From Hyphomicrobiales bacterium (GTDB lineage: Bacteria > Pseudomonadota > Alphaproteobacteria > Rhizobiales > Xanthobacteraceae), in NCBI GenBank assembly GCA_017305555.1, contig JAFKKM010000009.1, positions 1-64,000 on the forward strand: DNA of 64,000 nucleotides. Reading direction: 5' to 3'. The first letter of the stretch is position 1; every line of letters begins with the position of its first letter. The notes beneath the pieces were generated by a model. The model made no database searches and had not been told where the DNA came from. It saw nothing but the letters and a program-made list of their open reading frames with translations. The position numbers and the translations under genes were made by a program. Positions 1 to 64,000 of this stretch are shown piece by piece.

Positions 1-363
1 CGACGCGGGTGATCGCCGCCAAAATGCCCCAAATCGTCGATTTGGCGCAAGTCGGCTGGTGTGACACTTGTGAAAGCGCGTACAGACAGAATTTCAGGGG
101 CCGGTCGCAGCGGAACATTGGATCGCGCGAACGCTTCCCGGTGGACGCGGTCGTCGGTTGCGCTTTTGCGGCATCGCGTGGTTGTGGTTGCGCTCCCGGA
201 CATGGGGCGGTTGACCAAAAATGGAACCTCCCGGGCGCCCGAATGCCGGCACCTGCCCACTTAAGTCACTGATTGGCGGCTGAAAGATACCAAACCTAAA
301 GGCTTTTACCCGTAAGGTTTGGGCCGCCGATTTAACAGACAATTCATATTTGACGGCCAGGCC
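1..363. other. Leading non-coding stretch
   Basis: I see no gene I can support here. Short open frames exist on both strands, but they show no family motif, no good ribosome-binding site and no third-position codon bias. The last 60 bases are the likely promoter and leader of the GGDEF gene that follows. Confidence 0.5.
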
Positions 364-1512
364 ATGCAGACCGCCGCAACATCCCTGTCGAGCCTGTTCG
401 CCGCGCCCCCTGCGGATAACGAAAAGCGTTCGAGTTTGGGCGCGCGCCGCCGGCGGGTCCGAATTCGCCGGCAAATGATCGGCTATATCTGCATCAGCTA
501 TTTCGTCGACGCGCTCTTGCTGAGCGTTTACGCGGCCACCGGCGCCATTTCATGGGTCATCGCCCCGGCCTATCTCACCTGCGGCATCGGATCGGCACTC
601 GGCTTCGGCATCCTGTACGAAACGCGGCTCGGCAAACGATACGACGATAGCTTTCTGGTGATCCCACAGGCCGTCGTCGGCCTGTTGATCATGCTGGTTT
701 TCGCCTGGCACGCGCCACAGGCCGGCTTCCTGTTTCTCTGTAACCTGTTCATCGTCTTCAGCTTCAGTTCGTTGCGCGCCTCCGCGCGCGAAACGGCGGT
801 GGTCTGGACGGCGATGGCGATAGGTCTGCTGGTCCTGTTTCTCGGCGCCAACAAGCAGATCGGGCTGCCGCTCGAGACCTTCCCGGACCGCGTCGCCACC
901 ATGATCGCCTTCGCGCTGACCATCGGCCGTTGCATGTTCATCGGCATCTTCAGCAATTCGCTGCGGGAATCGCTCTACAACAAGAGCCGCCAGCTCAAGG
1001 AAGCCTATCGGCGCATCGAGGAACTGGCGGAGCTTGACGAACTGACGGGCTCCTTCAACCGCCGCTGCATCATGCGGATGCTGGACGACGAAGTGGCCCG
1101 CGCGCAGCGCAGCAAAACGCCCTGCGCCGTCGCGTTGATCGATCTCGACTGGTTCAAGCGGATCAACGACTCCCACGGTCACCCGATCGGCGATGAAGTG
1201 CTGCGCACCTTCGCCATCACTGTATTCGCGAACATTCGCGGCATTGACCGGTTCGGCCGCTACGGCGGCGAGGAATTCTTGTTGATCATGCCGGAAACGT
1301 CCGCGACCGCCGCCGCAAGCATCCTCGATCGCCTGCGGCTGATCGTCGCCGAACTGGACTGGAGCGCCTTCTCGTCAGGCATGGCGGTGACGATTTCCGC
1401 CGGCGTGGCGGAACTCAGCCCCACCGAGACTCCCGACGCGTTGCTGGCGCGTGCCGATGAAGCCCTTTATGCCGCCAAGGAGGCCGGACGCAACCAGGTG
1501 GCCAGCGCCTGA
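364..1512 (+). CDS. Membrane-bound diguanylate cyclase (GGDEF)
   Basis: The product (about 382 residues) should make cyclic di-GMP from two GTP at the inner membrane. The first ~45 residues are basic and cytoplasmic. Then comes a block of hydrophobic segments (about residues 42-200, probably six helices), then a GGDEF domain. The active-site motif GGEEF is intact, and an RxxD inhibitory site (RGID) lies five residues before it, so product inhibition is expected. The C-terminus has the usual ISAGVAE and ADEALYAAKEAGRN segments. A TTG at 319 would add 15 residues, but the ATG at 364 fits better. No recognised periplasmic sensor domain precedes the GGDEF domain, so the input signal is unknown. 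Confidence 0.9.
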   Translation: MQTAATSLSSLFAAPPADNEKRSSLGARRRRVRIRRQMIGYICISYFVDALLLSVYAATGAISWVIAPAYLTCGIGSALGFGILYETRLGKRYDDSFLVIPQAVVGLLIMLVFAWHAPQAGFLFLCNLFIVFSFSSLRASARETAVVWTAMAIGLLVLFLGANKQIGLPLETFPDRVATMIAFALTIGRCMFIGIFSNSLRESLYNKSRQLKEAYRRIEELAELDELTGSFNRRCIMRMLDDEVARAQRSKTPCAVALIDLDWFKRINDSHGHPIGDEVLRTFAITVFANIRGIDRFGRYGGEEFLLIMPETSATAAASILDRLRLIVAELDWSAFSSGMAVTISAGVAELSPTETPDALLARADEALYAAKEAGRNQVASA

Positions 1513-1593
1513 CTGTCTTTCTACGCCTCACGACTGCCGGAGACACAGAAGTTGTCTCCTTCGCAATATCAGCACTCCAGAACAGAGTTACGA

Positions 1594-2721
1594 ATGAGTA
1601 CGGCGCCTGCCCCGAAGATCAATCTGCTGGATGAACTGCAAACCGCCTTGGCGCACGGCACCGTCGCGCGCCGGGTGGAAACGCTGCGCCGGGTGACCGA
1701 TCTCTTCCTTCACGCTGTCGACGATTACTCCGACGAACAGATCGACCTGTTCGACGATGTCTTTCGCTGCCTGATGCGCCACATCGAAACCTCCGCGAAG
1801 GTCATGCTGTCGAACCGCCTCGCCCCGATCCCGAAGGCGCCGCCGCAGACGGTGCAAACATTGGCGTTCGACGACCTGATCGAAATCGCCGCGCCGATGC
1901 TGACGCAATCCGAACGCCTCACCGACGACATGCTGATCGCCAGCGCGCAGAGCAAGAGTCAGGCGCATCTGTTGGCGATCTCGGGTCGCAGCAGCCTAAG
2001 TAACGCCGTCACCGACGTGCTGATCGAGCATGGCAATGGCGAGGTAATCCAGCGCACCGCCAGCAACCCCGGCGCCACTTTTTCCGAGGACGGCTATCGT
2101 GGCCTGTTGGCCCACGCCGAGCGCGATGAAGGCGTCGCAGTCTGCCTTGGCTTGCGGCCATCGATTCCGCGGCATCATTTCCTCAAGCTGATCGCCAAGG
2201 CCTCGGCTTTGGTCCGGGCGCGGCTCGCCGAAGCCAATCCGGAGCGCGCGGCCGATATTTCCGCAGCTGTGACCGCCGCCACCAAGCAGGCCACCGCAGC
2301 GCCGGAAGCCATCAGCGCCGCCACCGAAATCGCGCATGGACTGGTGCAACTGCTCTACGACGACGGCCGCCTCGACGAGCGGGAAATCTCCAAATTCGCC
2401 GCAGCCGGCAAGTTCGACGAAACCAACGCGGCGATCTCCTGCCTCGCCAAGGTGCCGGTGCCGCTGACCGAGACCATGATGGTGGAGTCGCACATCGAAG
2501 GCATTCTGATCCTCGCCAAGGTCTGCGACCTGTCGTGGCCGACCGTGCAGCAGATCATCGAAATGCGCGTTCAGGTAACAGGCATCCCGGCAACCGATCT
2601 CGCAGAGACGCGGCTGACCTACGAACGGCTGCGCCCTTCGACCGCGCAGCAGGTGCTCCGCTTTCACAAGATGCAGGAAACCACGGCGCCGAAGACGAAG
2701 CCCGATAGCGTACGTCAGTAG
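1594..2721 (+). CDS. DUF2336 domain protein
   Basis: A soluble, largely helical protein of about 375 residues resembling the alphaproteobacterial DUF2336 family, recognised from its LLDELQTAL... start, the LSNRLAPIPKAP region and the LSNAVTDVLIEHG repeat-like segment. The family has no assigned biochemical function, and some members sit near signalling genes. The start is placed at the ATG at 1594. A TTG at 1552 in the same frame would add 14 residues of low-complexity sequence. Its 3' end overlaps the convergent nrsF-like gene by seven bases. It follows the GGDEF gene by about 80 bases and could share its transcript, but this is only proximity. Confidence 0.75.
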   Translation: MSTAPAPKINLLDELQTALAHGTVARRVETLRRVTDLFLHAVDDYSDEQIDLFDDVFRCLMRHIETSAKVMLSNRLAPIPKAPPQTVQTLAFDDLIEIAAPMLTQSERLTDDMLIASAQSKSQAHLLAISGRSSLSNAVTDVLIEHGNGEVIQRTASNPGATFSEDGYRGLLAHAERDEGVAVCLGLRPSIPRHHFLKLIAKASALVRARLAEANPERAADISAAVTAATKQATAAPEAISAATEIAHGLVQLLYDDGRLDEREISKFAAAGKFDETNAAISCLAKVPVPLTETMMVESHIEGILILAKVCDLSWPTVQQIIEMRVQVTGIPATDLAETRLTYERLRPSTAQQVLRFHKMQETTAPKTKPDSVRQ

Positions 2722-3359
2722 CGCAGCACGCGACGGCCGGCGATGGCGCCGACGGCGGCGACGAACGCCGTCGCGAGCGAGTACCACACCATCACGAACA
2801 GCGGGGAATCGTCGGCGCAATGCGATGCATACAGCGTCGCGCCCAGCCCCGCCGCGAGAAGCCCGGCCGTCATGCCGGCCAGCGTGGGATTCGCCGGCGC
2901 ACCGCGCCGCAATGCCAACAATGCCGCCGCGAGGAACGGCAGCGCGAACAACGGAATCGATGCCATGCACGCCATAGCGTTGTTACCGATCAATCGCGAC
3001 AGCCACGGCCGTTGATGCGGCATCGTCATCTCGGCCGCGATCCCCACGGCAATAATCACGACCGGAAGCACCAGCAGCCACCCCCACCTATCGAACGAGG
3101 TCTCGGGGCGCGCGAGATGAAGACTGACGACGATCGCCGCGAAGGCCAGCGCCAGCGTCACCATGAACTTCAGATCGAAGAACGGATTATGCATCGCGGT
3201 CCGCATGTCGGGACGCATCCCGAGGATCGACATGAACAACGCGACCGACACCGGCAGCGCGGCCAACAGCGCCAGCGCCAGCATCGGGCCGATCCGGCGG
3301 GGTGTTGTGTTGGCGTCGGCAGCCAATGCGGCAATCAGGCGATCGGTCTGCATGGTCAT
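2715..3359 (-). CDS. nrsF: NrsF-family (DUF1109) membrane anti-sigma factor
   Basis: A 214-residue integral membrane protein with six likely transmembrane helices, a short basic cytoplasmic N-terminus and the typical layout of the DUF1109/NrsF family. Members hold an ECF sigma factor (SigF in Caulobacter) inactive at the membrane and release it under oxidative or metal stress. Here the ATG overlaps the stop of the upstream sigma gene as ATGA, so the two are translationally coupled, as expected for a sigma/anti-sigma pair. Cysteines lie near residues 132 and 181; conserved cysteines are needed for signalling in studied members, but I did not align these positions. Confidence 0.85.
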   Translation of the reverse strand: MTMQTDRLIAALAADANTTPRRIGPMLALALLAALPVSVALFMSILGMRPDMRTAMHNPFFDLKFMVTLALAFAAIVVSLHLARPETSFDRWGWLLVLPVVIIAVGIAAEMTMPHQRPWLSRLIGNNAMACMASIPLFALPFLAAALLALRRGAPANPTLAGMTAGLLAAGLGATLYASHCADDSPLFVMVWYSLATAFVAAVGAIAGRRVLRY

Positions 3360-3901
3360 GGCTCCCGCAGCTTCGAGGCGAGGCTGGCGAGGCCGCGATG
3401 CAACGCCACCCGCACCGCGCCCTCGGTCATCGCGAGACGCGTTGCCGTCTCCTTGATCGACGCGCTCTCCACAGCGACCGATTTCAGGACGTCACGCTGG
3501 CGCGCCGGCAGTCCATCGAGATGCGCGGCGACCTCGCCTGGCGACAGTGTATCGCCCGCCGCAGGCGCCGCCATCGTTTCGGCGAAGTCGTCGATGTTGA
3601 CGAAGACCCGCCGGCCGCGCCGACGCAGCGCATCGATCAGCTTGTTGCGTGCGATCGCGAACAGCCACGGTGCAAACGGCGCGGTCGCGTCCCAGGTCTG
3701 CCGCTTCAGATGCACCGCCAGCAAAATCTCCTGCACGATATCCTCGGATTGATCGACCGGCTGACCGGCACGGGCAAGGCCGCGATAAGTCGCCGCGCGC
3801 AACACCGGCGCGACGGCCTCCAGCAAACGCCGATAGGCGGCGGCGTCGCCTGCGTTCGCCGCCCGCATCAGGCCGGTCCATTCCTCGTCACGTCCGCGCA
3901 C
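3356..3901 (-). CDS. sigF: ECF RNA polymerase sigma factor, SigF-like
   Basis: A 181-residue ECF sigma factor. Region 2 contains the QSEDIVQEILLAVH helix, followed by APFAPWLFAIARNKLID. Region 4 contains LPARQRDVLKSVAVES and the helix-turn-helix TEGAVRVALHRG. I chose the GTG at 3901 because AGGAG lies about six bases upstream and the product then begins just before the conserved DEEWTGLMRAANAGDAAAYRR helix. An upstream ATG at 4069 would add 56 residues unlike any sigma factor. The downstream coupled gene is its probable anti-sigma factor. The type is typically used for stress responses through a small regulon that often includes neighbouring genes. Confidence 0.88.
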   Translation of the reverse strand: MRGRDEEWTGLMRAANAGDAAAYRRLLEAVAPVLRAATYRGLARAGQPVDQSEDIVQEILLAVHLKRQTWDATAPFAPWLFAIARNKLIDALRRRGRRVFVNIDDFAETMAAPAAGDTLSPGEVAAHLDGLPARQRDVLKSVAVESASIKETATRLAMTEGAVRVALHRGLASLASKLREP

Positions 3902-4276
3902 GCGCGCTCCTGTAAAACCATTCGGTGAGCCGGCGCAGTTATTACGCCCTGCAACCACGATCACGAAATCGTGAATGCTGTACTCGCACCTCCAACGGCC
4001 GCCCCGTTGGCGTATCCCGGAAATCCCTTTCGGTGGAACCGCTTCGCCGGTCACGCTCACCCATAGCATTGATCCAACCGGCTGACACGGCTGGCCCGTT
4101 CACGGGCGTTCCGAGGTTTGTCTAAAGATTCCCTTATTTCGCCGCGGTGTGGTCACGCCGGGAGTCTCTTTGCGCATTGGGACCAATGCAGCGGTTCAGA
4201 GGTTCGCCGAGAAAGCCGCTGTCGAAACGAGGCGAATCTCAGATTCGGGACACAGGTTAAAAACGGGGAGACTGCC
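3902..4276. promoter_or_regulatory. Divergent promoter region with short palindromes
   Basis: A 375-base gap between the ECF sigma gene (minus) and the secreted-protein gene (plus). It contains several small inverted repeats: TCACGA-AA-TCGTGA at 3961-3974, CAACGG/CCGTTG around 3993-4010, and GCCCGT-TC-ACGGGC near 4095-4108. I could not find a convincing SigF-type or EcfG-type promoter by eye. The palindromes may be operators or chance GC-rich pairs. Confidence 0.4.
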
Positions 4277-5176
4277 ATGAATATCAAGGCCAGCGGGCGC
4301 TCGGCATTGATGGTTGCAGCAGGAATCTGGCTCTGGTGCGCGGGGCCGCTTCAGGCACAGGAGGCGACGCAGGCCGCACCGCCCGCCGCCGCGCAACAAG
4401 CGACGCAGCCCAGTCCGCTGCAACAGTTGTTCGGAGTCAAACCAACACCCGCAGCCGCTCCGGCCGCCGAACAACCTTCCGCCGACGCCGGCCAGCCGGT
4501 GGCGCTCAATAAATATCGCAAGGCATCTTCACGCCACAGCCGGCGGCATCGGGCATCGCGCTCGCATCGGCATTCGCGCAAGGCGGCCGCCGAGGAAAAG
4601 GCGAAGGCCAAAGCGACAGAGGCGGAGGCCGCCACCGACGCGCGCGTCGCCGACGCCGACAATGCCAGCGTTCCGGAAAAGACGACGCCCGCGCCTGCGA
4701 AGGACGGCGCGGCCTCACTCACGTCGTCGGTCGCCAACGCCAAGGCGCAGTTGCTCGACAACAATCCGACCGCCGGCAATGCCGCGCCGCTGACACCGGC
4801 TCCGGCTTCGATCGCGGATCGTTCATCGCCCGCACCCGCCGTGATGAACGACGGCTCCCCGGCGCCGCAACTCGGAAGCGCTACCGCCAGCGAGGCGTCC
4901 CAAACCGATGCCAAGACTGATGCCAAAGCCGAAGCGGAAGTGATTCCCTCCGACGAGCTCAACGACGTCGATCGCGCGATGGCGGCGCAGGCAAAGCCCA
5001 CCCCCACGCTGGCGCTCGCATCCGTCAATACGCCTGACCCCGTTACGACGGGTCAGGCCGCTTCCGCCGGCGACGACAATTCGAGCTGGGCGCAAGCCTC
5101 GCTGATCGGGAAAATCTTCATTGCCTTCGGGGGACTGCTGACCTTGGCTTCGGCGGTGCGCATGCTCATCGCGTAA
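4277..5176 (+). CDS. Secreted or anchored Ala/Pro-rich protein, function unknown
   Basis: A 299-residue protein I do not recognise. It starts at an ATG with GGGGAG upstream. The first ~29 residues look like a signal peptide ending in GPLQAQ-E. A long low-complexity region rich in Ala, Pro, Lys and Thr follows, including a strongly basic His/Arg/Ser patch (about residues 80-103), then an acidic Ala/Asp/Lys stretch. One hydrophobic helix near the C-terminus (LIGKIFIAFGGLLTLASAVRMLIA) could anchor it. It lies opposite the ECF sigma gene and may belong to that regulon, which is inferred from position only. It is followed by a clear intrinsic terminator. Confidence 0.7.
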   Translation: MNIKASGRSALMVAAGIWLWCAGPLQAQEATQAAPPAAAQQATQPSPLQQLFGVKPTPAAAPAAEQPSADAGQPVALNKYRKASSRHSRRHRASRSHRHSRKAAAEEKAKAKATEAEAATDARVADADNASVPEKTTPAPAKDGAASLTSSVANAKAQLLDNNPTAGNAAPLTPAPASIADRSSPAPAVMNDGSPAPQLGSATASEASQTDAKTDAKAEAEVIPSDELNDVDRAMAAQAKPTPTLALASVNTPDPVTTGQAASAGDDNSSWAQASLIGKIFIAFGGLLTLASAVRMLIA

Positions 5177-5189
5177 CACCGAAGCCGTC

Positions 5190-5238
5190 ATGCCGCGCCT
5201 TCGTCGTTTTCCTCCCGCGATGAAGGCGCGGCATTTTT
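5190..5238 (+). terminator. Rho-independent terminator after the Ala/Pro-rich gene
   Basis: Arms of 13 bases (ATGCCGCGCCTTC at 5190-5202 and its exact complement at 5222-5234) enclose a 19-base loop. The stem is followed directly by a run of T on the plus strand. Confidence 0.8.
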
Positions 5239-5349
5239 CCATCCGCCCCTGTGCATTTCTGCGCATTGCGCACCCTTGCGGCATCGCCCGGCAGCGGGCA
5301 AATTGCGCCGGTCCCGAGAGGGCTTCAACAGCGCAAGGCAGGGTGGATC

Positions 5350-6129
5350 ATGAGCACGTTCGAACACATCATCGTTGAGAAGAAAGCCGCTGTCGGCCTC
5401 ATCCGGCTGAACCGGCCGAAGATGCTCAACGCACTGTCGTTCGGTGTGTTCAAGGAAATCGCCGCCGCCATCGACGATCTCGAGGCCGATGACGCCATCG
5501 GCTGCATCGTCATCACCGGTAACGAAAAAGCATTTGCTGCCGGCGCGGACATCAAGGAGATGCAGCCGAAGGGCTTCATCGACATGTTCAACGAAGACTT
5601 CAAGCAGATCGGCGGCGACCGCGTCGCGACCTGCCGCAAGCCGACCATCGCCGCGGTGAGCGGCTACGCACTCGGCGGCGGTTGCGAACTGGCGATGATG
5701 TGCGATTTCATCATCGCCTCCGATACCGCGAAGTTCGGCCAGCCGGAAATCACGCTCGGCACCATTCCCGGTATTGGCGGCACGCAGCGCCTGACCCGCG
5801 CCATCGGCAAGGCCAAGGCGATGGACCTCTGCCTCACCGGCCGCATGATGGACGTCAACGAAGCCGAGCGCTCCGGCCTCGTCAGCCGCATCGTGCCCGT
5901 CGACAAGCTGATGGACGAAACACTCGCCGCCGCGGAGAAGATCGCGTCGATGTCGCGCCCCGCTGCCGAGATGGCGAAGCTCGCGGTGAATCGCGCTTTC
6001 GAGACGCCGCTGTCCGAAGGCATGAACGTCGAACGCGACCTGTTCCGCGCCACCTTCGCACTGGAAGACCGCTCCGAAGGCATGGCCGCCTTCATCGAGA
6101 AGCGCAAGCCGAACAACAAGAACCGCTGA
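5350..6129 (+). CDS. Enoyl-CoA hydratase (crotonase family)
   Basis: A 259-residue crotonase-fold enzyme expected to hydrate trans-2-enoyl-CoA in fatty-acid or related acyl-CoA breakdown. The oxyanion-hole segments are clear: [11 protein letters not shown] near residue 60 and [17 protein letters not shown] near 105. The catalytic glutamate region [19 protein letters not shown] follows, with both expected acidic positions in place. The length is that of mitochondrial-type short-chain hydratase (about 257). I chose the ATG at 5350; an upstream in-frame start would add a non-homologous leader. It is monocistronic and ends in a dispersed repeat. Confidence 0.93.
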
Positions 6130-6138
6130 CATCGAGGG

Positions 6139-6258
6139 CGTCGTCCCCGCGCAGGCGGGGACCCATACGCCGCAGCGGTTCGGCTCTTTTATCGAAGGTC
6201 GTTTTATAACAATCAACGTCAGGGGTTCTGGGTCCCCGCCTGCGCGGGGACGACGACT
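6139..6258. repeat. Dispersed palindromic repeat, family A, copy 1
   Basis: Inverted ends CGTCGTCCCCGCGCAGGCGG and complement flank an AT-richer core containing TTTTATAAC. Read in one frame it gives the familiar RPRAGGDP ... VPACAGTT peptide seen in many rhizobial genomes. Further copies lie at about 25865 and 52367. Confidence 0.85.
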
Positions 6259-6351
6259 TTCGTGTTGCAAATCACCCTGCAAAACAAATCCTCGATCAGA
6301 AGGTTCGCAGGGGCTGTTATTGATCGTGTCCGTGTTACGTGTCCGTCCCCC

Positions 6352-7749
6352 TCACCCGCGCGGCGGCCACTCCGGCGCATCGTGACCGAGCGGCACCGAT
6401 GGGCGCGACCACGTCGCCGGCGTGCGCGACAACACAGCGGAATGCCGCACCGCGCGGAGCCGGCCGAAGCCGGAGTCGCTCTCCTCGATGAAAGGCGCGA
6501 CCGCGTCAGCCGCGATATCCAGCGTCTCCAGCCCCTTCGGCAACCTTCCGAGATTCCACAGCCATTGCCCGGTCTGCGCCAGCGAGACGCAGACATGCCA
6601 GCTTCCGCCCTCGTGCGCCTGTCGTGCCCGCGCCATCATCGCGCCGAACGCCATCAGATAGCCGGTGACGTGATCGAGGATCTGCATCGGCAATTCTTTC
6701 GGCCCCTCCACGCCGGCGGCCTGCGCTTCCGCATGATTGAATCCGGTCGAGGTCTGCACCAGTGAATCGAAGCCGCGCCGCTCCGCCCACGGGCCGACAT
6801 GGCCATAGGCGCAGAGCGAGACATAGACGATGCCAGGATTGAGCAGCGCGGCATCCTGCGGCGAGAAGCCGAGCGCCGCCAGCGACTGCGGCCGATAGCC
6901 TTGCACCATGATGTCGGCGTTGCTCAGCAGCTTGCGCAACGACGCGCGCCCCTCCTCGCTCTTGAGATCGAGCGAACACGACAGCTTGCCGCGCCCGGTA
7001 TCGATGACGAGCCATGGGATCGACGGCAACGTCGGCCCGGTCACCAGCATCACGTCGGCACCATGCGCGGCGAGCGCGCGACCCGCGACCGGCCCGGCGA
7101 TCACACGCGACAGATCGAGCACGCGCAATCCTGACAGCGGCCGATCTCCGTTCGGCCATCCACGCGGCGCGGCTTCACCGATCCGCTCGATGGTGATCAC
7201 CGGCAACGTCTTCAGCGCCTTGGCCTGCGGATGCGCCAGCCACGCCTCGCGCGAGCGCATCAACGACACCACGCAGCCGCCAGCGTAAGCGGCGGTCTCG
7301 AACGCCTCGCCTTTCCACTTCATCAGTGCAGCCTGCACCGCGTCACGCTCCGGCGCACAATCAAGCAGCTTGCAGATGTTGTCGCGATGATGCGGAAAGT
7401 TGGTGTGAAGCCGGACGAAGCGGCCATCGCCGCTCTTGTAGACGCCGGCAATGGCATCCCATGCCGCCGGCGGCGGGGTATCGGCAACACCCAGATAGCG
7501 CTCGCTGCGGCATTCGATGGCCGCGTGCAGCATGTCCACCGACACGCTCTGCGCGGGACCGCCGCGCAGCCGCGCGATCTCGGCGGCCGCGAGGCCCGTT
7601 GCCGCGATGCTGGCCTGCGCCGCCGCCGCGACACGAAACGACGACGGCAGCGTCGGCTCCATGCCGGTGAGTTTGACCGCTTCGAGCGAAGCGGGTTTGC
7701 CTCCGGCTTGTGCCCAGAGATCGGCAAGAATGTCGCTGGTCGATTGCAT
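6352..7749 (-). CDS. CaiB/BaiF family (class III) CoA-transferase
   Basis: A 465-residue protein of the family III CoA-transferases, which move CoA between carboxylic acids through an aspartyl-CoA thioester. The recognisable core is GLRVLDLSRVIAGPVAGRALAAHGADV near residue 210, then CSLDLKSEEGRASLRKLLSNADIMVQGYRP and YVSLCAYGHVGPWAERRGFDSLVQ. An N-terminal ~200-residue part precedes this core, as in the longer, two-part members, and looks like a second degenerate transferase-like domain. The substrate is not readable. It is convergent with the enoyl-CoA hydratase across repeat A, so they are neighbours but not co-transcribed. Confidence 0.85.
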   Translation of the reverse strand: MQSTSDILADLWAQAGGKPASLEAVKLTGMEPTLPSSFRVAAAAQASIAATGLAAAEIARLRGGPAQSVSVDMLHAAIECRSERYLGVADTPPPAAWDAIAGVYKSGDGRFVRLHTNFPHHRDNICKLLDCAPERDAVQAALMKWKGEAFETAAYAGGCVVSLMRSREAWLAHPQAKALKTLPVITIERIGEAAPRGWPNGDRPLSGLRVLDLSRVIAGPVAGRALAAHGADVMLVTGPTLPSIPWLVIDTGRGKLSCSLDLKSEEGRASLRKLLSNADIMVQGYRPQSLAALGFSPQDAALLNPGIVYVSLCAYGHVGPWAERRGFDSLVQTSTGFNHAEAQAAGVEGPKELPMQILDHVTGYLMAFGAMMARARQAHEGGSWHVCVSLAQTGQWLWNLGRLPKGLETLDIAADAVAPFIEESDSGFGRLRAVRHSAVLSRTPATWSRPSVPLGHDAPEWPPRG

Positions 7750-7867
7750 TGATGATTCCCGAATAACTGTCGGCGGATTTTTGATAAAACTTTCACGTAC
7801 GAAAGTTTATCGCGTTTTCGTGTGACGTGGATATCGCAACGCTCCGACCAGCCATGAGGAAGCCGCA

Positions 7868-8155
7868 ATGGCCGCTATCGATCCCCTGACCGCCGCCGGC
7901 GTGTTGCTGGCAACCGCGGCGACCGACGCCGTCTATGTGATGTTCACATCCGCGGTGGTGGCGCGACGGCGCGTGCCCGCAGCGACATGGAGCAGCGTCT
8001 GGTACCTGCTGTCGTCCTATGCGGTGATCAGCTACACCGAGAACTGGGTGTATGTCGGCTTCGCCGCGGTCGGCTCGTGGCTCGGCGCCTATGCGACGAT
8101 CACCTTCCTGCATCGCCCGCCCGGCGGCCCACCGGTCGGCGCGGCGCCGGATTAG
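7868..8155 (+). CDS. Small integral membrane protein, function unknown
   Basis: A 95-residue hydrophobic protein with a GAGGAA ribosome-binding site about seven bases before its ATG. Three membrane segments are likely: DPLTAAGVLLATAATDAVYVM, then VWYLLSSYAVISYTENWVYVG, then AAVGSWLGAYATITFLHR. The tail is Pro/Gly-rich. It looks like a small, uncharacterised family seen in Bradyrhizobium-like genomes. It is alone, divergent from the CoA-transferase and followed by a dispersed repeat. Confidence 0.75.
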   Translation: MAAIDPLTAAGVLLATAATDAVYVMFTSAVVARRRVPAATWSSVWYLLSSYAVISYTENWVYVGFAAVGSWLGAYATITFLHRPPGGPPVGAAPD

Positions 8156-8164
8156 AGAATGGAG

Positions 8165-8240
8165 GCGTCATTGCCGGACTTGATTCGGCAATCCATCTCT
8201 TGAAGGATGGATGCGCGGGTCAAGCCGACGCATGACGATG
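8165..8240. repeat. Dispersed inverted repeat, family B
   Basis: Two imperfect hairpins, GTCATTGCCGGACTTGATT...GGCAATCCATC and GATGGATGCGCGGGTCAAG...GCATGACGATG, arranged as mirror halves. This is the same architecture as the other family B copies in this window. Confidence 0.8.
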
Positions 8241-8259
8241 ACGGCGTGCGGATAGCACC

Positions 8260-11200
8260 TCAATGAAAATCCCGCGACGGCGGCAGGATGCGCACGTTGC
8301 GCGGATGGCGATGCTTCTGCGCTGGAATGTCCGGATGCGCGTGACGATCGTCGTTGATCGGCTCGACCAGCACAGCGCCCGTCGGCAACGTGCGCTTGCG
8401 AACCAGCGCATCGTTGGCGAGTCCGACCAGATCGTAGGAGCGATCGATCAGACGCTCGGCGACCAGATGCACCACCTTTTCAGGACTGCTCTGGATACGG
8501 CCTTCCACCAGCGCCAGCCGTGCGCCCATCACCTCTTTTCGAAACTGTGCCATGACCTTCGGCCACACCACGATATTGGCGATGCCGGTTTCGTCTTCCA
8601 GCGTCATGAACACCACGCCGTTGGCGCTGCCCGGCCGCTGCCGCACCAGCACCACGCCGGCGCAGCGGATCGGTTGTCCGTTGCGCGCATCGGACACCTC
8701 GCGACAGGCGGCGACGCCTTCCGCTGTAAAACCATCGCGCAGAAACTGCATCGGATGCCCTTTCAGCGACAACCGCGCGGTTTGATAATCCGCCATCACC
8801 TGTTCCGGCAGCGGCATCTGCGGCAACGGTTGCGCGTCCTCGTCCGGCTGCTCGCGCGCGATAGCGGCTTCGAACAACGGCAACGGCACGTCATCCGGCA
8901 AACGACGCACGGCCCACAACGCGGCGCGGCGATCCAGCCCGAGCGAGCGGAACGCATCGGCATCCGCCAGCAGGATCAGCGCGCGCTTCGGCAATCGCGT
9001 GTCGCGGGCGAAATCTTCCAGCGAGGTGAACGGCCGCCGCGCGCGCGCGGCGACGATGCGTTCGCCCCAGTCGTCGTCATTGATCGACGAAAGCTCTGAT
9101 TGTTCACATGTCGATGAATTTGACGAAGCCTCGATCCATGCACGACCTGCTCTCTCCCCCCTTGTGGGGGAGAGGTGGAGAGGGGGGTGAGTCTCAATCT
9201 CAGTGCCTGCGATACCTCCCTCCCTGACCCTCCCCCACAAGGGGGGAGGGAATAATCCGTCATCGGTCCTCTGCTGCTTGATCCGTTCCTCATCCGGATC
9301 GATCCATTTGAATCCGTCGATCTGGCGGAAGCCAAGCCGCACCGCGTGATGCTCTCCGCATTGCTCCTCCAATATGTTCTGGCTGAAGCTGTACGACACA
9401 TCGATCTCGCGCACCTCGACGTCGTTCTTGCGCGCGTCGCCGACGATCTGCGCCGGCGCATAAAACCCCATCGGTTGCGAATTGAGGAGCCCACAGCAGA
9501 ACGCATCGGGATGAAACCGCTTCAACCACGAGGAAACATACACAAGCTGCGCGAAGGCGGCGGCGTGACTTTCCGGGAAACCATAGCTACCGAAACCCTT
9601 GATCTGCTCGAAACAGTTTTCTGCGAATTCCCGGTCGTAACCGCGTGCGATCATGTTGCCGACCATCTTGGCTCCGAACGTGCCGATGGTGCCGAGATTG
9701 CGAAATGTCGCCATCGACCGGCGCAGGCCGTTGGCTTCTTCAGGAGTAAATTTCGCGGCCTCGATGGCGATGCGCATCGCCTGTTCCTGAAACAGCGGCA
9801 CGCCAAGGGTTTTGTGCAGCACGTTTTTGAGTTCGTTTTCATCGCCCCCTTTAGGGTATGGATACTGAATATCTTCCAGCCGCATCTTTCGTCGTTTGAG
9901 ATAGGGATGCACCATGTTGCCCTGGATCGGTCCCGGCCGCACGATAGCGACCTCGATGACGAGATCGTAGAACTTGCGCGGCTTGAGGCGTGGCAGCATG
10001 TTCATCTGCGCTCGGCTCTCGACCTGGAACACGCCAAGGGATTCACCCCTGCACAGCATGTCGTAGACCCCGGGAAGCTCGCGCGGGATCGTTGCCAACT
10101 CCCAGCACTCGCCCTTATGCTGCGCGATCATGTCAAAGCACTTGCGAATGCAGGTCAGCATACCGAGCGCCAGCACGTCGACCTTCATCATCCGCATCGC
10201 ATCGACATCGTCCTTGTCCCATTCGATGAAGGTGCGGTCCGCCATCGCGGCGTTGCCGATCGGCACGTAGGTATCGAGCCGATCCTGCGTCAGCACATAG
10301 CCACCGACATGTTGCGACAGGTGACGCGGAAAACCGATCAATTGCGTCGCAAGCCGCACCGCGCGCGCCACCGTGGGATTGTTCGGCTCCAGTCCGGCCT
10401 GCCGCACCTGCTTGTCGTCGAGACCATCGCCATGGTGGCCCCACACCGTGTCGGCCAGCGCGGCGGTGACATCCTCGGTCAAGCCCAGCGCCTTGCCGAC
10501 ATCGCGGATAGCGCTGCGCGGCCGGTAATGAATGACGGTGGCAATAATTGCAGCGCGGTGGCGGCCGTAACGGCGATAGACGTACTGCATCACCTCCTCG
10601 CGGCGGGTGTGCTCGAAATCGACGTCGATATCCGGCGGCTCCAGTCGCTCCTTGGAGATGAAACGCTCGAACAGCACGTCGATCTCGGCCGGATTCACCG
10701 AGGTAATGCCGAGCACGTAACAGACCGCGGAATTCGCCGCTGAGCCGCGGCCCTGGCACAGGATGTTCTGATGGCGCGCCCACTGAACGATGTCATGGAC
10801 GGTGAGGAAGTAATGCGCATACTTCAGCTCGGCGATCAACGCGAGTTCCTTGTGCAAGGTCGCGCGCAGCTTTTCGTCGATGCCTTGCGGGAAATATTTA
10901 TCGACGCCAACCCATGTCAGGTCTTCGAGGTGCCGTTGCGCGGTCTTGCCCGGCGGCACCGGCTCGTCGGGATACTGATATTGCAGTTGATCGAGCGTGA
11001 AGGTGATGCGGTCGGCGAAGCGGACCGTTTCAGCCAATGCTTCCGGCCATGACCGGAACAGCCGCGTCATATCGTTCGGCGTGCGCAGATGGCGTTCGGC
11101 ATGGGCTTGCAGTTTACCGCCCGCCGTCGTGATCGTCACCTTCTCGCGGATACAGCACAAGACGTCCTGTAACGGCCGGCGCTGATGCGCATGATAGAGC

Positions 11201-11772
11201 ACGTCGTTGGTAGCGATCAGCGGCACGCGCGCCGTCGTCGCGATCCGTTCCAGCCGCGCCATGCGCCGCTCATCGTCACCATGATGATGCAATGATGCCG
11301 CAAGCCATACGCCCTCGGCAGGAAGACGCGAAAGCGTATCGAGTGTCATCAGCGTGATTCTGGTGCGGATGCGATAATCCGGCATCACCACCAGTAAGAG
11401 ACCTTCGCTAAACTCTGCCAGATCGTCGAAGCGCAAATGACACTCGCCCTTCTCTGCCGCAAGTTTGCCTTTGCTGAGCAATTGGCAGAGCCGTCCATAG
11501 GCGGCGCGGTCACGCGGATAGGCCAGAATGTCCGGCGTGCCGTCGGTAAATACCAGCCGCGTGCCGACCAACAGCTTCGGCTTGTAACGCACGCGCTTCC
11601 GGTTGCCGTATTCGCTATAGGCGCGCACCACGCCGGCCAGCGTGTTGTGATCGGCGACGCCGATGGCATAGAGGCCGTATTTGCTGGCGCGCCGCACGAA
11701 TTCGTGCGGATGCGACGCTCCGCGCAGGAACGAGAAATTGCTGGTGACGCCAATTTCCGCATAGACGGTCAT
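8260..11772 (-). CDS. dnaE2: Error-prone DNA polymerase III alpha subunit DnaE2 (ImuC)
   Basis: A 1170-residue C-family polymerase for damage-induced mutagenic synthesis with ImuA and ImuB. The N-terminal PHP domain begins YAEIGVTSNFSFLRGASHP. The polymerase active-site region includes CQGRGSAANSAVCYVLGIT and PDIDVDFEHTRREEVMQYV, with catalytic aspartates in place. LGVFQVESRAQMNMLPRLKP and FGSYGFPESHAAAFAQLVY follow, and the C-terminus has an OB-fold (GVVFMTLEDETGIANIVVWP). The ATG overlaps the imuB stop as ATGA. The protein is longer than the usual ~1080-1110 residues because a palindromic repeat is inserted in frame at about 9075-9270. The LexA box upstream of imuA should control the whole operon. 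Confidence 0.95.
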   Translation of the reverse strand: MTVYAEIGVTSNFSFLRGASHPHEFVRRASKYGLYAIGVADHNTLAGVVRAYSEYGNRKRVRYKPKLLVGTRLVFTDGTPDILAYPRDRAAYGRLCQLLSKGKLAAEKGECHLRFDDLAEFSEGLLLVVMPDYRIRTRITLMTLDTLSRLPAEGVWLAASLHHHGDDERRMARLERIATTARVPLIATNDVLYHAHQRRPLQDVLCCIREKVTITTAGGKLQAHAERHLRTPNDMTRLFRSWPEALAETVRFADRITFTLDQLQYQYPDEPVPPGKTAQRHLEDLTWVGVDKYFPQGIDEKLRATLHKELALIAELKYAHYFLTVHDIVQWARHQNILCQGRGSAANSAVCYVLGITSVNPAEIDVLFERFISKERLEPPDIDVDFEHTRREEVMQYVYRRYGRHRAAIIATVIHYRPRSAIRDVGKALGLTEDVTAALADTVWGHHGDGLDDKQVRQAGLEPNNPTVARAVRLATQLIGFPRHLSQHVGGYVLTQDRLDTYVPIGNAAMADRTFIEWDKDDVDAMRMMKVDVLALGMLTCIRKCFDMIAQHKGECWELATIPRELPGVYDMLCRGESLGVFQVESRAQMNMLPRLKPRKFYDLVIEVAIVRPGPIQGNMVHPYLKRRKMRLEDIQYPYPKGGDENELKNVLHKTLGVPLFQEQAMRIAIEAAKFTPEEANGLRRSMATFRNLGTIGTFGAKMVGNMIARGYDREFAENCFEQIKGFGSYGFPESHAAAFAQLVYVSSWLKRFHPDAFCCGLLNSQPMGFYAPAQIVGDARKNDVEVREIDVSYSFSQNILEEQCGEHHAVRLGFRQIDGFKWIDPDEERIKQQRTDDGLFPPPLWGRVREGGIAGTEIETHPPLHLSPTRGERAGRAWIEASSNSSTCEQSELSSINDDDWGERIVAARARRPFTSLEDFARDTRLPKRALILLADADAFRSLGLDRRAALWAVRRLPDDVPLPLFEAAIAREQPDEDAQPLPQMPLPEQVMADYQTARLSLKGHPMQFLRDGFTAEGVAACREVSDARNGQPIRCAGVVLVRQRPGSANGVVFMTLEDETGIANIVVWPKVMAQFRKEVMGARLALVEGRIQSSPEKVVHLVAERLIDRSYDLVGLANDALVRKRTLPTGAVLVEPINDDRHAHPDIPAQKHRHPRNVRILPPSRDFH
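9150..9252. repeat. Palindromic repeat inserted inside dnaE2 (family D)
   Basis: Mirror-image halves CTCTCCCCCCTTGTGGGGGA (about 9151-9170) and CCTCCCCCACAAGGGGGGAG (about 9229-9248) flank a ~60-base core. The core gives typical repeat-derived peptide (PPPLWGRVREGG ... PPLHLSPTRGER). Together with its flanks it adds about 60 codons to DnaE2 without breaking the frame. Confidence 0.85.
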
Positions 11773-13355
11773 GCGAACAGCCCGTGCAGGAACCAGCGAA
11801 AGCTGACGACCTCGCGCCGGTGAATGCCTTCGCGATAGAGCCAGAACCGCGCGCCATCGAAATCTTCCGCACGGAAATAATCGCGCGTGAGGTCGTCGCG
11901 GTCGCCGAGCCGCCACCACTCCATGGCGATGCGCTCCGGCCCCTCGATCAGCGCGAGACGATGGAACGCGCGGCGCCAGCGGAATGCCGCCGGCGGGCCG
12001 TGCGGAAAATCCGCCAGCACCTCCACCGGCTCCGGTTGCGCGAACAGCCGCAGCGGGCGCAGCGGCGGTTCGGCCTCGGCGCGGACGGGCCATGCGGCCA
12101 CCGTCGCCGCCGCGAAACGATGCTGCGCCGGCACGGCGAGCATAGCGCGCTCTGGGATGTGGGTGTCTTGCGGCAGATGCACGACGATGCGGTTGCCGCC
12201 GATCCGCGCCGCGATGCGATCGATCAGCGCCGCCACCTCGTCGCTGTCATGGACATGCGCATCGAGATCGCGTTGCGCGGCGACAACATCGTCGGTGCGG
12301 CTTGCCGCGAGCCGGATCAGGTCGAAGCCGAAACCGGGATCGAGTGGATCCGCCAACGCGTCGAGCCGCTCGCGGAACAGGCGGTCGATGATCTCGCCGC
12401 GCGTCACCGGCAAACTGGTCTCGACGCCGATCACGCGCACCGCGCCATCGGTGCGGAAGAAACTCGCCTCCAGCCGCCGCGCGCCCTTGCCGTCGCGGTT
12501 CATGCTGGCGATCAGCGTTTGCGCCAAGCGCGACAGCGTCGCGGCAATCACCGCATCGGTTGCGACCGGGTCGGCGAACCGCCGCTCCGCGATGTAGTCC
12601 GGCAACGGTTTGCGCGGCGAAATCGGCGCATCGCGGACGCCCAGCGCCTGCTCCAGCAGCGCGACGAAGTCCGCGCCGAACCGCGCGGCGATCTCGTGGC
12701 GGCCGCGTGCGGCGACATCGCCGATGGTCTTCAATCCGGCGCGACGCAAACCACGCGTGATCGCGTCGTCGGCGCCCAGCGTGAACACCGGCAGCGCAGC
12801 AACCGCCGCCGCTTCCTGCCCCTCGGCAACAATGCAGCCGGGTTTCGCGCGTGTCAGCGTCCGCGCACACGCGGCGGTGCCGGCGATGGCGGCGCTGACG
12901 ACAAAACCTTGCCGTCGCAAGGCGTCGCAGATGGTCTTCAGCATCGCCACTTCGCCGCCGAACAGATGCGCGCAACCGCTGATATCGAGCAACAGGCCAT
13001 GCGGCGCATCGAGCGCCACCAGCGGCGTGAAGCGGTCGCACCAGTCGGCGATATCGTTCAGCGTCTTTGCATCGGCCGCGTCATCGGCATCGAACACCGC
13101 GATGTCCGGGCAGATCGCACGCGCGTTCGCCAACGGCAGTCCGGGCTCGAGCCCCAGCCGTGTCGCGGCATCGTTGAGCGCCGAGATCACCAGCGCGTTG
13201 TGATCCTTGGCGACGACGATGCAGGGCGATGTATCAACCCGCGCGTCGTTGCAGTGTGACCGCCGCTTGATGCGATCGGTCGGCAGGCGCGGCAGCCATA
13301 GGCTGAGGATGCGTCGCCGGACCTCCGAAGGAGGCGTCACGGAAAAGGCACTCAT
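11769..13355 (-). CDS. imuB: ImuB, inactive Y-family polymerase-like subunit
   Basis: A protein of about 528 residues similar to Y-family (DinB-like) polymerases. ImuB members have lost catalytic acids and act as the hub joining DnaE2 to the beta clamp and ImuA. Visible segments are RRILSLWLPRLPTDRIKR at the start, ALDAPHGLLLDISGCAHLFGGE (where polymerases carry the catalytic acidic pair) and the helix-hairpin-helix region GLRRAGLKTIGDVAARGRHEIAARFG. The start is placed at the ATG at 13355, just before the conserved RILSLWLP. It overlaps the 3' end of imuA by about 120 bases and the start of dnaE2 as ATGA, so the three genes form one coupled operon. Confidence 0.9.
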   Translation of the reverse strand: MSAFSVTPPSEVRRRILSLWLPRLPTDRIKRRSHCNDARVDTSPCIVVAKDHNALVISALNDAATRLGLEPGLPLANARAICPDIAVFDADDAADAKTLNDIADWCDRFTPLVALDAPHGLLLDISGCAHLFGGEVAMLKTICDALRRQGFVVSAAIAGTAACARTLTRAKPGCIVAEGQEAAAVAALPVFTLGADDAITRGLRRAGLKTIGDVAARGRHEIAARFGADFVALLEQALGVRDAPISPRKPLPDYIAERRFADPVATDAVIAATLSRLAQTLIASMNRDGKGARRLEASFFRTDGAVRVIGVETSLPVTRGEIIDRLFRERLDALADPLDPGFGFDLIRLAASRTDDVVAAQRDLDAHVHDSDEVAALIDRIAARIGGNRIVVHLPQDTHIPERAMLAVPAQHRFAAATVAAWPVRAEAEPPLRPLRLFAQPEPVEVLADFPHGPPAAFRWRRAFHRLALIEGPERIAMEWWRLGDRDDLTRDYFRAEDFDGARFWLYREGIHRREVVSFRWFLHGLFA

Positions 13356-14106
13356 CACAATTCCATTCCATGATCCACTGGCCGGTCTGGCCATGACGAT
13401 TGCGAACCAGTTGCGCGTCGAACACGGGCGCGCCCCATCCCTGCCATGACGAACGCGGCGGTGAGCGTGCCGCGCGCACCACCCATCGCGTCTCCGCGGT
13501 GCTGGGCGATGGGGCGGCCGCGATCCGCAGCATCAGGCTGGCGACGCCGGAGCCGCGCGCCGCCAATGTCAGCTTGCGGCTGGCGACCAGATCGACATGG
13601 CGGCTCTCGCCCCAAATTTCGGTGACGACGGCACCTAACGCATCGCAGGCCAAAGCATCCGCCGTGATCTGCAACGCGGCCTCGACATCGGGGGCGCGCA
13701 CCGTCACCACCGCGCGCGGATCGAGGCCGAGTTCGCACCAGCCGCTCATCGCAAGCTGGCCGTTCTCGCGTTCGGAGAAATCCTGTCGTATCCACATCAG
13801 CGGCCGATGCGCCGCGATGCGTGACACCAGGCCGGCGATAAAACCGGTGGCGGTCGCCGCCTGCGCGCCGCTTGTGAACACTTCATGCAACGCGCCGCGC
13901 AGAAGACCGCCTTGCAGCGTCGCATCGGCCTCGTCATGGCCGAGCGTCACACGCGGCGGTCCCTCTTTACCGAAGGAGAGAGCGTCGCCTTCCAGACGCC
14001 CGATGTCCCTGCGCAGACGCGCAAGCGTGGAGCCGTGCTGAGACACGTGGTCTTCACGCAACCCGATCTCCTCGTCGCGCAAAAATACGCTGCGCGCGCG
14101 CTCCAT
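13234..14106 (-). CDS. imuA: ImuA, RecA-like SOS mutagenesis protein
   Basis: About 290 residues, similar to ImuA, the RecA-like accessory protein of the ImuABC mutasome. Visible parts are LARLRRDIGRLEG at the N-terminus, GALHEVFTSGAQAATATGFIAGLVSRIAAHRPLMWIRQD (a RecA-like core with a degenerate nucleotide-binding loop) and a C-terminal GSGVASLMLRIAA...TRWVVRAARSPP region. A GTG at 14190 would extend the frame, but that codon lies within the LexA box, so the ATG at 14106 is preferred. It is the first gene of the imuA-imuB-dnaE2 operon and should be repressed by LexA until DNA damage. Confidence 0.87.
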   Translation of the reverse strand: MERARSVFLRDEEIGLREDHVSQHGSTLARLRRDIGRLEGDALSFGKEGPPRVTLGHDEADATLQGGLLRGALHEVFTSGAQAATATGFIAGLVSRIAAHRPLMWIRQDFSERENGQLAMSGWCELGLDPRAVVTVRAPDVEAALQITADALACDALGAVVTEIWGESRHVDLVASRKLTLAARGSGVASLMLRIAAAPSPSTAETRWVVRAARSPPRSSWQGWGAPVFDAQLVRNRHGQTGQWIMEWNCDECLFRDASFGGPATHPQPMAAAPADRSHQAAVTLQRRAG

Positions 14107-14184
14107 GCGCCGCTCCCGGTGGTTCGAATGGCTTTCAAAAACCGCGACCGCGGACTGACGCGATAACGCATAGTCAGCCCTATT

Positions 14185-14199
14185 GTTCACGTTATGTTC
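14185..14199 (-). promoter_or_regulatory. LexA (SOS) box of the imuA operon
   Basis: The plus strand reads GTTC-ACGTTAT-GTTC, an exact match to the alphaproteobacterial LexA direct repeat GTTC-N7-GTTC. It lies about 80 bases upstream of the chosen imuA start, in the 275-base divergent gap with udgX, so it could also affect udgX. Confidence 0.85.
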
Positions 14200-14380
14200 T
14201 AGTAAAGACCAACCTGCCCTCGTGAGTCAACAAGACTCAGGCTAGTGCCGACGGAAAAGTTTTTCGCAAGCAAAATCAATTTATTACCTCTGCAATCCAT
14301 CATCCGACAACCGGGCACGCAAGGAACGACCGCCCTCACCGCCGGTTGACCTCCCATCGTCTATAAACGCGGGCATCGGC

Positions 14381-15007
14381 ATGATGTCATCCCTGTTTGC
14401 CGCCACCGACCTGAAGACGCTGCGCAGCGAGGCGGCGGACTGCCGCGCCTGTCCGTTGTGGAAGGATGCGACGCAGACCGTATTTGGCGAAGGACCGTCC
14501 CATGCGCCGCTGATGCTGGTCGGCGAACAGCCGGGCGACAAGGAAGACCTCGCCGGCAAGCCGTTCGTCGGTCCCGCCGGTCAGATGCTCGACCGCGCGC
14601 TGGACGAGGCCGGCATCGATCGCAACAAGGTCTACGTCACCAATGCGGTGAAGCATTTCAAATTCGTGCCGCGCGGCAAGATCCGCCTGCATCAGAAACC
14701 GAACACCGCCGAGATCAAGGCGTGCCGTCCGTGGTACGAACGCGAACGCGCGGTGGTGAAGCCAACGCTGGTGGTGGCGATGGGCGCGACCGCCGCGCAA
14801 AGCGTGTTCGGCAAGATCACGCCGATCAACAAGAACCGCGGCCACTTCATCGACCTGCACGACGGCGCGCAGGCGTTGGTGACAGTGCATCCGTCCTATC
14901 TGCTGCGGCTGCCGGATCAGGATGACCGGGTGCGAGAGTATCAGCGCTTCGTCGATGACTTGAAAATGGCTGGCACACAGTTACGCAACATTGCGCGCGC
15001 GGCTTGA
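14381..15007 (+). CDS. udgX: Uracil-DNA glycosylase UdgX
   Basis: A 208-residue uracil-DNA glycosylase of the UdgX branch, known from mycobacteria to form a covalent bond with the abasic sugar after removing uracil. Motif GEQPGDKED (residues 48-56) is the UdgX form, distinct from GEAPG of family 4. The loop KIRLHQKP carries His104, at the place of the covalent histidine in RRIHKTP. The second motif is HPSYLLR. Cysteines 21, 24 and 115 probably bind the iron-sulfur cluster; I did not find a clear fourth. It is divergent from the SOS mutagenesis operon. Two ATGs in tandem (14381, 14384) are possible starts. Confidence 0.9.
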   Translation: MMSSLFAATDLKTLRSEAADCRACPLWKDATQTVFGEGPSHAPLMLVGEQPGDKEDLAGKPFVGPAGQMLDRALDEAGIDRNKVYVTNAVKHFKFVPRGKIRLHQKPNTAEIKACRPWYERERAVVKPTLVVAMGATAAQSVFGKITPINKNRGHFIDLHDGAQALVTVHPSYLLRLPDQDDRVREYQRFVDDLKMAGTQLRNIARAA

Positions 15008-15038
15008 GATACTAGAGCGGTTTCGATTTACCTGGAAT

Positions 15039-15125
15039 CGTCATGCGCGGGCTTGACCCGCGCATCCATCTAAAAACAGGAATCTTCTCAAGAAGGTGGA
15101 TTGCCGGGTCAAGCCCGGCAATGAC
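15039..15125. repeat. Dispersed inverted repeat, family B
   Basis: Hairpin ends TCATGCGCGGGCTTGACCCG...CATCCATC and GGTGGATTGCCGGGTCAAGC...AATGACA, about 87 bases. A second copy follows 57 bases later. Confidence 0.85.
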
Positions 15126-15181
15126 ACATCCCGCTTCTATCAAAGCGGGCACGACTCTAACCAACAAAATAGACCGCCCTC

Positions 15182-15285
15182 CGTCATGGCCGGGCTTGTC
15201 CCGGCCATCCACGCTCTTTCGTGTAAACCGTAGAGCGAAAGAGAAGAACGTGGATGCCCGGGACAAGCCCGGGCATGACGACGTT
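15182..15285. repeat. Dispersed inverted repeat, family B, tandem second copy
   Basis: GTCATGGCCGGGCTTGTCCC...CATCCACG mirrored by CGTGGATGCCCGGGACAAGC...CATGACGACG. With the preceding copy it fills the 306-base gap between udgX and the M20 gene, and I see no gene there. Confidence 0.85.
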
Positions 15286-15313
15286 ACTTGATTTGGCAAA
15301 CCGCTTTTGACAG

Positions 15314-16483
15314 CTACGCCGCGAGCGTGTGCTCGACCAGCTTTACCCAATACGACGTGCCGTAGACAATGGCCTCGTCGTTGAAGTTGTAGGCCGGGTG
15401 ATGCAGGCCGGCGCTGTCGCCGTTGCCGACGAAGATAAACGCGCCGGGCCGCGCTTCCAGCATATAAGCGAAATCCTCGGCGCCCATCATCGGCGGCACG
15501 GCGTGGACATTGGCCGCACCCGCGACGTCGCTGGCGATGCGCGTGGCGATGTCGGTCTGCTCGGGGTGATTGACCGTCACCGGATAACCGCGCTCGTAGA
15601 CGAGGTCGATCCGCGCGCCGGTCTGTTGCGCCACGCCGGCGACGACTTCGCGCACGCGCTTCTCCACCAGATCGCGCACCTCCGGCGTCAGCGTGCGCAC
15701 GGTGCCCTTCAATTCGGCAATCTGCGGAATGACGTTGCGCGCATTGCCGGCGTGGAACTCGCAGATCGAGATCACCGCCGAGTCCAGCGGATCGACAGTG
15801 CGCGACACGATCGATTGCAGTGCGGTAACGAGTTGCGCGCCGACCAATACGGAATCGATGCACTTGTGCGGACGCGCGGCATGGCCGCCGACGCCTTCGA
15901 TGCGGATATCGATGGCGTCGGTCGCCGCCATGATCGGTCCCGGCCGCAGCGCGAACGAGCCGACCGGCAGGCCGGGTCCGTTGTGCATCCCATAGACTTG
16001 CTCGATCTTGAAACGTTCCATCAGGCCGTCCTTGATCATGGCGTCGGCGCCGGCGCCGCCCTCCTCCGCCGGCTGGAAGATCACCACCGCATCACCGGCG
16101 AAGTTGCGCGTCTCGGCCAGATAGCGTGCCGCACCAAGCAGCATCGCGGTGTGGCCGTCATGGCCGCAAGCGTGCATCTTGCCCGGCGTCTTCGACGCGT
16201 AAGGCAGATTGGTTTCCTCCTCGATCGGCAGCGCGTCCATGTCGGCGCGCAGGCCGATCACCTTGAGATCGCCGGAAGCCGGCTTGCGACCCTTGATGAC
16301 ACCGACGACGCCGGTGCGGCCGAGTCCTGTCGCCACCTCGTCGCAACCGAATTCGCGCAATCGCTCCGCCACGAAAGCCGCGGTGCCGTGCACATCGTAC
16401 ATCAGCTCGGGGTGGGCATGCAGATGCCGCCGCCAGGCCATGATGTCCGGTTGCAGATCGGCGACACGATTGATGACGGGCAT
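15314..16483 (-). CDS. M20 family amidohydrolase (hippurate-hydrolase-like)
   Basis: A 389-residue M20 peptidase/amidohydrolase of the M20D type (hippurate, N-acetyl-amino-acid or IAA-amino-acid hydrolases). Metal-binding segments are visible: MHACGHDGHTAMLLGAARYL near residue 110, then QPAEEGGAGADAMIKDG near residue 140 with the catalytic glutamate pair, then YGMHNGPGLPVGS and the late histidine in VPPMMGAEDFAYML. The dimerisation insert lies between. No signal peptide is seen, so it should be cytoplasmic. The true substrate cannot be told from sequence. It is divergent from the GMC oxidoreductase across a 226-base gap. Confidence 0.9.
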   Translation of the reverse strand: MPVINRVADLQPDIMAWRRHLHAHPELMYDVHGTAAFVAERLREFGCDEVATGLGRTGVVGVIKGRKPASGDLKVIGLRADMDALPIEEETNLPYASKTPGKMHACGHDGHTAMLLGAARYLAETRNFAGDAVVIFQPAEEGGAGADAMIKDGLMERFKIEQVYGMHNGPGLPVGSFALRPGPIMAATDAIDIRIEGVGGHAARPHKCIDSVLVGAQLVTALQSIVSRTVDPLDSAVISICEFHAGNARNVIPQIAELKGTVRTLTPEVRDLVEKRVREVVAGVAQQTGARIDLVYERGYPVTVNHPEQTDIATRIASDVAGAANVHAVPPMMGAEDFAYMLEARPGAFIFVGNGDSAGLHHPAYNFNDEAIVYGTSYWVKLVEHTLAA

Positions 16484-16709
16484 GACGAACCTCGAAGGCG
16501 CAAGGAAGCGCGGGTGAAAATTCGGGAACGATCAGGCTAGCACGGCGGGACATTTCGCCCAAGAGAACCGTCCGTGAGAAGCCACGCAAAGCCGAGGCGG
16601 CAAAAATTCCGCCAGATAGCCAATGTACAGCCTCCCGACGCGGCGCTATGGCATCATTCAGGAATTGCCGGGTTTTCCAGCACCGGCACAGAAGAAACGA
16701 CGGTGGGAC

Positions 16710-18329
16710 ATGGTGAAACGGATCGAGGGCGAATTCGACTACATCGTCGTGGGCGCGGGAACCGCGGGCTGCGTCACCGCCAACCGCCTCACCGAAGGCA
16801 GCAAGCATCGCGTGCTGCTGCTCGAGGCCGGTGGTCGCGACAACTGGATCTGGTTTCACATCCCGGTCGGCTACCTGTTCGCCATCGGCAATCCGCGCGC
16901 CGACTGGCTGTTCAAGACCGAAGCGGAGCCGGGCCTCAACGGTCGCGCGTTGAACTATCCGCGCGGCAAGGTGATCGGCGGCTGCTCGGCGATCAACGGC
17001 ATGATCTCGATGCGCGGCCAGGCGGCGGATTACGATCATTGGCGGCAACTCGGCCTCACCGGCTGGGGCTGGGATGATGTGCTGCCGGAGTTCAAGCGGC
17101 TGGAGGACCATTTCCTCGGCGCCACCGAACATCACGCGACCGGCGGCGGCTGGCGCATCGAACAGCAACGCCTGGCCTGGACCATCCTCGACGCGATCCG
17201 CAATGCCGCCGTCGAAATGAACATTCCGCGCAGCGACGATTTCAACACCGGCGACAACGAAGGCGTCGGCTATTTCCACGTCAACCAGAAGCGCGGACGG
17301 CGCTGGTCGGCGGCGCGCGGTTTTCTCAAGCCGGCGTTGAATCGTCCCAACCTGCGGCTAGAGACCGACGTGCTGGTCGATCGTCTGGTGATCGAGAACG
17401 GCCGCGCGGTCGGCGTGCGCTTTTCGCGCGGCGGCGAGGTATTCGAGGCGCGCACCAAGGGCGAGATGATCCTGTGCTCCGGCGCGGTCGGCTCGCCGGC
17501 GATCCTGCAACGCTCCGGCGTCGGCCCCGCCGATTGGCTGAGCGCGATGGGTATCGATGTCGTCGCCGACCGGCCCGGCGTCGGCCGCAACTTGCAGGAC
17601 CATCTGCAACAGCGTGCTATCTACAAGGTGTCCGGCGTCAAGACACTGAACGAAACCTACGCCTCACTGATCGGGCGCGGCCTGATGGGCGCGGAATACC
17701 TGTTGCGACGACGCGGCCCGATGACCATGGCGCCGTCGCAACTCGGCATCTTCACGCGCTCCGATCCGAAACGCGAGCGCGCTAATATTCAATTCCACGT
17801 GCAGCCGCTGTCGCTGGAGAAATTTGGCGACCCGTTGCACCGCTTCCCGGCCGTGACGGTGAGCGCCTGCAATCTGCAACCGACCTCGCGCGGCACTATT
17901 CGCCTGCGCACCACTGCACCCGATGCCGCGCCGGTGATCGCACCGAATTATCTCGGGACCGACGAGGATCGGCAGGTCGCGGCCGACGCCATTCGCGTCA
18001 CGCGGCGGCTGATGAAACAGAACGCGCTCGCGCCGTACCATCCGGATGAATATCTGCCTGGCTTGAGCGTCGGCGACGACGATGCTTCGCTGGCGAAGGC
18101 CGCGGGCGATATCGGCACCACGATCTTCCATCCGGTCGGCACCACAAAGATGGGCTTGTCGAGCGACCCGACCGCCGTCGTTGACGAGCGGCTGCGGCTC
18201 TACGGCGTCGAAGGGCTGCGCGTGGTCGATGCATCCGTGATGCCGACCATCACCTCGGGCAACACCAACACACCGACCGCGATGATTGCCTCCAAGGCGT
18301 CGGCGATGATTTTGGCGGACGCACGGTAG
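16710..18329 (+). CDS. GMC family FAD oxidoreductase (alcohol/choline dehydrogenase-like)
   Basis: A 539-residue flavoprotein of the glucose-methanol-choline family. The N-terminal FAD site DYIVVGAGTAGCVTANRL is followed by the first GMC signature PRGKVIGGCSAINGMI and the second, GAVGSPAILQRSGVG. The catalytic histidine lies in FHPVGTTKMG, and NTNTPTAMIASKASAM closes the FAD site. It resembles the alcohol dehydrogenase AlkJ and choline dehydrogenase; the substrate is not decided. I chose the ATG at 16710 because the product then starts 11 residues before the Rossmann motif. An upstream in-frame start adds 29 atypical residues. Confidence 0.9.
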   Translation: MVKRIEGEFDYIVVGAGTAGCVTANRLTEGSKHRVLLLEAGGRDNWIWFHIPVGYLFAIGNPRADWLFKTEAEPGLNGRALNYPRGKVIGGCSAINGMISMRGQAADYDHWRQLGLTGWGWDDVLPEFKRLEDHFLGATEHHATGGGWRIEQQRLAWTILDAIRNAAVEMNIPRSDDFNTGDNEGVGYFHVNQKRGRRWSAARGFLKPALNRPNLRLETDVLVDRLVIENGRAVGVRFSRGGEVFEARTKGEMILCSGAVGSPAILQRSGVGPADWLSAMGIDVVADRPGVGRNLQDHLQQRAIYKVSGVKTLNETYASLIGRGLMGAEYLLRRRGPMTMAPSQLGIFTRSDPKRERANIQFHVQPLSLEKFGDPLHRFPAVTVSACNLQPTSRGTIRLRTTAPDAAPVIAPNYLGTDEDRQVAADAIRVTRRLMKQNALAPYHPDEYLPGLSVGDDDASLAKAAGDIGTTIFHPVGTTKMGLSSDPTAVVDERLRLYGVEGLRVVDASVMPTITSGNTNTPTAMIASKASAMILADAR

Positions 18330-18336
18330 CGCGGGC

Positions 18337-18452
18337 CGTCATTGCCGGGCATAGCTGTTCGAGGAACGGCGTCGCTTCGCTCGCCTACGCCCCGGCAATC
18401 CATCCTTTCAAGAAGATGGATGCGCGGATCAAGTCCGCGCATGACGATGGCG
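18337..18452. repeat. Dispersed inverted repeat, family B (long form)
   Basis: The long version carries an extra inner palindrome (GTTCGAGGAAC) and the segment GGCGTCGCTTCGCTCGCCTA, as in the copy at 38867. The outer ends are GTCATTGCCGGGC and GCGCATGACGATGG. Confidence 0.85.
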
Positions 18453-18488
18453 GATTGCATCGAGCCCAGCAATACGACCGTGGGCAAA

Positions 18489-18518
18489 AAAGGGCGCGGA
18501 GTTTCCTCCGCGCCCTTT
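18489..18518 (-). terminator. Terminator of the RND efflux operon
   Basis: A 13-bp stem (AAAGGGCGCGGAG and complement) with a 4-base loop. The six A residues on its plus-strand left side give a U-run on the minus transcript, just beyond the stop of the RND gene. Confidence 0.85.
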
Positions 18519-18540
18519 CGCATTCTCAATTCGCTGACGC

Positions 18541-21500
18541 TTACGCGCGCCCCAACTCGAACGCCTTGATCTCCTGAGTCCGCTTCGACGTCAGTTCCGC
18601 CTGGTGATCGGTAGCGATCGCCACATACACCGCCGGCAGCACGAACAGCGTGAACAGCGTGCCGATGGTCATGCCGGCCACCACGACGAGGCCGATGGAG
18701 AAGCGGCTCGCCGCGCCCGCGCCGGACGCCGTAAGCAGCGGCAACAGGCCGGTGACCATCGCGGCGGTGGTCATCAGGATCGGACGAAGCCGAACCCGCG
18801 CCGCCTTTTCGATCGCCGCACGCTTGTTGAGGTTCTCGTTGAGCTGCAATTCGTTGGCGAACTCCACCATCAGGATGCCGTGCTTGCTGATCAGGCCGAT
18901 CAGCGTCAGCAGGCCGACCTGCGTATAAATATTGATGGTCGCAACGCCGAAGAACAGCGGGATCAACGCGCCCGAGATCGCCATCGGCACGCTGATCAGG
19001 ATGACCAGCGGGTCGCGCAAGCTCTCGAACTGCGCCGCCAGCACCAGGAAGATGATGATCAGCGCGAAGCCGAACGCGATCGCCAACTGGTTGCCTTCCG
19101 TCACGTACTGCCGCGCATCCGCGAGGTAGTCGTGACTGAAGCCGGCCGGCAGGTTCTTCGCCTGGCTTTCGAGGAAGTCGACCGCCTGTCCGACCGTCAC
19201 GCCGGGCATCGGCACCGCCTGGAACGTCGCGGCGTTGAGCTGATTATAGTGCGACAGCGCGTTGGGGTCGGTGCCGTTCTGGATCGTCACCAGCGTCGAC
19301 AGTGGAATTTGCTGACCGCTCGCACTCGGCACGTAGTAACCGTCCAGCGATTCCGGCGACAGCCGCAACCCGCGCGGCACCTGCGGGATCACCTGATAGG
19401 AACGCCCTTCCAGATTGAAGCGGTTGACGTAGTTGCCGCCGAGCAAGGTCGCCAGCGTCGCGCCGAGTTGTTGCATGGTCACGCCGAGATCGTTCGCCTT
19501 GGTGCGATCGATGGCGACGCGGACCACCGGCTGATTGAAGTCGAGGTCGCTGTCGGTAACGATGAACAAACCGCTCTTTTGCGCCGCCGCCTTCAGCTTG
19601 ACCATCTCCTCGTAGACCGCCTGGAAGCCGGCGGTGGAGTAGATCACCATCTGCACCGGCAGACCGCCCGGCCCGCCCGGCAACGGCGGCAGGTTGAAGG
19701 CGAAAGCCTGGACGCCCTCGACCTTGCTGATCTCGGCCTGCACCAGCGGCTTCAGCGCGATCGACGAGCGCTTACGCTCGTCCCACGGCTTCAGCAGCAT
19801 GCCGGCGATGCCGTTGTTGATGCCATTGATGCCGTTGATCATGAAGCGCAGGTCGGTTTCCGGGAAACTCGCAAAGGCCTTGTCGAGCTTGTCGCCGTAG
19901 AAATCCATGTAGTCGATGTTGGCGTATTTCGGCCCCTTGATCACCGAGAACACGATGCCCTGATCTTCCTCCGGCGCCAGTTCCTTGGAGGTATGCATGT
20001 ACATGAAGCCGACCAGCCCGAGGATGGTGACGGCGAACAGCGCAGTGATCGGCCGATAGTCGAGCGAACGATCCAGCCGCCGGCCGTACCAGTTGGTAAC
20101 CGCGGTGAAGACGGTATCAACCTTCCGCGCGAACCAGCCTTGCGACTCGTGCTTGAGCAGCACCGAGCACATCATCGGCGACAGCGTCAGCGCGACGATG
20201 CCGGAGACGATCACCGCACCGGCCAGCGTGAAAGCGAATTCGCGGAACAGCGCGCCGGTGAGGCCGCCGAGGAAGCCGATCGGCGCGTACACCGCCGCCA
20301 GCGTGATGGTCATGGAGATGACCGGCCCGACGATTTCGCGCGCGCCTTGCAGCGACGCCTGTACGGGTGTCTTGCCCTCCTCCAGATGGCGGTGAATGTT
20401 CTCCACCACGACGATGGCGTCGTCGACCACGAGACCGATCGCCAACACCATCGCCAGCAGCGTCAGCAGGTTGAAACTAAAACCGGCGGCGATCATCAGT
20501 GCGCAAACGCCGATCAGCGACAACGGAATCGTCACCACCGGAATGATGACCGAGCGCAGCGACGCCAGGAACAAGAAGATCACCACGATGACGATGGCGA
20601 CCGCCTCGACCAGCGTGTTGCGCACCTCCTCGATCGACGAGGTGATGAACTTGGTGGAGTCGTAGGCCACCTTCATCTTCATTGACGGCGGCAGGTTGCG
20701 CTCGATGTCCGGGAACAGCTTGCGCACGCCTTGCACGATGTTCAGAGGGTTGCCCTGCGGCGTCGCCTGCACGCCGATGAAGATCGCGCGCTGGCCGCTG
20801 AAGGCGACGCTGGCGTCCGTGCTTTGCGCGGCGAGTTCGACCTCGGCGATGTCTTCCATGCGGACGAAACCGCCGTTCTTCGCCGTTATCGTCATCCGCT
20901 TGAACTGCTCGACGTTTTGCAGGTCGGTGTTGGTGGAGACGTTGGAGATCGTATAGTAACCCTTGGTCTGACCGGCCGCCGCCTGGTAGTTGTTAGCGGC
21001 GATGGCGGCGTTGACCTGCGCCGTGGTCACGTTGCGGCCCGCCATCTTCACCGGATCAAGCCACACCCTCATGGCAAAGGTCTGGCCGCCGAGAATGTCG
21101 GCGGACGCCACGCCATCGACCGTCGACAGGATCGGCTGCACCACGCGCGTCAGATAGTCGGAGATCGCCGAGCCTGACAGTTCGTCGCTGGAGAAGCCGA
21201 GATACATCACCGCCGTGGTTTCGCCGGTCGACTTCAGGATCACCGGGTCGTTGGCTTCCTTCGGGATCAGGTACTTCACCGAATTGACCTTCGACAGCAC
21301 TTCGGTCAGCGCCGCGTTCGGATCGAAATTCAGTTTAACGAAAACCTTGATCTGGCTCTGGCTCTGGGTCGAGTTCGAGGTGATGTAATCGACGCCTTCC
21401 GCCGAGGCCACCGCCTGCTCGATCGGCGTGGTGATGAAGCCCTGCATCAGTTCCGGCGACGCACCGGGATAAACCGTCGTCACGGTGATCACCGTGTTCG

Positions 21501-21621
21501 ACAGTTTCGGATATTGCCGGATCGGCAGCTTGAATGCGGCCGCAGCGCCGATCAGCAGGATCAGCAGGCTGACGACAACCGACAAGATCGGCCGCTTGAT
21601 GAAGATATCGGTGAATGCCAT
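18541..21621 (-). CDS. RND (HAE1) multidrug efflux permease
   Basis: An inner-membrane proton-driven pump of about 1026 residues in the AcrB/MexB superfamily. The first helix follows MAFTDIFIKRPILSVVVS. The large periplasmic loop begins with RQYPKLSNTVITVTTVYPGAS. The proton-relay aspartates are in GLVVDDAIVVVENIHRHLEEG of the fourth helix. A second 12-helix half follows, with the closing GLISKHGILMVEFANELQ. I chose the ATG at 21621 because it precedes the typical MAFTDIFIKRP start. It is the last gene of a TetR - membrane-fusion protein - permease operon. No outer-membrane channel is encoded here, so a shared TolC-type porin is expected. Confidence 0.93.
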   Translation of the reverse strand: MAFTDIFIKRPILSVVVSLLILLIGAAAAFKLPIRQYPKLSNTVITVTTVYPGASPELMQGFITTPIEQAVASAEGVDYITSNSTQSQSQIKVFVKLNFDPNAALTEVLSKVNSVKYLIPKEANDPVILKSTGETTAVMYLGFSSDELSGSAISDYLTRVVQPILSTVDGVASADILGGQTFAMRVWLDPVKMAGRNVTTAQVNAAIAANNYQAAAGQTKGYYTISNVSTNTDLQNVEQFKRMTITAKNGGFVRMEDIAEVELAAQSTDASVAFSGQRAIFIGVQATPQGNPLNIVQGVRKLFPDIERNLPPSMKMKVAYDSTKFITSSIEEVRNTLVEAVAIVIVVIFLFLASLRSVIIPVVTIPLSLIGVCALMIAAGFSFNLLTLLAMVLAIGLVVDDAIVVVENIHRHLEEGKTPVQASLQGAREIVGPVISMTITLAAVYAPIGFLGGLTGALFREFAFTLAGAVIVSGIVALTLSPMMCSVLLKHESQGWFARKVDTVFTAVTNWYGRRLDRSLDYRPITALFAVTILGLVGFMYMHTSKELAPEEDQGIVFSVIKGPKYANIDYMDFYGDKLDKAFASFPETDLRFMINGINGINNGIAGMLLKPWDERKRSSIALKPLVQAEISKVEGVQAFAFNLPPLPGGPGGLPVQMVIYSTAGFQAVYEEMVKLKAAAQKSGLFIVTDSDLDFNQPVVRVAIDRTKANDLGVTMQQLGATLATLLGGNYVNRFNLEGRSYQVIPQVPRGLRLSPESLDGYYVPSASGQQIPLSTLVTIQNGTDPNALSHYNQLNAATFQAVPMPGVTVGQAVDFLESQAKNLPAGFSHDYLADARQYVTEGNQLAIAFGFALIIIFLVLAAQFESLRDPLVILISVPMAISGALIPLFFGVATINIYTQVGLLTLIGLISKHGILMVEFANELQLNENLNKRAAIEKAARVRLRPILMTTAAMVTGLLPLLTASGAGAASRFSIGLVVVAGMTIGTLFTLFVLPAVYVAIATDHQAELTSKRTQEIKAFELGRA

Positions 21622-21724
21622 TTGCAGGCGCTCCATGAACGGTCGGCGCCCTCGCGGGTTCGACCGGGGAAACTTGGATCGGACCGGGGTCGCGCGACGC
21701 GGCCCCGGATATCAATTTCGTGGA

Positions 21725-22954
21725 TCAGTTCCGCGGCGGCGGGTTCTTGATCGGCGGCAACGGGTCCTTCGAGATTTCCACCGCGGCGCCCGATTGCAGC
21801 TTCAATTGCCCGACGGCGACAACCTTGTCGCCCGCCTCTACACCCTTGGTGATCACCGCGCGGCCGTTGACCCGATCGCCGGTGCGCACGAAGGTCCGCT
21901 CGGCGGTCAGGCTGGTCTTGCCGTCGTCCGCCTTCTTCTCCTTGATGAGATAGACGGAGTCGCCATACAGCGTGTAATCGACCGCGGTTTCCGGAACGGT
22001 GACGACCGCCGGCTTCTCGGGCAGCACCACCGTGGTGGTCGCGAACATACCCGGCTTCAGAATGCCTTCCTGATTCTGGATTGTCGCCTGCACGCGAATG
22101 TTGCGGGTGTCGGTCGCGATCTGCGGCTCAATGGTGGTGATCTTGCCGTCGAAGGTCTTGCCCGGATAGGCATCGACTTCGACGCGCACCACCTGCCCGA
22201 CCGCCAGCTTGCCGCTATCCTTCTCCGTCACGGTGAAGTTCGCGAACAGCGTCGACAGATCGGTCAGCGAGACGATCTGCGTGCCGGCGGTGAGGAACTG
22301 GCCGACTTCGACGTGACGCACGCCGAGCACACCGTCAAACGGCGCCCGCACCAGCTTCTGCGAGATGATCGCTTCGGTCTTGGCGATGCCGGCGTTGGCC
22401 TGATCGAAGGCAGCCTGTGCCTGATCGACAGTGGCCTGCGGCCCGAACTGGCGCGCGGCCAGTTGCTTGGCGCGATCGAGCGACAATTCCGCCACCTTGG
22501 CTTGCGCCTTGTAGTTGGCGAGATCGCCCTGATCCGGCTTGTCGAACAGTTGCACCAGCGGTGTCCCCTTGGTCACATGCGCGCCCGCCGTGAACAGGAT
22601 GTCGGTAATGCGGCCGGAGACGTCCGACGTCACGTTGACCTGATGCACGGCCGCCAGTTCGCCGACCGCGCGAAGCAGATTCGGAATCACTTCCGATTTC
22701 GCCTCGGCGGCGCTCACCGTCACCGGCGGCGGCTTATTGTTGGCGAAGAACTGCGCGATCATGTGGCTGCGGAAGGCATTGAAACCGACCAGCCCGCCGA
22801 CCAGAATCGCCAGCAGAATCCCGACGATGATGAACCAGCGCAGGCGCCGGGCCGGCTTGCTGCCGCGCGGCTGTTCGCCCGGGCCGCGTGCGTTTGTCTC
22901 GTGTTGAATCTTTTCGGCATTGGCCGGCATGTTCGATTCCGTCGCTAGTGTCAT
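21725..22954 (-). CDS. RND efflux periplasmic adaptor (membrane fusion protein)
   Basis: A 409-residue adaptor. A basic cytoplasmic start is followed by one membrane anchor (WFIIVGILLAILVGGLVGFNAF). The lipoyl halves (VTSDVSGRITDILFTAGAHVTKGTPLVQLFD and LVRAPFDGVLGVRHVEVGQFLTAG) flank an alpha-helical hairpin rich in Ala/Gln. Beta-barrel and proximal domains follow. The C-terminus is Pro-rich (PLPPIKNPPPRN). The chosen ATG begins just after the TetR stop; a GTG nine bases upstream would overlap that stop. It should bridge the permease encoded next and an outer-membrane factor. Confidence 0.92.
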   Translation of the reverse strand: MTLATESNMPANAEKIQHETNARGPGEQPRGSKPARRLRWFIIVGILLAILVGGLVGFNAFRSHMIAQFFANNKPPPVTVSAAEAKSEVIPNLLRAVGELAAVHQVNVTSDVSGRITDILFTAGAHVTKGTPLVQLFDKPDQGDLANYKAQAKVAELSLDRAKQLAARQFGPQATVDQAQAAFDQANAGIAKTEAIISQKLVRAPFDGVLGVRHVEVGQFLTAGTQIVSLTDLSTLFANFTVTEKDSGKLAVGQVVRVEVDAYPGKTFDGKITTIEPQIATDTRNIRVQATIQNQEGILKPGMFATTTVVLPEKPAVVTVPETAVDYTLYGDSVYLIKEKKADDGKTSLTAERTFVRTGDRVNGRAVITKGVEAGDKVVAVGQLKLQSGAAVEISKDPLPPIKNPPPRN

Positions 22955-22955
22955 G

Positions 22956-23657
22956 TCATGCACTTTCCGCGTCTCTCTGCGGCATCAGGTCCGGCGGAAG
23001 TTCGCGGTCCAGATGCGCGGCGATCGCTTTTTCGTTCAATCCAATTCCGCGAAGAATGAATTCGCAGACTTGCCGCTCGAACTGAGCGGCCTCCCCGTAA
23101 GACAAACAATCCGTCGGCGGCAGCTTCGTCAGCACCAGTTGCAGCACCATGTGGTGAGCGAACCAGAACAGATTGATCGGCCGTTGCCCGACTTCCGATG
23201 CATCTCCCGTCTGGATCGCCCGCTGGAGCGACGCCGTGAAGACAGACCCGATGAGGTCTTCTACCTTTTCATAAAGAACGCGCGCGAACTCACCGTCATC
23301 CAGTTGGCTCGTGATCATGAGCCGCAACTGCTGGGCTTCTTCCTCGTCCGGTTCATCGGACGCCTGAAGAAAGTGCCCCACCATGCCGCGGATCAGCACA
23401 ACGAGTGTTTCAGTCGATGGTGCCAATCCGAGCAACGTCACCAGCTTCGGATCGGCCTCGCAGGCTTCTGCCAGAATCGCGGCGTAGAGCGCGGATTTAG
23501 TCGGAAAATGCTTGAACAGCAATCCTTCCGAAATTGAGGCCGCAGCGGCGATGCTTTTTGTGGTGGTGCCGGCGAATCCAGTCCGCGCAAAGCACCGCTT
23601 CGCCGCCGACAGGATCAGCTCTCGCCGCAGGTCGCTGGTCATGCGAATGGTGCTCAT
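22956..23657 (-). CDS. TetR family repressor of the efflux operon
   Basis: A regulator of about 233 residues. The N-terminal helix-turn-helix is RRELILSAAKRCFARTGFAGTTTKSIAAAASISEGLLFKHFPTK-like, with the usual TetR spacing. The C-terminal ligand domain is helical and variable. A GTG at 23678 would extend it by seven residues but lies inside a palindrome that is probably its own operator, so the ATG at 23657 is preferred; the ATG at 23642 is also possible. It is the first gene of the operon, so autoregulation and control of the pump follow from one site. Confidence 0.88.
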   Translation of the reverse strand: MSTIRMTSDLRRELILSAAKRCFARTGFAGTTTKSIAAAASISEGLLFKHFPTKSALYAAILAEACEADPKLVTLLGLAPSTETLVVLIRGMVGHFLQASDEPDEEEAQQLRLMITSQLDDGEFARVLYEKVEDLIGSVFTASLQRAIQTGDASEVGQRPINLFWFAHHMVLQLVLTKLPPTDCLSYGEAAQFERQVCEFILRGIGLNEKAIAAHLDRELPPDLMPQRDAESA

Positions 23658-23662
23658 CCGAC

Positions 23663-23678
23663 GTGAGTAAATACTCAC
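23663..23678. promoter_or_regulatory. Probable TetR operator
   Basis: A perfect palindrome GTGAGTA-AA-TACTCAC directly upstream of the repressor start. The size and position suit a TetR-family operator overlapping the promoter or leader of its own operon. Confidence 0.7.
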
Positions 23679-23783
23679 TTATGAAAAGTCAAGTTCCTTG
23701 CTGCAACGCACCACAAGTCCGAGCGCTGCAATCGGTTCCCAGCCATTTCGCCAAACCTGCAAACCGGTATAGTCCTCGGCAAA

Positions 23784-25049
23784 ATGAGAACCGGCATGAT
23801 CGAAACCCTGCGCGACCCGATGGCGAAAGATCCGACAGCGGAAGAATTGGCGGCGAACTTCGATATCGAGAAACTGACGCCGGAATTTTACGCCGACCCC
23901 TACCCGACCTATCGCGCGCTGCGGGAACTCGCGCCGCTGAAGCGGCTGCCGAACGGCGGTTATTTCCTCACGCGTTACGACGACCTCGTTACTGCCTACA
24001 AGACGACGCGGGCTTATAGTTCCGACAAGAAGCGCGAGTTTGCGCCGAAATACGGCTCATCGCTGCTTTACGAGCACCATACCACCAGCCTCGTCTTCAA
24101 CGATCCGCCGGCGCATACGCGGGTGCGCCGCCTGATCATGGGCGCGCTGTCGCCGCGTGCCATCGCCGAGATGGAACCAGGCCTGATCGCGCTGGTCGAC
24201 CGTCTGCTCGACGCGATGGAAGCCAAGGGCCGTGCCGAGCTGATCGAGGATTTTGCTGCCGCCATTCCGGTGCAGGTGATCGGCAACCTGCTCGACGTGC
24301 CGCACGACGAACGCGGCCCGCTGCGCGACTGGTCGCTGGCAATCCTCGGCGCGCTGGAGCCGGTCATCAGCGCGGAAGCCTTCAAACGCGGCAACGATGC
24401 GGTGCGGGACTTCCTCGCCTACCTCGAAGTTCTAGTCGAGCGGCGCCGCGCCAAGCCGGGCAACCCGGAACGCGACGTGCTGACGAAACTCATTCAGGGC
24501 GAAACCGACGGCGAGCGGCTGACCGCGAAGGAACTGCTGCATAACTGCATCTTCCTGCTCAACGCAGGCCACGAGACCACCACCAACCTGATCGGCAATG
24601 GCCTCGTCGCGCTGCTGCGTTATCCCGAGCAGAAAGCACGCCTGATCGCGCAGCCCGATCTGATCAAGACCGCCGTCGAGGAAATCCTGCGCTACGAGAG
24701 CTCGAACCAGCTCGGCAATCGCATGACCACCGAGACCGTCGAACTCGGCGGCGTGACCTTGCCGCCGCAAACGTCGGTGACGCTGTGCATCGGCGCAGCC
24801 AATCGCGACCCGGCGCAGTTTCCCGATCCCGAGCGCTTCGACATCGCGCGCACGCCGAACCGTCACCTCGCCTTCGGCACCGGCGTGCACCAGTGCGCGG
24901 GCATGGCATTGGCGCGGCTCGAAGGCGCTATCGCCATCTCGCACTTCCTCGCGCGCTTCCCGCGCTATGAGTTGGCGGGCGAACCGATGCGCGGCGGCCG
25001 CGCCCGCTTCCGCGGCTTCACCAGCGTGCCGTGCAGGCTCAACGCGTGA
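23784..25049 (+). CDS. Cytochrome P450
   Basis: A soluble bacterial P450 of 421 residues. The oxygen-binding I-helix motif AGHETT is at 261-266, the ExxR pair is E300/R303, and the heme-binding loop FGTGVHQCAG has Cys371 as thiolate ligand. The N-terminal part contains FYADPYPTYRALRE and the C-helix NDPPAHTRVRRLI. The sequence has the general look of bacterial CYP families acting on terpenes, fatty acids or aromatics. The substrate is unknown. No ferredoxin gene is adjacent; the FAD reductase at 31876-33096 could supply electrons through a ferredoxin made elsewhere, but this is speculative. Confidence 0.92.
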   Translation: MRTGMIETLRDPMAKDPTAEELAANFDIEKLTPEFYADPYPTYRALRELAPLKRLPNGGYFLTRYDDLVTAYKTTRAYSSDKKREFAPKYGSSLLYEHHTTSLVFNDPPAHTRVRRLIMGALSPRAIAEMEPGLIALVDRLLDAMEAKGRAELIEDFAAAIPVQVIGNLLDVPHDERGPLRDWSLAILGALEPVISAEAFKRGNDAVRDFLAYLEVLVERRRAKPGNPERDVLTKLIQGETDGERLTAKELLHNCIFLLNAGHETTTNLIGNGLVALLRYPEQKARLIAQPDLIKTAVEEILRYESSNQLGNRMTTETVELGGVTLPPQTSVTLCIGAANRDPAQFPDPERFDIARTPNRHLAFGTGVHQCAGMALARLEGAIAISHFLARFPRYELAGEPMRGGRARFRGFTSVPCRLNA

Positions 25050-25067
25050 CGGATTTCGAGAGCCTTC

Positions 25068-25829
25068 GTGCCGCCACTCATCACTGAACCGTTCTTCTAC
25101 GCCGTCGCCATACCCGCGGTGATATTGGTTGGTCTGTCGAAGGGTGGTTTCGCCGGCATCGGCACCGCGGCGACGCCGCTGGTCGCGCTCTATCTGCCGC
25201 CGCTGGAGGCCGCCGCGCTGATCCTGCCGGTGCTGATCACGCAGGACCTGATCTCGCTCTACGTCTATCGCCGCGACTGGGATGCCACCAACCTGAAGAT
25301 CATGCTTCCCGGCGCGCTCGCCGGCATGGCGCTGGCGTGGCTGACAGCGTCCTATGTGTCCGACGACACCATTCGTATCATCGTCGGCCTGGTCGGCGTC
25401 GCCTTCGTCGCCAACATGTGGCTGCAACGCAAAGCAGAAGGGCCGAAGATGGGGCATGCCGCCAGCGGCGTGTTCTGGGGCGGCGTCTCCGGCTTCACGT
25501 CGTTCATGATGCAGGGCGGCGGCCCGCCGTTTCAGGTTTACGTGCTGCCGCAGCGCCTGCCGAAACTCACGCTGGTCGGCACGACGACGATTTTCTTCGC
25601 GGTGATCAATGCACTGAAGATCGGACCGTATCTCGCGCTAGGCCAATTCACGACGGCCAACTTCACCACATCGCTGTTGTTGCTTCCCATCGCCGCCGCC
25701 GCAAACCTCGCCGGTGTCTGGCTGGTGCGCAAGACGCCGACGGGCCTGTTCTACCAGATCGCCTACGTGCTGCTGTTCATCATCTCTGCCGCGCTGCTCT
25801 GGCAAGGCGCGCGGGGATTGATGCAGTAG
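25068..25829 (+). CDS. TSUP (TauE/SafE) family membrane transporter
   Basis: A 253-residue membrane protein with about eight helices in two repeats, as in the TauE/SafE family of sulfite or organosulfonate exporters. Typical segments are VGLSKGGFAGIGTAATPLVALYLPP in the first half and GVSGFTSFMMQGGGPPFQVYVLPQRL in the second. The start is a GTG only 18 bases after the P450 stop, so the two are probably co-transcribed. The direction and substrate of transport are not determined by the sequence. Confidence 0.87.
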   Translation: MPPLITEPFFYAVAIPAVILVGLSKGGFAGIGTAATPLVALYLPPLEAAALILPVLITQDLISLYVYRRDWDATNLKIMLPGALAGMALAWLTASYVSDDTIRIIVGLVGVAFVANMWLQRKAEGPKMGHAASGVFWGGVSGFTSFMMQGGGPPFQVYVLPQRLPKLTLVGTTTIFFAVINALKIGPYLALGQFTTANFTTSLLLLPIAAAANLAGVWLVRKTPTGLFYQIAYVLLFIISAALLWQGARGLMQ

Positions 25830-25864
25830 AATTGGCTTTGTGCGCAGACTCACAACATGAAAAT

Positions 25865-25986
25865 CGTCGTCCCCGTGCAGGCGGGGACCCAGACGCCGTA
25901 GCGGTTCGGCTCCATCAACTAAGGCGAGTTTCTTTTATAACAACCAACGCCAGGGGTTCTGGGTTCCCGCCTACGCGGGGACGGCG
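25865..25986. repeat. Dispersed palindromic repeat, family A, copy 2
   Basis: Ends TCGTCCCCGTGCAGGCGGGG and CCCGCCTACGCGGGGACGGC with the same inner core (CGCCGTAGCGGTTCGGCTCC ... TTTTATAACAACC) as copy 1. Its right end forms the last codons and stop of the VOC gene. Confidence 0.85.
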
Positions 25987-26849
25987 CTGAGGTCGTTTGA
26001 TTTGCCGCGTTGCACCCGCACAGGTGGCTGAAGCAGAATCGTCGGCACGCCGCAGGTGCCGCTGCGTACCGTCGCCACCTGCGTACCCGGCTTGCGCCCT
26101 GCACGCGGCTCAGACACATCGATGCCGGCGGCCTGCATCCGCGTTCGCGCCGCCACGATATCATCGACGCGAAAGCTCAAGCCCCACAGCCGATCGCGCC
26201 CATCGGAATAATCCTTGCCCGCGCGCTTCACCGTCTCGACGATGAGATCGCCGCAACGGAAGAACATCAGATGTCCCCAGTCGGCGTGCGAGCGATCGAG
26301 CCGCATGTCGAGCTTCAGCCGCGCGCCGTAGAGAGCCGCGGCGCGCTCGGGATCGGCGGTCTCGACCACCACGTGATCGAGACCGGTGATCGGCGCATCG
26401 GCGCTGATCTCCGAGGCCGGACGTTGTCCGTTCATCTCGAGAAAGAACAACCGCACACCATGCGCCGCATCGGTCGCTGCGCGCGTGCGCTTCCATGACA
26501 GCGACGCACCATCAATGAGATTACGACTGCCGCCGTCGCCGATTGCTTCCGGCTTCAAGCCAAGACGATCCAGCCGCCGGTGCCAGTTGGCGATATCTTC
26601 AACGCGCAAGCATAGGCTCGCCAGCCCCTCGCCGCTCGCATCGATGGCACCGCGAACATGATCGCCCGCCGCGCCCGCCACCGGCGCCAGCAATTCCACC
26701 GACATATTGTCAAGCGTGAACAGCACCGATGCCGAGGCTTCGTCGGCGCTGCGCCACGCCGGCTTGCGGCCGAGCAGCGCCGCATAGGCCGATGAAGCCG
26801 CATCGATGTCGCGGACGAGAACGACGACGTGATCCAACCCGACGATCAT
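25971..26849 (-). CDS. Two-domain VOC (glyoxalase-like) protein
   Basis: A 292-residue protein with two vicinal-oxygen-chelate modules. The first begins GLDHVVVLVRDIDAASSAYAALLG at residue 4. The second begins GLDHVVVETADPERAAALYGARLKLD near residue 156. The GLDHVVV start of each module supplies the usual first metal-site His, and an E such as FLEMNG or VETVKR supplies the partner. The product is a metal-dependent dioxygenase, isomerase or lyase of unknown substrate. A GGGAGG ribosome-binding site precedes the ATG. The last ~8 codons lie in repeat A, so the C-terminus is repeat-derived. It is the fourth gene of the GDH-kinase-enolase operon. Confidence 0.82.
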   Translation of the reverse strand: MIVGLDHVVVLVRDIDAASSAYAALLGRKPAWRSADEASASVLFTLDNMSVELLAPVAGAAGDHVRGAIDASGEGLASLCLRVEDIANWHRRLDRLGLKPEAIGDGGSRNLIDGASLSWKRTRAATDAAHGVRLFFLEMNGQRPASEISADAPITGLDHVVVETADPERAAALYGARLKLDMRLDRSHADWGHLMFFRCGDLIVETVKRAGKDYSDGRDRLWGLSFRVDDIVAARTRMQAAGIDVSEPRAGRKPGTQVATVRSGTCGVPTILLQPPVRVQRGKSNDLSAVPA

Positions 26850-26866
26850 ACAAAGCCTCCCATGAC

Positions 26867-28150
26867 CTATCGCCGAAACCCGAGCGCGCCGCGCCCGGCG
26901 AACACCGCGTCGCGGCCCAACGCTTCCTCAATGCGCAGACACTCGTTCCACTTCGCCATGCGCTCCGAGCGCGAGAACGAGCCGACCTTGAGTTGCCCGG
27001 CATCCCACCCGACCGCGAGATACACGATGGTGACATCCTCGGTCTCGCCTGAACGCGCGGACACGATGGTGCCGAAGCCTGCCGCTTTGCCGGCGTCCAG
27101 CGCCGCGCGGGTTTCAGTGACGGTGCCAGCCTGATTGGGCTTGATCAGCACCGCCGTCGCCGCGCCATCGGCTGCCGCCTTTCGGACGCGCGCTGCATTG
27201 GTGACGAGGAAATCGTCACCGATCACCTGACAGCGATCGCCGTAAGCGCGCGTGAACGCAACGAAGCCCTCGGCATCGTCTTCCGCGACAGGGTCCTCGA
27301 TGGACACGATCGGATAAGCCTCGCACCAGCGGCCGAGCATGTCGATCATCGCGGTCGTGTCGAGCTTGCGGTCGTCGAGCGCCAGCGTGTAGGTGCCGGC
27401 CTTGCCGAACTCTGACGCCGCGACGTCGAGCGAGATCGCGACATCGCCGCCCTTGAAGCCGGCTTTGAGGATCGACGCCACAAGCGTATCGAGCGCCTCC
27501 TCGTTGCTGCGAAATGCCGGCCAGTAACCGCCCTCGTCGGCGACGCCTTGCAGCTTGCCCGCCTGCTTCATGATGCTACCCGCAGCAAGATAGACTTCGG
27601 CGGTCCATTCCAGCGCCTGCGCGAAGGACGCGGCACCGGGACACATCACCATGAAATCCTGAATATCGACGCGACGCGCCGCGTGCGCGCCGCCGCCGAA
27701 AATCTGAATCTCCGGCAGCGGAATCCGCACCTTGCGGCCTTGCGCGAGGTGCTGCCACAGCGGGATGCCGCTGGCGGCCGCCGCAGCATGTAAAACCGCC
27801 ATTGAGGTAGCCACGATGGCGTTGCCGCCGAGGCGGCCCTTGTTGGCGGTGCCATCGAGCGCGATCATCGCCTGATCGATCGACGCTTGATCCGCAGCAT
27901 CCATGCCCCCAAGCGCCACAGCGACCTCGCTATTGACGGCGTTCACCGCGCGGCCGACATCGTAGCCGCCGAGCTTTGCGCCGCCGTCGCGCAAGTCCAC
28001 CGCCTCACCGCTGCCCATCGACGCGCCGGCGGGCGCGATGGCGCGGCCGAACGCACCGCTTTTCAGCGTGACATCGACCTCCACGGTGGGACGGCCGCGC
28101 GAGTCCCACACCCGCCGCCCCTTGATGTCCGCAATCCGCGTATCACTCAT
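26867..28150 (-). CDS. Divergent enolase paralogue
   Basis: A 427-residue enolase-family protein. It keeps the metal ligands (D242, E285, D312 or D313), the general base lysine K337 and K388, E206 in DEGG, H156 in GGAHA and S44 of the mobile loop. Compared with canonical enolase it has Asp165 in place of the active-site Glu (IQDFM for IQEFM) and Ala365 in place of the histidine of SHRSGETED. The loop PSGASTG reads PAGASMG. It therefore may act on something other than 2-phosphoglycerate, or slowly. It is co-transcribed with a kinase-like gene (21-base gap) and a VOC gene (17-base gap). A true housekeeping enolase is not seen in the window. Confidence 0.85.
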   Translation of the reverse strand: MSDTRIADIKGRRVWDSRGRPTVEVDVTLKSGAFGRAIAPAGASMGSGEAVDLRDGGAKLGGYDVGRAVNAVNSEVAVALGGMDAADQASIDQAMIALDGTANKGRLGGNAIVATSMAVLHAAAAASGIPLWQHLAQGRKVRIPLPEIQIFGGGAHAARRVDIQDFMVMCPGAASFAQALEWTAEVYLAAGSIMKQAGKLQGVADEGGYWPAFRSNEEALDTLVASILKAGFKGGDVAISLDVAASEFGKAGTYTLALDDRKLDTTAMIDMLGRWCEAYPIVSIEDPVAEDDAEGFVAFTRAYGDRCQVIGDDFLVTNAARVRKAAADGAATAVLIKPNQAGTVTETRAALDAGKAAGFGTIVSARSGETEDVTIVYLAVGWDAGQLKVGSFSRSERMAKWNECLRIEEALGRDAVFAGRGALGFRR

Positions 28151-28171
28151 CCTTCGATCTCCAAAGAGTCT

Positions 28172-29242
28172 TTATTTCGACGCGTTTTCTTGACGCGAAC
28201 CGGTATCCACTTTGCCCGAAAACGCTTTTGCCCAAGCCTCGCGCACATCGGCCAACCGCGACGGCGGCGATGCGATCAGCGGCACCGCGACGCGACGCAC
28301 GCGCGCCTTGTCGTTCTCATCGGTGATATATTCCACCGGCGACTTGCCATCGACGCGCGCGAGAAACAACGCCGGCAACAGCCGCGCCGCGCGGCGTTCA
28401 AGGTCGACAACGGGCTCCCAATTGACCCGTGCGAGATAGGCCGCCGCCAGCGCATCGAAACAGGCGAGGAATGACGCCCGCGCACGCGGCGTCCACAGGC
28501 ACTTCAGCAGCATGTGATTGAGGCAGAACGCGAGATCAAAGGCGGGGTCGCCATACCAGGCGCATTCGGCGTCGAGAAACACCGGCCCGTTCGGACCGAC
28601 CAGAATGTTCTTCGGGCTGACATCGCCATGCACCAGCGTCACCTTGGTCGCCAGCGTCTCACGCGACAGTCGCATCAGCGTGTCGGCAATATCGGGATGC
28701 GCCGGCGCGGTGGCTTCGAGATAGGGTTCGAGCCGAATGGCATGGAATAGCGCGTCGTTGGCGAACTGCTTCGCCAGCGCAGCCGAATGCGCGGTGGCGG
28801 CGTGGATCGCGGCGACGGTGTCTCCGACGCGCGCAGCGAAGGAAGGATCGGCGCGTCCCGCAGCCAACTCCGCCTTCCACACCGGATGGTGCGCCGGATC
28901 GAGATAGGCCATCGCGAAGGCGCCGATCTCCGCATCGTGCGCCAGCACCTGCGGCACCGCATCCGGCGCCACCTTCGCCGCCGCGCGCAGCCAATCGACC
29001 TCGCTGACGTTGCGCGTCACCGGCACCTGCCAGTCGCGCGCGACGCGCAGCTTCTGCAACGCGCGCTTCACCGCGAAAATGCGATCGCCGACTTCGACCT
29101 TCCAGATGTCCGACGCCACGCCGCCGGTCAGCGGCGTGAAGCGCGGCGTGACGCCTGATGGCACGAGACCCGCATCGCGCAAGAACGCGACGACGGCATC
29201 GGGCACCGCATTGTCGGAGATGTCGGGCGAGGACGATGTCAA
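28172..29242 (-). CDS. APH-fold small-molecule kinase
   Basis: A 356-residue phosphotransferase of the aminoglycoside/choline/methylthioribose kinase fold. The glycine-rich loop region is PLTGGVASDIWKVEVGDRIFAVKRA, with the ATP lysine in VKR. The catalytic loop is LVHGDVSPKNIL, and the metal site is FLDAECAWYGDPAFDLAF. The start is TTG with AGGAG seven bases upstream. The last ~17 residues (GKVDTGSRQENASK part) come from a dispersed repeat. The substrate is unknown; its neighbours suggest an organic acid or sugar-acid. It lies 52 bases after the GDH gene and 21 bases before the enolase paralogue. Confidence 0.82.
   Translation of the reverse strand: MTSSSPDISDNAVPDAVVAFLRDAGLVPSGVTPRFTPLTGGVASDIWKVEVGDRIFAVKRALQKLRVARDWQVPVTRNVSEVDWLRAAAKVAPDAVPQVLAHDAEIGAFAMAYLDPAHHPVWKAELAAGRADPSFAARVGDTVAAIHAATAHSAALAKQFANDALFHAIRLEPYLEATAPAHPDIADTLMRLSRETLATKVTLVHGDVSPKNILVGPNGPVFLDAECAWYGDPAFDLAFCLNHMLLKCLWTPRARASFLACFDALAAAYLARVNWEPVVDLERRAARLLPALFLARVDGKSPVEYITDENDKARVRRVAVPLIASPPSRLADVREAWAKAFSGKVDTGSRQENASK
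28179..28229. repeat. Dispersed repeat, family C, copy 1 (inside kinase 3' end)
   Basis: Sequence beginning GACGCGTTTTCTTGACGCGA and ending CGAAAACGCTTTT. A close match, in the same orientation, is at 60110-60158 with only a few changes. Here it supplies the C-terminal codons of the APH-fold kinase. Confidence 0.8.
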
Positions 29243-29294
29243 ACGATTGCTCCTGTCCCGCCAGTCTTTGCAGAATGGCGGCCAGGCCGCAACC

Positions 29295-30554
29295 TTATGG
29301 AAACAGTCCCCGCGTCAGCTTCGCCGCACGCACCCTTTCCACGCCGATCGCCATCGCGGCGGTGCGGTGGGAAATTCCGTCCTTGCGGGCGCGCGCCACC
29401 ATCTGGTCGAAGGCGCGATCCAGGATGTGGTATTCGCGCCGGGTCACTTCCGCCTCCTCCCAGAACAGTTGCTGGAGGTCCTGCACCCATTCGAAATAGC
29501 TCACAACCACGCCGCCGGAGTTGCACAGGATATCGGGGAGCACGAAAATCTCGTCCTGCCGCTGGGCCAATACGAGATCGGCATCCGGCGTGGTGGGACC
29601 GTTGGCGCCTTCCGCCAGCACGCGGCATCGCAGCTTCGCGGCGACATCCGCGTCGATCACCCGCTCCATCGCCGCCGGCACCAGCACGTCGCACGGCAAC
29701 GCAAGCACCTCAACGGGATCGCATTGCAGTTCGCGGGAAAAGCCGGCGATGCTGCCATGCATGGCCGCATAACGGACCAGCGCCGGGATATCCAGCCCGG
29801 CGGCGCTGTGCAGCCCGCCGGTGTGATCGCTCACCGCGATCACCTTCAAGCCGAAACGGTGCAGTTCGGACGCGGCGTGGGAGCCGACGTTGCCGAAGCC
29901 CTGCACCACCGCCGTCGCCTTTGCAGGCGCGATCTGCAAATCGCCCAGCACGCGCTTGGCGAGATAGGCGACGCCGCGTCCGGTCGCCTCGCGGCGGCCG
30001 AGCGTGCCGCCCGAACTCACCGGCTTGCCGGTGACGATCTCGGTGACGGTGCGGCCCTGATACATCGAATAGGTGTCCATGAACCATGCCATCACCTGCT
30101 CGTTGGTGCCCATATCCGGCGCCATCACGTCGGTATGCGGGCCGACGAACGGAATCATCTCCTGCATGTAGCGGCGCGACAGGCCTTCCAGCTCGCGCTT
30201 GGAGATCGACGACGGATCGACGCGGATGCCGCCTTTCGCGCCGCCATAAGGCAGACCGACCAGGGCGCATTTCCAGCTCATCCAGATCGCCAGCGCCGCC
30301 ACTTCGCCGATATCGACGCTGGGTGCGAAGCGCGTGCCGCCCTTGGTCGGCCCCATCGTCAGGTGGTGCTGCACGCGATAGCCCTCGAACACCGCAATCG
30401 AGCCGTCGTCGCAGTGAATCGGACAGGACACGGTGATGGCGCGCTTCGGCAACAACAGCCTGTCCCGTTCGTCATGCGGAATGGCCAGATGATCGGCAAT
30501 CACCGCGAATTGCCGCGCCGCCATATCGAAAACCGCACCGGAATAGACCGACAT
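29295..30554 (-). CDS. Glutamate dehydrogenase family (Glu/Leu/Phe/Val dehydrogenase)
   Basis: A 419-residue NAD(P)-dependent amino-acid dehydrogenase. The substrate-binding lysines lie in MGPTKGGTRF and PYGGAKGGIRVDP, and the catalytic aspartate in MAPDMGTNEQVMAW. The Rossmann dinucleotide site is VVQGFGNVGSHAA. The C-terminal LCNSGGVVVSYFEWVQD is typical of hexameric glutamate dehydrogenase. The ATG has GGAGG upstream. It is the first gene of the operon with the kinase, enolase paralogue and VOC protein, which is an unusual setting, so its true substrate may be another amino acid. It is divergent from PfkB. Confidence 0.9.
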   Translation of the reverse strand: MSVYSGAVFDMAARQFAVIADHLAIPHDERDRLLLPKRAITVSCPIHCDDGSIAVFEGYRVQHHLTMGPTKGGTRFAPSVDIGEVAALAIWMSWKCALVGLPYGGAKGGIRVDPSSISKRELEGLSRRYMQEMIPFVGPHTDVMAPDMGTNEQVMAWFMDTYSMYQGRTVTEIVTGKPVSSGGTLGRREATGRGVAYLAKRVLGDLQIAPAKATAVVQGFGNVGSHAASELHRFGLKVIAVSDHTGGLHSAAGLDIPALVRYAAMHGSIAGFSRELQCDPVEVLALPCDVLVPAAMERVIDADVAAKLRCRVLAEGANGPTTPDADLVLAQRQDEIFVLPDILCNSGGVVVSYFEWVQDLQQLFWEEAEVTRREYHILDRAFDQMVARARKDGISHRTAAMAIGVERVRAAKLTRGLFP

Positions 30555-30750
30555 GATGTACCTCCATCGTTCGATCGCGGGAACCCGGCGCTGCGGTCAA
30601 TCGTTCAACACAGGCGCGCAAGCATCGCCGCAATGATGCAACAGTTGTAACGCAGGGTTGCGTGCAGGCGCGAATTAATAGTTGCAATAGAGCGTGATAA
30701 GCGGCGCTAATGGACGCGCGAATACCGTGGGATACCGCATCCCGCAAACC

Positions 30751-31680
30751 ATGGACCGAACGATGCAGGCGCTTTTCATCGGACAAACCTACATCGACGT
30801 GACGTTTCTCACCGATCACATGCCGACCGGCGACGAGAAGCATGTCGCCTCCGCCTATGCGGTGTCGTTTGGCGGCAACGCGGTGACCGCCGCGTTCTGC
30901 TGCGCGCGGCTCGGCGTCGTGCCGGACCTGCTCACCACCGTCGCCGACGACTGGCTCGGCCGCATGTTTCAGGACATGGCGGTGAAGTACGGTATTCCGC
31001 TGCATGCGCGCAAAGTGAAGACGTCGTCGCTGTCGTTCATCATGCCGAAAGACGGCAAGCGCGCCATCGTGCGCTGCCGCGACGACGATCACCTGCATCC
31101 GTTTCCGATGCTGAACCTCTCCGGTTGCCGCGCGCTGCATGTCGATGGCCATCAGCCAGAGGCCGCGCTGCATTACGCCAAGCTCTGTCGCGAAGCCGGC
31201 ATCCTCACCTCGCTCGATGGCGGCGGGTTACGCGACAATACGCATGAGCTCTTGGAATTCATCGACGTGGCGATGGTCGCGGAACGACTGTGCGAGCAGA
31301 TGGAGCTAAGCCCGCGCGCGATGCTGGACTACCTGAAGTCGCGGGGCTGCCGCATCGGCGGGGTGACGCTCGGCGAACGCGGGCTGGTCTGGTACGACGA
31401 AACCGGCGTGGTGCGCGAAGTGCCGGCGCTGAAAGTGCCGGCCGCGCGCGTCATCGATACCAACGGCGCCGGCGACGTCTTCCACGGCGCTTATGTCTAT
31501 TCCTATCTCAGCGATCCGTCGAAAAGCTGGCAGGAGCACTTCGCTTTCGCGCAGGCAGCGTCGACGCATAAAATCCAGCATCTCGGCAACGAGGCCGGCC
31601 TGCCGACACTCGCCGACATCGGCGTGGTGCGCGAGGAGTTTCAGAAGCCGACCGGCAAACTCCGCGCGGTGAGGCCGTGA
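30751..31680 (+). CDS. PfkB (ribokinase-like) carbohydrate kinase
   Basis: A kinase of about 309 residues. The N-terminal GQTYIDVTFLTDHMPTGDEKHVASAYAVSFGGNAVTAA pattern carries the sugar-binding GGN. The C-terminal PfkB signature DTNGAGDVFHGAYVYSYL contains the catalytic aspartate. The start could be the ATG at 30751 or 30763; a GTG at 30694 adds a leader that does not look homologous. It lies divergent to the GDH operon across about 200 bases, and the shared promoter region suggests common control. The phosphorylated sugar or nucleoside cannot be named. Confidence 0.88.
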   Translation: MDRTMQALFIGQTYIDVTFLTDHMPTGDEKHVASAYAVSFGGNAVTAAFCCARLGVVPDLLTTVADDWLGRMFQDMAVKYGIPLHARKVKTSSLSFIMPKDGKRAIVRCRDDDHLHPFPMLNLSGCRALHVDGHQPEAALHYAKLCREAGILTSLDGGGLRDNTHELLEFIDVAMVAERLCEQMELSPRAMLDYLKSRGCRIGGVTLGERGLVWYDETGVVREVPALKVPAARVIDTNGAGDVFHGAYVYSYLSDPSKSWQEHFAFAQAASTHKIQHLGNEAGLPTLADIGVVREEFQKPTGKLRAVRP

Positions 31681-31686
31681 TTCAAT

Positions 31687-31774
31687 GTCATGGCCGGGCT
31701 TGTCCCGGCCATCCACGTCTTCTTGCGACGATGTTCTTAAGACGTGGATGCCCGGCACAAGGCCGGGCATGACG
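31687..31774. repeat. Dispersed inverted repeat, family B
   Basis: GTCATGGCCGGGCTTGTCCC...CATCCACGTC mirrored by GACGTGGATGCCCGGCACAA...GCATGACG. Confidence 0.85.
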
Positions 31775-31788
31775 AAGGGGGGAGCTTC

Positions 31789-31869
31789 GTCATGCGAGCG
31801 AGGCGAAGCAATCCAGAAGGCCACGAAGCAAGGACTGGATTGCTTCGTCGCTTGCGCTCCTCGCAATGA
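31789..31869. repeat. Inverted repeat, GAAGCAATCCAG type
   Basis: An outer pair GTCATGCGAGCGAGGC / CGCTCCTCGCAATGAC and inner pair GAAGCAATCCAG / CTGGATTGCTTC, with further imperfect pairing. It is related to family B in layout but not in inner sequence. It abuts the FAD-reductase stop. Confidence 0.75.
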
Positions 31870-31875
31870 CGATAA

Positions 31876-33096
31876 CTACGCCATCGCCTGCTTGAGATCG
31901 AAGCTCATATCCGCCGCCTGCTGCGGCGTAATGGAGCGGCCGGCGGCGAGCATACGACGGCCGAAGACGTGATCGCCGGCGCGATTGACCGACTCGACGC
32001 CGATCATGCGATCGCCCTTGTAGCAAAACACCGAAAACGCGCCCTGCGCCGGGTCGCCGCGCAGCACCGCATGATCGAAGCCCGCCGTGAGCCCTGCCAT
32101 CTGCAATTTGTCATTGCCCTGATCGCTCCAGAACCACGGCAGCCCATCATAGGTTTCCGGTTTTCCAGTGAGACGCGCGGCGACGCAGCGCGCATGATCG
32201 GTGGCGTTCTGCACCGACTCCAGCCGCAGCGGCGCGCCAAAGCGCGGGCTCTCGAACAACGCGCAATCACCGATAGCGGAGATATCCGGATCGGCGGTAA
32301 GAAGCTGCGCATCGACAACGATGCCGGCGGCAACCGGCAAGCCTGCCTCGGCAGCGAGTTCGATATTCGGCAGCACGCCGACGCCGACCACCACGAGGTC
32401 TGCCGACATCTGCCGCCCGTCACTCAAAGCCACGCCGGTCACCTTGCCGTTCATGCCTTCGATCTCCGTCGCGCCCACGCCGAAGTGAATGCGGATGCCG
32501 GCCTCGCGATGCTTGCGCTCGAAATAAGCCGAGATGTCCGGCGTCACCGCCCGCGCCATCACGCGTGGCGCGAGTTCGAGCACGTCAACCTCGAGCCCTT
32601 TCGCCCGCGCCGTGGACGCGAATTCCAATCCGATGAAACCCGCGCCGATCACCACCAGCCGCTGCCCGGCTTTGATGTGGGTGCGCAGCGCTTCGCTCTC
32701 GGCGAAATTGCGCAGATACATCACGCCGTCGAGGTTGGCGTTCGGCACATCGAGCAAGCGGTTGCGCGCGCCGGTCGCCAGCACCAGGTGGCCGTAGGGC
32801 AACTCCGCGCCCGAGGCTAGTCGCACGCTATGCTTGGCGCGATCGATGGCGACGACATGCCCGTCGACCAGTTCGATTGCCTGATCGGTATAAAACTTCG
32901 TCGGCCGGAACAGCACGCTCTCCGCGCCGCCCGCCCCCTTGAGATAGGCTTTCGACAACGGCGGGCGTTGATAAGGCAACAACGCCTCGTCGTTGATGAG
33001 GCGCACGGGTCCAGCGTAGCCGGCTTGCCGCAGTGACACCGCGACTTGAAATCCGGCGTGTCCCGCGCCGACGATCAGAACCGTTTCCTTCGTCAT
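31876..33096 (-). CDS. FAD-dependent ferredoxin/rubredoxin reductase-type oxidoreductase
   Basis: About 406 residues, similar to NADH-dependent ferredoxin reductases that serve P450s and Rieske oxygenases (putidaredoxin reductase type). The FAD site is VLIVGAGHAGFQVAVSLRQ, the NAD site is LVVIGAGFIGLEFASTARAKG near residue 145, and the late FAD motif DPDISAIGDCALFE is present. The C-terminal reductase domain includes WFWSDQGNDKLQMAG. The ATG at 33096 (preceded by an in-frame GTG) gives the normal length; a longer frame adds a non-homologous leader. No partner ferredoxin is adjacent. The P450 at 23784 is a possible, unproven partner. Confidence 0.9.
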   Translation of the reverse strand: MTKETVLIVGAGHAGFQVAVSLRQAGYAGPVRLINDEALLPYQRPPLSKAYLKGAGGAESVLFRPTKFYTDQAIELVDGHVVAIDRAKHSVRLASGAELPYGHLVLATGARNRLLDVPNANLDGVMYLRNFAESEALRTHIKAGQRLVVIGAGFIGLEFASTARAKGLEVDVLELAPRVMARAVTPDISAYFERKHREAGIRIHFGVGATEIEGMNGKVTGVALSDGRQMSADLVVVGVGVLPNIELAAEAGLPVAAGIVVDAQLLTADPDISAIGDCALFESPRFGAPLRLESVQNATDHARCVAARLTGKPETYDGLPWFWSDQGNDKLQMAGLTAGFDHAVLRGDPAQGAFSVFCYKGDRMIGVESVNRAGDHVFGRRMLAAGRSITPQQAADMSFDLKQAMA

Positions 33097-33251
33097 CACC
33101 TTACGTCCCACCCATCCGAACCCGACGCCCATGGGCGGTCAAGCCCGCCAGCATCAAGTCGGCCGGCATGATGCACGATCCGGCCCGCTTGTCATCAGCG
33201 GCGTAAATGACGTTAAATGCCCGCCTGCTTTCACGCGAAAGGTTTTCCCGC

Positions 33252-34034
33252 ATGTCCACTCCGGATTCCGATCAGCCTGCCCTGCTCGCCATCGACGGCC
33301 CCGTTGCAACCCTGACGCTCAATCGGCCGACGGCCTTCAATTCGATCAATCTCGCCATCGCCCAGCGGCTCGAGCAACTGGCGCTTCAGGTCGAGGCCGA
33401 CAACAACATTCGCGTACTGGTGGTCGAAGGCGCGGGCCGCGCGTTCTGCGGCGGCGGCGATATTCAGGTGTTCGGCGCCAACATGCACAATCTCGAGCCG
33501 GTGATCCGCGAGTTGCTCAAGCACTTCCACGCCTTCACCACCGCGCTACGGCGGATGCCGAAGGTGGTGCTTTCCAGCGTTCACGGCTCGGCGGCAGGCG
33601 CCGGCCTGTCGCTCGCCTTCATGGCCGATATGTGCATCGCCGCCGACGATGCGAAATTCACCGCAGCCTATCACAAGCTCGGCGTCTCGCCGGACGGCGG
33701 CGGCACCATCGGCGTTACCGAGATCGTCGGCGCGCGGCGCGCGTTGCAGATCTTTTTGGCCGACGGCAGTTTCTCGGCGCAGCAGGCTTACGACTGGGGG
33801 CTGGTCGCCAAGCTGGTGCCGGCCGCGGAGCTGAAAACAGCAACGCGTGAATTGGCGCAGCGTATCGCGCAGAACGCGCCCGCCGCCATCGCCGCGACCA
33901 AGGCACTGATCCATCAGTCGCGCTTCACCTCGGTCGCGCAACAACTCGACGCCGAGGTCGAACACATTCTCGGCTGTATGCGGCACGACGACTTCGGCAA
34001 GGCCGTGAACAAATTTCTCACCAAGTCGAAGTGA
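33252..34034 (+). CDS. Enoyl-CoA hydratase/isomerase family protein
   Basis: A 260-residue crotonase-fold protein, distinct from the one at 5350. The oxyanion-hole segments are GRAFCGGGDIQVFGA and VHGSAAGAGLSLAFMADMCIA. At the catalytic region it reads YHKLGVSPDGGGTIGVTEIVG, which has Asp where many hydratases have Glu. It may therefore be an isomerase, or a hydratase of 2-(1,2-epoxy)phenylacetyl or cyclic acyl-CoA type (PaaG-like). The function stays at family level. The ATG at 33252 was chosen over an upstream in-frame start. Confidence 0.88.
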   Translation: MSTPDSDQPALLAIDGPVATLTLNRPTAFNSINLAIAQRLEQLALQVEADNNIRVLVVEGAGRAFCGGGDIQVFGANMHNLEPVIRELLKHFHAFTTALRRMPKVVLSSVHGSAAGAGLSLAFMADMCIAADDAKFTAAYHKLGVSPDGGGTIGVTEIVGARRALQIFLADGSFSAQQAYDWGLVAKLVPAAELKTATRELAQRIAQNAPAAIAATKALIHQSRFTSVAQQLDAEVEHILGCMRHDDFGKAVNKFLTKSK

Positions 34035-34119
34035 CACGGCATAAGACCATCCGTCATTGCGAGGAGCGGCAGCAACAAAGCAATGACGACGAGAGGTTTT
34101 CGGCCTTTGATGGAATCTC

Positions 34120-34199
34120 CGTCGTCATGCGCGGACGCGATCCGCGCATCCATCTTCTTCAAAAATGATGGATTGCCGGCTCCAGCCCGGCAATGACGT
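34120..34199. repeat. Dispersed inverted repeat, family B
   Basis: GTCGTCATGCGCGGACGCGA...GCGCATCCATC mirrored by ATGGATTGCCGGCTCCAGC...GGCAATGACG. A half-copy (GTCATTGCGAGGAGC...CAATGACGACG) lies just before it at about 34052-34092. Confidence 0.8.
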
Positions 34200-34229
34200 T
34201 TCCTTAAATCGCTTTCATCAAAACAAAAA

Positions 34230-34260
34230 CGCCGGGGCGGGATCATCTCCCGCCCCGGCG
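34230..34260 (-). terminator. Strong terminator of the aldehyde dehydrogenase gene
   Basis: A perfect 13-bp GC-rich stem (CGCCGGGGCGGGA and complement) with loop TCATC. On the minus strand it is followed by GTTTTTGTTTT, a good U-run. Confidence 0.9.
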
Positions 34261-34281
34261 CTGTTGTTAAGTCCGTGTCGC

Positions 34282-35712
34282 TTACACGGCGTTGAAGCCG
34301 GCGATGGCCTTCACTTCGAGGTAGTCCTCGAGGCCGAACTTGCCCCACTCGCGGCCGTTGCCTGACTGCTTGTAGCCGCCGAACGGCGCGGTGCGGTCAT
34401 TCGGCATGCCTTGCAGGTTGACGTTGCCGGCGCGGATCTGGCGACCGACCTTGCGCGCGCGCTCGACGGTGCCGGCCGAGACATACCCAGCGAGGCCGTA
34501 CGGCGTGTCGTTGGCGATCTTCACTGCCTCGGCTTCGTCCTTGGCGCCCATGATCACCAGCACCGGCCCGAAGATTTCCTCATTGGCGATGGTCATCTTG
34601 TCGGTGACGTCGGCGAAGATCGTCGGGCGCACGTAGAAGCCCTTGTTGACGCCTTCCGGCAGGCCGGGGCCGCCGGCCACCAGGGTCGCGCCCTCTTCAA
34701 TGCCCTTCTGGATCAGACCCTGGATCTTATTCCACTGGTTGCGATTGACGACCGGCCCGATGGTGGTGCCTTCGGCGCGCGGATCGCCCGCCTTGGTCTT
34801 GTCGGCGACGCCCTTGGCGATGGCAGAGACTTCCTTCATCTTCGACAGCGGCACGATCATGCGCGACGGCGCGTTGCAGGACTGGCCCGAGTTGTTGAAC
34901 ATGTGGGCCACACCGCCGGTCACGGCCTTCACCAGATCGGCGTCTTCCAGAATGACGTTCGGAGACTTGCCGCCGAGCTCCTGGCTGACGCGCTTCACCG
35001 TCGGCGCCGAACGCTTGGCGACGTCGATGCCGGCGCGAGTCGAACCGGTGAACGAGATCATGTCGATGTCGGGATGCTCGCTCATCGCGGCGCCGACATC
35101 CGGGCCGAGACCGTTGACGAGATTGAAGACACCCTTCGGCACGCCGGCTTCATGAAGGATTTCCGCGAAAATAAGCGCCGAGGTCGGCGTATATTCCGAC
35201 GGCTTCAGGATCATGGTGCAGCCCGCGGCCAGCGCAGGCGCCACCTTGCAGGCGATCTGGTTCAGCGGCCAGTTCCACGGCGTGATCATGCCGACCACAC
35301 CGATCGGCTCGCGCACCACGACGGCGGAGCCGACCGGCTCCTCGAACTGATAGTTCTTCAGCACCTCAAGCGTGGTCATCAGGTGACCGAGGCCTGCGCC
35401 GGCCTGCAACTTCTCGGCCATCGGCAGCGGCGCACCCATTTCGTCGGACACCGACGCGCCGATATCCTTCAGACGCGTCTTGTAGACGGCGATGATCTTT
35501 TCCAAGAGCGCCACGCGCTCTTCGCGGGTGGTCTGCGAGAACGTCTCGAAGGCGCGCTTTGCCGCAGCGGCCGCCTTGTCCACGTCGGCCTTGGAGCCGA
35601 GCGCGATCTCGTACATGGCCTCCTCGGTGGCCGGATTCACCACCGGCGTCGACTTCTTGACGACGGGATCGACCCAAGCGCCGTCGATGTAAAACTGCAT
35701 GCGATTGACCAT
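34282..35712 (-). CDS. NAD(P)-dependent aldehyde dehydrogenase
   Basis: A 476-residue ALDH superfamily enzyme oxidising an aldehyde to its acid. Key residues are Asn147 in TPWNWPLN, the general base Glu245 in QELGGKSPN and the nucleophile Cys279 in NNSGQSCNAPSRM. The cofactor loop FTGSTRAG is near 221-228. The C-terminus has NVNLQG...PFGGYKQSGNGREWG. The ATG has GAGG eight bases upstream. It is a single gene with its own terminator. The substrate class (aliphatic, betaine or aromatic aldehyde) is not clear. Confidence 0.92.
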   Translation of the reverse strand: MVNRMQFYIDGAWVDPVVKKSTPVVNPATEEAMYEIALGSKADVDKAAAAAKRAFETFSQTTREERVALLEKIIAVYKTRLKDIGASVSDEMGAPLPMAEKLQAGAGLGHLMTTLEVLKNYQFEEPVGSAVVVREPIGVVGMITPWNWPLNQIACKVAPALAAGCTMILKPSEYTPTSALIFAEILHEAGVPKGVFNLVNGLGPDVGAAMSEHPDIDMISFTGSTRAGIDVAKRSAPTVKRVSQELGGKSPNVILEDADLVKAVTGGVAHMFNNSGQSCNAPSRMIVPLSKMKEVSAIAKGVADKTKAGDPRAEGTTIGPVVNRNQWNKIQGLIQKGIEEGATLVAGGPGLPEGVNKGFYVRPTIFADVTDKMTIANEEIFGPVLVIMGAKDEAEAVKIANDTPYGLAGYVSAGTVERARKVGRQIRAGNVNLQGMPNDRTAPFGGYKQSGNGREWGKFGLEDYLEVKAIAGFNAV

Positions 35713-35864
35713 GACGAAACCTCACAAACTTGCGGGATTGGAAAGAACGGAAACGTTCAGTGCCCATCCTTGCATGAAACCGGGCCGAAATGAACCCGTT
35801 GGACGCGACCCGCCATTGCAGACGGCGCATCCGGTCACGTCAGCGTGTTGACGCAAGAAATGAA

Positions 35865-38261
35865 CTACACCGCCATCTTCCGGTGTCGCACCGGGCGACC
35901 GGCGGTGAGACCTTCCGCCGCATCGAGGATGGCGTTGGCGTCGATGCCGTAGTGCCGATAGAGATCATCTATCGAACCGGTCTGGCCGAAGTGCTCGACG
36001 CCGAGCGCTTCCATGCGGTGGCCGCAGACCGCGCCGATCCAGCCCAGCGTTGCCGGGTGGCCGTCGAGTACTGTCACGATGCCGCAGTCGCGCGGCAGCG
36101 GTGCCAGCAATGTCTCGATATGGCTCATGTAACCTGCCCCTCGCCGCTCGCGCCGCATCCGCCGCGCGGCGGTCCAGCCGGCATGAAGACGATCAGCCGA
36201 GGTGATCGCCAACAGCCCGATGTCACGGCGGCTCTCGCCGAGCAGCCCGACCGCCTCGATGGCCTCCGGCGCCACCGCACCGGTGTAGGCGACCACCACT
36301 TCCGCGTTCGGCCCCGGCTTGCGCAACCAGTAAGCGCCATCGGCAATGTCGCGCGCCAATTCCGGTGTCATGATCCGCTTCGGCTGTTCGACGGTGCGCG
36401 TCGACAGCCGCAGATAGACGGAGCCGCCGCTGCGGGTGCCGTCGCGGGCACTGCCCTTGTCGTCGAGGTCGCGCTGCATGTGGTCGAAACCCCAGCGCAT
36501 GATCGTCGCGAGCTCATCGACGAAGGCGGGCTCGAACGAGGCCAGCCCATCTTGCGCTATCCCGATCAACGGTGTGGCAATCGATTGGTGCGCGCCGCCT
36601 TCCGGCGCCAGCGTGATTCCGGACGGCGTCGCCGCCACCATGAAGCGCGCGTCTTGATAACAAGCGTAGTTCAGCGCATCGAGACCGCGCTCGATGAAGG
36701 GATCGTATAGTGTCGCGACCGGTAGCAGTCGCGCGCCGTTGATGAAATGCGACAGGCCCAGCGCCGACATCAGGATGAAGAGATTCATCTCGGCGATACC
36801 GAGTTCGATGTGCTGGCCCTTCGGCGAATAATCCCAGGTGAAGGTCGAGGGAATTTTCTCCTTCCTGAACACGTCCGCCATCGCCGCCTTGGCGAACAGG
36901 CCGCGCCGGTTGACCCACGCGCCGAGATTGGTCGACACCGTGACGTCCGGCGATGCGGTCACGATGCGCGATGCCAGTTCGCTATCGCCGCGCGCGAGTT
37001 CGTTGAGGATCAGCCCGAAGCCCTGCTGCGTCGACATCTGCGCGGCGGCGGGAAAGGCCAGTTGTTCGGGCACGTCGATGGTCGGCGTTTCCAGCCGCCG
37101 CCTGCCATCGCGATTGAAGGATGCGCCTTTAAGGAATGCTTCCAATTCGGCGGGCGACTGCGCCAGTCCTTCGAACTTGTCCCACTCATGTCCCGGCCGA
37201 ATATTCTGCGCGGCGCGGAAGGCTTCCATCTGCGCCGGCGTCATCAGGCCGGCGTGGTTGTCCTTGTGACCTTGGAACGGCAGACCGACGCCCTTGATGG
37301 TGTAGGCGATGAAGCACACCGGGCGATCGTGATCGATGGACTCGAACGCTTCCAACATGTTCGCCATGTCGTGGCCGCCGAGGTTCGACATCAGCGCCAG
37401 CAATTCGGCATCGCTGCGCCGTTCGATCAAGGCGCTCACCTCGCCCTGGTCGCCGATCTCGTCCTGCAAGCGCTTGCGGAATGCCGCGCCGCCCTGAAAA
37501 CACAGCGCCGCATAGACCTGATTGGGACAGCTATCGATCCAGCGCCGCAGCGCCTCGCCACCGGGTTCGGCGAACGCCGCCTGCATCAGTTTGCCGTACT
37601 TCACGATCACCACGTCCCAGCCGAAGTTGCGGAACATGGTCTCGAACTTTTCCCACAAGCCTTCGCGCACCACCGCGTCGAGGCTCTGGCGATTGTAGTC
37701 GACGATCCACCAGGTGTTGCGCAGGCCGTGCTTCCAGCCTTCCAGCAACGCTTCGAAGATGTTGCCCTCGTCCATCTCCGCATCGCCGACCAGCGCGATC
37801 ATGCGACCTTCGCGGCGGTCCTTCATGAAGCCGTGCGCGCTGACGTAGTCCTGCACCAGCGACGAGAACAACGTCTGCGCCACGCCGAGCCCGACCGAGC
37901 CGGTGGAGAAATCGACGTCGTCGATGTCCTTGGTACGCGACGGATAGGACTGCGCGCCCTTGTAGCCGCGAAAGTTCTCGAGCTTCTCGCGGGTCTGATG
38001 CCCGAACAGATACTGGATCGCGTGGAAGATCGGGCTGGCATGCGGCTTCACCGCGACGCGATCCTCCGGCTTCAGCACCGAGAAATACAGCGCCGACATG
38101 ATGGTCGCGAGCGAGGCGGACGACGCCTGATGGCCGCCGACTTTCAGGCCATCGGCATTGGGGCGAATGTGGTTGGCGTGATGGATGGTCCAGGACGACA
38201 GCCACAACACTTTGCGCGACAGGGCGGACAGGAGTTCGAGGCGGCGCGGTTCGATCTGCAT
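35865..38261 (-). CDS. mdeB: MdeB-like homodimeric 2-oxoacid dehydrogenase E1
   Basis: A 798-residue thiamine-diphosphate enzyme of the AceE (alpha2) type. The TPP motif begins GDAEMDEGNIFEALLEG and ends near VDYNRQSLD. A phosphate-binding histidine is in VKPHASPIFHAIQYL, and the central glutamate is in HIELGIAEMNLFILMSALG. It is shorter than AceE (about 890). The closest known counterpart is the mdeB product of Pseudomonas putida, which oxidises 2-oxobutyrate and is controlled by the Lrp protein MdeR. Here a divergent Lrp gene supports that comparison, but no methionine gamma-lyase gene and no E2/E3 gene is nearby. It must borrow E2/E3 or work alone. The ATG at 38261 was chosen over an upstream start. 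Confidence 0.78.
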   Translation of the reverse strand: MQIEPRRLELLSALSRKVLWLSSWTIHHANHIRPNADGLKVGGHQASSASLATIMSALYFSVLKPEDRVAVKPHASPIFHAIQYLFGHQTREKLENFRGYKGAQSYPSRTKDIDDVDFSTGSVGLGVAQTLFSSLVQDYVSAHGFMKDRREGRMIALVGDAEMDEGNIFEALLEGWKHGLRNTWWIVDYNRQSLDAVVREGLWEKFETMFRNFGWDVVIVKYGKLMQAAFAEPGGEALRRWIDSCPNQVYAALCFQGGAAFRKRLQDEIGDQGEVSALIERRSDAELLALMSNLGGHDMANMLEAFESIDHDRPVCFIAYTIKGVGLPFQGHKDNHAGLMTPAQMEAFRAAQNIRPGHEWDKFEGLAQSPAELEAFLKGASFNRDGRRRLETPTIDVPEQLAFPAAAQMSTQQGFGLILNELARGDSELASRIVTASPDVTVSTNLGAWVNRRGLFAKAAMADVFRKEKIPSTFTWDYSPKGQHIELGIAEMNLFILMSALGLSHFINGARLLPVATLYDPFIERGLDALNYACYQDARFMVAATPSGITLAPEGGAHQSIATPLIGIAQDGLASFEPAFVDELATIMRWGFDHMQRDLDDKGSARDGTRSGGSVYLRLSTRTVEQPKRIMTPELARDIADGAYWLRKPGPNAEVVVAYTGAVAPEAIEAVGLLGESRRDIGLLAITSADRLHAGWTAARRMRRERRGAGYMSHIETLLAPLPRDCGIVTVLDGHPATLGWIGAVCGHRMEALGVEHFGQTGSIDDLYRHYGIDANAILDAAEGLTAGRPVRHRKMAV

Positions 38262-38343
38262 GGGTGCGGACTCACGGTTTGAGCGGGTCCGATGGTAGCG
38301 CCGCACGGAGCGTCAAATTTCTCAATTTCTCGCATCACTTAAG

Positions 38344-38372
38344 GGAATATTGGGATAAGATCCCAATATTCC
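38344..38372. promoter_or_regulatory. Perfect palindromic operator for the Lrp-family regulator
   Basis: GGAATATTGGGA and its exact complement with a 5-base spacer (TAAGA), 25 bases upstream of the Lrp start and about 80 bases upstream of the E1 start. AT-rich dyads of this type, in a divergent gap beside an Lrp gene, are typical Lrp binding sites. Confidence 0.8.
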
Positions 38373-38397
38373 TGAGGTTCTCGATCAATACATTCCA

Positions 38398-38859
38398 ATG
38401 ACAGCCCTCGACGCCATCGACCGCAAGATCATCGCGCTGTTGCAGCGGGACAGCCGCATCACCATGCAGGAGCTGGCCGACAAGGTCGGCCTCTCGGTGT
38501 CGCCCTGCCATCGCCGCGTCAAACTGCTGGAGGAGCGCGGCGTTATCACCCGTTACGTCGCCACCGTCGACCAGCAATCGCTCGGGCTGCACGTCAGCGT
38601 CTTCATCTCGATCAAGCTGGCGCGGCAGAAGGAAGAAGACCTCGACCGCTTCGCGAGAGCGATCTCGGGCTGGGAGGAAGTGCTGGAGTGCTACCTGATG
38701 ACCGGCAACCGCGATTACCTGCTGCGCGTCGTGGTGGCTGACCTCGCCTCCTACGAGACGTTCCTGAAAACCAAACTGACCCGGCTCGACGGCATTGCCT
38801 CGATCGAGTCCAGCTTCGCGCTCAGCCAGGTGAAGTATTCGATTGCGTTGCCGGTGTGA
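38398..38859 (+). CDS. Lrp/AsnC family regulator (MdeR-like)
   Basis: A 153-residue transcription factor. The N-terminal helix-turn-helix is LDAIDRKIIALLQRDSRITMQELADKVGLS, followed by VSPCHRRVKLLEERGVI. The C-terminal RAM/effector domain contains SGWEEVLECYLMTGNRDYLLRVVV. It is divergent from the MdeB-like E1 gene with a perfect palindrome between them, so it probably senses an amino acid (methionine, 2-aminobutyrate or a branched-chain one) and activates the E1 gene. The effector is inferred, not seen. Confidence 0.88.
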   Translation: MTALDAIDRKIIALLQRDSRITMQELADKVGLSVSPCHRRVKLLEERGVITRYVATVDQQSLGLHVSVFISIKLARQKEEDLDRFARAISGWEEVLECYLMTGNRDYLLRVVVADLASYETFLKTKLTRLDGIASIESSFALSQVKYSIALPV

Positions 38860-38866
38860 GCCTTTC

Positions 38867-38994
38867 GTCGTGCCCGTGCATAGCCGTTCGAAGAACGGCG
38901 TCGCTTTGCTCGCCTATGTCACGGGCATCCACGTCTTTACGGCCTCACCGAAAGAAAGACGTGGATGGCCGGGACGAGCCCGGTCATGACGATG
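38867..38994. repeat. Dispersed inverted repeat, family B (long form)
   Basis: Outer ends GTCGTGCCCGTGCATAGCC and AGCCCGGTCATGACGATG. It contains the inner palindrome GCCGTTCGAAGAACGGC and the segment GCGTCGCTTTGCTCGCCTAT shared with the copy at 18337. Confidence 0.85.
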
Positions 38995-39012
38995 AACGTC
39001 AATGACTGCCGC

Positions 39013-40074
39013 TCACGCCCCCGGCGTACGCTCCAGCGCTTCACGCATCTGCGCTTTGCGGATGCGCTCGCGGTGCGCGATGTAGAGCCCGCTGCAAATG
39101 ATGATGCACGCGCCGAGTACGGTGAAGCGATCCGGGATTTCCGCGAACATCACGAAGCCCAGCACGCTCACCCACACCAGTTGGCTATAGGTGAATGGCG
39201 CCAGCACCGAGGCGTCGGCGTGGCGATAGGCCAGCACCACGATCCAGTGGCCGAGCGTCGATGAGATGCCGATCAGCACCGCGATGCCGACCTGCTGCCA
39301 CGTCGGCGTCACCCAGAAGAACGGCACCAAGAGCGACAGCACAACGAAGCCGACGATGGCGGAATAGGCCATCGTCGTCACCGGACGATCAACGCCCGCG
39401 ATCTGCCGCGTCAACACCAGCGCGAAGGCCCAGCCCAGCGCCGAAACAATGGGGAAGAACGCGGCGACATGGAAGGCGGCGGTGCCCGGCCGCACCACGA
39501 TCAAGACGCCGACCAGCCCGACAAGCGTGGCGATCCAACGCCGCACGCCGACCTTTTCCGACAGCATCACGATCGACAGGCACGTGACGAACATCGGCGC
39601 GATGAAGGCTGTGGCGGAGGCTTCCGCGATCGGCAAATAACCGAGGCCCCAGATGAAGAACAGCGACGACGACACCAGCCCGATGCCGCGCAGCACCTGA
39701 ATTACCGGCTTGCGCGTGGCAAGCACGTTGCCGCCGCGCCGCATCAGCACCGCCGGCAACATGATGATGAGAAATACGAAGAAGCGGATCCAGGCGATCT
39801 CGACCGCCGGCAGGCCGCGCGTGAGATACTTCGCCAGCGCGTCCGAACAAGCAAGAAACACGGTGGAGGCGATCACCAATGCAATGCCGCGGAACGGACG
39901 ATCGGTCCGTTGCGGGGCGCGCTCGGCAGCACGGCGCGGCGTGGCAGGGCTTGCGGGAATCTGATCGGCGAAAGCCGTAACCGGCGCGGTGGGCGGGGAC
40001 AAAGCGGAGGCTCGGGATCGCGGGGCCAAACGAAAGCCGGACCAAACGCGAATCGTGCGCGAACGACAAGGCAC
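39013..40074 (-). CDS. DMT superfamily (EamA) transporter
   Basis: A drug/metabolite transporter with ten predicted helices in two EamA repeats. The first begins GIALVIASTVFLACSDALAKYLTRGLP and the second AYSAIVGFVVLSLLVPFFW. The conserved LAYRHADASVLAPFTYSQLVWVSVLGF closes the second repeat. The N-terminal ~60 residues of the 353-residue frame are Pro/Arg-rich and unlike the family, so the true start is uncertain: GTG at 40074, TTG near 40002, or later. Export of amino acids or nucleosides is common in the family, but the substrate here is unknown. Confidence 0.85.
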   Translation of the reverse strand: MPCRSRTIRVWSGFRLAPRSRASALSPPTAPVTAFADQIPASPATPRRAAERAPQRTDRPFRGIALVIASTVFLACSDALAKYLTRGLPAVEIAWIRFFVFLIIMLPAVLMRRGGNVLATRKPVIQVLRGIGLVSSSLFFIWGLGYLPIAEASATAFIAPMFVTCLSIVMLSEKVGVRRWIATLVGLVGVLIVVRPGTAAFHVAAFFPIVSALGWAFALVLTRQIAGVDRPVTTMAYSAIVGFVVLSLLVPFFWVTPTWQQVGIAVLIGISSTLGHWIVVLAYRHADASVLAPFTYSQLVWVSVLGFVMFAEIPDRFTVLGACIIICSGLYIAHRERIRKAQMREALERTPGA

Positions 40075-40117
40075 GAAATCAGGATGCCGATATGCGTCCA
40101 GCGAATCGATCCGCCGG

Positions 40118-40969
40118 CTACAGCATCGGCAGCGAGCGCGGCGCCTCGCCGAGCGGAAACGCCTTCTCGATGCGGGCGATATCGTCGGCCGACAATTTCA
40201 GGTGGAGCGCGCTGGCGTTGTCGGCGGCGTGGGCGGTCGTTGCCGCCTTCGGGATCGTGAACACCGACGGGCGGCGGGTGAGGAAACTCAGCGCCACCTG
40301 ACGCGGCGTCGCGTCATGTGCGGATGCGATCTCCGCAAGCACCCGCCCCTGCGCCGAACTCGCTGCGGGAAAATCATCATGACCGAACGGTGAATAGGCC
40401 ACCACCGCCACGCCATGCGCCTCGCACCACGGGATCACCGCGTGTTCGATGGCACGCTCGCGCAAGTGATAGAGCACCTGATTGCAGGCGATGCGGCCCT
40501 CGTCCGCGACCTCGAGCAGTTCGTCGAGATCGTCCGCATCGAAATTGCTGACGCCCCAGCTTTTGATCTTGCCGGCCGCGATAAGTTCGTCGAAGGCGGC
40601 CACCGTCTCCGCCAGCGGATACGCCCCCCGCCAGTGCAGCAGATAGCAATCGAGCCGGTCGGTCTTCAGCCGCTTCAGCGAACGCTCGCAGGCAGTCACG
40701 GTGCCGCGCCGCGAGGCATTGCTCGGCAGCACTTTCGAAACCAGGAATACCTCGTCGCGCCGCCCGGCGATGGCGTCCGCCACCACCAGTTCGGCATCGC
40801 CGTACATCTCGGCGGTGTCGATGTGACTCATGCCGAGATCGAGGCCGCGCCGCAACGCCGCGACGGCCTTCTTGCGGTCGCCGTGGTCGATGTACCAGGT
40901 GCCCTGCCCAATCGCCGGCACTTTCACGCGCGCCGCACCGAAGGGATGTGCATTGGATCGCTTCGCCAT
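40118..40969 (-). CDS. Aldo/keto reductase
   Basis: A 283-residue NADPH-dependent reductase with the (beta/alpha)8 AKR fold. The tetrad is visible: Asp in MSHIDTAEMYGD with the Tyr four residues later, Lys in DEVFLVSKVLPSNASRRG and His in LDCYLLHWRGAYPL. The cofactor region is FTIPKAATTAHAADNASALHLKLSADD. The ATG at 40969 starts MAKRSNAHPFG, close to other family members, while the longer frame adds a basic leader. Its substrate (aldehyde or keto-sugar) is unknown. It is divergent from the serine hydrolase. Confidence 0.9.
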   Translation of the reverse strand: MAKRSNAHPFGAARVKVPAIGQGTWYIDHGDRKKAVAALRRGLDLGMSHIDTAEMYGDAELVVADAIAGRRDEVFLVSKVLPSNASRRGTVTACERSLKRLKTDRLDCYLLHWRGAYPLAETVAAFDELIAAGKIKSWGVSNFDADDLDELLEVADEGRIACNQVLYHLRERAIEHAVIPWCEAHGVAVVAYSPFGHDDFPAASSAQGRVLAEIASAHDATPRQVALSFLTRRPSVFTIPKAATTAHAADNASALHLKLSADDIARIEKAFPLGEAPRSLPML

Positions 40970-41083
40970 CAGGAGATCCCGTTGGTTCCGATGTCCGCTT
41001 TGGACCGGCTTGTATCGCGCGCGCGGACGTTGTGAAATAGCCGCCATCCACGCCGAAACTGCGGCCGTCCCAGGAGAAAATCA

Positions 41084-42385
41084 ATGCTCGATCAAGCCAA
41101 GTCCGCGTCCAGCCTGACGCCTTCCACCGCCGCGCCCGAAAGTCTCGGCATGTCGGGCGCGCGGCTCGGCCGCATCGAGGATCACCTCAAGCGCCGCTAT
41201 GTCGACAACGGCCGCTTTCCCGGCACGCAGACGCTGATCTACCGGCGCGGCGCCATCGCCCACTCGGCGGTACAAGGCTATGCCGACCTCGAGCGCAAGA
41301 CGCCGATGAAGGATGATACCATCTTCCGCATCTATTCGATGACCAAGCCGATCACCTCGGTCGCCTTCATGATGCTGGTGGAGGAAGGCCACGTCGCGCT
41401 CGACGAGCCGGTCCACAAATACATTCCGCAATGGCGCGACCTGCGGGTGTTCGTCGCCGGTAACCCGCCGCTGTTCCAGACCAAGCCGGTGGCGCGGCCG
41501 ATGCAGATCGTCGATCTGTTGCGCCACACCTCGGGCCTCACCTACGGCTTCCAGCAGCGCAGCAATGTCGATGCCGCCTATCGCGCGAAGAAGATCGGCG
41601 AGGTTGAGAAGTCCGGGACCTTGCAGTCGATGATCGACGATCTCGCCGGCATCCCGCTGGAGTTCTCGCCGGGCGACGCCTGGAACTATTCGGTCTCCAC
41701 CGATGTACTCGGCTACCTGATCGAGAAAATCTCCGGTAAGCCATTCCAGCAATTCCTGAAGGAGCGCATCTTCGATCCGCTCGGCATGAAAGACACCGAC
41801 TTCTTCGTTCCGAAGGACAAGGCGCATCGCTTCGCCGCCTGCTACAACGCCACGCCGGGCGGCATGGCATCGTTCCACTCGCCGGGGCTCAAGGGCGATC
41901 TGACGCTTCAGGACGATCCGACCACCAGTTCGTTCCTCACCCCGCCCTCGTTCATCTCCGGCGGCGGCGGGCTGTGCTCGACGGCGGCGGATTACCTCAC
42001 CTTCTGCCGCGCGCTCCTGAACCGCGGCGAACTCGGCGGCACGCGGCTGCTCGGCCCAAAGACGCTGGCGCTGATGGCCACCAATCACCTGCCCGGCGGC
42101 AAGGACCTCACGCAACTGTCGCGCTCGCTGTTCAGCGAGGCGACCTTCGCGGGCGTCGGCTTCGGCCTCGGCTTCTCGGTGACGATGGACCCGGCACAGA
42201 CGCTGATTCCCGGCAGCGCCGGCGAATATGCCTGGGGCGGCGCGGCCACTACCTCGTTCTGGATCGATCCGGCGGAGGACCTGATCGCCATCTTCATGAC
42301 GCAGGTGCTGCCGTCCAGCGCCTATCCGGTGCGCCGCGAACTGCGCTCGCTGGTCTATTCGGCGATCACCGACAGCAACCTGTAA
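41084..42385 (+). CDS. Serine hydrolase, class C beta-lactamase/esterase family
   Basis: A 433-residue protein of the penicillin-binding/EstB-like esterase family. The nucleophile motif is Ser85-Met-Thr-Lys88, the base motif is Tyr202-Ser-Val (NYSVS), and a late WGGAATTSFWIDP segment takes the place of the KTG box. No signal peptide is visible, so it is probably cytoplasmic and an esterase rather than a true antibiotic lactamase. The ribosome-binding site AGGAGAAAATCA precedes the ATG. The gene ends before a strong hairpin. Confidence 0.9.
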   Translation: MLDQAKSASSLTPSTAAPESLGMSGARLGRIEDHLKRRYVDNGRFPGTQTLIYRRGAIAHSAVQGYADLERKTPMKDDTIFRIYSMTKPITSVAFMMLVEEGHVALDEPVHKYIPQWRDLRVFVAGNPPLFQTKPVARPMQIVDLLRHTSGLTYGFQQRSNVDAAYRAKKIGEVEKSGTLQSMIDDLAGIPLEFSPGDAWNYSVSTDVLGYLIEKISGKPFQQFLKERIFDPLGMKDTDFFVPKDKAHRFAACYNATPGGMASFHSPGLKGDLTLQDDPTTSSFLTPPSFISGGGGLCSTAADYLTFCRALLNRGELGGTRLLGPKTLALMATNHLPGGKDLTQLSRSLFSEATFAGVGFGLGFSVTMDPAQTLIPGSAGEYAWGGAATTSFWIDPAEDLIAIFMTQVLPSSAYPVRRELRSLVYSAITDSNL

Positions 42386-42414
42386 GCCCCGACGGGGCGC
42401 CTCCCCCGGAAGCG

Positions 42415-42447
42415 GCCGGCGCATGGACATATCCGCCATGCGCCGGC
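42415..42447 (+). terminator. Stem-loop after the serine hydrolase gene
   Basis: A perfect 12-bp stem (GCCGGCGCATGG and complement) with a 9-base loop, 30 bases after the stop. No T-run follows, so it may act as a weak or factor-assisted terminator or a 3' stabiliser. Confidence 0.5.
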
Positions 42448-42561
42448 GTTCACGGAAATGACATTAGTTCGGCCGCATGGTCTGCGATAAGCAGGCCGCG
42501 TCCATTCGCTGCGCCTCCTCAAGCACGAGAGACTTCGCAAAGTCCGGCCACGGTCGGCTTG

Positions 42562-44376
42562 ATGTCCGTCTGCCGCCGGTTCCGCATGAGCTATGCCGAA
42601 CAACCGATAGTCGCTCAGAAGTCGCAAGCCAGCGGCCGCCTGCTGCCGCAATCAGTACGGAACTACGTCCGCAATCACGATCTCGGCGTGATGCTGGTGG
42701 CGATCGTCATCGGCCTGCTGAGTGGGCTCCTGGTGGCGATCATCGCGTCGCTGAGCGAAACCATCCACGCGATCCTGTTCGGCATTTCCTTCGACGCACG
42801 GCTCAGCGCCACTGGAACGATAGCGTGGCAGCGAACCCTGTTCATTCCGATCTGTGGCGGCGCGGCGCTGGCGCTGATCGCGTGGATCGTCGGGAACCGG
42901 CTGAAGAGCCAGATGGCGGACGTCATCGAAGCCAACGCCTTGCTCGGCGGCCGCGTCTCGATGCGCGGCAGCCTGCTGATCTCGTTTCAGACGCTGGTGT
43001 CGAACGGCTTCGGCGGCTCGGTCGGCCTCGAAGCGGGCTATACGCAAATCTGCGCCGCCTTCAGTTCCTATTTCGGCCGCAAACTGTCGGCGCGGCGCAG
43101 CGACATGCGGTTGCTGGTGGCCTGCGGTGCGGCAGGCGCGATCAGCGCCGCCTTCAACGCGCCGCTCGCGGGTTCATTCTATGCGTTCGAGGTCGTGCTC
43201 GGCGCTTACACTGCGGCCAATCTGGTGCCGGTGGTCGGCAGCGCGGTGGCGGCATGGCTGGTCGCCCGGCAACTCAACCAGCAGGCCTTCCTGCAAATTG
43301 CCGGATATCCGACGCCGGTCTCGATCGAGATGATCGGTCAGGCGGTGCTGATCGGGCTGATCTGCGCCATGGCCAGCATCACCCTGATGCAGATGATCGC
43401 AACCTCCGACCGGGCATTTCATCGGTTGCGCTGGTTCAAGGGCGCGCTGCGGCCGATCATCGGCGGCGCCTTGCTCGGCGGCATGGCGCTGCTGACGCCG
43501 ACCGTACTCGGCGCCGGTCATGGCGCGATGCAAATGATGCTGGTCAGCCAGCCGCCATGGCTGCTGCTGACGACCACCATCATTCTCAAGTCGCTGGCGT
43601 CGTCGGTTTCGCTCGGCTCCGGTTTTCGCGGCGGCCTGTTCTTCGCTTCGCTGATGCTCGGCGCACTAATCGGGATGCTTTACAGCACGCTCGCGACGAT
43701 GGTGCTGCCCACTGTCGCGCTTCAGCCGGGCACCGCCGCCATCGCCGCCATGGCGGCACTCGGCACCGGCATCCTCGGCGCGCCGTTCGCGATGATCTGT
43801 CTCGCGCTGGAAGTCACCGGCCAGTTCTCGCTGACGGTCGGCGCGATTGTCGCCTCGTCGGTCTCCGCGCTGATCGTGCGCGAACTGTTCGGCTACAGCT
43901 TCGCAACGTGGCGCTTCCATCTGCGCGGCGAAGTCATTCGCGGGCCGCAGGACGTCGGCTGGATCACGCAGTTCAACGCCGCGACCTTGATGCGATCGGA
44001 TTTCGAGACCACGCCCGGTCAGATGTCGATCGCCGAGGCGCAGAAACTGTTTCCACCGGGCCGCCTGAAGCAGGTGGTGGTGCGCGCGCCGGACGGACGC
44101 TACGGCGGCCTCGCCCAGCTCTCGGAACTTCATTCCACGGAGATCGCCGGCGATCATCCGATCGCGGAACTGGCGCGGCAACAGAAGGTCTTCCTGCAAC
44201 CACAGATGTCGATCCGCGAAATCATGGCGGAGTTCGAAAAGACCGAAGCCGACGTGCTGGTGGTGGTCGACAACGCCGATGACCGCACACCCATCGGCAC
44301 CGTCAGCGAAACCCACGCGCTCCGCGTGTTCGGCGAAGAACTGGAGCGCCGTAATCAGGAAATGTATTTCCGGTGA
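42562..44376 (+). CDS. ClC-family chloride channel/antiporter with C-terminal CBS domains
   Basis: About 604 residues (596 if the ATG at 42586 is used). Ten or more membrane helices form two half-repeats, with AFNAPLAGSFYAFEVVLGAY matching the helix G-H region. The C-terminal ~150 residues carry a pair of CBS-like modules (RLKQVVVRAPDGRYGGLAQ... and QPQMSIREIMAEFEKTEADVLVVV). The selectivity motifs are unusual: GLEAG at the gating-glutamate position (normally GREGP), GGLFFAS where GGIFAP is normal, and GGRVS in place of GSGIP. The gating Glu is kept, so an antiporter or a different anion is possible. Confidence 0.85.
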   Translation: MSVCRRFRMSYAEQPIVAQKSQASGRLLPQSVRNYVRNHDLGVMLVAIVIGLLSGLLVAIIASLSETIHAILFGISFDARLSATGTIAWQRTLFIPICGGAALALIAWIVGNRLKSQMADVIEANALLGGRVSMRGSLLISFQTLVSNGFGGSVGLEAGYTQICAAFSSYFGRKLSARRSDMRLLVACGAAGAISAAFNAPLAGSFYAFEVVLGAYTAANLVPVVGSAVAAWLVARQLNQQAFLQIAGYPTPVSIEMIGQAVLIGLICAMASITLMQMIATSDRAFHRLRWFKGALRPIIGGALLGGMALLTPTVLGAGHGAMQMMLVSQPPWLLLTTTIILKSLASSVSLGSGFRGGLFFASLMLGALIGMLYSTLATMVLPTVALQPGTAAIAAMAALGTGILGAPFAMICLALEVTGQFSLTVGAIVASSVSALIVRELFGYSFATWRFHLRGEVIRGPQDVGWITQFNAATLMRSDFETTPGQMSIAEAQKLFPPGRLKQVVVRAPDGRYGGLAQLSELHSTEIAGDHPIAELARQQKVFLQPQMSIREIMAEFEKTEADVLVVVDNADDRTPIGTVSETHALRVFGEELERRNQEMYFR

Positions 44377-44427
44377 ATGTTGAGGTGACGCTGGATCAAC
44401 ATAACGTCATCCCCCAATAATCGCCAT

Positions 44428-44456
44428 CATGGCCGGGACGAGCCCGGCCATGACGA
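44428..44456. repeat. Half-copy of dispersed repeat family B
   Basis: ATCATGGCCGGGACGAGCCC followed by GGCCATGACG. This is a single hairpin of the type that occurs twice per full element, sitting between the convergent ClC and ADH genes. Confidence 0.7.
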
Positions 44457-44462
44457 AGAATA

Positions 44463-45518
44463 CTACGGTGTCAGCACCGCGCGGCCGACCAATTTGCCTT
44501 CCTTGAGGCTGCGCAGCGCGGCGTCAGCTTTCTCGAGCGGCATCGTGGTCACCGGGATCGGCGGAATCTTCTTGGTGCGCACCAGATCGAGCAGTTCCTC
44601 GGTTTCGCGCAGGTTGCCGACGTAGCTGCCTTGGATGGTCAACGCCTTCATCGCGATCAGCGGCAACGCCCACGGCGCACCGCCGCCGAACAGGCCGACC
44701 ATCACCAGCTTGCCGCCCTTGGTGAGACAATCGAAGCCGAGTTGCGCGGTCTGCTCATTGCCGACCAGATCGATCGCACCATAAACCGGACCGCCGGCCT
44801 TCGCGGCGATCTGCTCGACGGCATCGGCAGCCGCGCCATCGACGGCACCGAGCGCACCGGCCGCGATGGCTGCCTCGCGCTTGCGCGGATCGATATCGAC
44901 GACGATGGCGCCCTTGCCGCCCATCGCCTTGAGCAGCGACAACGCCATCAGGCCGAGGCCGCCTGCGCCGAAGATAACAATCGGATGATGCAGCACCGAC
45001 TCCACCTTCTTCAGCGCACTGTAGGTGGTGACGCCGGAGCAGGCGTAAGGCGCGGCGGTGACCGGATCGAGGCCTTTCAGATTGATGAGATACTTGGCGT
45101 TCGGCACCGTCATGTAATCGGCATAGCCGCCGTCGCAGTACACGCCGAGCGAATTGCCTTTCAAGCACATGTTCTCCTGATCGGCGAGGCAGAGTTCGCA
45201 CTTGCCGCAGCCGAGCCACGGATAGACGAGGCAGACATCGCCGACCTTGAGATTGCCCTTGGCGTCGGGGCCGATCGCCACCACTTCGCCGACAGTCTCG
45301 TGGCCCATGGTGCGCGGCAGCGACACACCGCGATCCTTCAGCGACAGCGGCTTGCGCCCGTGGCCGAGATCGTAGCCGCCTTCCCAGATGTGCAGATCGC
45401 TGTGGCAGACGCCGGCGGCCTTCACCTTGATCAGCACCTGCGTTCCGGTGGGCTGCGGCGTCGGCTCATTCACCTCGGTCAAAGGTGCGTTGAAGTCGGT
45501 GACCTTGAAACTCTTCAT
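44463..45518 (-). CDS. Zinc-dependent alcohol dehydrogenase
   Basis: A 351-residue medium-chain dehydrogenase. The catalytic zinc ligands are Cys38 (GVCHSDLH) with the GHE motif in TMGHETVGEVVAIG. The structural zinc cysteines are in CGKCELCLADQENMC. The Rossmann site is IVIFGAGGLGLMALSLLKAMGG. The C-terminus has LKEGKLVGRAVLTP. It resembles broad-specificity bacterial NAD alcohol dehydrogenases. It ends the minus-strand run that also contains the decarboxylating dehydrogenase and Mo-oxidoreductase genes, but it is upstream-separated by 33 bases and probably co-transcribed. Confidence 0.92.
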   Translation of the reverse strand: MKSFKVTDFNAPLTEVNEPTPQPTGTQVLIKVKAAGVCHSDLHIWEGGYDLGHGRKPLSLKDRGVSLPRTMGHETVGEVVAIGPDAKGNLKVGDVCLVYPWLGCGKCELCLADQENMCLKGNSLGVYCDGGYADYMTVPNAKYLINLKGLDPVTAAPYACSGVTTYSALKKVESVLHHPIVIFGAGGLGLMALSLLKAMGGKGAIVVDIDPRKREAAIAAGALGAVDGAAADAVEQIAAKAGGPVYGAIDLVGNEQTAQLGFDCLTKGGKLVMVGLFGGGAPWALPLIAMKALTIQGSYVGNLRETEELLDLVRTKKIPPIPVTTMPLEKADAALRSLKEGKLVGRAVLTP

Positions 45519-45551
45519 GGCGTCCAGTCCTCGGGCTCGTTTTGTTGTTCG

Positions 45552-46631
45552 TTACAATCCGGCGATGACGGCGCGGGCAATCTCCGCTGTGCCGTCGCGG
45601 CCACCGAACTCCATCGGTTTGATGCCATCTGCATAGGCCTTGTCAACCACGCGCTCGATGCGCTCGGCGGCCGCGGCAGCTTCAGGGAGTTGGTGCTTGT
45701 CGGCCAGCCAGTCCAACAGCAGCGCGACGGACAGGATCATCGCGGTGGGATTGGCCTTGCCCTGCCCCATGATGTCCGGTGCAGTACCATGGCAGGGCTG
45801 GAAGACCGCGTGTCGGTCGCCGATATCGGCCGACGGCGCCATGCCGAGCCCGCCGATCAGGCCGGCGGTGAGATCGGAGAGGATGTCGCCGAACATATTT
45901 TCCGTCACCAGCACGTCGAAATCCCACGGGCGCTTCACCAGCATCGCCGAGCAGGCATCGACGTAGACACGGGATGTCGCGACGTCCGGATGACGCGTGG
46001 CGGCCTCATCGAACAGGCCGCGAAAGTAGGCAAATGCCTTAAACACATTTGCCTTATCGACGCAGGCCAATTGGCCCGTCTTGCCGCGCGCCTTGCGGCG
46101 TTCCGCCAGATGGAAAGAAAAGTCGAACAACCGCTGCGAGGTTTTTCGCGTGATCACCATGGTCTCGCGCGCCTCGTCGGCGGTAACGACGCCCTTGCCC
46201 ATCGACGCGAACAGCCCCTCGGTGGACTCGCGGATCAGCACCAGATCGATGCCGTGCTCGGCCGCCCCGATGATCGGGCTAGGTACGCCGGGAATCAGCC
46301 GCGCGGGGCGAACACCAGCATAAAGATCGAAGATCATCCGCAATTCGATCTGCGGCGCGATCTCGGTGTTGTCGGGATAGCGGATATGCGGCAGGCCGCA
46401 GGCGCCGAGCAGAATGGCGTCGGCTTCGTCGCAGAGCTTGATGGTAGACTCCGGCATCGATTTGCCGGTCTGTTGATAATGCGTCGCGCCAGCGGGCGCA
46501 TCGGTGAAGCGGAATTTCAGCTTGGTGCTCGCCTCGATCCGGCGCAGCACCTCCAGCGCCGGCGCCATCACCTCGGGGCCGATGCCGTCGCCCGCGAGCA
46601 CCGCGATGTGAAACGCCTCCATCGCCGTCAT
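45552..46631 (-). CDS. Isocitrate/isopropylmalate dehydrogenase family (tartrate-dehydrogenase-like)
   Basis: A 359-residue NAD-linked beta-decarboxylating dehydrogenase. The N-terminal HIAVLAGDGIGPEVMAPALEVL is standard. RESTEGLFASMGKGV replaces the phosphate-recognising isocitrate motif. DKANVFKAFAYFRGLFDE carries the catalytic Lys, and LVTENMFGDILSDLTAGLIGGLGMAPSADIG holds the metal aspartates. Together these place it in the LeuB/tartrate dehydrogenase group but do not fix the substrate. Its ATG overlaps the stop of the Mo-oxidoreductase as TGATG, so the two are coupled. It is probably not the biosynthetic LeuB, because no leu genes are nearby. Confidence 0.85.
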   Translation of the reverse strand: MTAMEAFHIAVLAGDGIGPEVMAPALEVLRRIEASTKLKFRFTDAPAGATHYQQTGKSMPESTIKLCDEADAILLGACGLPHIRYPDNTEIAPQIELRMIFDLYAGVRPARLIPGVPSPIIGAAEHGIDLVLIRESTEGLFASMGKGVVTADEARETMVITRKTSQRLFDFSFHLAERRKARGKTGQLACVDKANVFKAFAYFRGLFDEAATRHPDVATSRVYVDACSAMLVKRPWDFDVLVTENMFGDILSDLTAGLIGGLGMAPSADIGDRHAVFQPCHGTAPDIMGQGKANPTAMILSVALLLDWLADKHQLPEAAAAAERIERVVDKAYADGIKPMEFGGRDGTAEIARAVIAGL

Positions 46632-48739
46632 CAGCCCGACAGTCCCGTAAGCGTGGCTTTGCGCATCCACACCTTGTTGTCGTGGAACGCCGCGCCGCCA
46701 TAGGGTGCAACCGCTTCCGCGCCGGTCAGCATGTTGATGCCGCGATTGCCGACATGGGCGTGGTTCGGATGCACCGATTCCGCGATCAGCACGCCGCGCC
46801 GCACGCCGGCAAACAACCGCGCGGTGAGATGCGTCTCGCCGCGCATATTGCCGAGCGTCACCAGATCGCCTTCAGCGATATCGAGGCCGCGCGCATCGTC
46901 GGGGTGGATCATCACCGACGGCACGCCCTCGCGCGCTTTCGACGACGGCGTCTCATTGAACGTGGTGTTGAGGAAGCTGCGCGACGGGCTGGTGGCGAGC
47001 CGGAACGGATGAGCCTCATCCGCTGCCTCGATCACCGCCCAATGATCCGGCAGACCGGGCATCTTGTCCCAGGCGCCATTACGCTCGTTGACCGGCACCG
47101 GCACGTTGGGCCAATCCGCCTTGAAGTGAAATTTGCCGTCGCTGTGGCCGAAGCCATCGAGAAAATGCGAGGCACGGAAATCCGGCTGCAAGTCACGCCA
47201 CAGATCGGCCAGCAATCCCTCGACGCTGCCATGGCCGCTGGCCTGCAACGTCGCGTCGATGACTTCGCGCGCGGTCATCTCGAATGCCGGATGCGTTGCA
47301 CCGACGCGCTTGGCAATGCCCTGCAACACTTCATGATTGGAGCGGCATTCGCCGGGAGGTTCGACCAGCTTGGCGCCGACCGAGATATATTGATGGCCGC
47401 CGCCGTAATAGAGATCGTCGTGTTCGAGAAACATTGTCGCGGGCAGCACGATGTCCGCCATCTGCGCGGTTTCGGTCATGAACTGCTCGTGCACCGCGAC
47501 GAACAAATCCTCGCGCGCAAAACCTTGCCGCACCAATGCCTGTTCCGGCGCCACCGTCACCGGATTGGTGTTCTGGATCAGCATCGCCTTCACCGGGCCG
47601 CCGCCCTTCAACGCCTCGGCATCGCCGGTGAGGATGCGGCCGATCTTCGATTGATCGAGCCGCCGCGTGCTCCTGTCGACGACGTCGAGGCCTTCGATCA
47701 GCGTCTTGTCAAACTTCCAGATCGCGCCATTGTTGAAGAACGCACCGCCGCCTTCGTATTGCCACGCGCCGGTGACGGCGGGGATGCACAGCGCGGCATG
47801 CATCTGCGCTGCGCCGTTGCGGCTGCGGGTGAAGCCGTAGCCGAGCCGGAAGTACGAGCGTTTCGTTTCACCCACCGCGCGCGCGAAAGATTCGATCTCG
47901 CTGACCGGCACGCCGCAAATCGCCGATGCCCATTCCGGCGTGCGGGTCGCGAGATGCGCCTCAAGCTCGTCGGGGCAATCGGTGTACTTCGCGAGATAAG
48001 CGCGATCGGCAAAGCCCTCGCGAAACAGCACATGCATGACGCCGCAGGCGAACGCGCCGTCGGTGCCGGGCCGCAGCAGAATCTTGATGTCGGCCTGCTT
48101 CATCGTCTCGTTGTCGTAGACGTCGACGGCGGCGATGCGCGCGCCACGCTCCTTGCGCGCGCGGGTCGCGTGGGTCATCACGTTGACCTGGGTCGAGACC
48201 GGATTAGTGCCCCAGATCACGATGAGATCGGACTTCGCCATCTCGCGCGGATCGACGCCCATCACCTTGCCGGTGCCGGCGCCGTAACCGGCCCATGCGA
48301 TGGTCGAGCAGATGGTGCTGTAGAAGCGCGAATACTTCTTGGCGTGCGACAGGCGGTTGATGCCGTCGCGCATCACCAGTCCCATGGTGCCGGCGTAGTA
48401 ATACGGCCACACCGACTCGCCGCCGAACTCCTGCTCAGCCGCGTTGAAACGTCCAGCGATCTCATTCAGCGCCTCGTCCCACGAGATGCGTTCGAAACGG
48501 CCCTCGCCTTTCGCGCCGACCCGCCGCAGCGGATGCCGGACGCGATCCGGATGATTGATGCGCTCGGCATAGCGCCCGACCTTGGCGCAGACGACGCCGG
48601 CGGTATAGGTCTGTTGCTTCGAGCCGCGCACCCGGCCGATGGTCGTGCCGTCGATCACCTCGACATCGAGCGCGCAGGCGGAGGGACAATCGTGCGGACA
48701 GGTGGAATGGCCGATTTCGATTTTGACGTTGGCATTCAT
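46631..48739 (-). CDS. Molybdopterin-binding oxidoreductase with one [4Fe-4S] cluster
   Basis: A 702-residue member of the DMSO-reductase superfamily. The N-terminal cluster motif is CPHDCPSACALDV with Cys51 as the fourth ligand. The Mo-cofactor regions include WGTNPVSTQVNVM and a C-terminal MoCo-dinucleotide domain starting AHPFRLATSPSRSFLNTTF. The metal ligand region reads FYSTICSTIAWAG; the ligand could be Cys or Ser there. No twin-arginine signal is seen, so it is cytoplasmic. It has no partner electron-transfer subunit nearby and is coupled to a decarboxylating dehydrogenase gene. The substrate is unknown. It is not a selenoprotein in this frame. Confidence 0.85.
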   Translation of the reverse strand: MNANVKIEIGHSTCPHDCPSACALDVEVIDGTTIGRVRGSKQQTYTAGVVCAKVGRYAERINHPDRVRHPLRRVGAKGEGRFERISWDEALNEIAGRFNAAEQEFGGESVWPYYYAGTMGLVMRDGINRLSHAKKYSRFYSTICSTIAWAGYGAGTGKVMGVDPREMAKSDLIVIWGTNPVSTQVNVMTHATRARKERGARIAAVDVYDNETMKQADIKILLRPGTDGAFACGVMHVLFREGFADRAYLAKYTDCPDELEAHLATRTPEWASAICGVPVSEIESFARAVGETKRSYFRLGYGFTRSRNGAAQMHAALCIPAVTGAWQYEGGGAFFNNGAIWKFDKTLIEGLDVVDRSTRRLDQSKIGRILTGDAEALKGGGPVKAMLIQNTNPVTVAPEQALVRQGFAREDLFVAVHEQFMTETAQMADIVLPATMFLEHDDLYYGGGHQYISVGAKLVEPPGECRSNHEVLQGIAKRVGATHPAFEMTAREVIDATLQASGHGSVEGLLADLWRDLQPDFRASHFLDGFGHSDGKFHFKADWPNVPVPVNERNGAWDKMPGLPDHWAVIEAADEAHPFRLATSPSRSFLNTTFNETPSSKAREGVPSVMIHPDDARGLDIAEGDLVTLGNMRGETHLTARLFAGVRRGVLIAESVHPNHAHVGNRGINMLTGAEAVAPYGGAAFHDNKVWMRKATLTGLSG

Positions 48740-48781
48740 GGCGCTACCACTAACACAATAATGGGCTGCGAGGCAGCCGCG

Positions 48782-50461
48782 TTAGGACCGTCTGGCCCGC
48801 TGATCCTTCACATAACCGAGCGGAACCCCGAGACGTTTGACGGTGACCACCACCTTGCCCTGGCTGTCGCGGTCGCAATTCATATGGGTCGGCGCGATGA
48901 AGAAATCTGCGGTTTCCCACACTTCCGCCCAGTGCAGATGCGGCTTGGCTTTCTTCAGGAACGCCGCGCGCTCACCGCAGATCGCTACTGAATAGCTATG
49001 CTTGGGATCGCGACTCAAAGCCGGTTCGGTGCGATTCAGATAGGCTTCCAGCCCGTCCACCGCCTCCGGCATGATGGTGAACCAGTAGTCCATCGCGTAG
49101 CGGCGCGACGCACCTTCGATGCCGCCGACCAGCGGGTTGAACACCAGATATTCGTACGGATGCAGGCGAACCAGCGTCACCGCGTTCCAGCCGAACCCCG
49201 CGACAACAATCGCCAGCGCCGCGATGCCGAATTGGCGGCGCGTTGCGGACAGCCGCGTCACGACTCGATCCAGACCGATCCCAGCGAGAATGGCGATCGG
49301 CGGCAGCACGAACAGGAAATGACGCAATCCACAAAACGCCGGGCCATGCGCCACCACCTCGCACAGCACCGGAAAGACGGCGGCGAAAGTCACCATCGCC
49401 ACCTCGTTGCGCGCGCGCCGGTCCAGCCCTGTTCGCGCGACGACAGCAGAGGCCGCAAACGCCATCGCCAGCAGCGCACCCGCCAGCATCAGCAGCGGCA
49501 GCTTGATCAGGATATAGACCGGCACATAGACACGCGGGATCGTCGCCATCCGATACACCGTGCCGTCGAGCACGGTGCGGATGTTGTAGTGAAACTCCGC
49601 GAAGCTGAACAAGCCGCGGATCGGATTGAGCGGCGACAGCGCCGACCACGGCCATGTCACGATCATGATGACATACGCTATCGCCAATGCCGGCACGAAG
49701 CGGATGAACGAGGCCCAGACGAAGCGCCGCGCCTCGCGCGAGGTCAGAGGCATCGACGCCGGAATGCTGAGCAGGATCATCACCCCGACATAGCCTACCA
49801 GCAACAGGCCCAGCACCTTGATGCCGAGCGCCGCGCCGGTCATCAGCCCGAAGCCGACGATGTGACGCGGCTTCGGGTTCGGCAGGTCGCGCGCCGCGCG
49901 CATCAGGAAATACAGCGCGCCGGCCATCGCAGCCGCCAGCGGGATATCCTTGCTGTGGTGGAACATGGTGCCGTACCACGAGCCACACACCGCCAGCGCC
50001 AATCCGGCGAGCCATCCGGCGCGCGCGCCCGCGATCATCCGCGCGGTCGCCATCGCCGCCGCCAATCCACCGACGCCGATCAGACCGCACAGCAGATGGC
50101 GCAGGTCGTAGATGTCCATCGGCACCAGACGGCCGATCAGGATCGCCGCGCTGTCGAACAGGCCGCCATAGAGATAAAGGTTGTCGAGTTCGAATACCGC
50201 GCGGTCGGTGAAGCCGCTTTTGTAATAGGCGAGGATCAGTTCGCCGTAGCGATGCTGAATCCATTCGTCGTTGGTAATGGCGTAGTCACGGAACGTCGCG
50301 ATCACCAGACCGACCAGCACTGCCAGCAATAGCACCGAAGCCAGATCGTAAGGATCGCGCGCCGCCGCCGCGCGCATCGCTCGCCATATAAAAGAATTGT
50401 CGGCCTTGCCAGGCCATCCCGCGCCGTAGTCGTCCACCGCTTCGCGCGCGAGATCGGTCAT
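48782..50461 (-). CDS. GT-C membrane glycosyltransferase (family 39-like)
   Basis: A 559-residue inner-membrane protein with about ten to twelve hydrophobic helices. The first external loop contains the acidic pair in TNDEWIQHRYGELIL, as expected for GT-C enzymes using polyprenyl-phosphate sugars (dolichyl-phosphate-mannose or ArnT type). A later AVCGSWYGTMFHHSKDIPLAAAM also fits. The C-terminal ~130 residues are soluble and probably periplasmic. It may transfer a sugar to protein, lipid A or another surface molecule. It is a single gene, divergent from the acyl-CoA synthetase. Confidence 0.8.
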   Translation of the reverse strand: MTDLAREAVDDYGAGWPGKADNSFIWRAMRAAAARDPYDLASVLLLAVLVGLVIATFRDYAITNDEWIQHRYGELILAYYKSGFTDRAVFELDNLYLYGGLFDSAAILIGRLVPMDIYDLRHLLCGLIGVGGLAAAMATARMIAGARAGWLAGLALAVCGSWYGTMFHHSKDIPLAAAMAGALYFLMRAARDLPNPKPRHIVGFGLMTGAALGIKVLGLLLVGYVGVMILLSIPASMPLTSREARRFVWASFIRFVPALAIAYVIMIVTWPWSALSPLNPIRGLFSFAEFHYNIRTVLDGTVYRMATIPRVYVPVYILIKLPLLMLAGALLAMAFAASAVVARTGLDRRARNEVAMVTFAAVFPVLCEVVAHGPAFCGLRHFLFVLPPIAILAGIGLDRVVTRLSATRRQFGIAALAIVVAGFGWNAVTLVRLHPYEYLVFNPLVGGIEGASRRYAMDYWFTIMPEAVDGLEAYLNRTEPALSRDPKHSYSVAICGERAAFLKKAKPHLHWAEVWETADFFIAPTHMNCDRDSQGKVVVTVKRLGVPLGYVKDQRARRS

Positions 50462-50775
50462 GATCTATCCGCCTGCCACGAACGCCGCGAACGGCACCTT
50501 CGCTGCATCGCAACATCGACGAGTGCAGCACCGGCGGATCGGTAAGATGAGTGGGATGAGCGTTCGGACGGGCATTCGTATCCATGGCGCGGATGAGGCG
50601 GACGTTTCTATAGACGATCCCTCAATTTTTACCACTGCGTCGTTGGAATAACGACAGTGTCGCACCCGACCGCCTCTGCGTTGCCAGCCGCTTTGGCGAC
50701 GATATTCTGTCTGCCTGTCCAGCACCAACGACCGGGCCAACCCGGCGGGGCCATCCATCAGGGAGTCGACGCAGA
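50462..50775. other. Divergent intergenic region (314 bases)
   Basis: Lies between the glycosyltransferase (minus) and the acyl-CoA synthetase (plus). I see no supported gene, RNA or repeat. Small frames here (63 and 97 codons) lack family features and a good ribosome-binding site. The region should hold both promoters. Confidence 0.5.
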
Positions 50776-52326
50776 ATGTATCCGGGGACCCACGTTTCCG
50801 CGCGCGCCAATCAAGCTGCTTTCATCATGGCGAGCACCGGAGAAACCGTAAGCTATGCCGAACTGGAAGCGCGCACCAACCGGCTGGCGCATTTTCTGCG
50901 CAGTCGTGGGTTGAACCGCCTCGATCACTACTCCATCTTTATGGAAAACAATTCCCGCTATCTCGAGAGCTGCGGCGCGGGCGAACGCGCGGGGCTGTAC
51001 TTCACCTGCATCAACTCGTTTCTCAAGGCCGACGAACTCGCCTACATCCTGACCAACAGCGAATCCCGCGTGCTGATCTTCTCCGAGGAGAAGCGCGCTG
51101 TCGCCGAGGAAGCGTTGCGCCAATGCCCGAAGGTCGAGGTCAGCCTTGTGGTCGACGGGCCGGGCAACGGCAGCACCATCCTCAATCTCGACGAAGCGGT
51201 GGGCGGTTTCCCCGCGACGCCGATTGCCGACGAGAGCGTCGGCACCGCCATGTTGTATTCCTCGGGGACCACAGGACGACCGAAAGGCATCGTCCGGCCG
51301 CTGCCGGAACAGCCTCCGGCGCAGGGGCTGCCGCTGTTCGATTTCCTCAACATGATGTGGCGTTATCGCGAGGGCCTGACCTACCTGTCTCCGGCGCCGC
51401 TGTATCACTCCGCTCCACAAGCGGCAGTCAATCTGGTGATCCGCAACGGCGGAACGGCGGTCATCATGGAGAAGTTCGATCCAGAGCATTATTTGCAACT
51501 GATCGAGAAGTACAAGCCGACGCACTCCCAACTCGTGCCGACAATGTTCTCGCGGATGCTGAAGCTGCCGGACGAGGTACGCAAGCGTTACGACGTGTCT
51601 TCGCTCGAAGTTGCCATTCATGCCGCTGCCCCCTGCCCGCCGCAGGTGAAGGAGCAGATGATCGAATGGTGGGGGCCGATTATCCACGAATACTACGGCG
51701 CAACCGAAGGGCTCGGCTTCACTGCCTGCGACACGCCGCAATGGCAGGCGCATCGCGGCACCGTCGGCAAGGTGCTGCTGGGCGAACTCCACGTGCTCGA
51801 CGAGAACATGCAGCCGTGCCCGAAGGAAACCCCCGGCACGCTGTGGTTCAAGACCGCGACCCCGTTCGAATACTTCAACGATCCGAAACGCACCGCGGAA
51901 ACCCGCTCGGCCGACGGCAGCATGAGCACCGTGGGCGACATCGGCTATGTCGACGACGACGACTTCCTCTATCTCACCGACCGCGCGACCTTCATGATCG
52001 TCTCCGGCGGCGTCAATATCTATCCGCAGGAGTGCGAGAACCTCTTGATCACACACCCGAAGGTGGCGGACGCCGCTGTGTTCGGCGTACCCAACGACGA
52101 CCTCGGCGAGGAAGTGAAAGCCGTGGTGCAGCCGATGCCGGGCATCGCGGCGGATCAGGCGCTGGTCGACGAACTGACGGAGTTCTGTCTGAAGAACCTG
52201 TCGCGGCAGAAATGCCCGCGCTCGATCGATTTCATCGAGGAGATGCCGCGCCTGCCGACCGGCAAGCTCTACAAGCGCCTGTTGCGCGACCGCTACTGGG
52301 GCGACCGCAAGAGCCGCATCGTCTGA
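50776..52326 (+). CDS. Acyl-CoA synthetase (AMP-forming, FadD-like)
   Basis: A 516-residue adenylate-forming ligase that activates a carboxylic acid to its CoA thioester. The P-loop is LYSSGTTGRPKGIVRP near residue 160. The A5 motif is YYGATEGLGF, and the A7/A8 motifs VGDIGYVDDDDFLYLTDRATFMIVSGGVNIYPQE follow. The catalytic lysine is in LPTGKLYKRLLRDRY at the C-terminus. The acid substrate (fatty, aryl or terpenoid) is not visible in sequence. It is monocistronic and followed by repeat A. Confidence 0.92.
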   Translation: MYPGTHVSARANQAAFIMASTGETVSYAELEARTNRLAHFLRSRGLNRLDHYSIFMENNSRYLESCGAGERAGLYFTCINSFLKADELAYILTNSESRVLIFSEEKRAVAEEALRQCPKVEVSLVVDGPGNGSTILNLDEAVGGFPATPIADESVGTAMLYSSGTTGRPKGIVRPLPEQPPAQGLPLFDFLNMMWRYREGLTYLSPAPLYHSAPQAAVNLVIRNGGTAVIMEKFDPEHYLQLIEKYKPTHSQLVPTMFSRMLKLPDEVRKRYDVSSLEVAIHAAAPCPPQVKEQMIEWWGPIIHEYYGATEGLGFTACDTPQWQAHRGTVGKVLLGELHVLDENMQPCPKETPGTLWFKTATPFEYFNDPKRTAETRSADGSMSTVGDIGYVDDDDFLYLTDRATFMIVSGGVNIYPQECENLLITHPKVADAAVFGVPNDDLGEEVKAVVQPMPGIAADQALVDELTEFCLKNLSRQKCPRSIDFIEEMPRLPTGKLYKRLLRDRYWGDRKSRIV

Positions 52327-52366
52327 GAACTGACTCTAAATGTAGTCGTCGGATCGAACTACCTCA

Positions 52367-52491
52367 GCGTCGTCCCCGCGCAGGCGGGGACCCATTACCC
52401 CTGGCATTCGTGGTTATAAAAATAACCACGCCTTGGTGATGGAGCCGAGCCGCTGCGGAGTCTGGGTCCCCGCCTGCGCGGGGACGACGAT
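52367..52491. repeat. Dispersed palindromic repeat, family A, copy 3 (inverted)
   Basis: The same ends as copies 1 and 2, but the core is in the reverse orientation (TTATAAAAATAACCACGCC ... GAGCCGAGCCGCTGCGGAG). With its flanks it fills most of the 376-base gap before selD; the rest holds only the selD promoter and leader. Confidence 0.85.
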
Positions 52492-52702
52492 CTTTTGCGT
52501 CGCAAATCCACCGGCAAAACTGACTTCCGGTGAAGCTCTGAAATCGCTTCACCGAACACGCCTCGCGATGCGACGCATGGTCCGTTTGCATCGGCGGCGC
52601 GTTCCGGCGTATGTTTGGTGATCGTAATTGTCTCTCTGCTCTGCGCGGCGCGCGGAATGCCGATGAGCCTGCCGCGGCGCGGCGCGATCGGGAGATTTGA
52701 CA

Positions 52703-53752
52703 ATGAACGCCCCCATTATACGCCTTACCAGCCTCGCCCATGGCGGCGGCTGCGGATGCAAGCTCGCGCCATCGGTGTTGCAGGAACTGCTGGCGGGGCA
52801 GCCTGCCGCAGCACCGTTCCGGCAATTGCTGGTCGGCGCTGACACCGGCGACGACGCCGCTGTCTGGCAGGTCGACGACAACACCTGCATCGTCGCCACC
52901 ACCGACTTCTTCATGCCGGTCGTCGACGATCCGTTCGACTTCGGCCGCATCGCCGCCACCAACGCCATCTCCGACATCTACGCCATGGGCGCCAAGCCGA
53001 TCCTGGCGCTGGCGATCCTCGGGATGCCGCTCGACAAGATTTCCGTCGACGTGGTGCGCGAGATTTTGCGCGGCGGCGCGTCGGTCTGTGCGGATGCCGG
53101 CTTCCCCATCGGCGGCGGCCATTCCATCGACGCGCCGGAGCCGATCTACGGTCTCGCCGTGATCGGCATCTGCCGGCCCGAACAGGTGCGCCGCAACGCC
53201 GACGCCAAGCCGGGCGATGCGCTGATCCTGACCAAGGGCCTCGGCGTCGGGGTTTATTCCGCAGCGATCAAAAAGGGCCAGCTCGACGGCGACGGCTACG
53301 CCGAGATGGTCGCCTCCACCACGCAACTCAATCGCGTCGGCGGCGACCTGTCCGCCGATCCCGCCGTTCACGCCATCACCGACGTCACCGGCTTCGGCCT
53401 GCTCGGCCACGCCTACGAGATGGCGCGAGAATCGAAACTGTCGCTGGCGATCGACGCCAGGAAGGTACCGCTGTTCTCACGCGCCAATGAACTGGCCAAG
53501 AGCGGCTTCATCACCGGCGCATCGAAGCGCAACTGGGCGAGCTACGGCGCGTCCATCGTGCTACCGCCCGCCATGCCGGAATGGCAACGCGACCTGCTGG
53601 CCGATCCGCAGACCTCGGGCGGTCTATTGGTCGCCTGCGCGCCGGATCACGCCGAGGCAGTGCTGAAGAAGGTGATCGACGCCGGATTCACATCGGCAAA
53701 AATCATTGGCCACGCCGAAGCCGGTCCTGCGCAGGTGCGGATCGAAAGCTAA
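52703..53752 (+). CDS. selD: Selenophosphate synthetase
   Basis: A 349-residue enzyme making selenophosphate from selenide and ATP, the selenium donor for tRNA-Sec. The start is placed at the ATG at 52703, because then the active-site residues fall at Cys17 and Lys20 in [10 protein letters not shown], the same numbers as in E. coli SelD. A TTG six bases upstream is possible. Further motifs are DDAAVWQ (metal aspartates), [33 protein letters not shown] and [11 protein letters not shown]. It is convergent to the selA-selB operon, so the locus has all four Sec genes: selA, selB, selC and selD. Confidence 0.97.
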
Positions 53753-53799
53753 GTGATTTCGTTTCCACTGTCATTGCGAGGAGTCGATTAGCCTCATCG

Positions 53800-53886
53800 T
53801 CATGGCCGGGCTTGTCCTGGCCATCCACGTCTCTGAACTTGCGATGTTCTCAAGACGTGGATGCCCGGCATAAAGCCGGGCATGAC
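53800..53886. repeat. Dispersed inverted repeat, family B
   Basis: GTCATGGCCGGGCTTGTCCT...CATCCACGTC mirrored by GACGTGGATGCCCGGCATAA...GCATGACGG. It separates convergent selD and the end of the sel operon. A short GTCATTGCGAGGAG half-copy precedes it. Confidence 0.85.
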
Positions 53887-53910
53887 GGATCAGATTGAAT
53901 GAATCGCGAA

Positions 53911-54315
53911 CTAATTCGCCTGAGCCGGCTCGACCTTCATACGGCGGCCCCAGGTGTCGAAGAAGTGGCCTTCATTGACCACCATGCGGTCGGCGTTGAC
54001 GCGGTCTTCCAACTCGCGCAACGCATCGGCCGCTTTGGCGTCCTCCACCGGGCCGCCGTCGTCATCGATGAGCGGCATCAAGAGCACGCCGTCCCACGGC
54101 ACGTTGGCGCCGCGCATCAACAGCGTGAAGTGGTGCCAATCGAGTTCGTCGCCGATCACATGCGTGAACGTCGAGCGCAGCGGCAGCACGCCGAGATTGG
54201 CGGTCGAGATCAGAATGATCAGCGCGGTGAATCCACCGGTGCGCTGGAATTCATGCACCACCCAATCGTCGAACAGGAAGTCGTCGAGCTTCTTGCGCCT
54301 AGCAGGTTTCGACAA
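53911..54315 (-). CDS. Unknown small protein, last gene of the selA-selB operon
   Basis: A 134-residue acidic soluble protein that I do not recognise. The start is placed at a TTG (54315) with GTGGAG upstream; it overlaps the preceding gene by 17 bases. Notable segments are KKLDDFLFDDWVVHEFQRTGGFTALIIL, VIGDELDWHHFTLLMRGANVPWDGVLLMPLIDDDGG and DRMVVNEGHFFDTWGRRMKV. The many Asp, Glu and His could bind a metal, but no known site is obvious. Its place at the end of a formate dehydrogenase/selenocysteine operon suggests a role in selenium use or formate dehydrogenase maturation, by position only. Confidence 0.75.
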   Translation of the reverse strand: MSKPARRKKLDDFLFDDWVVHEFQRTGGFTALIILISTANLGVLPLRSTFTHVIGDELDWHHFTLLMRGANVPWDGVLLMPLIDDDGGPVEDAKAADALRELEDRVNADRMVVNEGHFFDTWGRRMKVEPAQAN

Positions 54316-54778
54316 GCGGCAGCTCCACGATTTCCCGCTCCATGATGCTGAGGAACGCCCCGTTGCGATGCTCGGCGAACCACGCCTCGAACGCGCGCAG
54401 CTTCTCGATGATGCTTGCTGAATCCGCTGGCGTTCCCGTCTCGGGCGCTTCCGGCTGGGACGCCTGCCAACAGGCCGCAATCACCGGCGCGAAGTTCGTC
54501 AGCGTCTCCTGCTGCGTCTCGCTGGTGCCGCTCCAGCCCAGTTCGTGCAGGAAAGCCGTGGAGCCGCGCAGGATGGCGTCCTCCTCGGTCTCGCAGCCGT
54601 CGAGCGCGGCGGTGACGGTGCGCATCAGGTTGAGCCGCCGGAAACCGAAGGCGCGATCCTGCTCCAATTCGCGGAAACGAACTGCTGCTTCCTTGCGATA
54701 ATTCTCTTCGTTAATGGAGGCGTCGTGCGCGATCCGGTCGAGATCGTCGAGTAACGCCGTCAAGGGCTGAGCCGTCAT
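54299..54778 (-). CDS. Unknown helical protein coupled to selB
   Basis: A 159-residue protein with no recognised family. It looks all-helical: an N-terminal amphipathic stretch (LLDDLDRIAHDASINEENYRKEAAVRFRELEQDRAFGFRRLN), a middle GCETEEDAILRGSTAFLHELGW, and a C-terminal IEKLRAFEAWFAEHRNGAFLSIMEREIVE. Its ATG overlaps the stop of the long selB frame as ATGA, so it is translated right after SelB has read through selC. The next gene overlaps its 3' end. It is likely an accessory factor of the Sec or formate dehydrogenase system, inferred from linkage. Confidence 0.78.
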   Translation of the reverse strand: MTAQPLTALLDDLDRIAHDASINEENYRKEAAVRFRELEQDRAFGFRRLNLMRTVTAALDGCETEEDAILRGSTAFLHELGWSGTSETQQETLTNFAPVIAACWQASQPEAPETGTPADSASIIEKLRAFEAWFAEHRNGAFLSIMEREIVELPLVETC

Positions 54779-56886
54779 CGCGCGCTCCCGTGCTTGTTGA
54801 AGGTTGGTGGAAGAGAATGGGAGTCGAACCCACCAAGAACCGACTCGCGGCCCTTCCCGGATTTGAAGTCCGGACGCCCCACCGGGAACGATGCTCTTCC
54901 AATTGTTTCAATCTTCGGCGCCGTACTCGTCTCCAAGTTACCCGGAGCCATCTCATCGGCCGGCCTGCGAAACAGGTCAAGCCGATGCTTGTTGACACGG
55001 CGCAGATCGCCTCTGCGAATTGTAACACCATGCCGGTCGAAGAATTCAAGTATCTGGATCGCGACTTTGCGGCCATTGTCGAATTTGTCGCGGAATTGCG
55101 CGGCGGTGAACTGATGATCGGCCGCCTGCTCCGACAGCGTCGCCATCACGCCGACCATCTCCGCGACCGTCGCGCGCAGGAAGAAGTGATCGTGCGCCAC
55201 TTCATCGACGCGGCCCATGCGCCCGACCAGCTTGAACAGCCGCCGCACTTCCGGCTCGGCAACGCCGGTATAGCCCGCGATATCGCGGACGCGCGGCGGA
55301 CGGAAGCGCCCCTCGCCGCCGATGAAAATTCGCACCTTGTTCCACAGCGCTTCGTCGCCCGGCGTCAGCCGCACCTCATGGCTCGGCAGGCGGATCCACG
55401 CGCCGTCGAGCGCGATGTCCCGGCTGCGCGCCAGCCCCTGCAGCAACGCGGCGAAAGCCGGCGTCGGTAGACGCGGTTCGAGTTGCAGCCTCAGCCGCTC
55501 TAGGCCGATGCCGGACAGGTTCGGATTCTCGGCGTGGAATTTCGCCAGCGTGGCGAGAATATCGTTCTTCATCCGCAGCCAGACGGCCGGCGCGATGACG
55601 AATTCGGTCTTCGCGGTGACAAGCCGCAGCAGGCTCATGCGCTGCACCAGCGCCTCGCGCTCCGTCTCCGAGATCGCACGGTCGCGAATGAAGGCGGAGA
55701 AATCGGTATAGCCGGCAGCGCAATTCAACAGCGCCGTAAGCGCACCTTCTGGATCGCTGATGGCGTTGGCCTCGAGCTGCGCGATGCGTTCCGGCGCGCG
55801 ACGCTTGCGCGCGGCAGCGCGCAGATCGAGGAACATTCCGCCGCCGATGGTTCGCTGCGCCGTGGTGTCGCGCAGCACGAAGCGATCACCGACCGCCGCC
55901 GCAATCGGCTGGTCCAGCACCAGTTGCACGAAGGCGTGACCACCGGGCGGAATCGGATCGTCGCTAAGCAGCACGATGCGCGCGCCGATCTCGGTGGCAG
56001 CATGATGCAACCGCACCGGCATCCACTGCGTGATCGGCTTGCTCTCGCCCGCCAGCACTTCGACGCGGGCGTCGATGCGGTTCGCAGGCGCGTGCAATTC
56101 CGGATCGAGCACGACGTTGCCGCGCGAAATCGCATCCTTGGTGACGCCGTCGCCGGCGAGGTTGAGCGCGCAGCGGTCGCCGGCGCGGCCGGTCTCGGTC
56201 ACGTTGTTCTGCGCGTGAATGCCGCGCACCCGGGCCTGCAACCCCGACGGGCTGACGATCACCTGATCGCCGACGTTGATGCTGCCGGACAGCACCGTGC
56301 CGGTCACCACCGTGCCGGTGCCGGACAGCGTGAAGGAACGATCGACCGCGAGCCTGAAACGCCCCTTGTCGGAGCGCGCCTGCCAGTCATGCGCCGCTGC
56401 GAACAGCCGTGCGCGCAGATCGTCGATGCCCTGCCCGCTCTGGCTCGACACCGCGAACATCTCGATATCGCTCAGCGGCGTCAGCGCCAGCGCATTCGCG
56501 ATCTCGATGCGCACTTCGGCGAGACGATCCTCGCTGACGAGATCGGCCTTGGTGATGGCAACCGCGCCGCGGGTGATGCCGAGCAGATTGACGATCGCCA
56601 GATGCTCGACCGTCTGCGGCATGATGCCGTCGTCGGCGGCAATCACCAGCAGCACGAAATCGATGCCGCTGGCCCCCGCCAGCATGTTGTGGACGAAACG
56701 CTCGTGACCCGGCACGTCGACGAAGCCGAGCACGCCGCCGTCCGGCGTCGGCAGATAGGCGAAGCCGAGATCGACCGAGATGCCGCGCGCTTTCTCTTCC
56801 TTGAGGCGGTCGGTATCGACGCCGGTGAGCGCGCGCACCAGCGACGTCTTGCCGTGATCGATATGGCCCGCGGTGCCGACGATCAT
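54775..56886 (-). CDS. selB: Selenocysteine-specific elongation factor SelB, reading through selC
   Basis: A 703-residue GTPase that brings Sec-tRNA to UGA codons with a SECIS hairpin. G motifs: GTAGHIDHGKTSL, DVPGHERFVHNML and AITKADLV. EF-Tu-like barrels follow, then the C-terminal winged-helix domains for SECIS RNA, ending with DRHGVTIRRGDLRRVNKHRLDLFR. E. coli SelB has 614 residues. Here the last ~64 residues are extra, and residues 663-694 are encoded by the complete tRNA-Sec gene read in sense with no stop. The ATG overlaps the Sel1-repeat gene stop (ATGA), and the TGA overlaps the next gene's ATG (ATGA), so the long frame looks genuine. Confidence 0.95.
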   Translation of the reverse strand: MIVGTAGHIDHGKTSLVRALTGVDTDRLKEEKARGISVDLGFAYLPTPDGGVLGFVDVPGHERFVHNMLAGASGIDFVLLVIAADDGIMPQTVEHLAIVNLLGITRGAVAITKADLVSEDRLAEVRIEIANALALTPLSDIEMFAVSSQSGQGIDDLRARLFAAAHDWQARSDKGRFRLAVDRSFTLSGTGTVVTGTVLSGSINVGDQVIVSPSGLQARVRGIHAQNNVTETGRAGDRCALNLAGDGVTKDAISRGNVVLDPELHAPANRIDARVEVLAGESKPITQWMPVRLHHAATEIGARIVLLSDDPIPPGGHAFVQLVLDQPIAAAVGDRFVLRDTTAQRTIGGGMFLDLRAAARKRRAPERIAQLEANAISDPEGALTALLNCAAGYTDFSAFIRDRAISETEREALVQRMSLLRLVTAKTEFVIAPAVWLRMKNDILATLAKFHAENPNLSGIGLERLRLQLEPRLPTPAFAALLQGLARSRDIALDGAWIRLPSHEVRLTPGDEALWNKVRIFIGGEGRFRPPRVRDIAGYTGVAEPEVRRLFKLVGRMGRVDEVAHDHFFLRATVAEMVGVMATLSEQAADHQFTAAQFRDKFDNGRKVAIQILEFFDRHGVTIRRGDLRRVNKHRLDLFRRPADEMAPGNLETSTAPKIETIGRASFPVGRPDFKSGKGRESVLGGFDSHSLPPTFNKHGSAR
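54805..54900 (-). tRNA. selC: tRNA-Sec (anticodon UCA), embedded in selB
   Basis: The minus strand folds as a selenocysteine tRNA. The acceptor GGAAGAG pairs with CTCTTCC. A long D-stem CGTTCC/GGGGCG has a CGGT loop. The anticodon arm is CCGGA-CTTCAAA-TCCGG (anticodon TCA). A long variable arm AAGGGCCG/CGGTTCTT and a T-arm GTGGG-TTCGACT-CCCAT follow, with discriminator A and an encoded CCA. The eighth acceptor pair, expected in bacterial tRNA-Sec, is C against U. The gene lies wholly within the selB reading frame. It could be made by processing of the operon transcript or from its own promoter. Confidence 0.95.
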
Positions 56887-57686
56887 GACGCGGGCTCCCC
56901 GAGCGGCCGTTTCGCCAGCGCCCGCGCACGCTCGATGTCGGCTTCGGACATCGCCGCATAAGTCGGCTGTAGGAACGATTCCGCCAACGCGCTGCCGCCA
57001 GATTGCGCGCGCAACAGCCACATCAGCGCCGCCACCGGATCGCGCGGCACGCCGGCGCCGAGTTGATAAGCTGCACCAAGCATCGCCTGCGCGTCGACAT
57101 CGCCGCGCGCCGCCGCCATGTCCCACCAGCGTGCGGCTTCTGCCGCGTCGCGCTCAACGCCGATGGCGTTGTGATAGATCATGCCGAGCCGGGTCATCGA
57201 CGGCACCACGCCTTGCGCGGCGGCAGCCTCCGCCCAGCTCTTGGCCTCGGCGAGATCGCCGGGGATCATCTGCTGCTCGTAAAGCATCCACGACAGCATG
57301 TCCTGTGCCGGGCCGTCGCCGGCTTCCGCCGCTGCACGATAGAGTTCGGCCGCTTTCACCGCGTTGGACTCGACGCCCTCGCCTTTGAAATAGAGGTCCG
57401 CGAGATTGCGCTTGCCGATGATGTCGCCGCTCTCGGCGGCGAGCGTCAGCCATTTGAACGCGAGCGCGGTGTCGCGCGCGACACCCATGCCTTCGCTGAA
57501 ACAGACGCCGACATTGTTCTGCGCCCGTGCTACGCCCTGCTGCGCCAAGGGCCCCCAGATCGCCAGCGCCGACTCGTAGTCGTTGCCGGCGGCGGCATCG
57601 AGCGCGTCCGACATCAGTTCGGCCGTAGTCTTCTCGGCCGGCTTGCTGCGGAAAGCTTTGAGCGATGAATCGAGCCAGCCCATCAT
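56883..57686 (-). CDS. Sel1-repeat (TPR-like) protein between selA and selB
   Basis: A 267-residue protein made largely of Sel1-like repeats: AQNNVGVCFSEGMGVARD, GKRNLADLYFKGEGVESN, GPAQDMLSWMLYEQQMIPGD, TRLGMIYHNAIGVERD and AQAMLGAAYQLGAGVPRD. Five or six repeats form a helical solenoid for protein binding. No signal peptide is apparent, so it should be cytoplasmic. Its start overlaps selA as ATGA and its stop overlaps selB as ATGA, so it is produced in step with the Sec machinery. It could be a scaffold for SelA/SelB or a formate dehydrogenase maturation factor; neither is shown. 'Sel1' is only the name of the repeat and does not indicate selenium. Confidence 0.85.
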   Translation of the reverse strand: MMGWLDSSLKAFRSKPAEKTTAELMSDALDAAAGNDYESALAIWGPLAQQGVARAQNNVGVCFSEGMGVARDTALAFKWLTLAAESGDIIGKRNLADLYFKGEGVESNAVKAAELYRAAAEAGDGPAQDMLSWMLYEQQMIPGDLAEAKSWAEAAAAQGVVPSMTRLGMIYHNAIGVERDAAEAARWWDMAAARGDVDAQAMLGAAYQLGAGVPRDPVAALMWLLRAQSGGSALAESFLQPTYAAMSEADIERARALAKRPLGEPAS

Positions 57687-59095
57687 GCGCGCTCCGCCAA
57701 TCCGAGGCCCGCGAGATTGCGAACGAAGCCGGCGTCATCCTCAAGGCAGCGCAGATCGAGCACCAACGCGTGCTCCGCGATGTGGCCGATCACCGGCTTG
57801 TCGAGACTGCGAAGTGCCGCCGCCAATGCAATCAAGGCACGGCCGCTCGCGCGCGCGCCTGCCGCGCGAATGGCAATGCCGGCGCTCGGCAGGGTTTCCT
57901 GCGGCAACGCGCCGGAGCCGATCTGGCTGGCGCAATCGACAACTGTTGCGACATAACCCGACCCGACGGCGGCCGATAACGCCGGCAGCAGCCGCGCTGC
58001 CTGTGCGGCGATCTCGTCCCGCTTGCGCGCCAGCAGGCGGATGGTCGGCAGGCGCTCCGCGAGACGATCGGGATCGCGATAGAGTTGCAGCGTCGCCTCG
58101 ATGGCGGCGAGCCGGACTTTGTCGACGCGCAGCGCGCGCTTCATCGGATTCTTGTTGAGCCGCGCGATCAGATCGCAGCGGCCGACGATGAAGCCGGCCT
58201 GCGGCCCGCCGAGCAACTTGTCACCGGAGAACGTGACGAGATCGGCGCCTTCGGCTACCGCCTCGCGCACGGTCTGCTCGTGCGACAGCCCGTAGCGCGC
58301 GAGATCGACCAGCGTGCCGGAGCCGAGGTCATTCAACAGCGGCACGTTTTGCGCGCGCGTGATGTCGGCGAGCGCCTTTCCGGAGACGCTCTTGGTGAAC
58401 CCCTCGACGCGATAGTTCGAGGTATGCACCTTGAGCACGAGGCCGGTCTTGGGGCCGAGCGCCGCCGCATAGTCCTTCTCATGCGTGCGGTTGGTGGTGC
58501 CGACCTCAACGAGTTTGGTGCCCGCACGCGCCATGATATCCGGCATCCGGAACGCGCCGCCGATCTCGATCAACTCGCCCCGCGAGATCACCGCTTCCTT
58601 GCCGCGCCCGAGTGTGTTCAACGCCAGCAGCACCGCACCGGCATTGTTATTGACCACCGTGGCATCTTCGGCACCGGTCAGCTCGCACAACAGGTCGCGG
58701 ACCAGATCGTCGCGCTCACCGCGCTTGCCGGTGTCGAGATTGAATTCAAGCGCGAGCGCATCGCGCATCGCCGCTGTCGCCGCTTCCACGGCCGCTTCCG
58801 CGATCTGCGCACGGCCAAGATTGGTATGGAGCACTGTGCCGGTCAGATTGAAGACCGGCCGCACCTTGGGTTGCGAAGAGCGTTCCAGCGATGCGATTGC
58901 CGATGCCACGATAGCATCCGCGTTCGGCACCGCCATCTGCTCCGAAGCCGCGCCGCGCACGTCCTCGACCGAACGCCGAAGGGCCTCCAGCAATGCGGGA
59001 CGACCGAAACGATCGATGGCTTCAATGGCGAGCGGCGTCTTCAGCAACTCGTCGATGGCCGGAATACGCCTGAATGCGGGCCCGGGATCGCGCAC
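57683..59095 (-). CDS. selA: L-seryl-tRNA(Sec) selenium transferase
   Basis: A 470-residue PLP enzyme that turns Ser-tRNA-Sec into Sec-tRNA-Sec with selenophosphate. The N-terminal domain begins RRIPAIDELLKTPLAIEAIDRFGR. The core includes NLTGTVLHTNLGRAQIAEAAVEA, ATVVNNNAGAVLLALNTLG and the PLP lysine motif FSGDKLLGGPQAGFIVG. The length matches E. coli SelA (463). The start is GTG with GGAGG seven bases upstream, nine bases after the fdhE stop. The stop overlaps the Sel1-repeat gene. It is in one operon with fdhE and the formate dehydrogenase genes. Confidence 0.97.
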   Translation of the reverse strand: MRDPGPAFRRIPAIDELLKTPLAIEAIDRFGRPALLEALRRSVEDVRGAASEQMAVPNADAIVASAIASLERSSQPKVRPVFNLTGTVLHTNLGRAQIAEAAVEAATAAMRDALALEFNLDTGKRGERDDLVRDLLCELTGAEDATVVNNNAGAVLLALNTLGRGKEAVISRGELIEIGGAFRMPDIMARAGTKLVEVGTTNRTHEKDYAAALGPKTGLVLKVHTSNYRVEGFTKSVSGKALADITRAQNVPLLNDLGSGTLVDLARYGLSHEQTVREAVAEGADLVTFSGDKLLGGPQAGFIVGRCDLIARLNKNPMKRALRVDKVRLAAIEATLQLYRDPDRLAERLPTIRLLARKRDEIAAQAARLLPALSAAVGSGYVATVVDCASQIGSGALPQETLPSAGIAIRAAGARASGRALIALAAALRSLDKPVIGHIAEHALVLDLRCLEDDAGFVRNLAGLGLAERA

Positions 59096-59104
59096 CGCAG
59101 CCTC

Positions 59105-60022
59105 CTAGTAGCCGATCAGGAACGGATTGATGCCGCCACGGCGGAAACCGAGTTCCCGCACCAGGAGATCGAGACCAAGCGTGGCGACATCGTCGGCCAC
59201 CGGATCGAGCCGATCGTCCTTCTGCTGGTTGAAGATCTTCATGTAACCGTGGCAGTCGTCGCAGGTTTCCGCCTTGATGTTGCCGACGCCCTCGATTTCC
59301 TGGAACAGGATTTTCCGGGTGGAGCCGCACAGCGTGCATTTGGAGCGAACGTAGTTCCACATCGTGCCGCATAGCGAGCAGGCGCAGAACCGTGTGCCCG
59401 GCGCACGACGCCAGTTGACGATGGCGGTCGAGGTCGGCGCGCTGCCGCAGCACGGGCAGACGCCGTCGCCCACCGATTGCAGCGACTTGTCGTCGAGCCG
59501 CGCCGCGAGCCGCGCGAAATGCACCTGCAACGCGGCCGCGACGAAGATGTGCTCGGCGACCGCTTCGAACGGGATGGCTTCCGCCAGCACGTTCTGCAAC
59601 ATCGCCTCGCGTCCGGCGGCGTCGGCTTCGGTGACACGCAGCAAGGCCGCACGCGCCGGCGACGGCATTTCCAATCCGACAGCGGCGTCGAGCAACCGCT
59701 GGAACGCGGCCTCGAACGCCGAGTCGGCCTTGAAGGCGACGCGGTCGAGCGGCGGCATCTTGTGTTCCCTGGCGCGCGCCAGCGTTTCGGCATCGATCGG
59801 CGCGGGCTCCGGCAAGCCATCCTGAATAGATGCCTGGACGCCGCAGAGACCGGAGAGGAAATTCAGGTAAGGCGCGAGATCGTGCCCTTCGGCCAAAACG
59901 GCAAAGCGGGCGCTGCGATCAGCGAATAGCTGGACCGGATCGGGCAATCGCGCGAACGGCGGGATCGGAATATTGCCAATAGCAGAGGGATCAGGCTGGG
60001 TTGTATCGACGCGCGACATCAT
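59105..60022 (-). CDS. fdhE: Formate dehydrogenase accessory protein FdhE
   Basis: A 305-residue cytoplasmic maturation factor needed for formate dehydrogenase assembly. It contains the four CxxC motifs of the family: CPCCGS, CSLCGT, CTLCGS and CDDCHG, which bind metal (rubredoxin-like iron). LPDPVQLFADRSARF at the N-terminus and GLDLLVRELGFRRGGINPFLIGY at the C-terminus are typical. It follows fdoI after 179 bases that contain a dispersed repeat and a strong hairpin, and it precedes selA by nine bases. Confidence 0.95.
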   Translation of the reverse strand: MMSRVDTTQPDPSAIGNIPIPPFARLPDPVQLFADRSARFAVLAEGHDLAPYLNFLSGLCGVQASIQDGLPEPAPIDAETLARAREHKMPPLDRVAFKADSAFEAAFQRLLDAAVGLEMPSPARAALLRVTEADAAGREAMLQNVLAEAIPFEAVAEHIFVAAALQVHFARLAARLDDKSLQSVGDGVCPCCGSAPTSTAIVNWRRAPGTRFCACSLCGTMWNYVRSKCTLCGSTRKILFQEIEGVGNIKAETCDDCHGYMKIFNQQKDDRLDPVADDVATLGLDLLVRELGFRRGGINPFLIGY

Positions 60023-60109
60023 TACACCTCACGAACCCCACGGGCCACGTGGATTTGTACGCTAGAGCCTTTCCGACCAAATCAGAAGCGGACTCTATGA
60101 CTTTGTTTT

Positions 60110-60158
60110 GACGCGTTTTCTTCACGCGAACCGGAAGCCGCTTCGCTTGAAAACGCTT
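60110..60158. repeat. Dispersed repeat, family C, copy 2
   Basis: GACGCGTTTTCTTCACGCGA ... CTTGAAAACGCTTG, closely matching 28179-28229 in the same orientation. Here it lies between fdoI and fdhE. Confidence 0.8.
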
Positions 60159-60161
60159 GAG

Positions 60162-60196
60162 TGCTTCGGCGCCGGCTTGTGGCCGGCGCCGAAGCA
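60162..60196 (-). terminator. Strong hairpin between fdoI and fdhE
   Basis: A 15-bp perfect stem (TGCTTCGGCGCCGGC and complement) with loop TTGTG, just after the fdoI stop. No U-run follows at once, so it may act as an attenuator or processing and stability element that sets fdoGHI apart from the fdhE-sel part. Confidence 0.6.
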
Positions 60197-60201
60197 GGTT
60201 G

Positions 60202-60870
60202 TCAGTGCTTGCCGGTCACCAGATCCTTAAGCCAGCGGCGGTGATGCCGCCAGGCCCAGCCACCGGTGACCTTGCCGCGGGTCATGGCGCCGATCGTACC
60301 TCGCACCCAGATCGCGGCGTAAACGTGGACGATCCAGACGCAGATCGCCACGATCGCGGTCACCGAGTGGATCAGAACCGCGATCCGCTTCTGCTCGATG
60401 GTGAAGTAGTTGCCGAAGTACTGGTCCCAGATCACCACGCCACTCGTGATGAGCACCAGGATGAACAGCGACATCGACCAGAACACCATCTTCTGACCGG
60501 CATTGTACTTGCCGACTTCCGGTAGCTTGTTCTCCTCGTTGGCCAGCACATCGCGCAGCCGCCCCATCCAGACGCTGTCGGTCCTCTCCCAGAGATTAAG
60601 CCGGAAGAAGCGGAAGAACAGCCCCATGAACGAGAGGAACAGCACCACGCCGATCCACGGATGGATGATCCGGGTCAACTGGCCGCCGCCGAACAGGCCG
60701 GTGAGGAAGTACAGATAAGGCGTGAACAGCGCCAGCCCGGACAGCGCGAGCAGCACGAGACTGATCGCGGTGATCCAGTGGTTGATGCGGGCCGCCGCGG
60801 TATACCGGTCGACGATGACCGGTTTACCGGGATGCACGCCGTCTCCGGCGTCGACTTCCGATTTGCTCAT
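60202..60870 (-). CDS. fdoI: Formate dehydrogenase gamma subunit, cytochrome b556
   Basis: A 222-residue membrane cytochrome b that passes electrons from the iron-sulfur subunit to quinone. Four helices are seen. Heme-ligand histidines are likely in [23 protein letters not shown] (helix I), [18 protein letters not shown] (II) and [25 protein letters not shown] (IV). The C-terminus [19 protein letters not shown] is basic and cytoplasmic. Its ATG overlaps the fdoH stop as ATGA. Confidence 0.95.
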
Positions 60871-61805
60871 CGTCGTCCCTCCGTCAACCGCTCGGCGTTC
60901 TTCTCGTCTTCCGCTGTCACCCGGTTCGCACCGGCAACGGCATGATGCAGGAACCCGAACGCCGCAAAGGCGCCGATCGCGGCCAAGCCGACATACTTGG
61001 TGACGCCCTTCCACACCTCGACCAGCGGACTGATCGACGGGTTGTTGGGCAGTCCCGCGTAGATCTGCGGCTTGTCCGCGTGTTGCAGCACGTACATCAC
61101 GTGCGTGCCGCCCACGCCCGGAGGATCGTAGAGGCCGGCATTCTTGAAGCCGCGCGACTTGAGATCCTTGATGCGGTGGTCGGCCCACTGCTTCATCTCG
61201 TCCTTGGTGCCGAACACGATGGCCTGTGTCGGGCAAGCCTTGGCGCAGGCAGGTCCCTGACCGACCGCGAGACGGTCGGAGCACAACGAGCACTTGTAGG
61301 CCTTTTGATCGACCTGCGAGATGCGCGGAATGTTGAAGGGACAGCCCTTGATGCAGTAGCCGCAGCCGATGCACTTGTCGTGGTCGAAGTCCACGATGCC
61401 GTTGGAGTACTGCACGATGGCGCCGGGCGCCGGGCAGGCCTTGAGGCAGCCCGGGTCCTCGCAATGCATACAGCCGTCCTTGCGGATCAGCCACTCGAGA
61501 TTGCCGGACTCGGCATTCTCGTACTCGGTGTAGCGCATCAGCGTCCAGGTATTCGCCGTCAGATCGTGCGGGTTGTCGTAGACCCCGACGTTGACGCCGA
61601 CTTCCTCGGTGAGGTTGTTCCACTCAAGGCACGCCACCTGACATGCCTTGCAGCCGATGCACTTGGATACGTCGATCAGCTTCGCCACCTCCGTCTGCCG
61701 CTTGGCAGGCGCAGTGACGGACGAAGCCGAACGGCGGATCAGATCCTGTTGGCCGAACTTGGCGGCAACCGGATTGGTGGTGGGGTTAGGAACCGGTGTA
61801 AACAT
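60867..61805 (-). CDS. fdoH: Formate dehydrogenase beta (iron-sulfur) subunit
   Basis: A 312-residue electron-transfer subunit with four [4Fe-4S] sites, shown by [45 protein letters not shown] and [24 protein letters not shown] single hydrophobic helix near the C-terminus ([22 protein letters not shown]) anchors it to the membrane. GGGGGAGGG lies upstream of the ATG, 15 bases after the fdoG stop. It links the Mo/Sec subunit to the cytochrome b subunit. Confidence 0.96.
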
Positions 61806-61820
61806 CTGTTGCCCTCCCCC

Positions 61821-64000
61821 TTAAGCCACCGGGCCCGCAATGGGCTCGACGTTGACAAGGAACGCCTTGAATTCAGGCGTCTGCGAGTTCGAGTCACCGA
61901 TCGCCGACGTCAGCGAGTTGATCGGTGAGGCCTTCTTGGTTTCGCCGATGAAGCCGAAGTTGAGCGGCAGGCCGACCTCATGCACCGTCTTGCCGTCGAT
62001 CTTGAACGGCTTCAGGCGCTTGGTGACGACTGCCTTGCCCTTGACCTCGCCGCGCTTGGACCAGACCCGGATGCGTTGTCCGTGCTTGATGCCCTTCTCC
62101 TTGGCGAGCTCCTCCGACATTTCCACGAAGAACTCCGGCTGCATCACCGCGTTGGCGTGAACAGTCTTGGTCCAGTAGTGGAAGTGCTCGGTGAGGCGAT
62201 AGGTGGTGCCCACGATCGGGAAGTCCTTGGACGTGCCAAGCGCTTCGAGATCGCCCTTGAACACCCGCGCCACCGGGTTGCCCTTGAGCTTCGGGAACAC
62301 CAGGTTGCCGGTCGGAGATTCGAACGGCTCCATGTGCACCGGGAACGGACCGTCGGCCATCAGGCCACGAACCCAAAGGCGCGAGACGCCTTCCGCGTTC
62401 ATGATGAAGGGACCGACCGCCCGATCCGGCGGAATGGTCGGAACATAGTCCGGAACGTCCGGACCGCTCCACCGCTCGCCGTTCCAGAACATGTACTTCT
62501 TCTTCTCGCTCCACGGCTTGCCATCGGGATCGGCCGAAGCGCGATTGTACTGGATGCGGCGGTTGGCGGGCCACGCGAAGCCCCAGTTGCCGTACACACC
62601 CAGCCCCGACGGATCGCTGTTGTCGCGACGTTGAGCCATGTTGCCGGTCGGACCGTAGAAGCCCGTGTAGATCCACATGCATCCGTCGGTCGAACCGTCG
62701 TCGCGCATCTCGCCGAACGAGGCGAGACGCTGCCCGGCGGCGCGAACCACCTTGCCTTCGGCATCCTTGAGATCGGTCAAGGCCTTGCCGTTCAACTCGG
62801 TCTGGAGTTCGTCGACGGTCGGATGCAACGGGTCCTTGTAGCTCCAGTCCACCGCGAGGATGGCATCCTTGCCCTTGCCGCCGTCCTTTTCGTACATCTT
62901 GCGCATACGCACGAACAGGTCGGACAGGATCTCGATGTCCGTTCGGGACTCGAAGTAGGGATCGGCCGCCTTCCACTTCCACTGGATGACGCGGCTGGAG
63001 TTGGTGACGCTGCCTTCTTCCTCGGCGAACGAGGTCACCGGCAGCATGAACACTTCGGTCTGAACCTTGGCGGGATCGATGTTGTTGAACTCGCCGTGGT
63101 TCTCCCAGAACCGAGCCGTATCGGTCTCGATCGGGTCCATGCTGACCAGGAACTTCAGCTTCGCCAGACCTTCCCTGCTCTTGTTCGAGTTGGGAATCGC
63201 CATCAGCGGGTTGAAGCCCTGGCAGATCAGGCCAGTCGTTTTGCCCTGATGCATCAGATCGAACATCTTGATGCAGTCATAGATGCCATCAAGCTTCGGC
63301 AGATAGTTGTAGCCGAACTCGTTTTCCTTGGTGGCATTGGCGCCGAACTGCGACTTCAGGAAGCTGACATAGAACTTGCGATAGTTCTGCCAGTAGCTGG
63401 TCTGGTTCGGCGTCAGCGGCTTGAAGGTACGTTTGGCGAGGTGCGACTCCAGCGTCGTTTCCTGCTCGGTCGGCAGGGCCAGATAGCCCGGGATCGCCGC
63501 CGTCAGGGTGCCGACGTCGGTGATGCCCTGCACGTTGGAGTGACCGCGCAATGCGTTCACGCCGCCGCCGGGGATACCGATGTTGCCGCACAGAAGCTGG
63601 ATCATCGCCGCGCAACGGATGTTCTGGGCACCATGGGAGTGCTGCGTCCAGCCGAGCGCGTACATGATCGTCATCGCGCGTTCGCCGTTGGCGGTGGACG
63701 CGACCCAGTCGGCGACCTTCAGGAACTTGTCCTTCGGGGTGCCCGAGACGCGCTCGACCAATTCCGGCGTGTATTGCGCGAAGTGCTTCTTCATCAACTG
63801 GAAGACACAGCGCGGATCCTGCAACGTCATGTCGCGCATGGCGAAGCCGTCGGGACCGAACTTGTACTCCCAGGTGCTGCGGTCATAGGAGCGCTTCGAC
63901 TCGTCGTACCCCGAGAACAGACCCTCGTTGAACTCGAAGTCGTCGCGCACGATGAACGCGGCGTTGGTGAAGTTGCGCACGTACTCCTTGTGGATCTTGT
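61821..64000 (-). CDS. fdoG: Formate dehydrogenase major (alpha) subunit, 5' end cut by window
   Basis: About 726 C-terminal residues of a large molybdopterin formate dehydrogenase of the FdnG/FdoG/FdhA type. The reading frame is open to the window end (the last complete codons read KIHKEYVRNFTN), so the true start, the twin-arginine signal and the active-site residue lie outside. Seen are TIMYALGWTQHSHGAQNIRC, QLLCGNIGIPGGGVNALRGHSNVQG and the C-terminal MoCo domain with YRLTEHFHYWTK. The selenocysteine genes beside it suggest that the active site is Sec encoded by TGA at about residue 190-200, but that codon is not in the window. Confidence 0.95.
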   Translation of the reverse strand, partial: KIHKEYVRNFTNAAFIVRDDFEFNEGLFSGYDESKRSYDRSTWEYKFGPDGFAMRDMTLQDPRCVFQLMKKHFAQYTPELVERVSGTPKDKFLKVADWVASTANGERAMTIMYALGWTQHSHGAQNIRCAAMIQLLCGNIGIPGGGVNALRGHSNVQGITDVGTLTAAIPGYLALPTEQETTLESHLAKRTFKPLTPNQTSYWQNYRKFYVSFLKSQFGANATKENEFGYNYLPKLDGIYDCIKMFDLMHQGKTTGLICQGFNPLMAIPNSNKSREGLAKLKFLVSMDPIETDTARFWENHGEFNNIDPAKVQTEVFMLPVTSFAEEEGSVTNSSRVIQWKWKAADPYFESRTDIEILSDLFVRMRKMYEKDGGKGKDAILAVDWSYKDPLHPTVDELQTELNGKALTDLKDAEGKVVRAAGQRLASFGEMRDDGSTDGCMWIYTGFYGPTGNMAQRRDNSDPSGLGVYGNWGFAWPANRRIQYNRASADPDGKPWSEKKKYMFWNGERWSGPDVPDYVPTIPPDRAVGPFIMNAEGVSRLWVRGLMADGPFPVHMEPFESPTGNLVFPKLKGNPVARVFKGDLEALGTSKDFPIVGTTYRLTEHFHYWTKTVHANAVMQPEFFVEMSEELAKEKGIKHGQRIRVWSKRGEVKGKAVVTKRLKPFKIDGKTVHEVGLPLNFGFIGETKKASPINSLTSAIGDSNSQTPEFKAFLVNVEPIAGPVA

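Follow-up and report, generated by a model that had tools for sequence, protein, structure and literature searches.

In a bacterium of the order Hyphomicrobiales, the gene for the selenocysteine elongation factor, selB, reads in frame through a complete tRNA-Sec gene, selC. Comparison with related loci indicates that selection keeps this frame, not the peptide it encodes, because phase stays constant over many changes of linker length while the linker evolves at a dN/dS of about 0.6. In Escherichia coli, selC is a separate gene. The locus described here lies in a 64,000-nt stretch of contig JAFKKM010000009.1, analysed as a whole and called the window below; it belongs to the nested selB/selC genes that Mukai reported in 2021 (Int J Mol Sci 22:4605, PMC8124441). 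The nesting, the ATGA coupling to a downstream gene and the model of competition between tRNA and protein have all been known since that report. The evidence for frame retention is an addition to the published picture, and the first quantitative reason known to us for regarding the translated state as selected.

The features of the locus are as follows (window coordinates).

52697-53752, plus strand: selD-like ORF, convergent with the operon (from translated sequence only).
53911-54315, minus strand: ORF2, with a probable TTG start at 54315 overlapping the end of ORF1 (start inferred from sequence).
54299-54778, minus strand: ORF1, 159 aa, no match in Pfam or NCBIfam.
54775-54778, minus strand: ATGA overlap of the selB stop and the ORF1 start.
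54779-54804, minus strand: 26-nt stretch from the CCA end of the tRNA to the ORF1 ATG, prospective leader of the released fragment.
54805-54900, minus strand: selC, tRNA-Sec with anticodon TCA and encoded CCA (ARAGORN and Rfam).
54901-54969, minus strand: linker of 23 codons from the RLDLF motif to selC, differing among relatives by whole codons.
54775-56886, minus strand: selB, 703 codons, frame open through selC.
56883-57686, minus strand: Sel1-repeat gene, joined by ATGA to selA and selB (family models).
57683-59095, minus strand: selA (family models).

The selB frame runs from the ATG at 56886 to the TGA at 54777-54775 without a stop. Its product matches TIGR00475 with 417 bits (curated cut-off 242), and Pfam recognises an EF-Tu-like GTPase, the SelB beta-barrel and winged helices. 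Family matches stop at residue 630 (Pfam SelB-wing_3; NCBIfam selB), and the strictly conserved RLDLF motif finishes at residue 639. The only tRNA that ARAGORN calls in the window is a tRNA-SeC (54805-54900, minus strand, anticodon TCA); Rfam RF01852 matches it over its full length with 75.5 bits (gathering score 47), and its thermodynamic fold score is uninformative (z = -1.3). The 96 nt of selC stand in phase 0 in the sense direction: (56886-54900)/3 gives 662 preceding codons, and the tRNA forms codons 663-694 of selB. Nine further codons separate its end from the TGA, which closes the frame 30 nt beyond selC within the ATGA shared with ORF1. The earlier note on this DNA had described a tRNA lying wholly inside the sense selB frame, past the natural winged-helix end of a 703-residue SelB, with the frame closing 30 nt on in an ATGA overlap; ARAGORN, Rfam and a check of the ORF bear out this anatomy in every coordinate.

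The surrounding operon, fdoGHI, selA, a Sel1-like gene, selB/selC, ORF1 and ORF2, fits the neighbourhood published by Mukai, with ORF1 and ORF2 as putative counterparts of the ORF1 or ORF2 named there. We assigned selA, Sel1 and selB by family models, the formate dehydrogenase genes and fdhE from translated sequence only. ATGA junctions, reported by the earlier note elsewhere in the operon, do recur at selA/sel1 and sel1/selB, but fdhE and selA are separated by a short gap. Neither ORF1 nor ORF2 matches a Pfam or NCBIfam model, although ORFs of similar length stand downstream of selC in roughly half of the nested loci.

Like the published nests (PMC8124441), the window carries an entire 96-nt tRNA-Sec in sense within the selB frame, with a C-terminal extension that starts with Gly and ends with Pro, a stop that overlaps the following ORF at its start, and an association with selA, a Sel1-like gene and genes for formate dehydrogenase. 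Its 96 nt agree with the published rule that a tRNA of 96 or 93 nt keeps the frame. Mukai found such complete nested genes in diverse Rhizobiales and in some Rhodobacterales, Rhodospirillales and Caulobacterales, often with the stop overlapping the next start; Azorhizobium caulinodans serves there as an example. The same paper describes remnants in Sinorhizobium, a partial overlap of the two genes in Dyella and Luteibacter, and losses in Methylopila and Ensifer (PMC8124441). The earlier note had known of no full overlap with a coupled downstream gene; both were thus already on record. Elsewhere, as cited in PMC8124441, the mitochondrial cox1 of Armadillidium vulgare likewise contains a whole tRNA gene, tRNA-Lys, within its coding region and in the same direction, but in a compact mitochondrial genome.

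To follow the nest among relatives we drew on 60 relatives and, out of 373 related loci in species genomes, on the best 80; from these we kept 86 loci whose selB ends were non-identical and in which a selC could be located. Since the query contained the SelB tail and may favour nested cases, the counts are not population estimates. In 74 of the 86 loci selC is fully nested, always in one phase; in six (Dyella and others) the selB stop falls inside the tRNA, and in the remaining six before it. The ATGA overlap is common but not universal (36 of the 74 nested loci). These counts rule out a sequencing error or chance as the origin of the open frame, the same frame being found in so many non-identical loci and independent genomes. 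The stops inside the tRNA lie at nt 46-48, recovering the Dyella/Luteibacter type of overlap (PMC8124441), which shares phase and type of selB with the window but, unlike it, ends selB within the tRNA and has no coupled downstream gene. Nesting is dispensable, since six lineages have lost it and Mukai reports more losses (PMC8124441). Two family members, L018 (genome G024) and L020 (G028), have selB without a nested selC, and their best tRNA-Sec lies on other contigs (G024:C44 and G028:C289), so the nest was lost or never present there.

The open frame through the tRNA was rejected as evidence by itself: the selC sequence of the window is stop-free in all three frames, as it is in most relatives. 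The phase of the tRNA carries the argument. All 80 loci that are nested in full or in part have phase 0, versus at most one of six un-nested loci, one of which (L070) has an ambiguous phase (Fisher p = 1.7e-7, only a guide, as the loci are related). In nested loci the linker from RLDLF to the tRNA takes 19 lengths, from 21 to 111 nt (7 to 37 codons), all multiples of three. On one approximate, midpoint-rooted SelB tree, with tRNA starts placed from the anticodon loop, parsimony counts about 35 changes of linker length in these loci and zero changes of phase. The six un-nested loci have linkers of 40, 49, 86, 95, 130 and 273 nt, and their phase drifts. In L049 the linker shows, just before selC, an apparent in-frame direct repeat of seven residues (AFMTEGQ AFMTEGH), an example of a linker changing length by whole codons.

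The linker itself evolves with a dN/dS of 0.57-0.65 versus 0.06-0.14 in the adjacent upstream winged helix, and a conserved SelB tail domain is not supported by these values. It is accordingly most improbable that the linker and the tRNA-encoded peptide form a functional domain of SelB: the tRNA-encoded amino acids are conserved among relatives, but the tRNA explains conservation within selC, the linker shows neither constraint nor a fixed length, and tail-less lineages exist. Phase retention and the linker ratio do give evolutionary support to the read-through translation that the earlier note considered likely, and on these grounds we hold it very likely that ribosomes translate through the tRNA sequence.

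As to the origin of the tRNA, a scan of 54250-55600 found no sigma-70-like promoter, although it covered a single type of consensus and can miss promoters of Alphaproteobacteria; no intrinsic terminator was found around selC in the same interval. Synonymous change is not lowered in the winged-helix-4 region just upstream of selC (pS 0.25/0.40/0.54 vs 0.28/0.42/0.49 in the gene body), which argues against a conserved promoter there. With no promoter-like site, and with no sign of constraint at the DNA level in the linker or at synonymous sites upstream, selC is probably co-transcribed with the operon and the tRNA most likely cut from operon RNA.

The best explanation as a whole, which we judge somewhat probable, is a nested selB/selC gene in which excision of the tRNA competes with translation of SelB. 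Ribosomes would read on through the tRNA sequence, which would form the C-terminus of SelB, and reach the ATGA junction, where ORF1 could be translated, while tRNA-Sec would be cut out of the operon transcript. Once cut by RNase P at 54900, the selB mRNA would lack a stop codon, and the ribosomes on it would depend on trans-translation or other rescue; a ribosome passing over selC would unfold the tRNA, delay cutting and protect the message. Maturation of tRNA-Sec and synthesis of full-length SelB would then compete on each transcript, and SelB would be kept from exceeding its tRNA. Any one transcript would favour either SelB or tRNA, but not strictly: SelB could be completed ahead of tRNA cutting.

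This plausible model does not differ from the hypothesis put forward by Mukai, in which tRNA processing yields non-stop selB mRNA and represses both SelB and the downstream ORF (PMC8124441). Our literature searches found no experimental follow-up to that paper; reviews of 2022 and 2026 that cite it repeat the model without new data. A real effect of the competition on the SelB level is possible, at somewhat short of even chances. The SECIS-like control of SelB in Escherichia coli (Thanbichler and Boeck 2002, as described in PMC8124441) likewise sets the SelB level on its own mRNA, but through an RNA element bound by SelB and with no nested tRNA in that account.

Two other readings accept the anatomy without a balance between tRNA and SelB. 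The frame may be open only for the sake of ORF1 and ORF2, since selC lies on the path of ribosomes to the ATGA, with any tRNA/SelB balance incidental. Such a role for coupling would account for the 38 of 74 nested loci in which a start overlaps the stop and opens an ORF of at least 100 codons, and for Roseomonas, which keeps the coupling after loss of the tRNA (PMC8124441). It fits less well with the other 36 nested loci, which have no coupled ORF and yet always keep the phase, through 16 changes of linker length. Even in the 19 nested loci that lack a nearby ORF of 120 codons (in two, L084 and L039, missing only through a contig end or a broken frame) the phase is kept through eight length changes, and ORF1 often has a Shine-Dalgarno sequence of its own. 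We therefore find coupling as the sole reason for the frame rather unlikely.

Alternatively, selB may simply have lost its stop beside a stop-free selC, with nothing regulated and selC possibly served by its own promoter inside selB. A tRNA that is stop-free in most frames, a nearly neutral linker peptide and the loss of nesting in some lineages all agree with such passive overlap, as does a transposed selC (below), an intact tRNA by its score despite no more than about 185 nt of preceding selB sequence. Neutral drift, however, would shift the phase, which none of the roughly 35 linker-length changes in nested loci did, and no promoter-like site turned up in the scanned interval; we consider passive overlap improbable. 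The small set of 19 loci hints instead at retention of the frame for the sake of selB/selC itself and not of ORF1 alone. We entertain, tentatively, a direct selection for translating the tRNA: passage of ribosomes through selC would set the release of tRNA-Sec, making a self-balancing transcript whose frame is kept even with no dependent downstream gene.

The fate of ORF1 after excision can be read from its leader. A GGGAG at 54789-54785 lies six bases ahead of the ORF1 ATG, a normal distance, and the released fragment would retain ACCUUCAACAAGCACGGGAGCGCGCG before the AUG. Of 47 loci in which a start overlaps the stop, 23 have a Shine-Dalgarno tetramer ahead of that start, versus 11% of background windows (binomial p ~7e-11, the loci not being independent). 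Unlike the published description of a leader-less downstream mRNA (PMC8124441), which by its sequence does not hold in the window, the fragment here keeps a Shine-Dalgarno leader. Because of this retained leader and the Shine-Dalgarno enrichment, ORF1 probably survives excision of the tRNA and is not silenced. The earlier note's expectation that excision separates the two downstream genes is thus sound as regards their detachment from selB, but their silencing is improbable.

Beyond the published nests (PMC8124441), the genome of the window carries a second selC. This intact tRNA-Sec (72.4 bits) lies at G000:C107:27810-27905 (L111:5811-5906), with about 185 nt derived from a selB end upstream of it; identity is 74% over 310 nt including the tRNA. 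The unit spans L111:5625-5910 (G000:C107:27624-27909), its selB fragment has no evident start codon, and it looks like a transposed selB end with selC. Immediately downstream of it comes a second, divergent selB (39% identity), beside which lie NAD-type formate dehydrogenase genes, assigned from translated sequence. In the corresponding place a genome of the same genus, G001, has a different, intact tRNA-Sec (L112:5449-5544); the sequence homologous to it in the window's genome, L111:5930-6048, is decayed and recognised by neither ARAGORN nor Rfam. The copy thus seems to have replaced the local selC of the divergent selB. Its acceptor stem has G3:U70 where the nested selC has A3:U70. As G3:U70 is the classical alanine identity pair, mischarging of the transposed selC product by AlaRS is conceivable.

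Bacterial tRNA genes that ribosomes read as protein code are very rare, and in this case the encoded protein is the carrier of that same tRNA. If excision and translation do compete, each transcript would set the ratio of SelB to tRNA-Sec, a ratio that matters because excess SelB sequesters Sec-tRNA.
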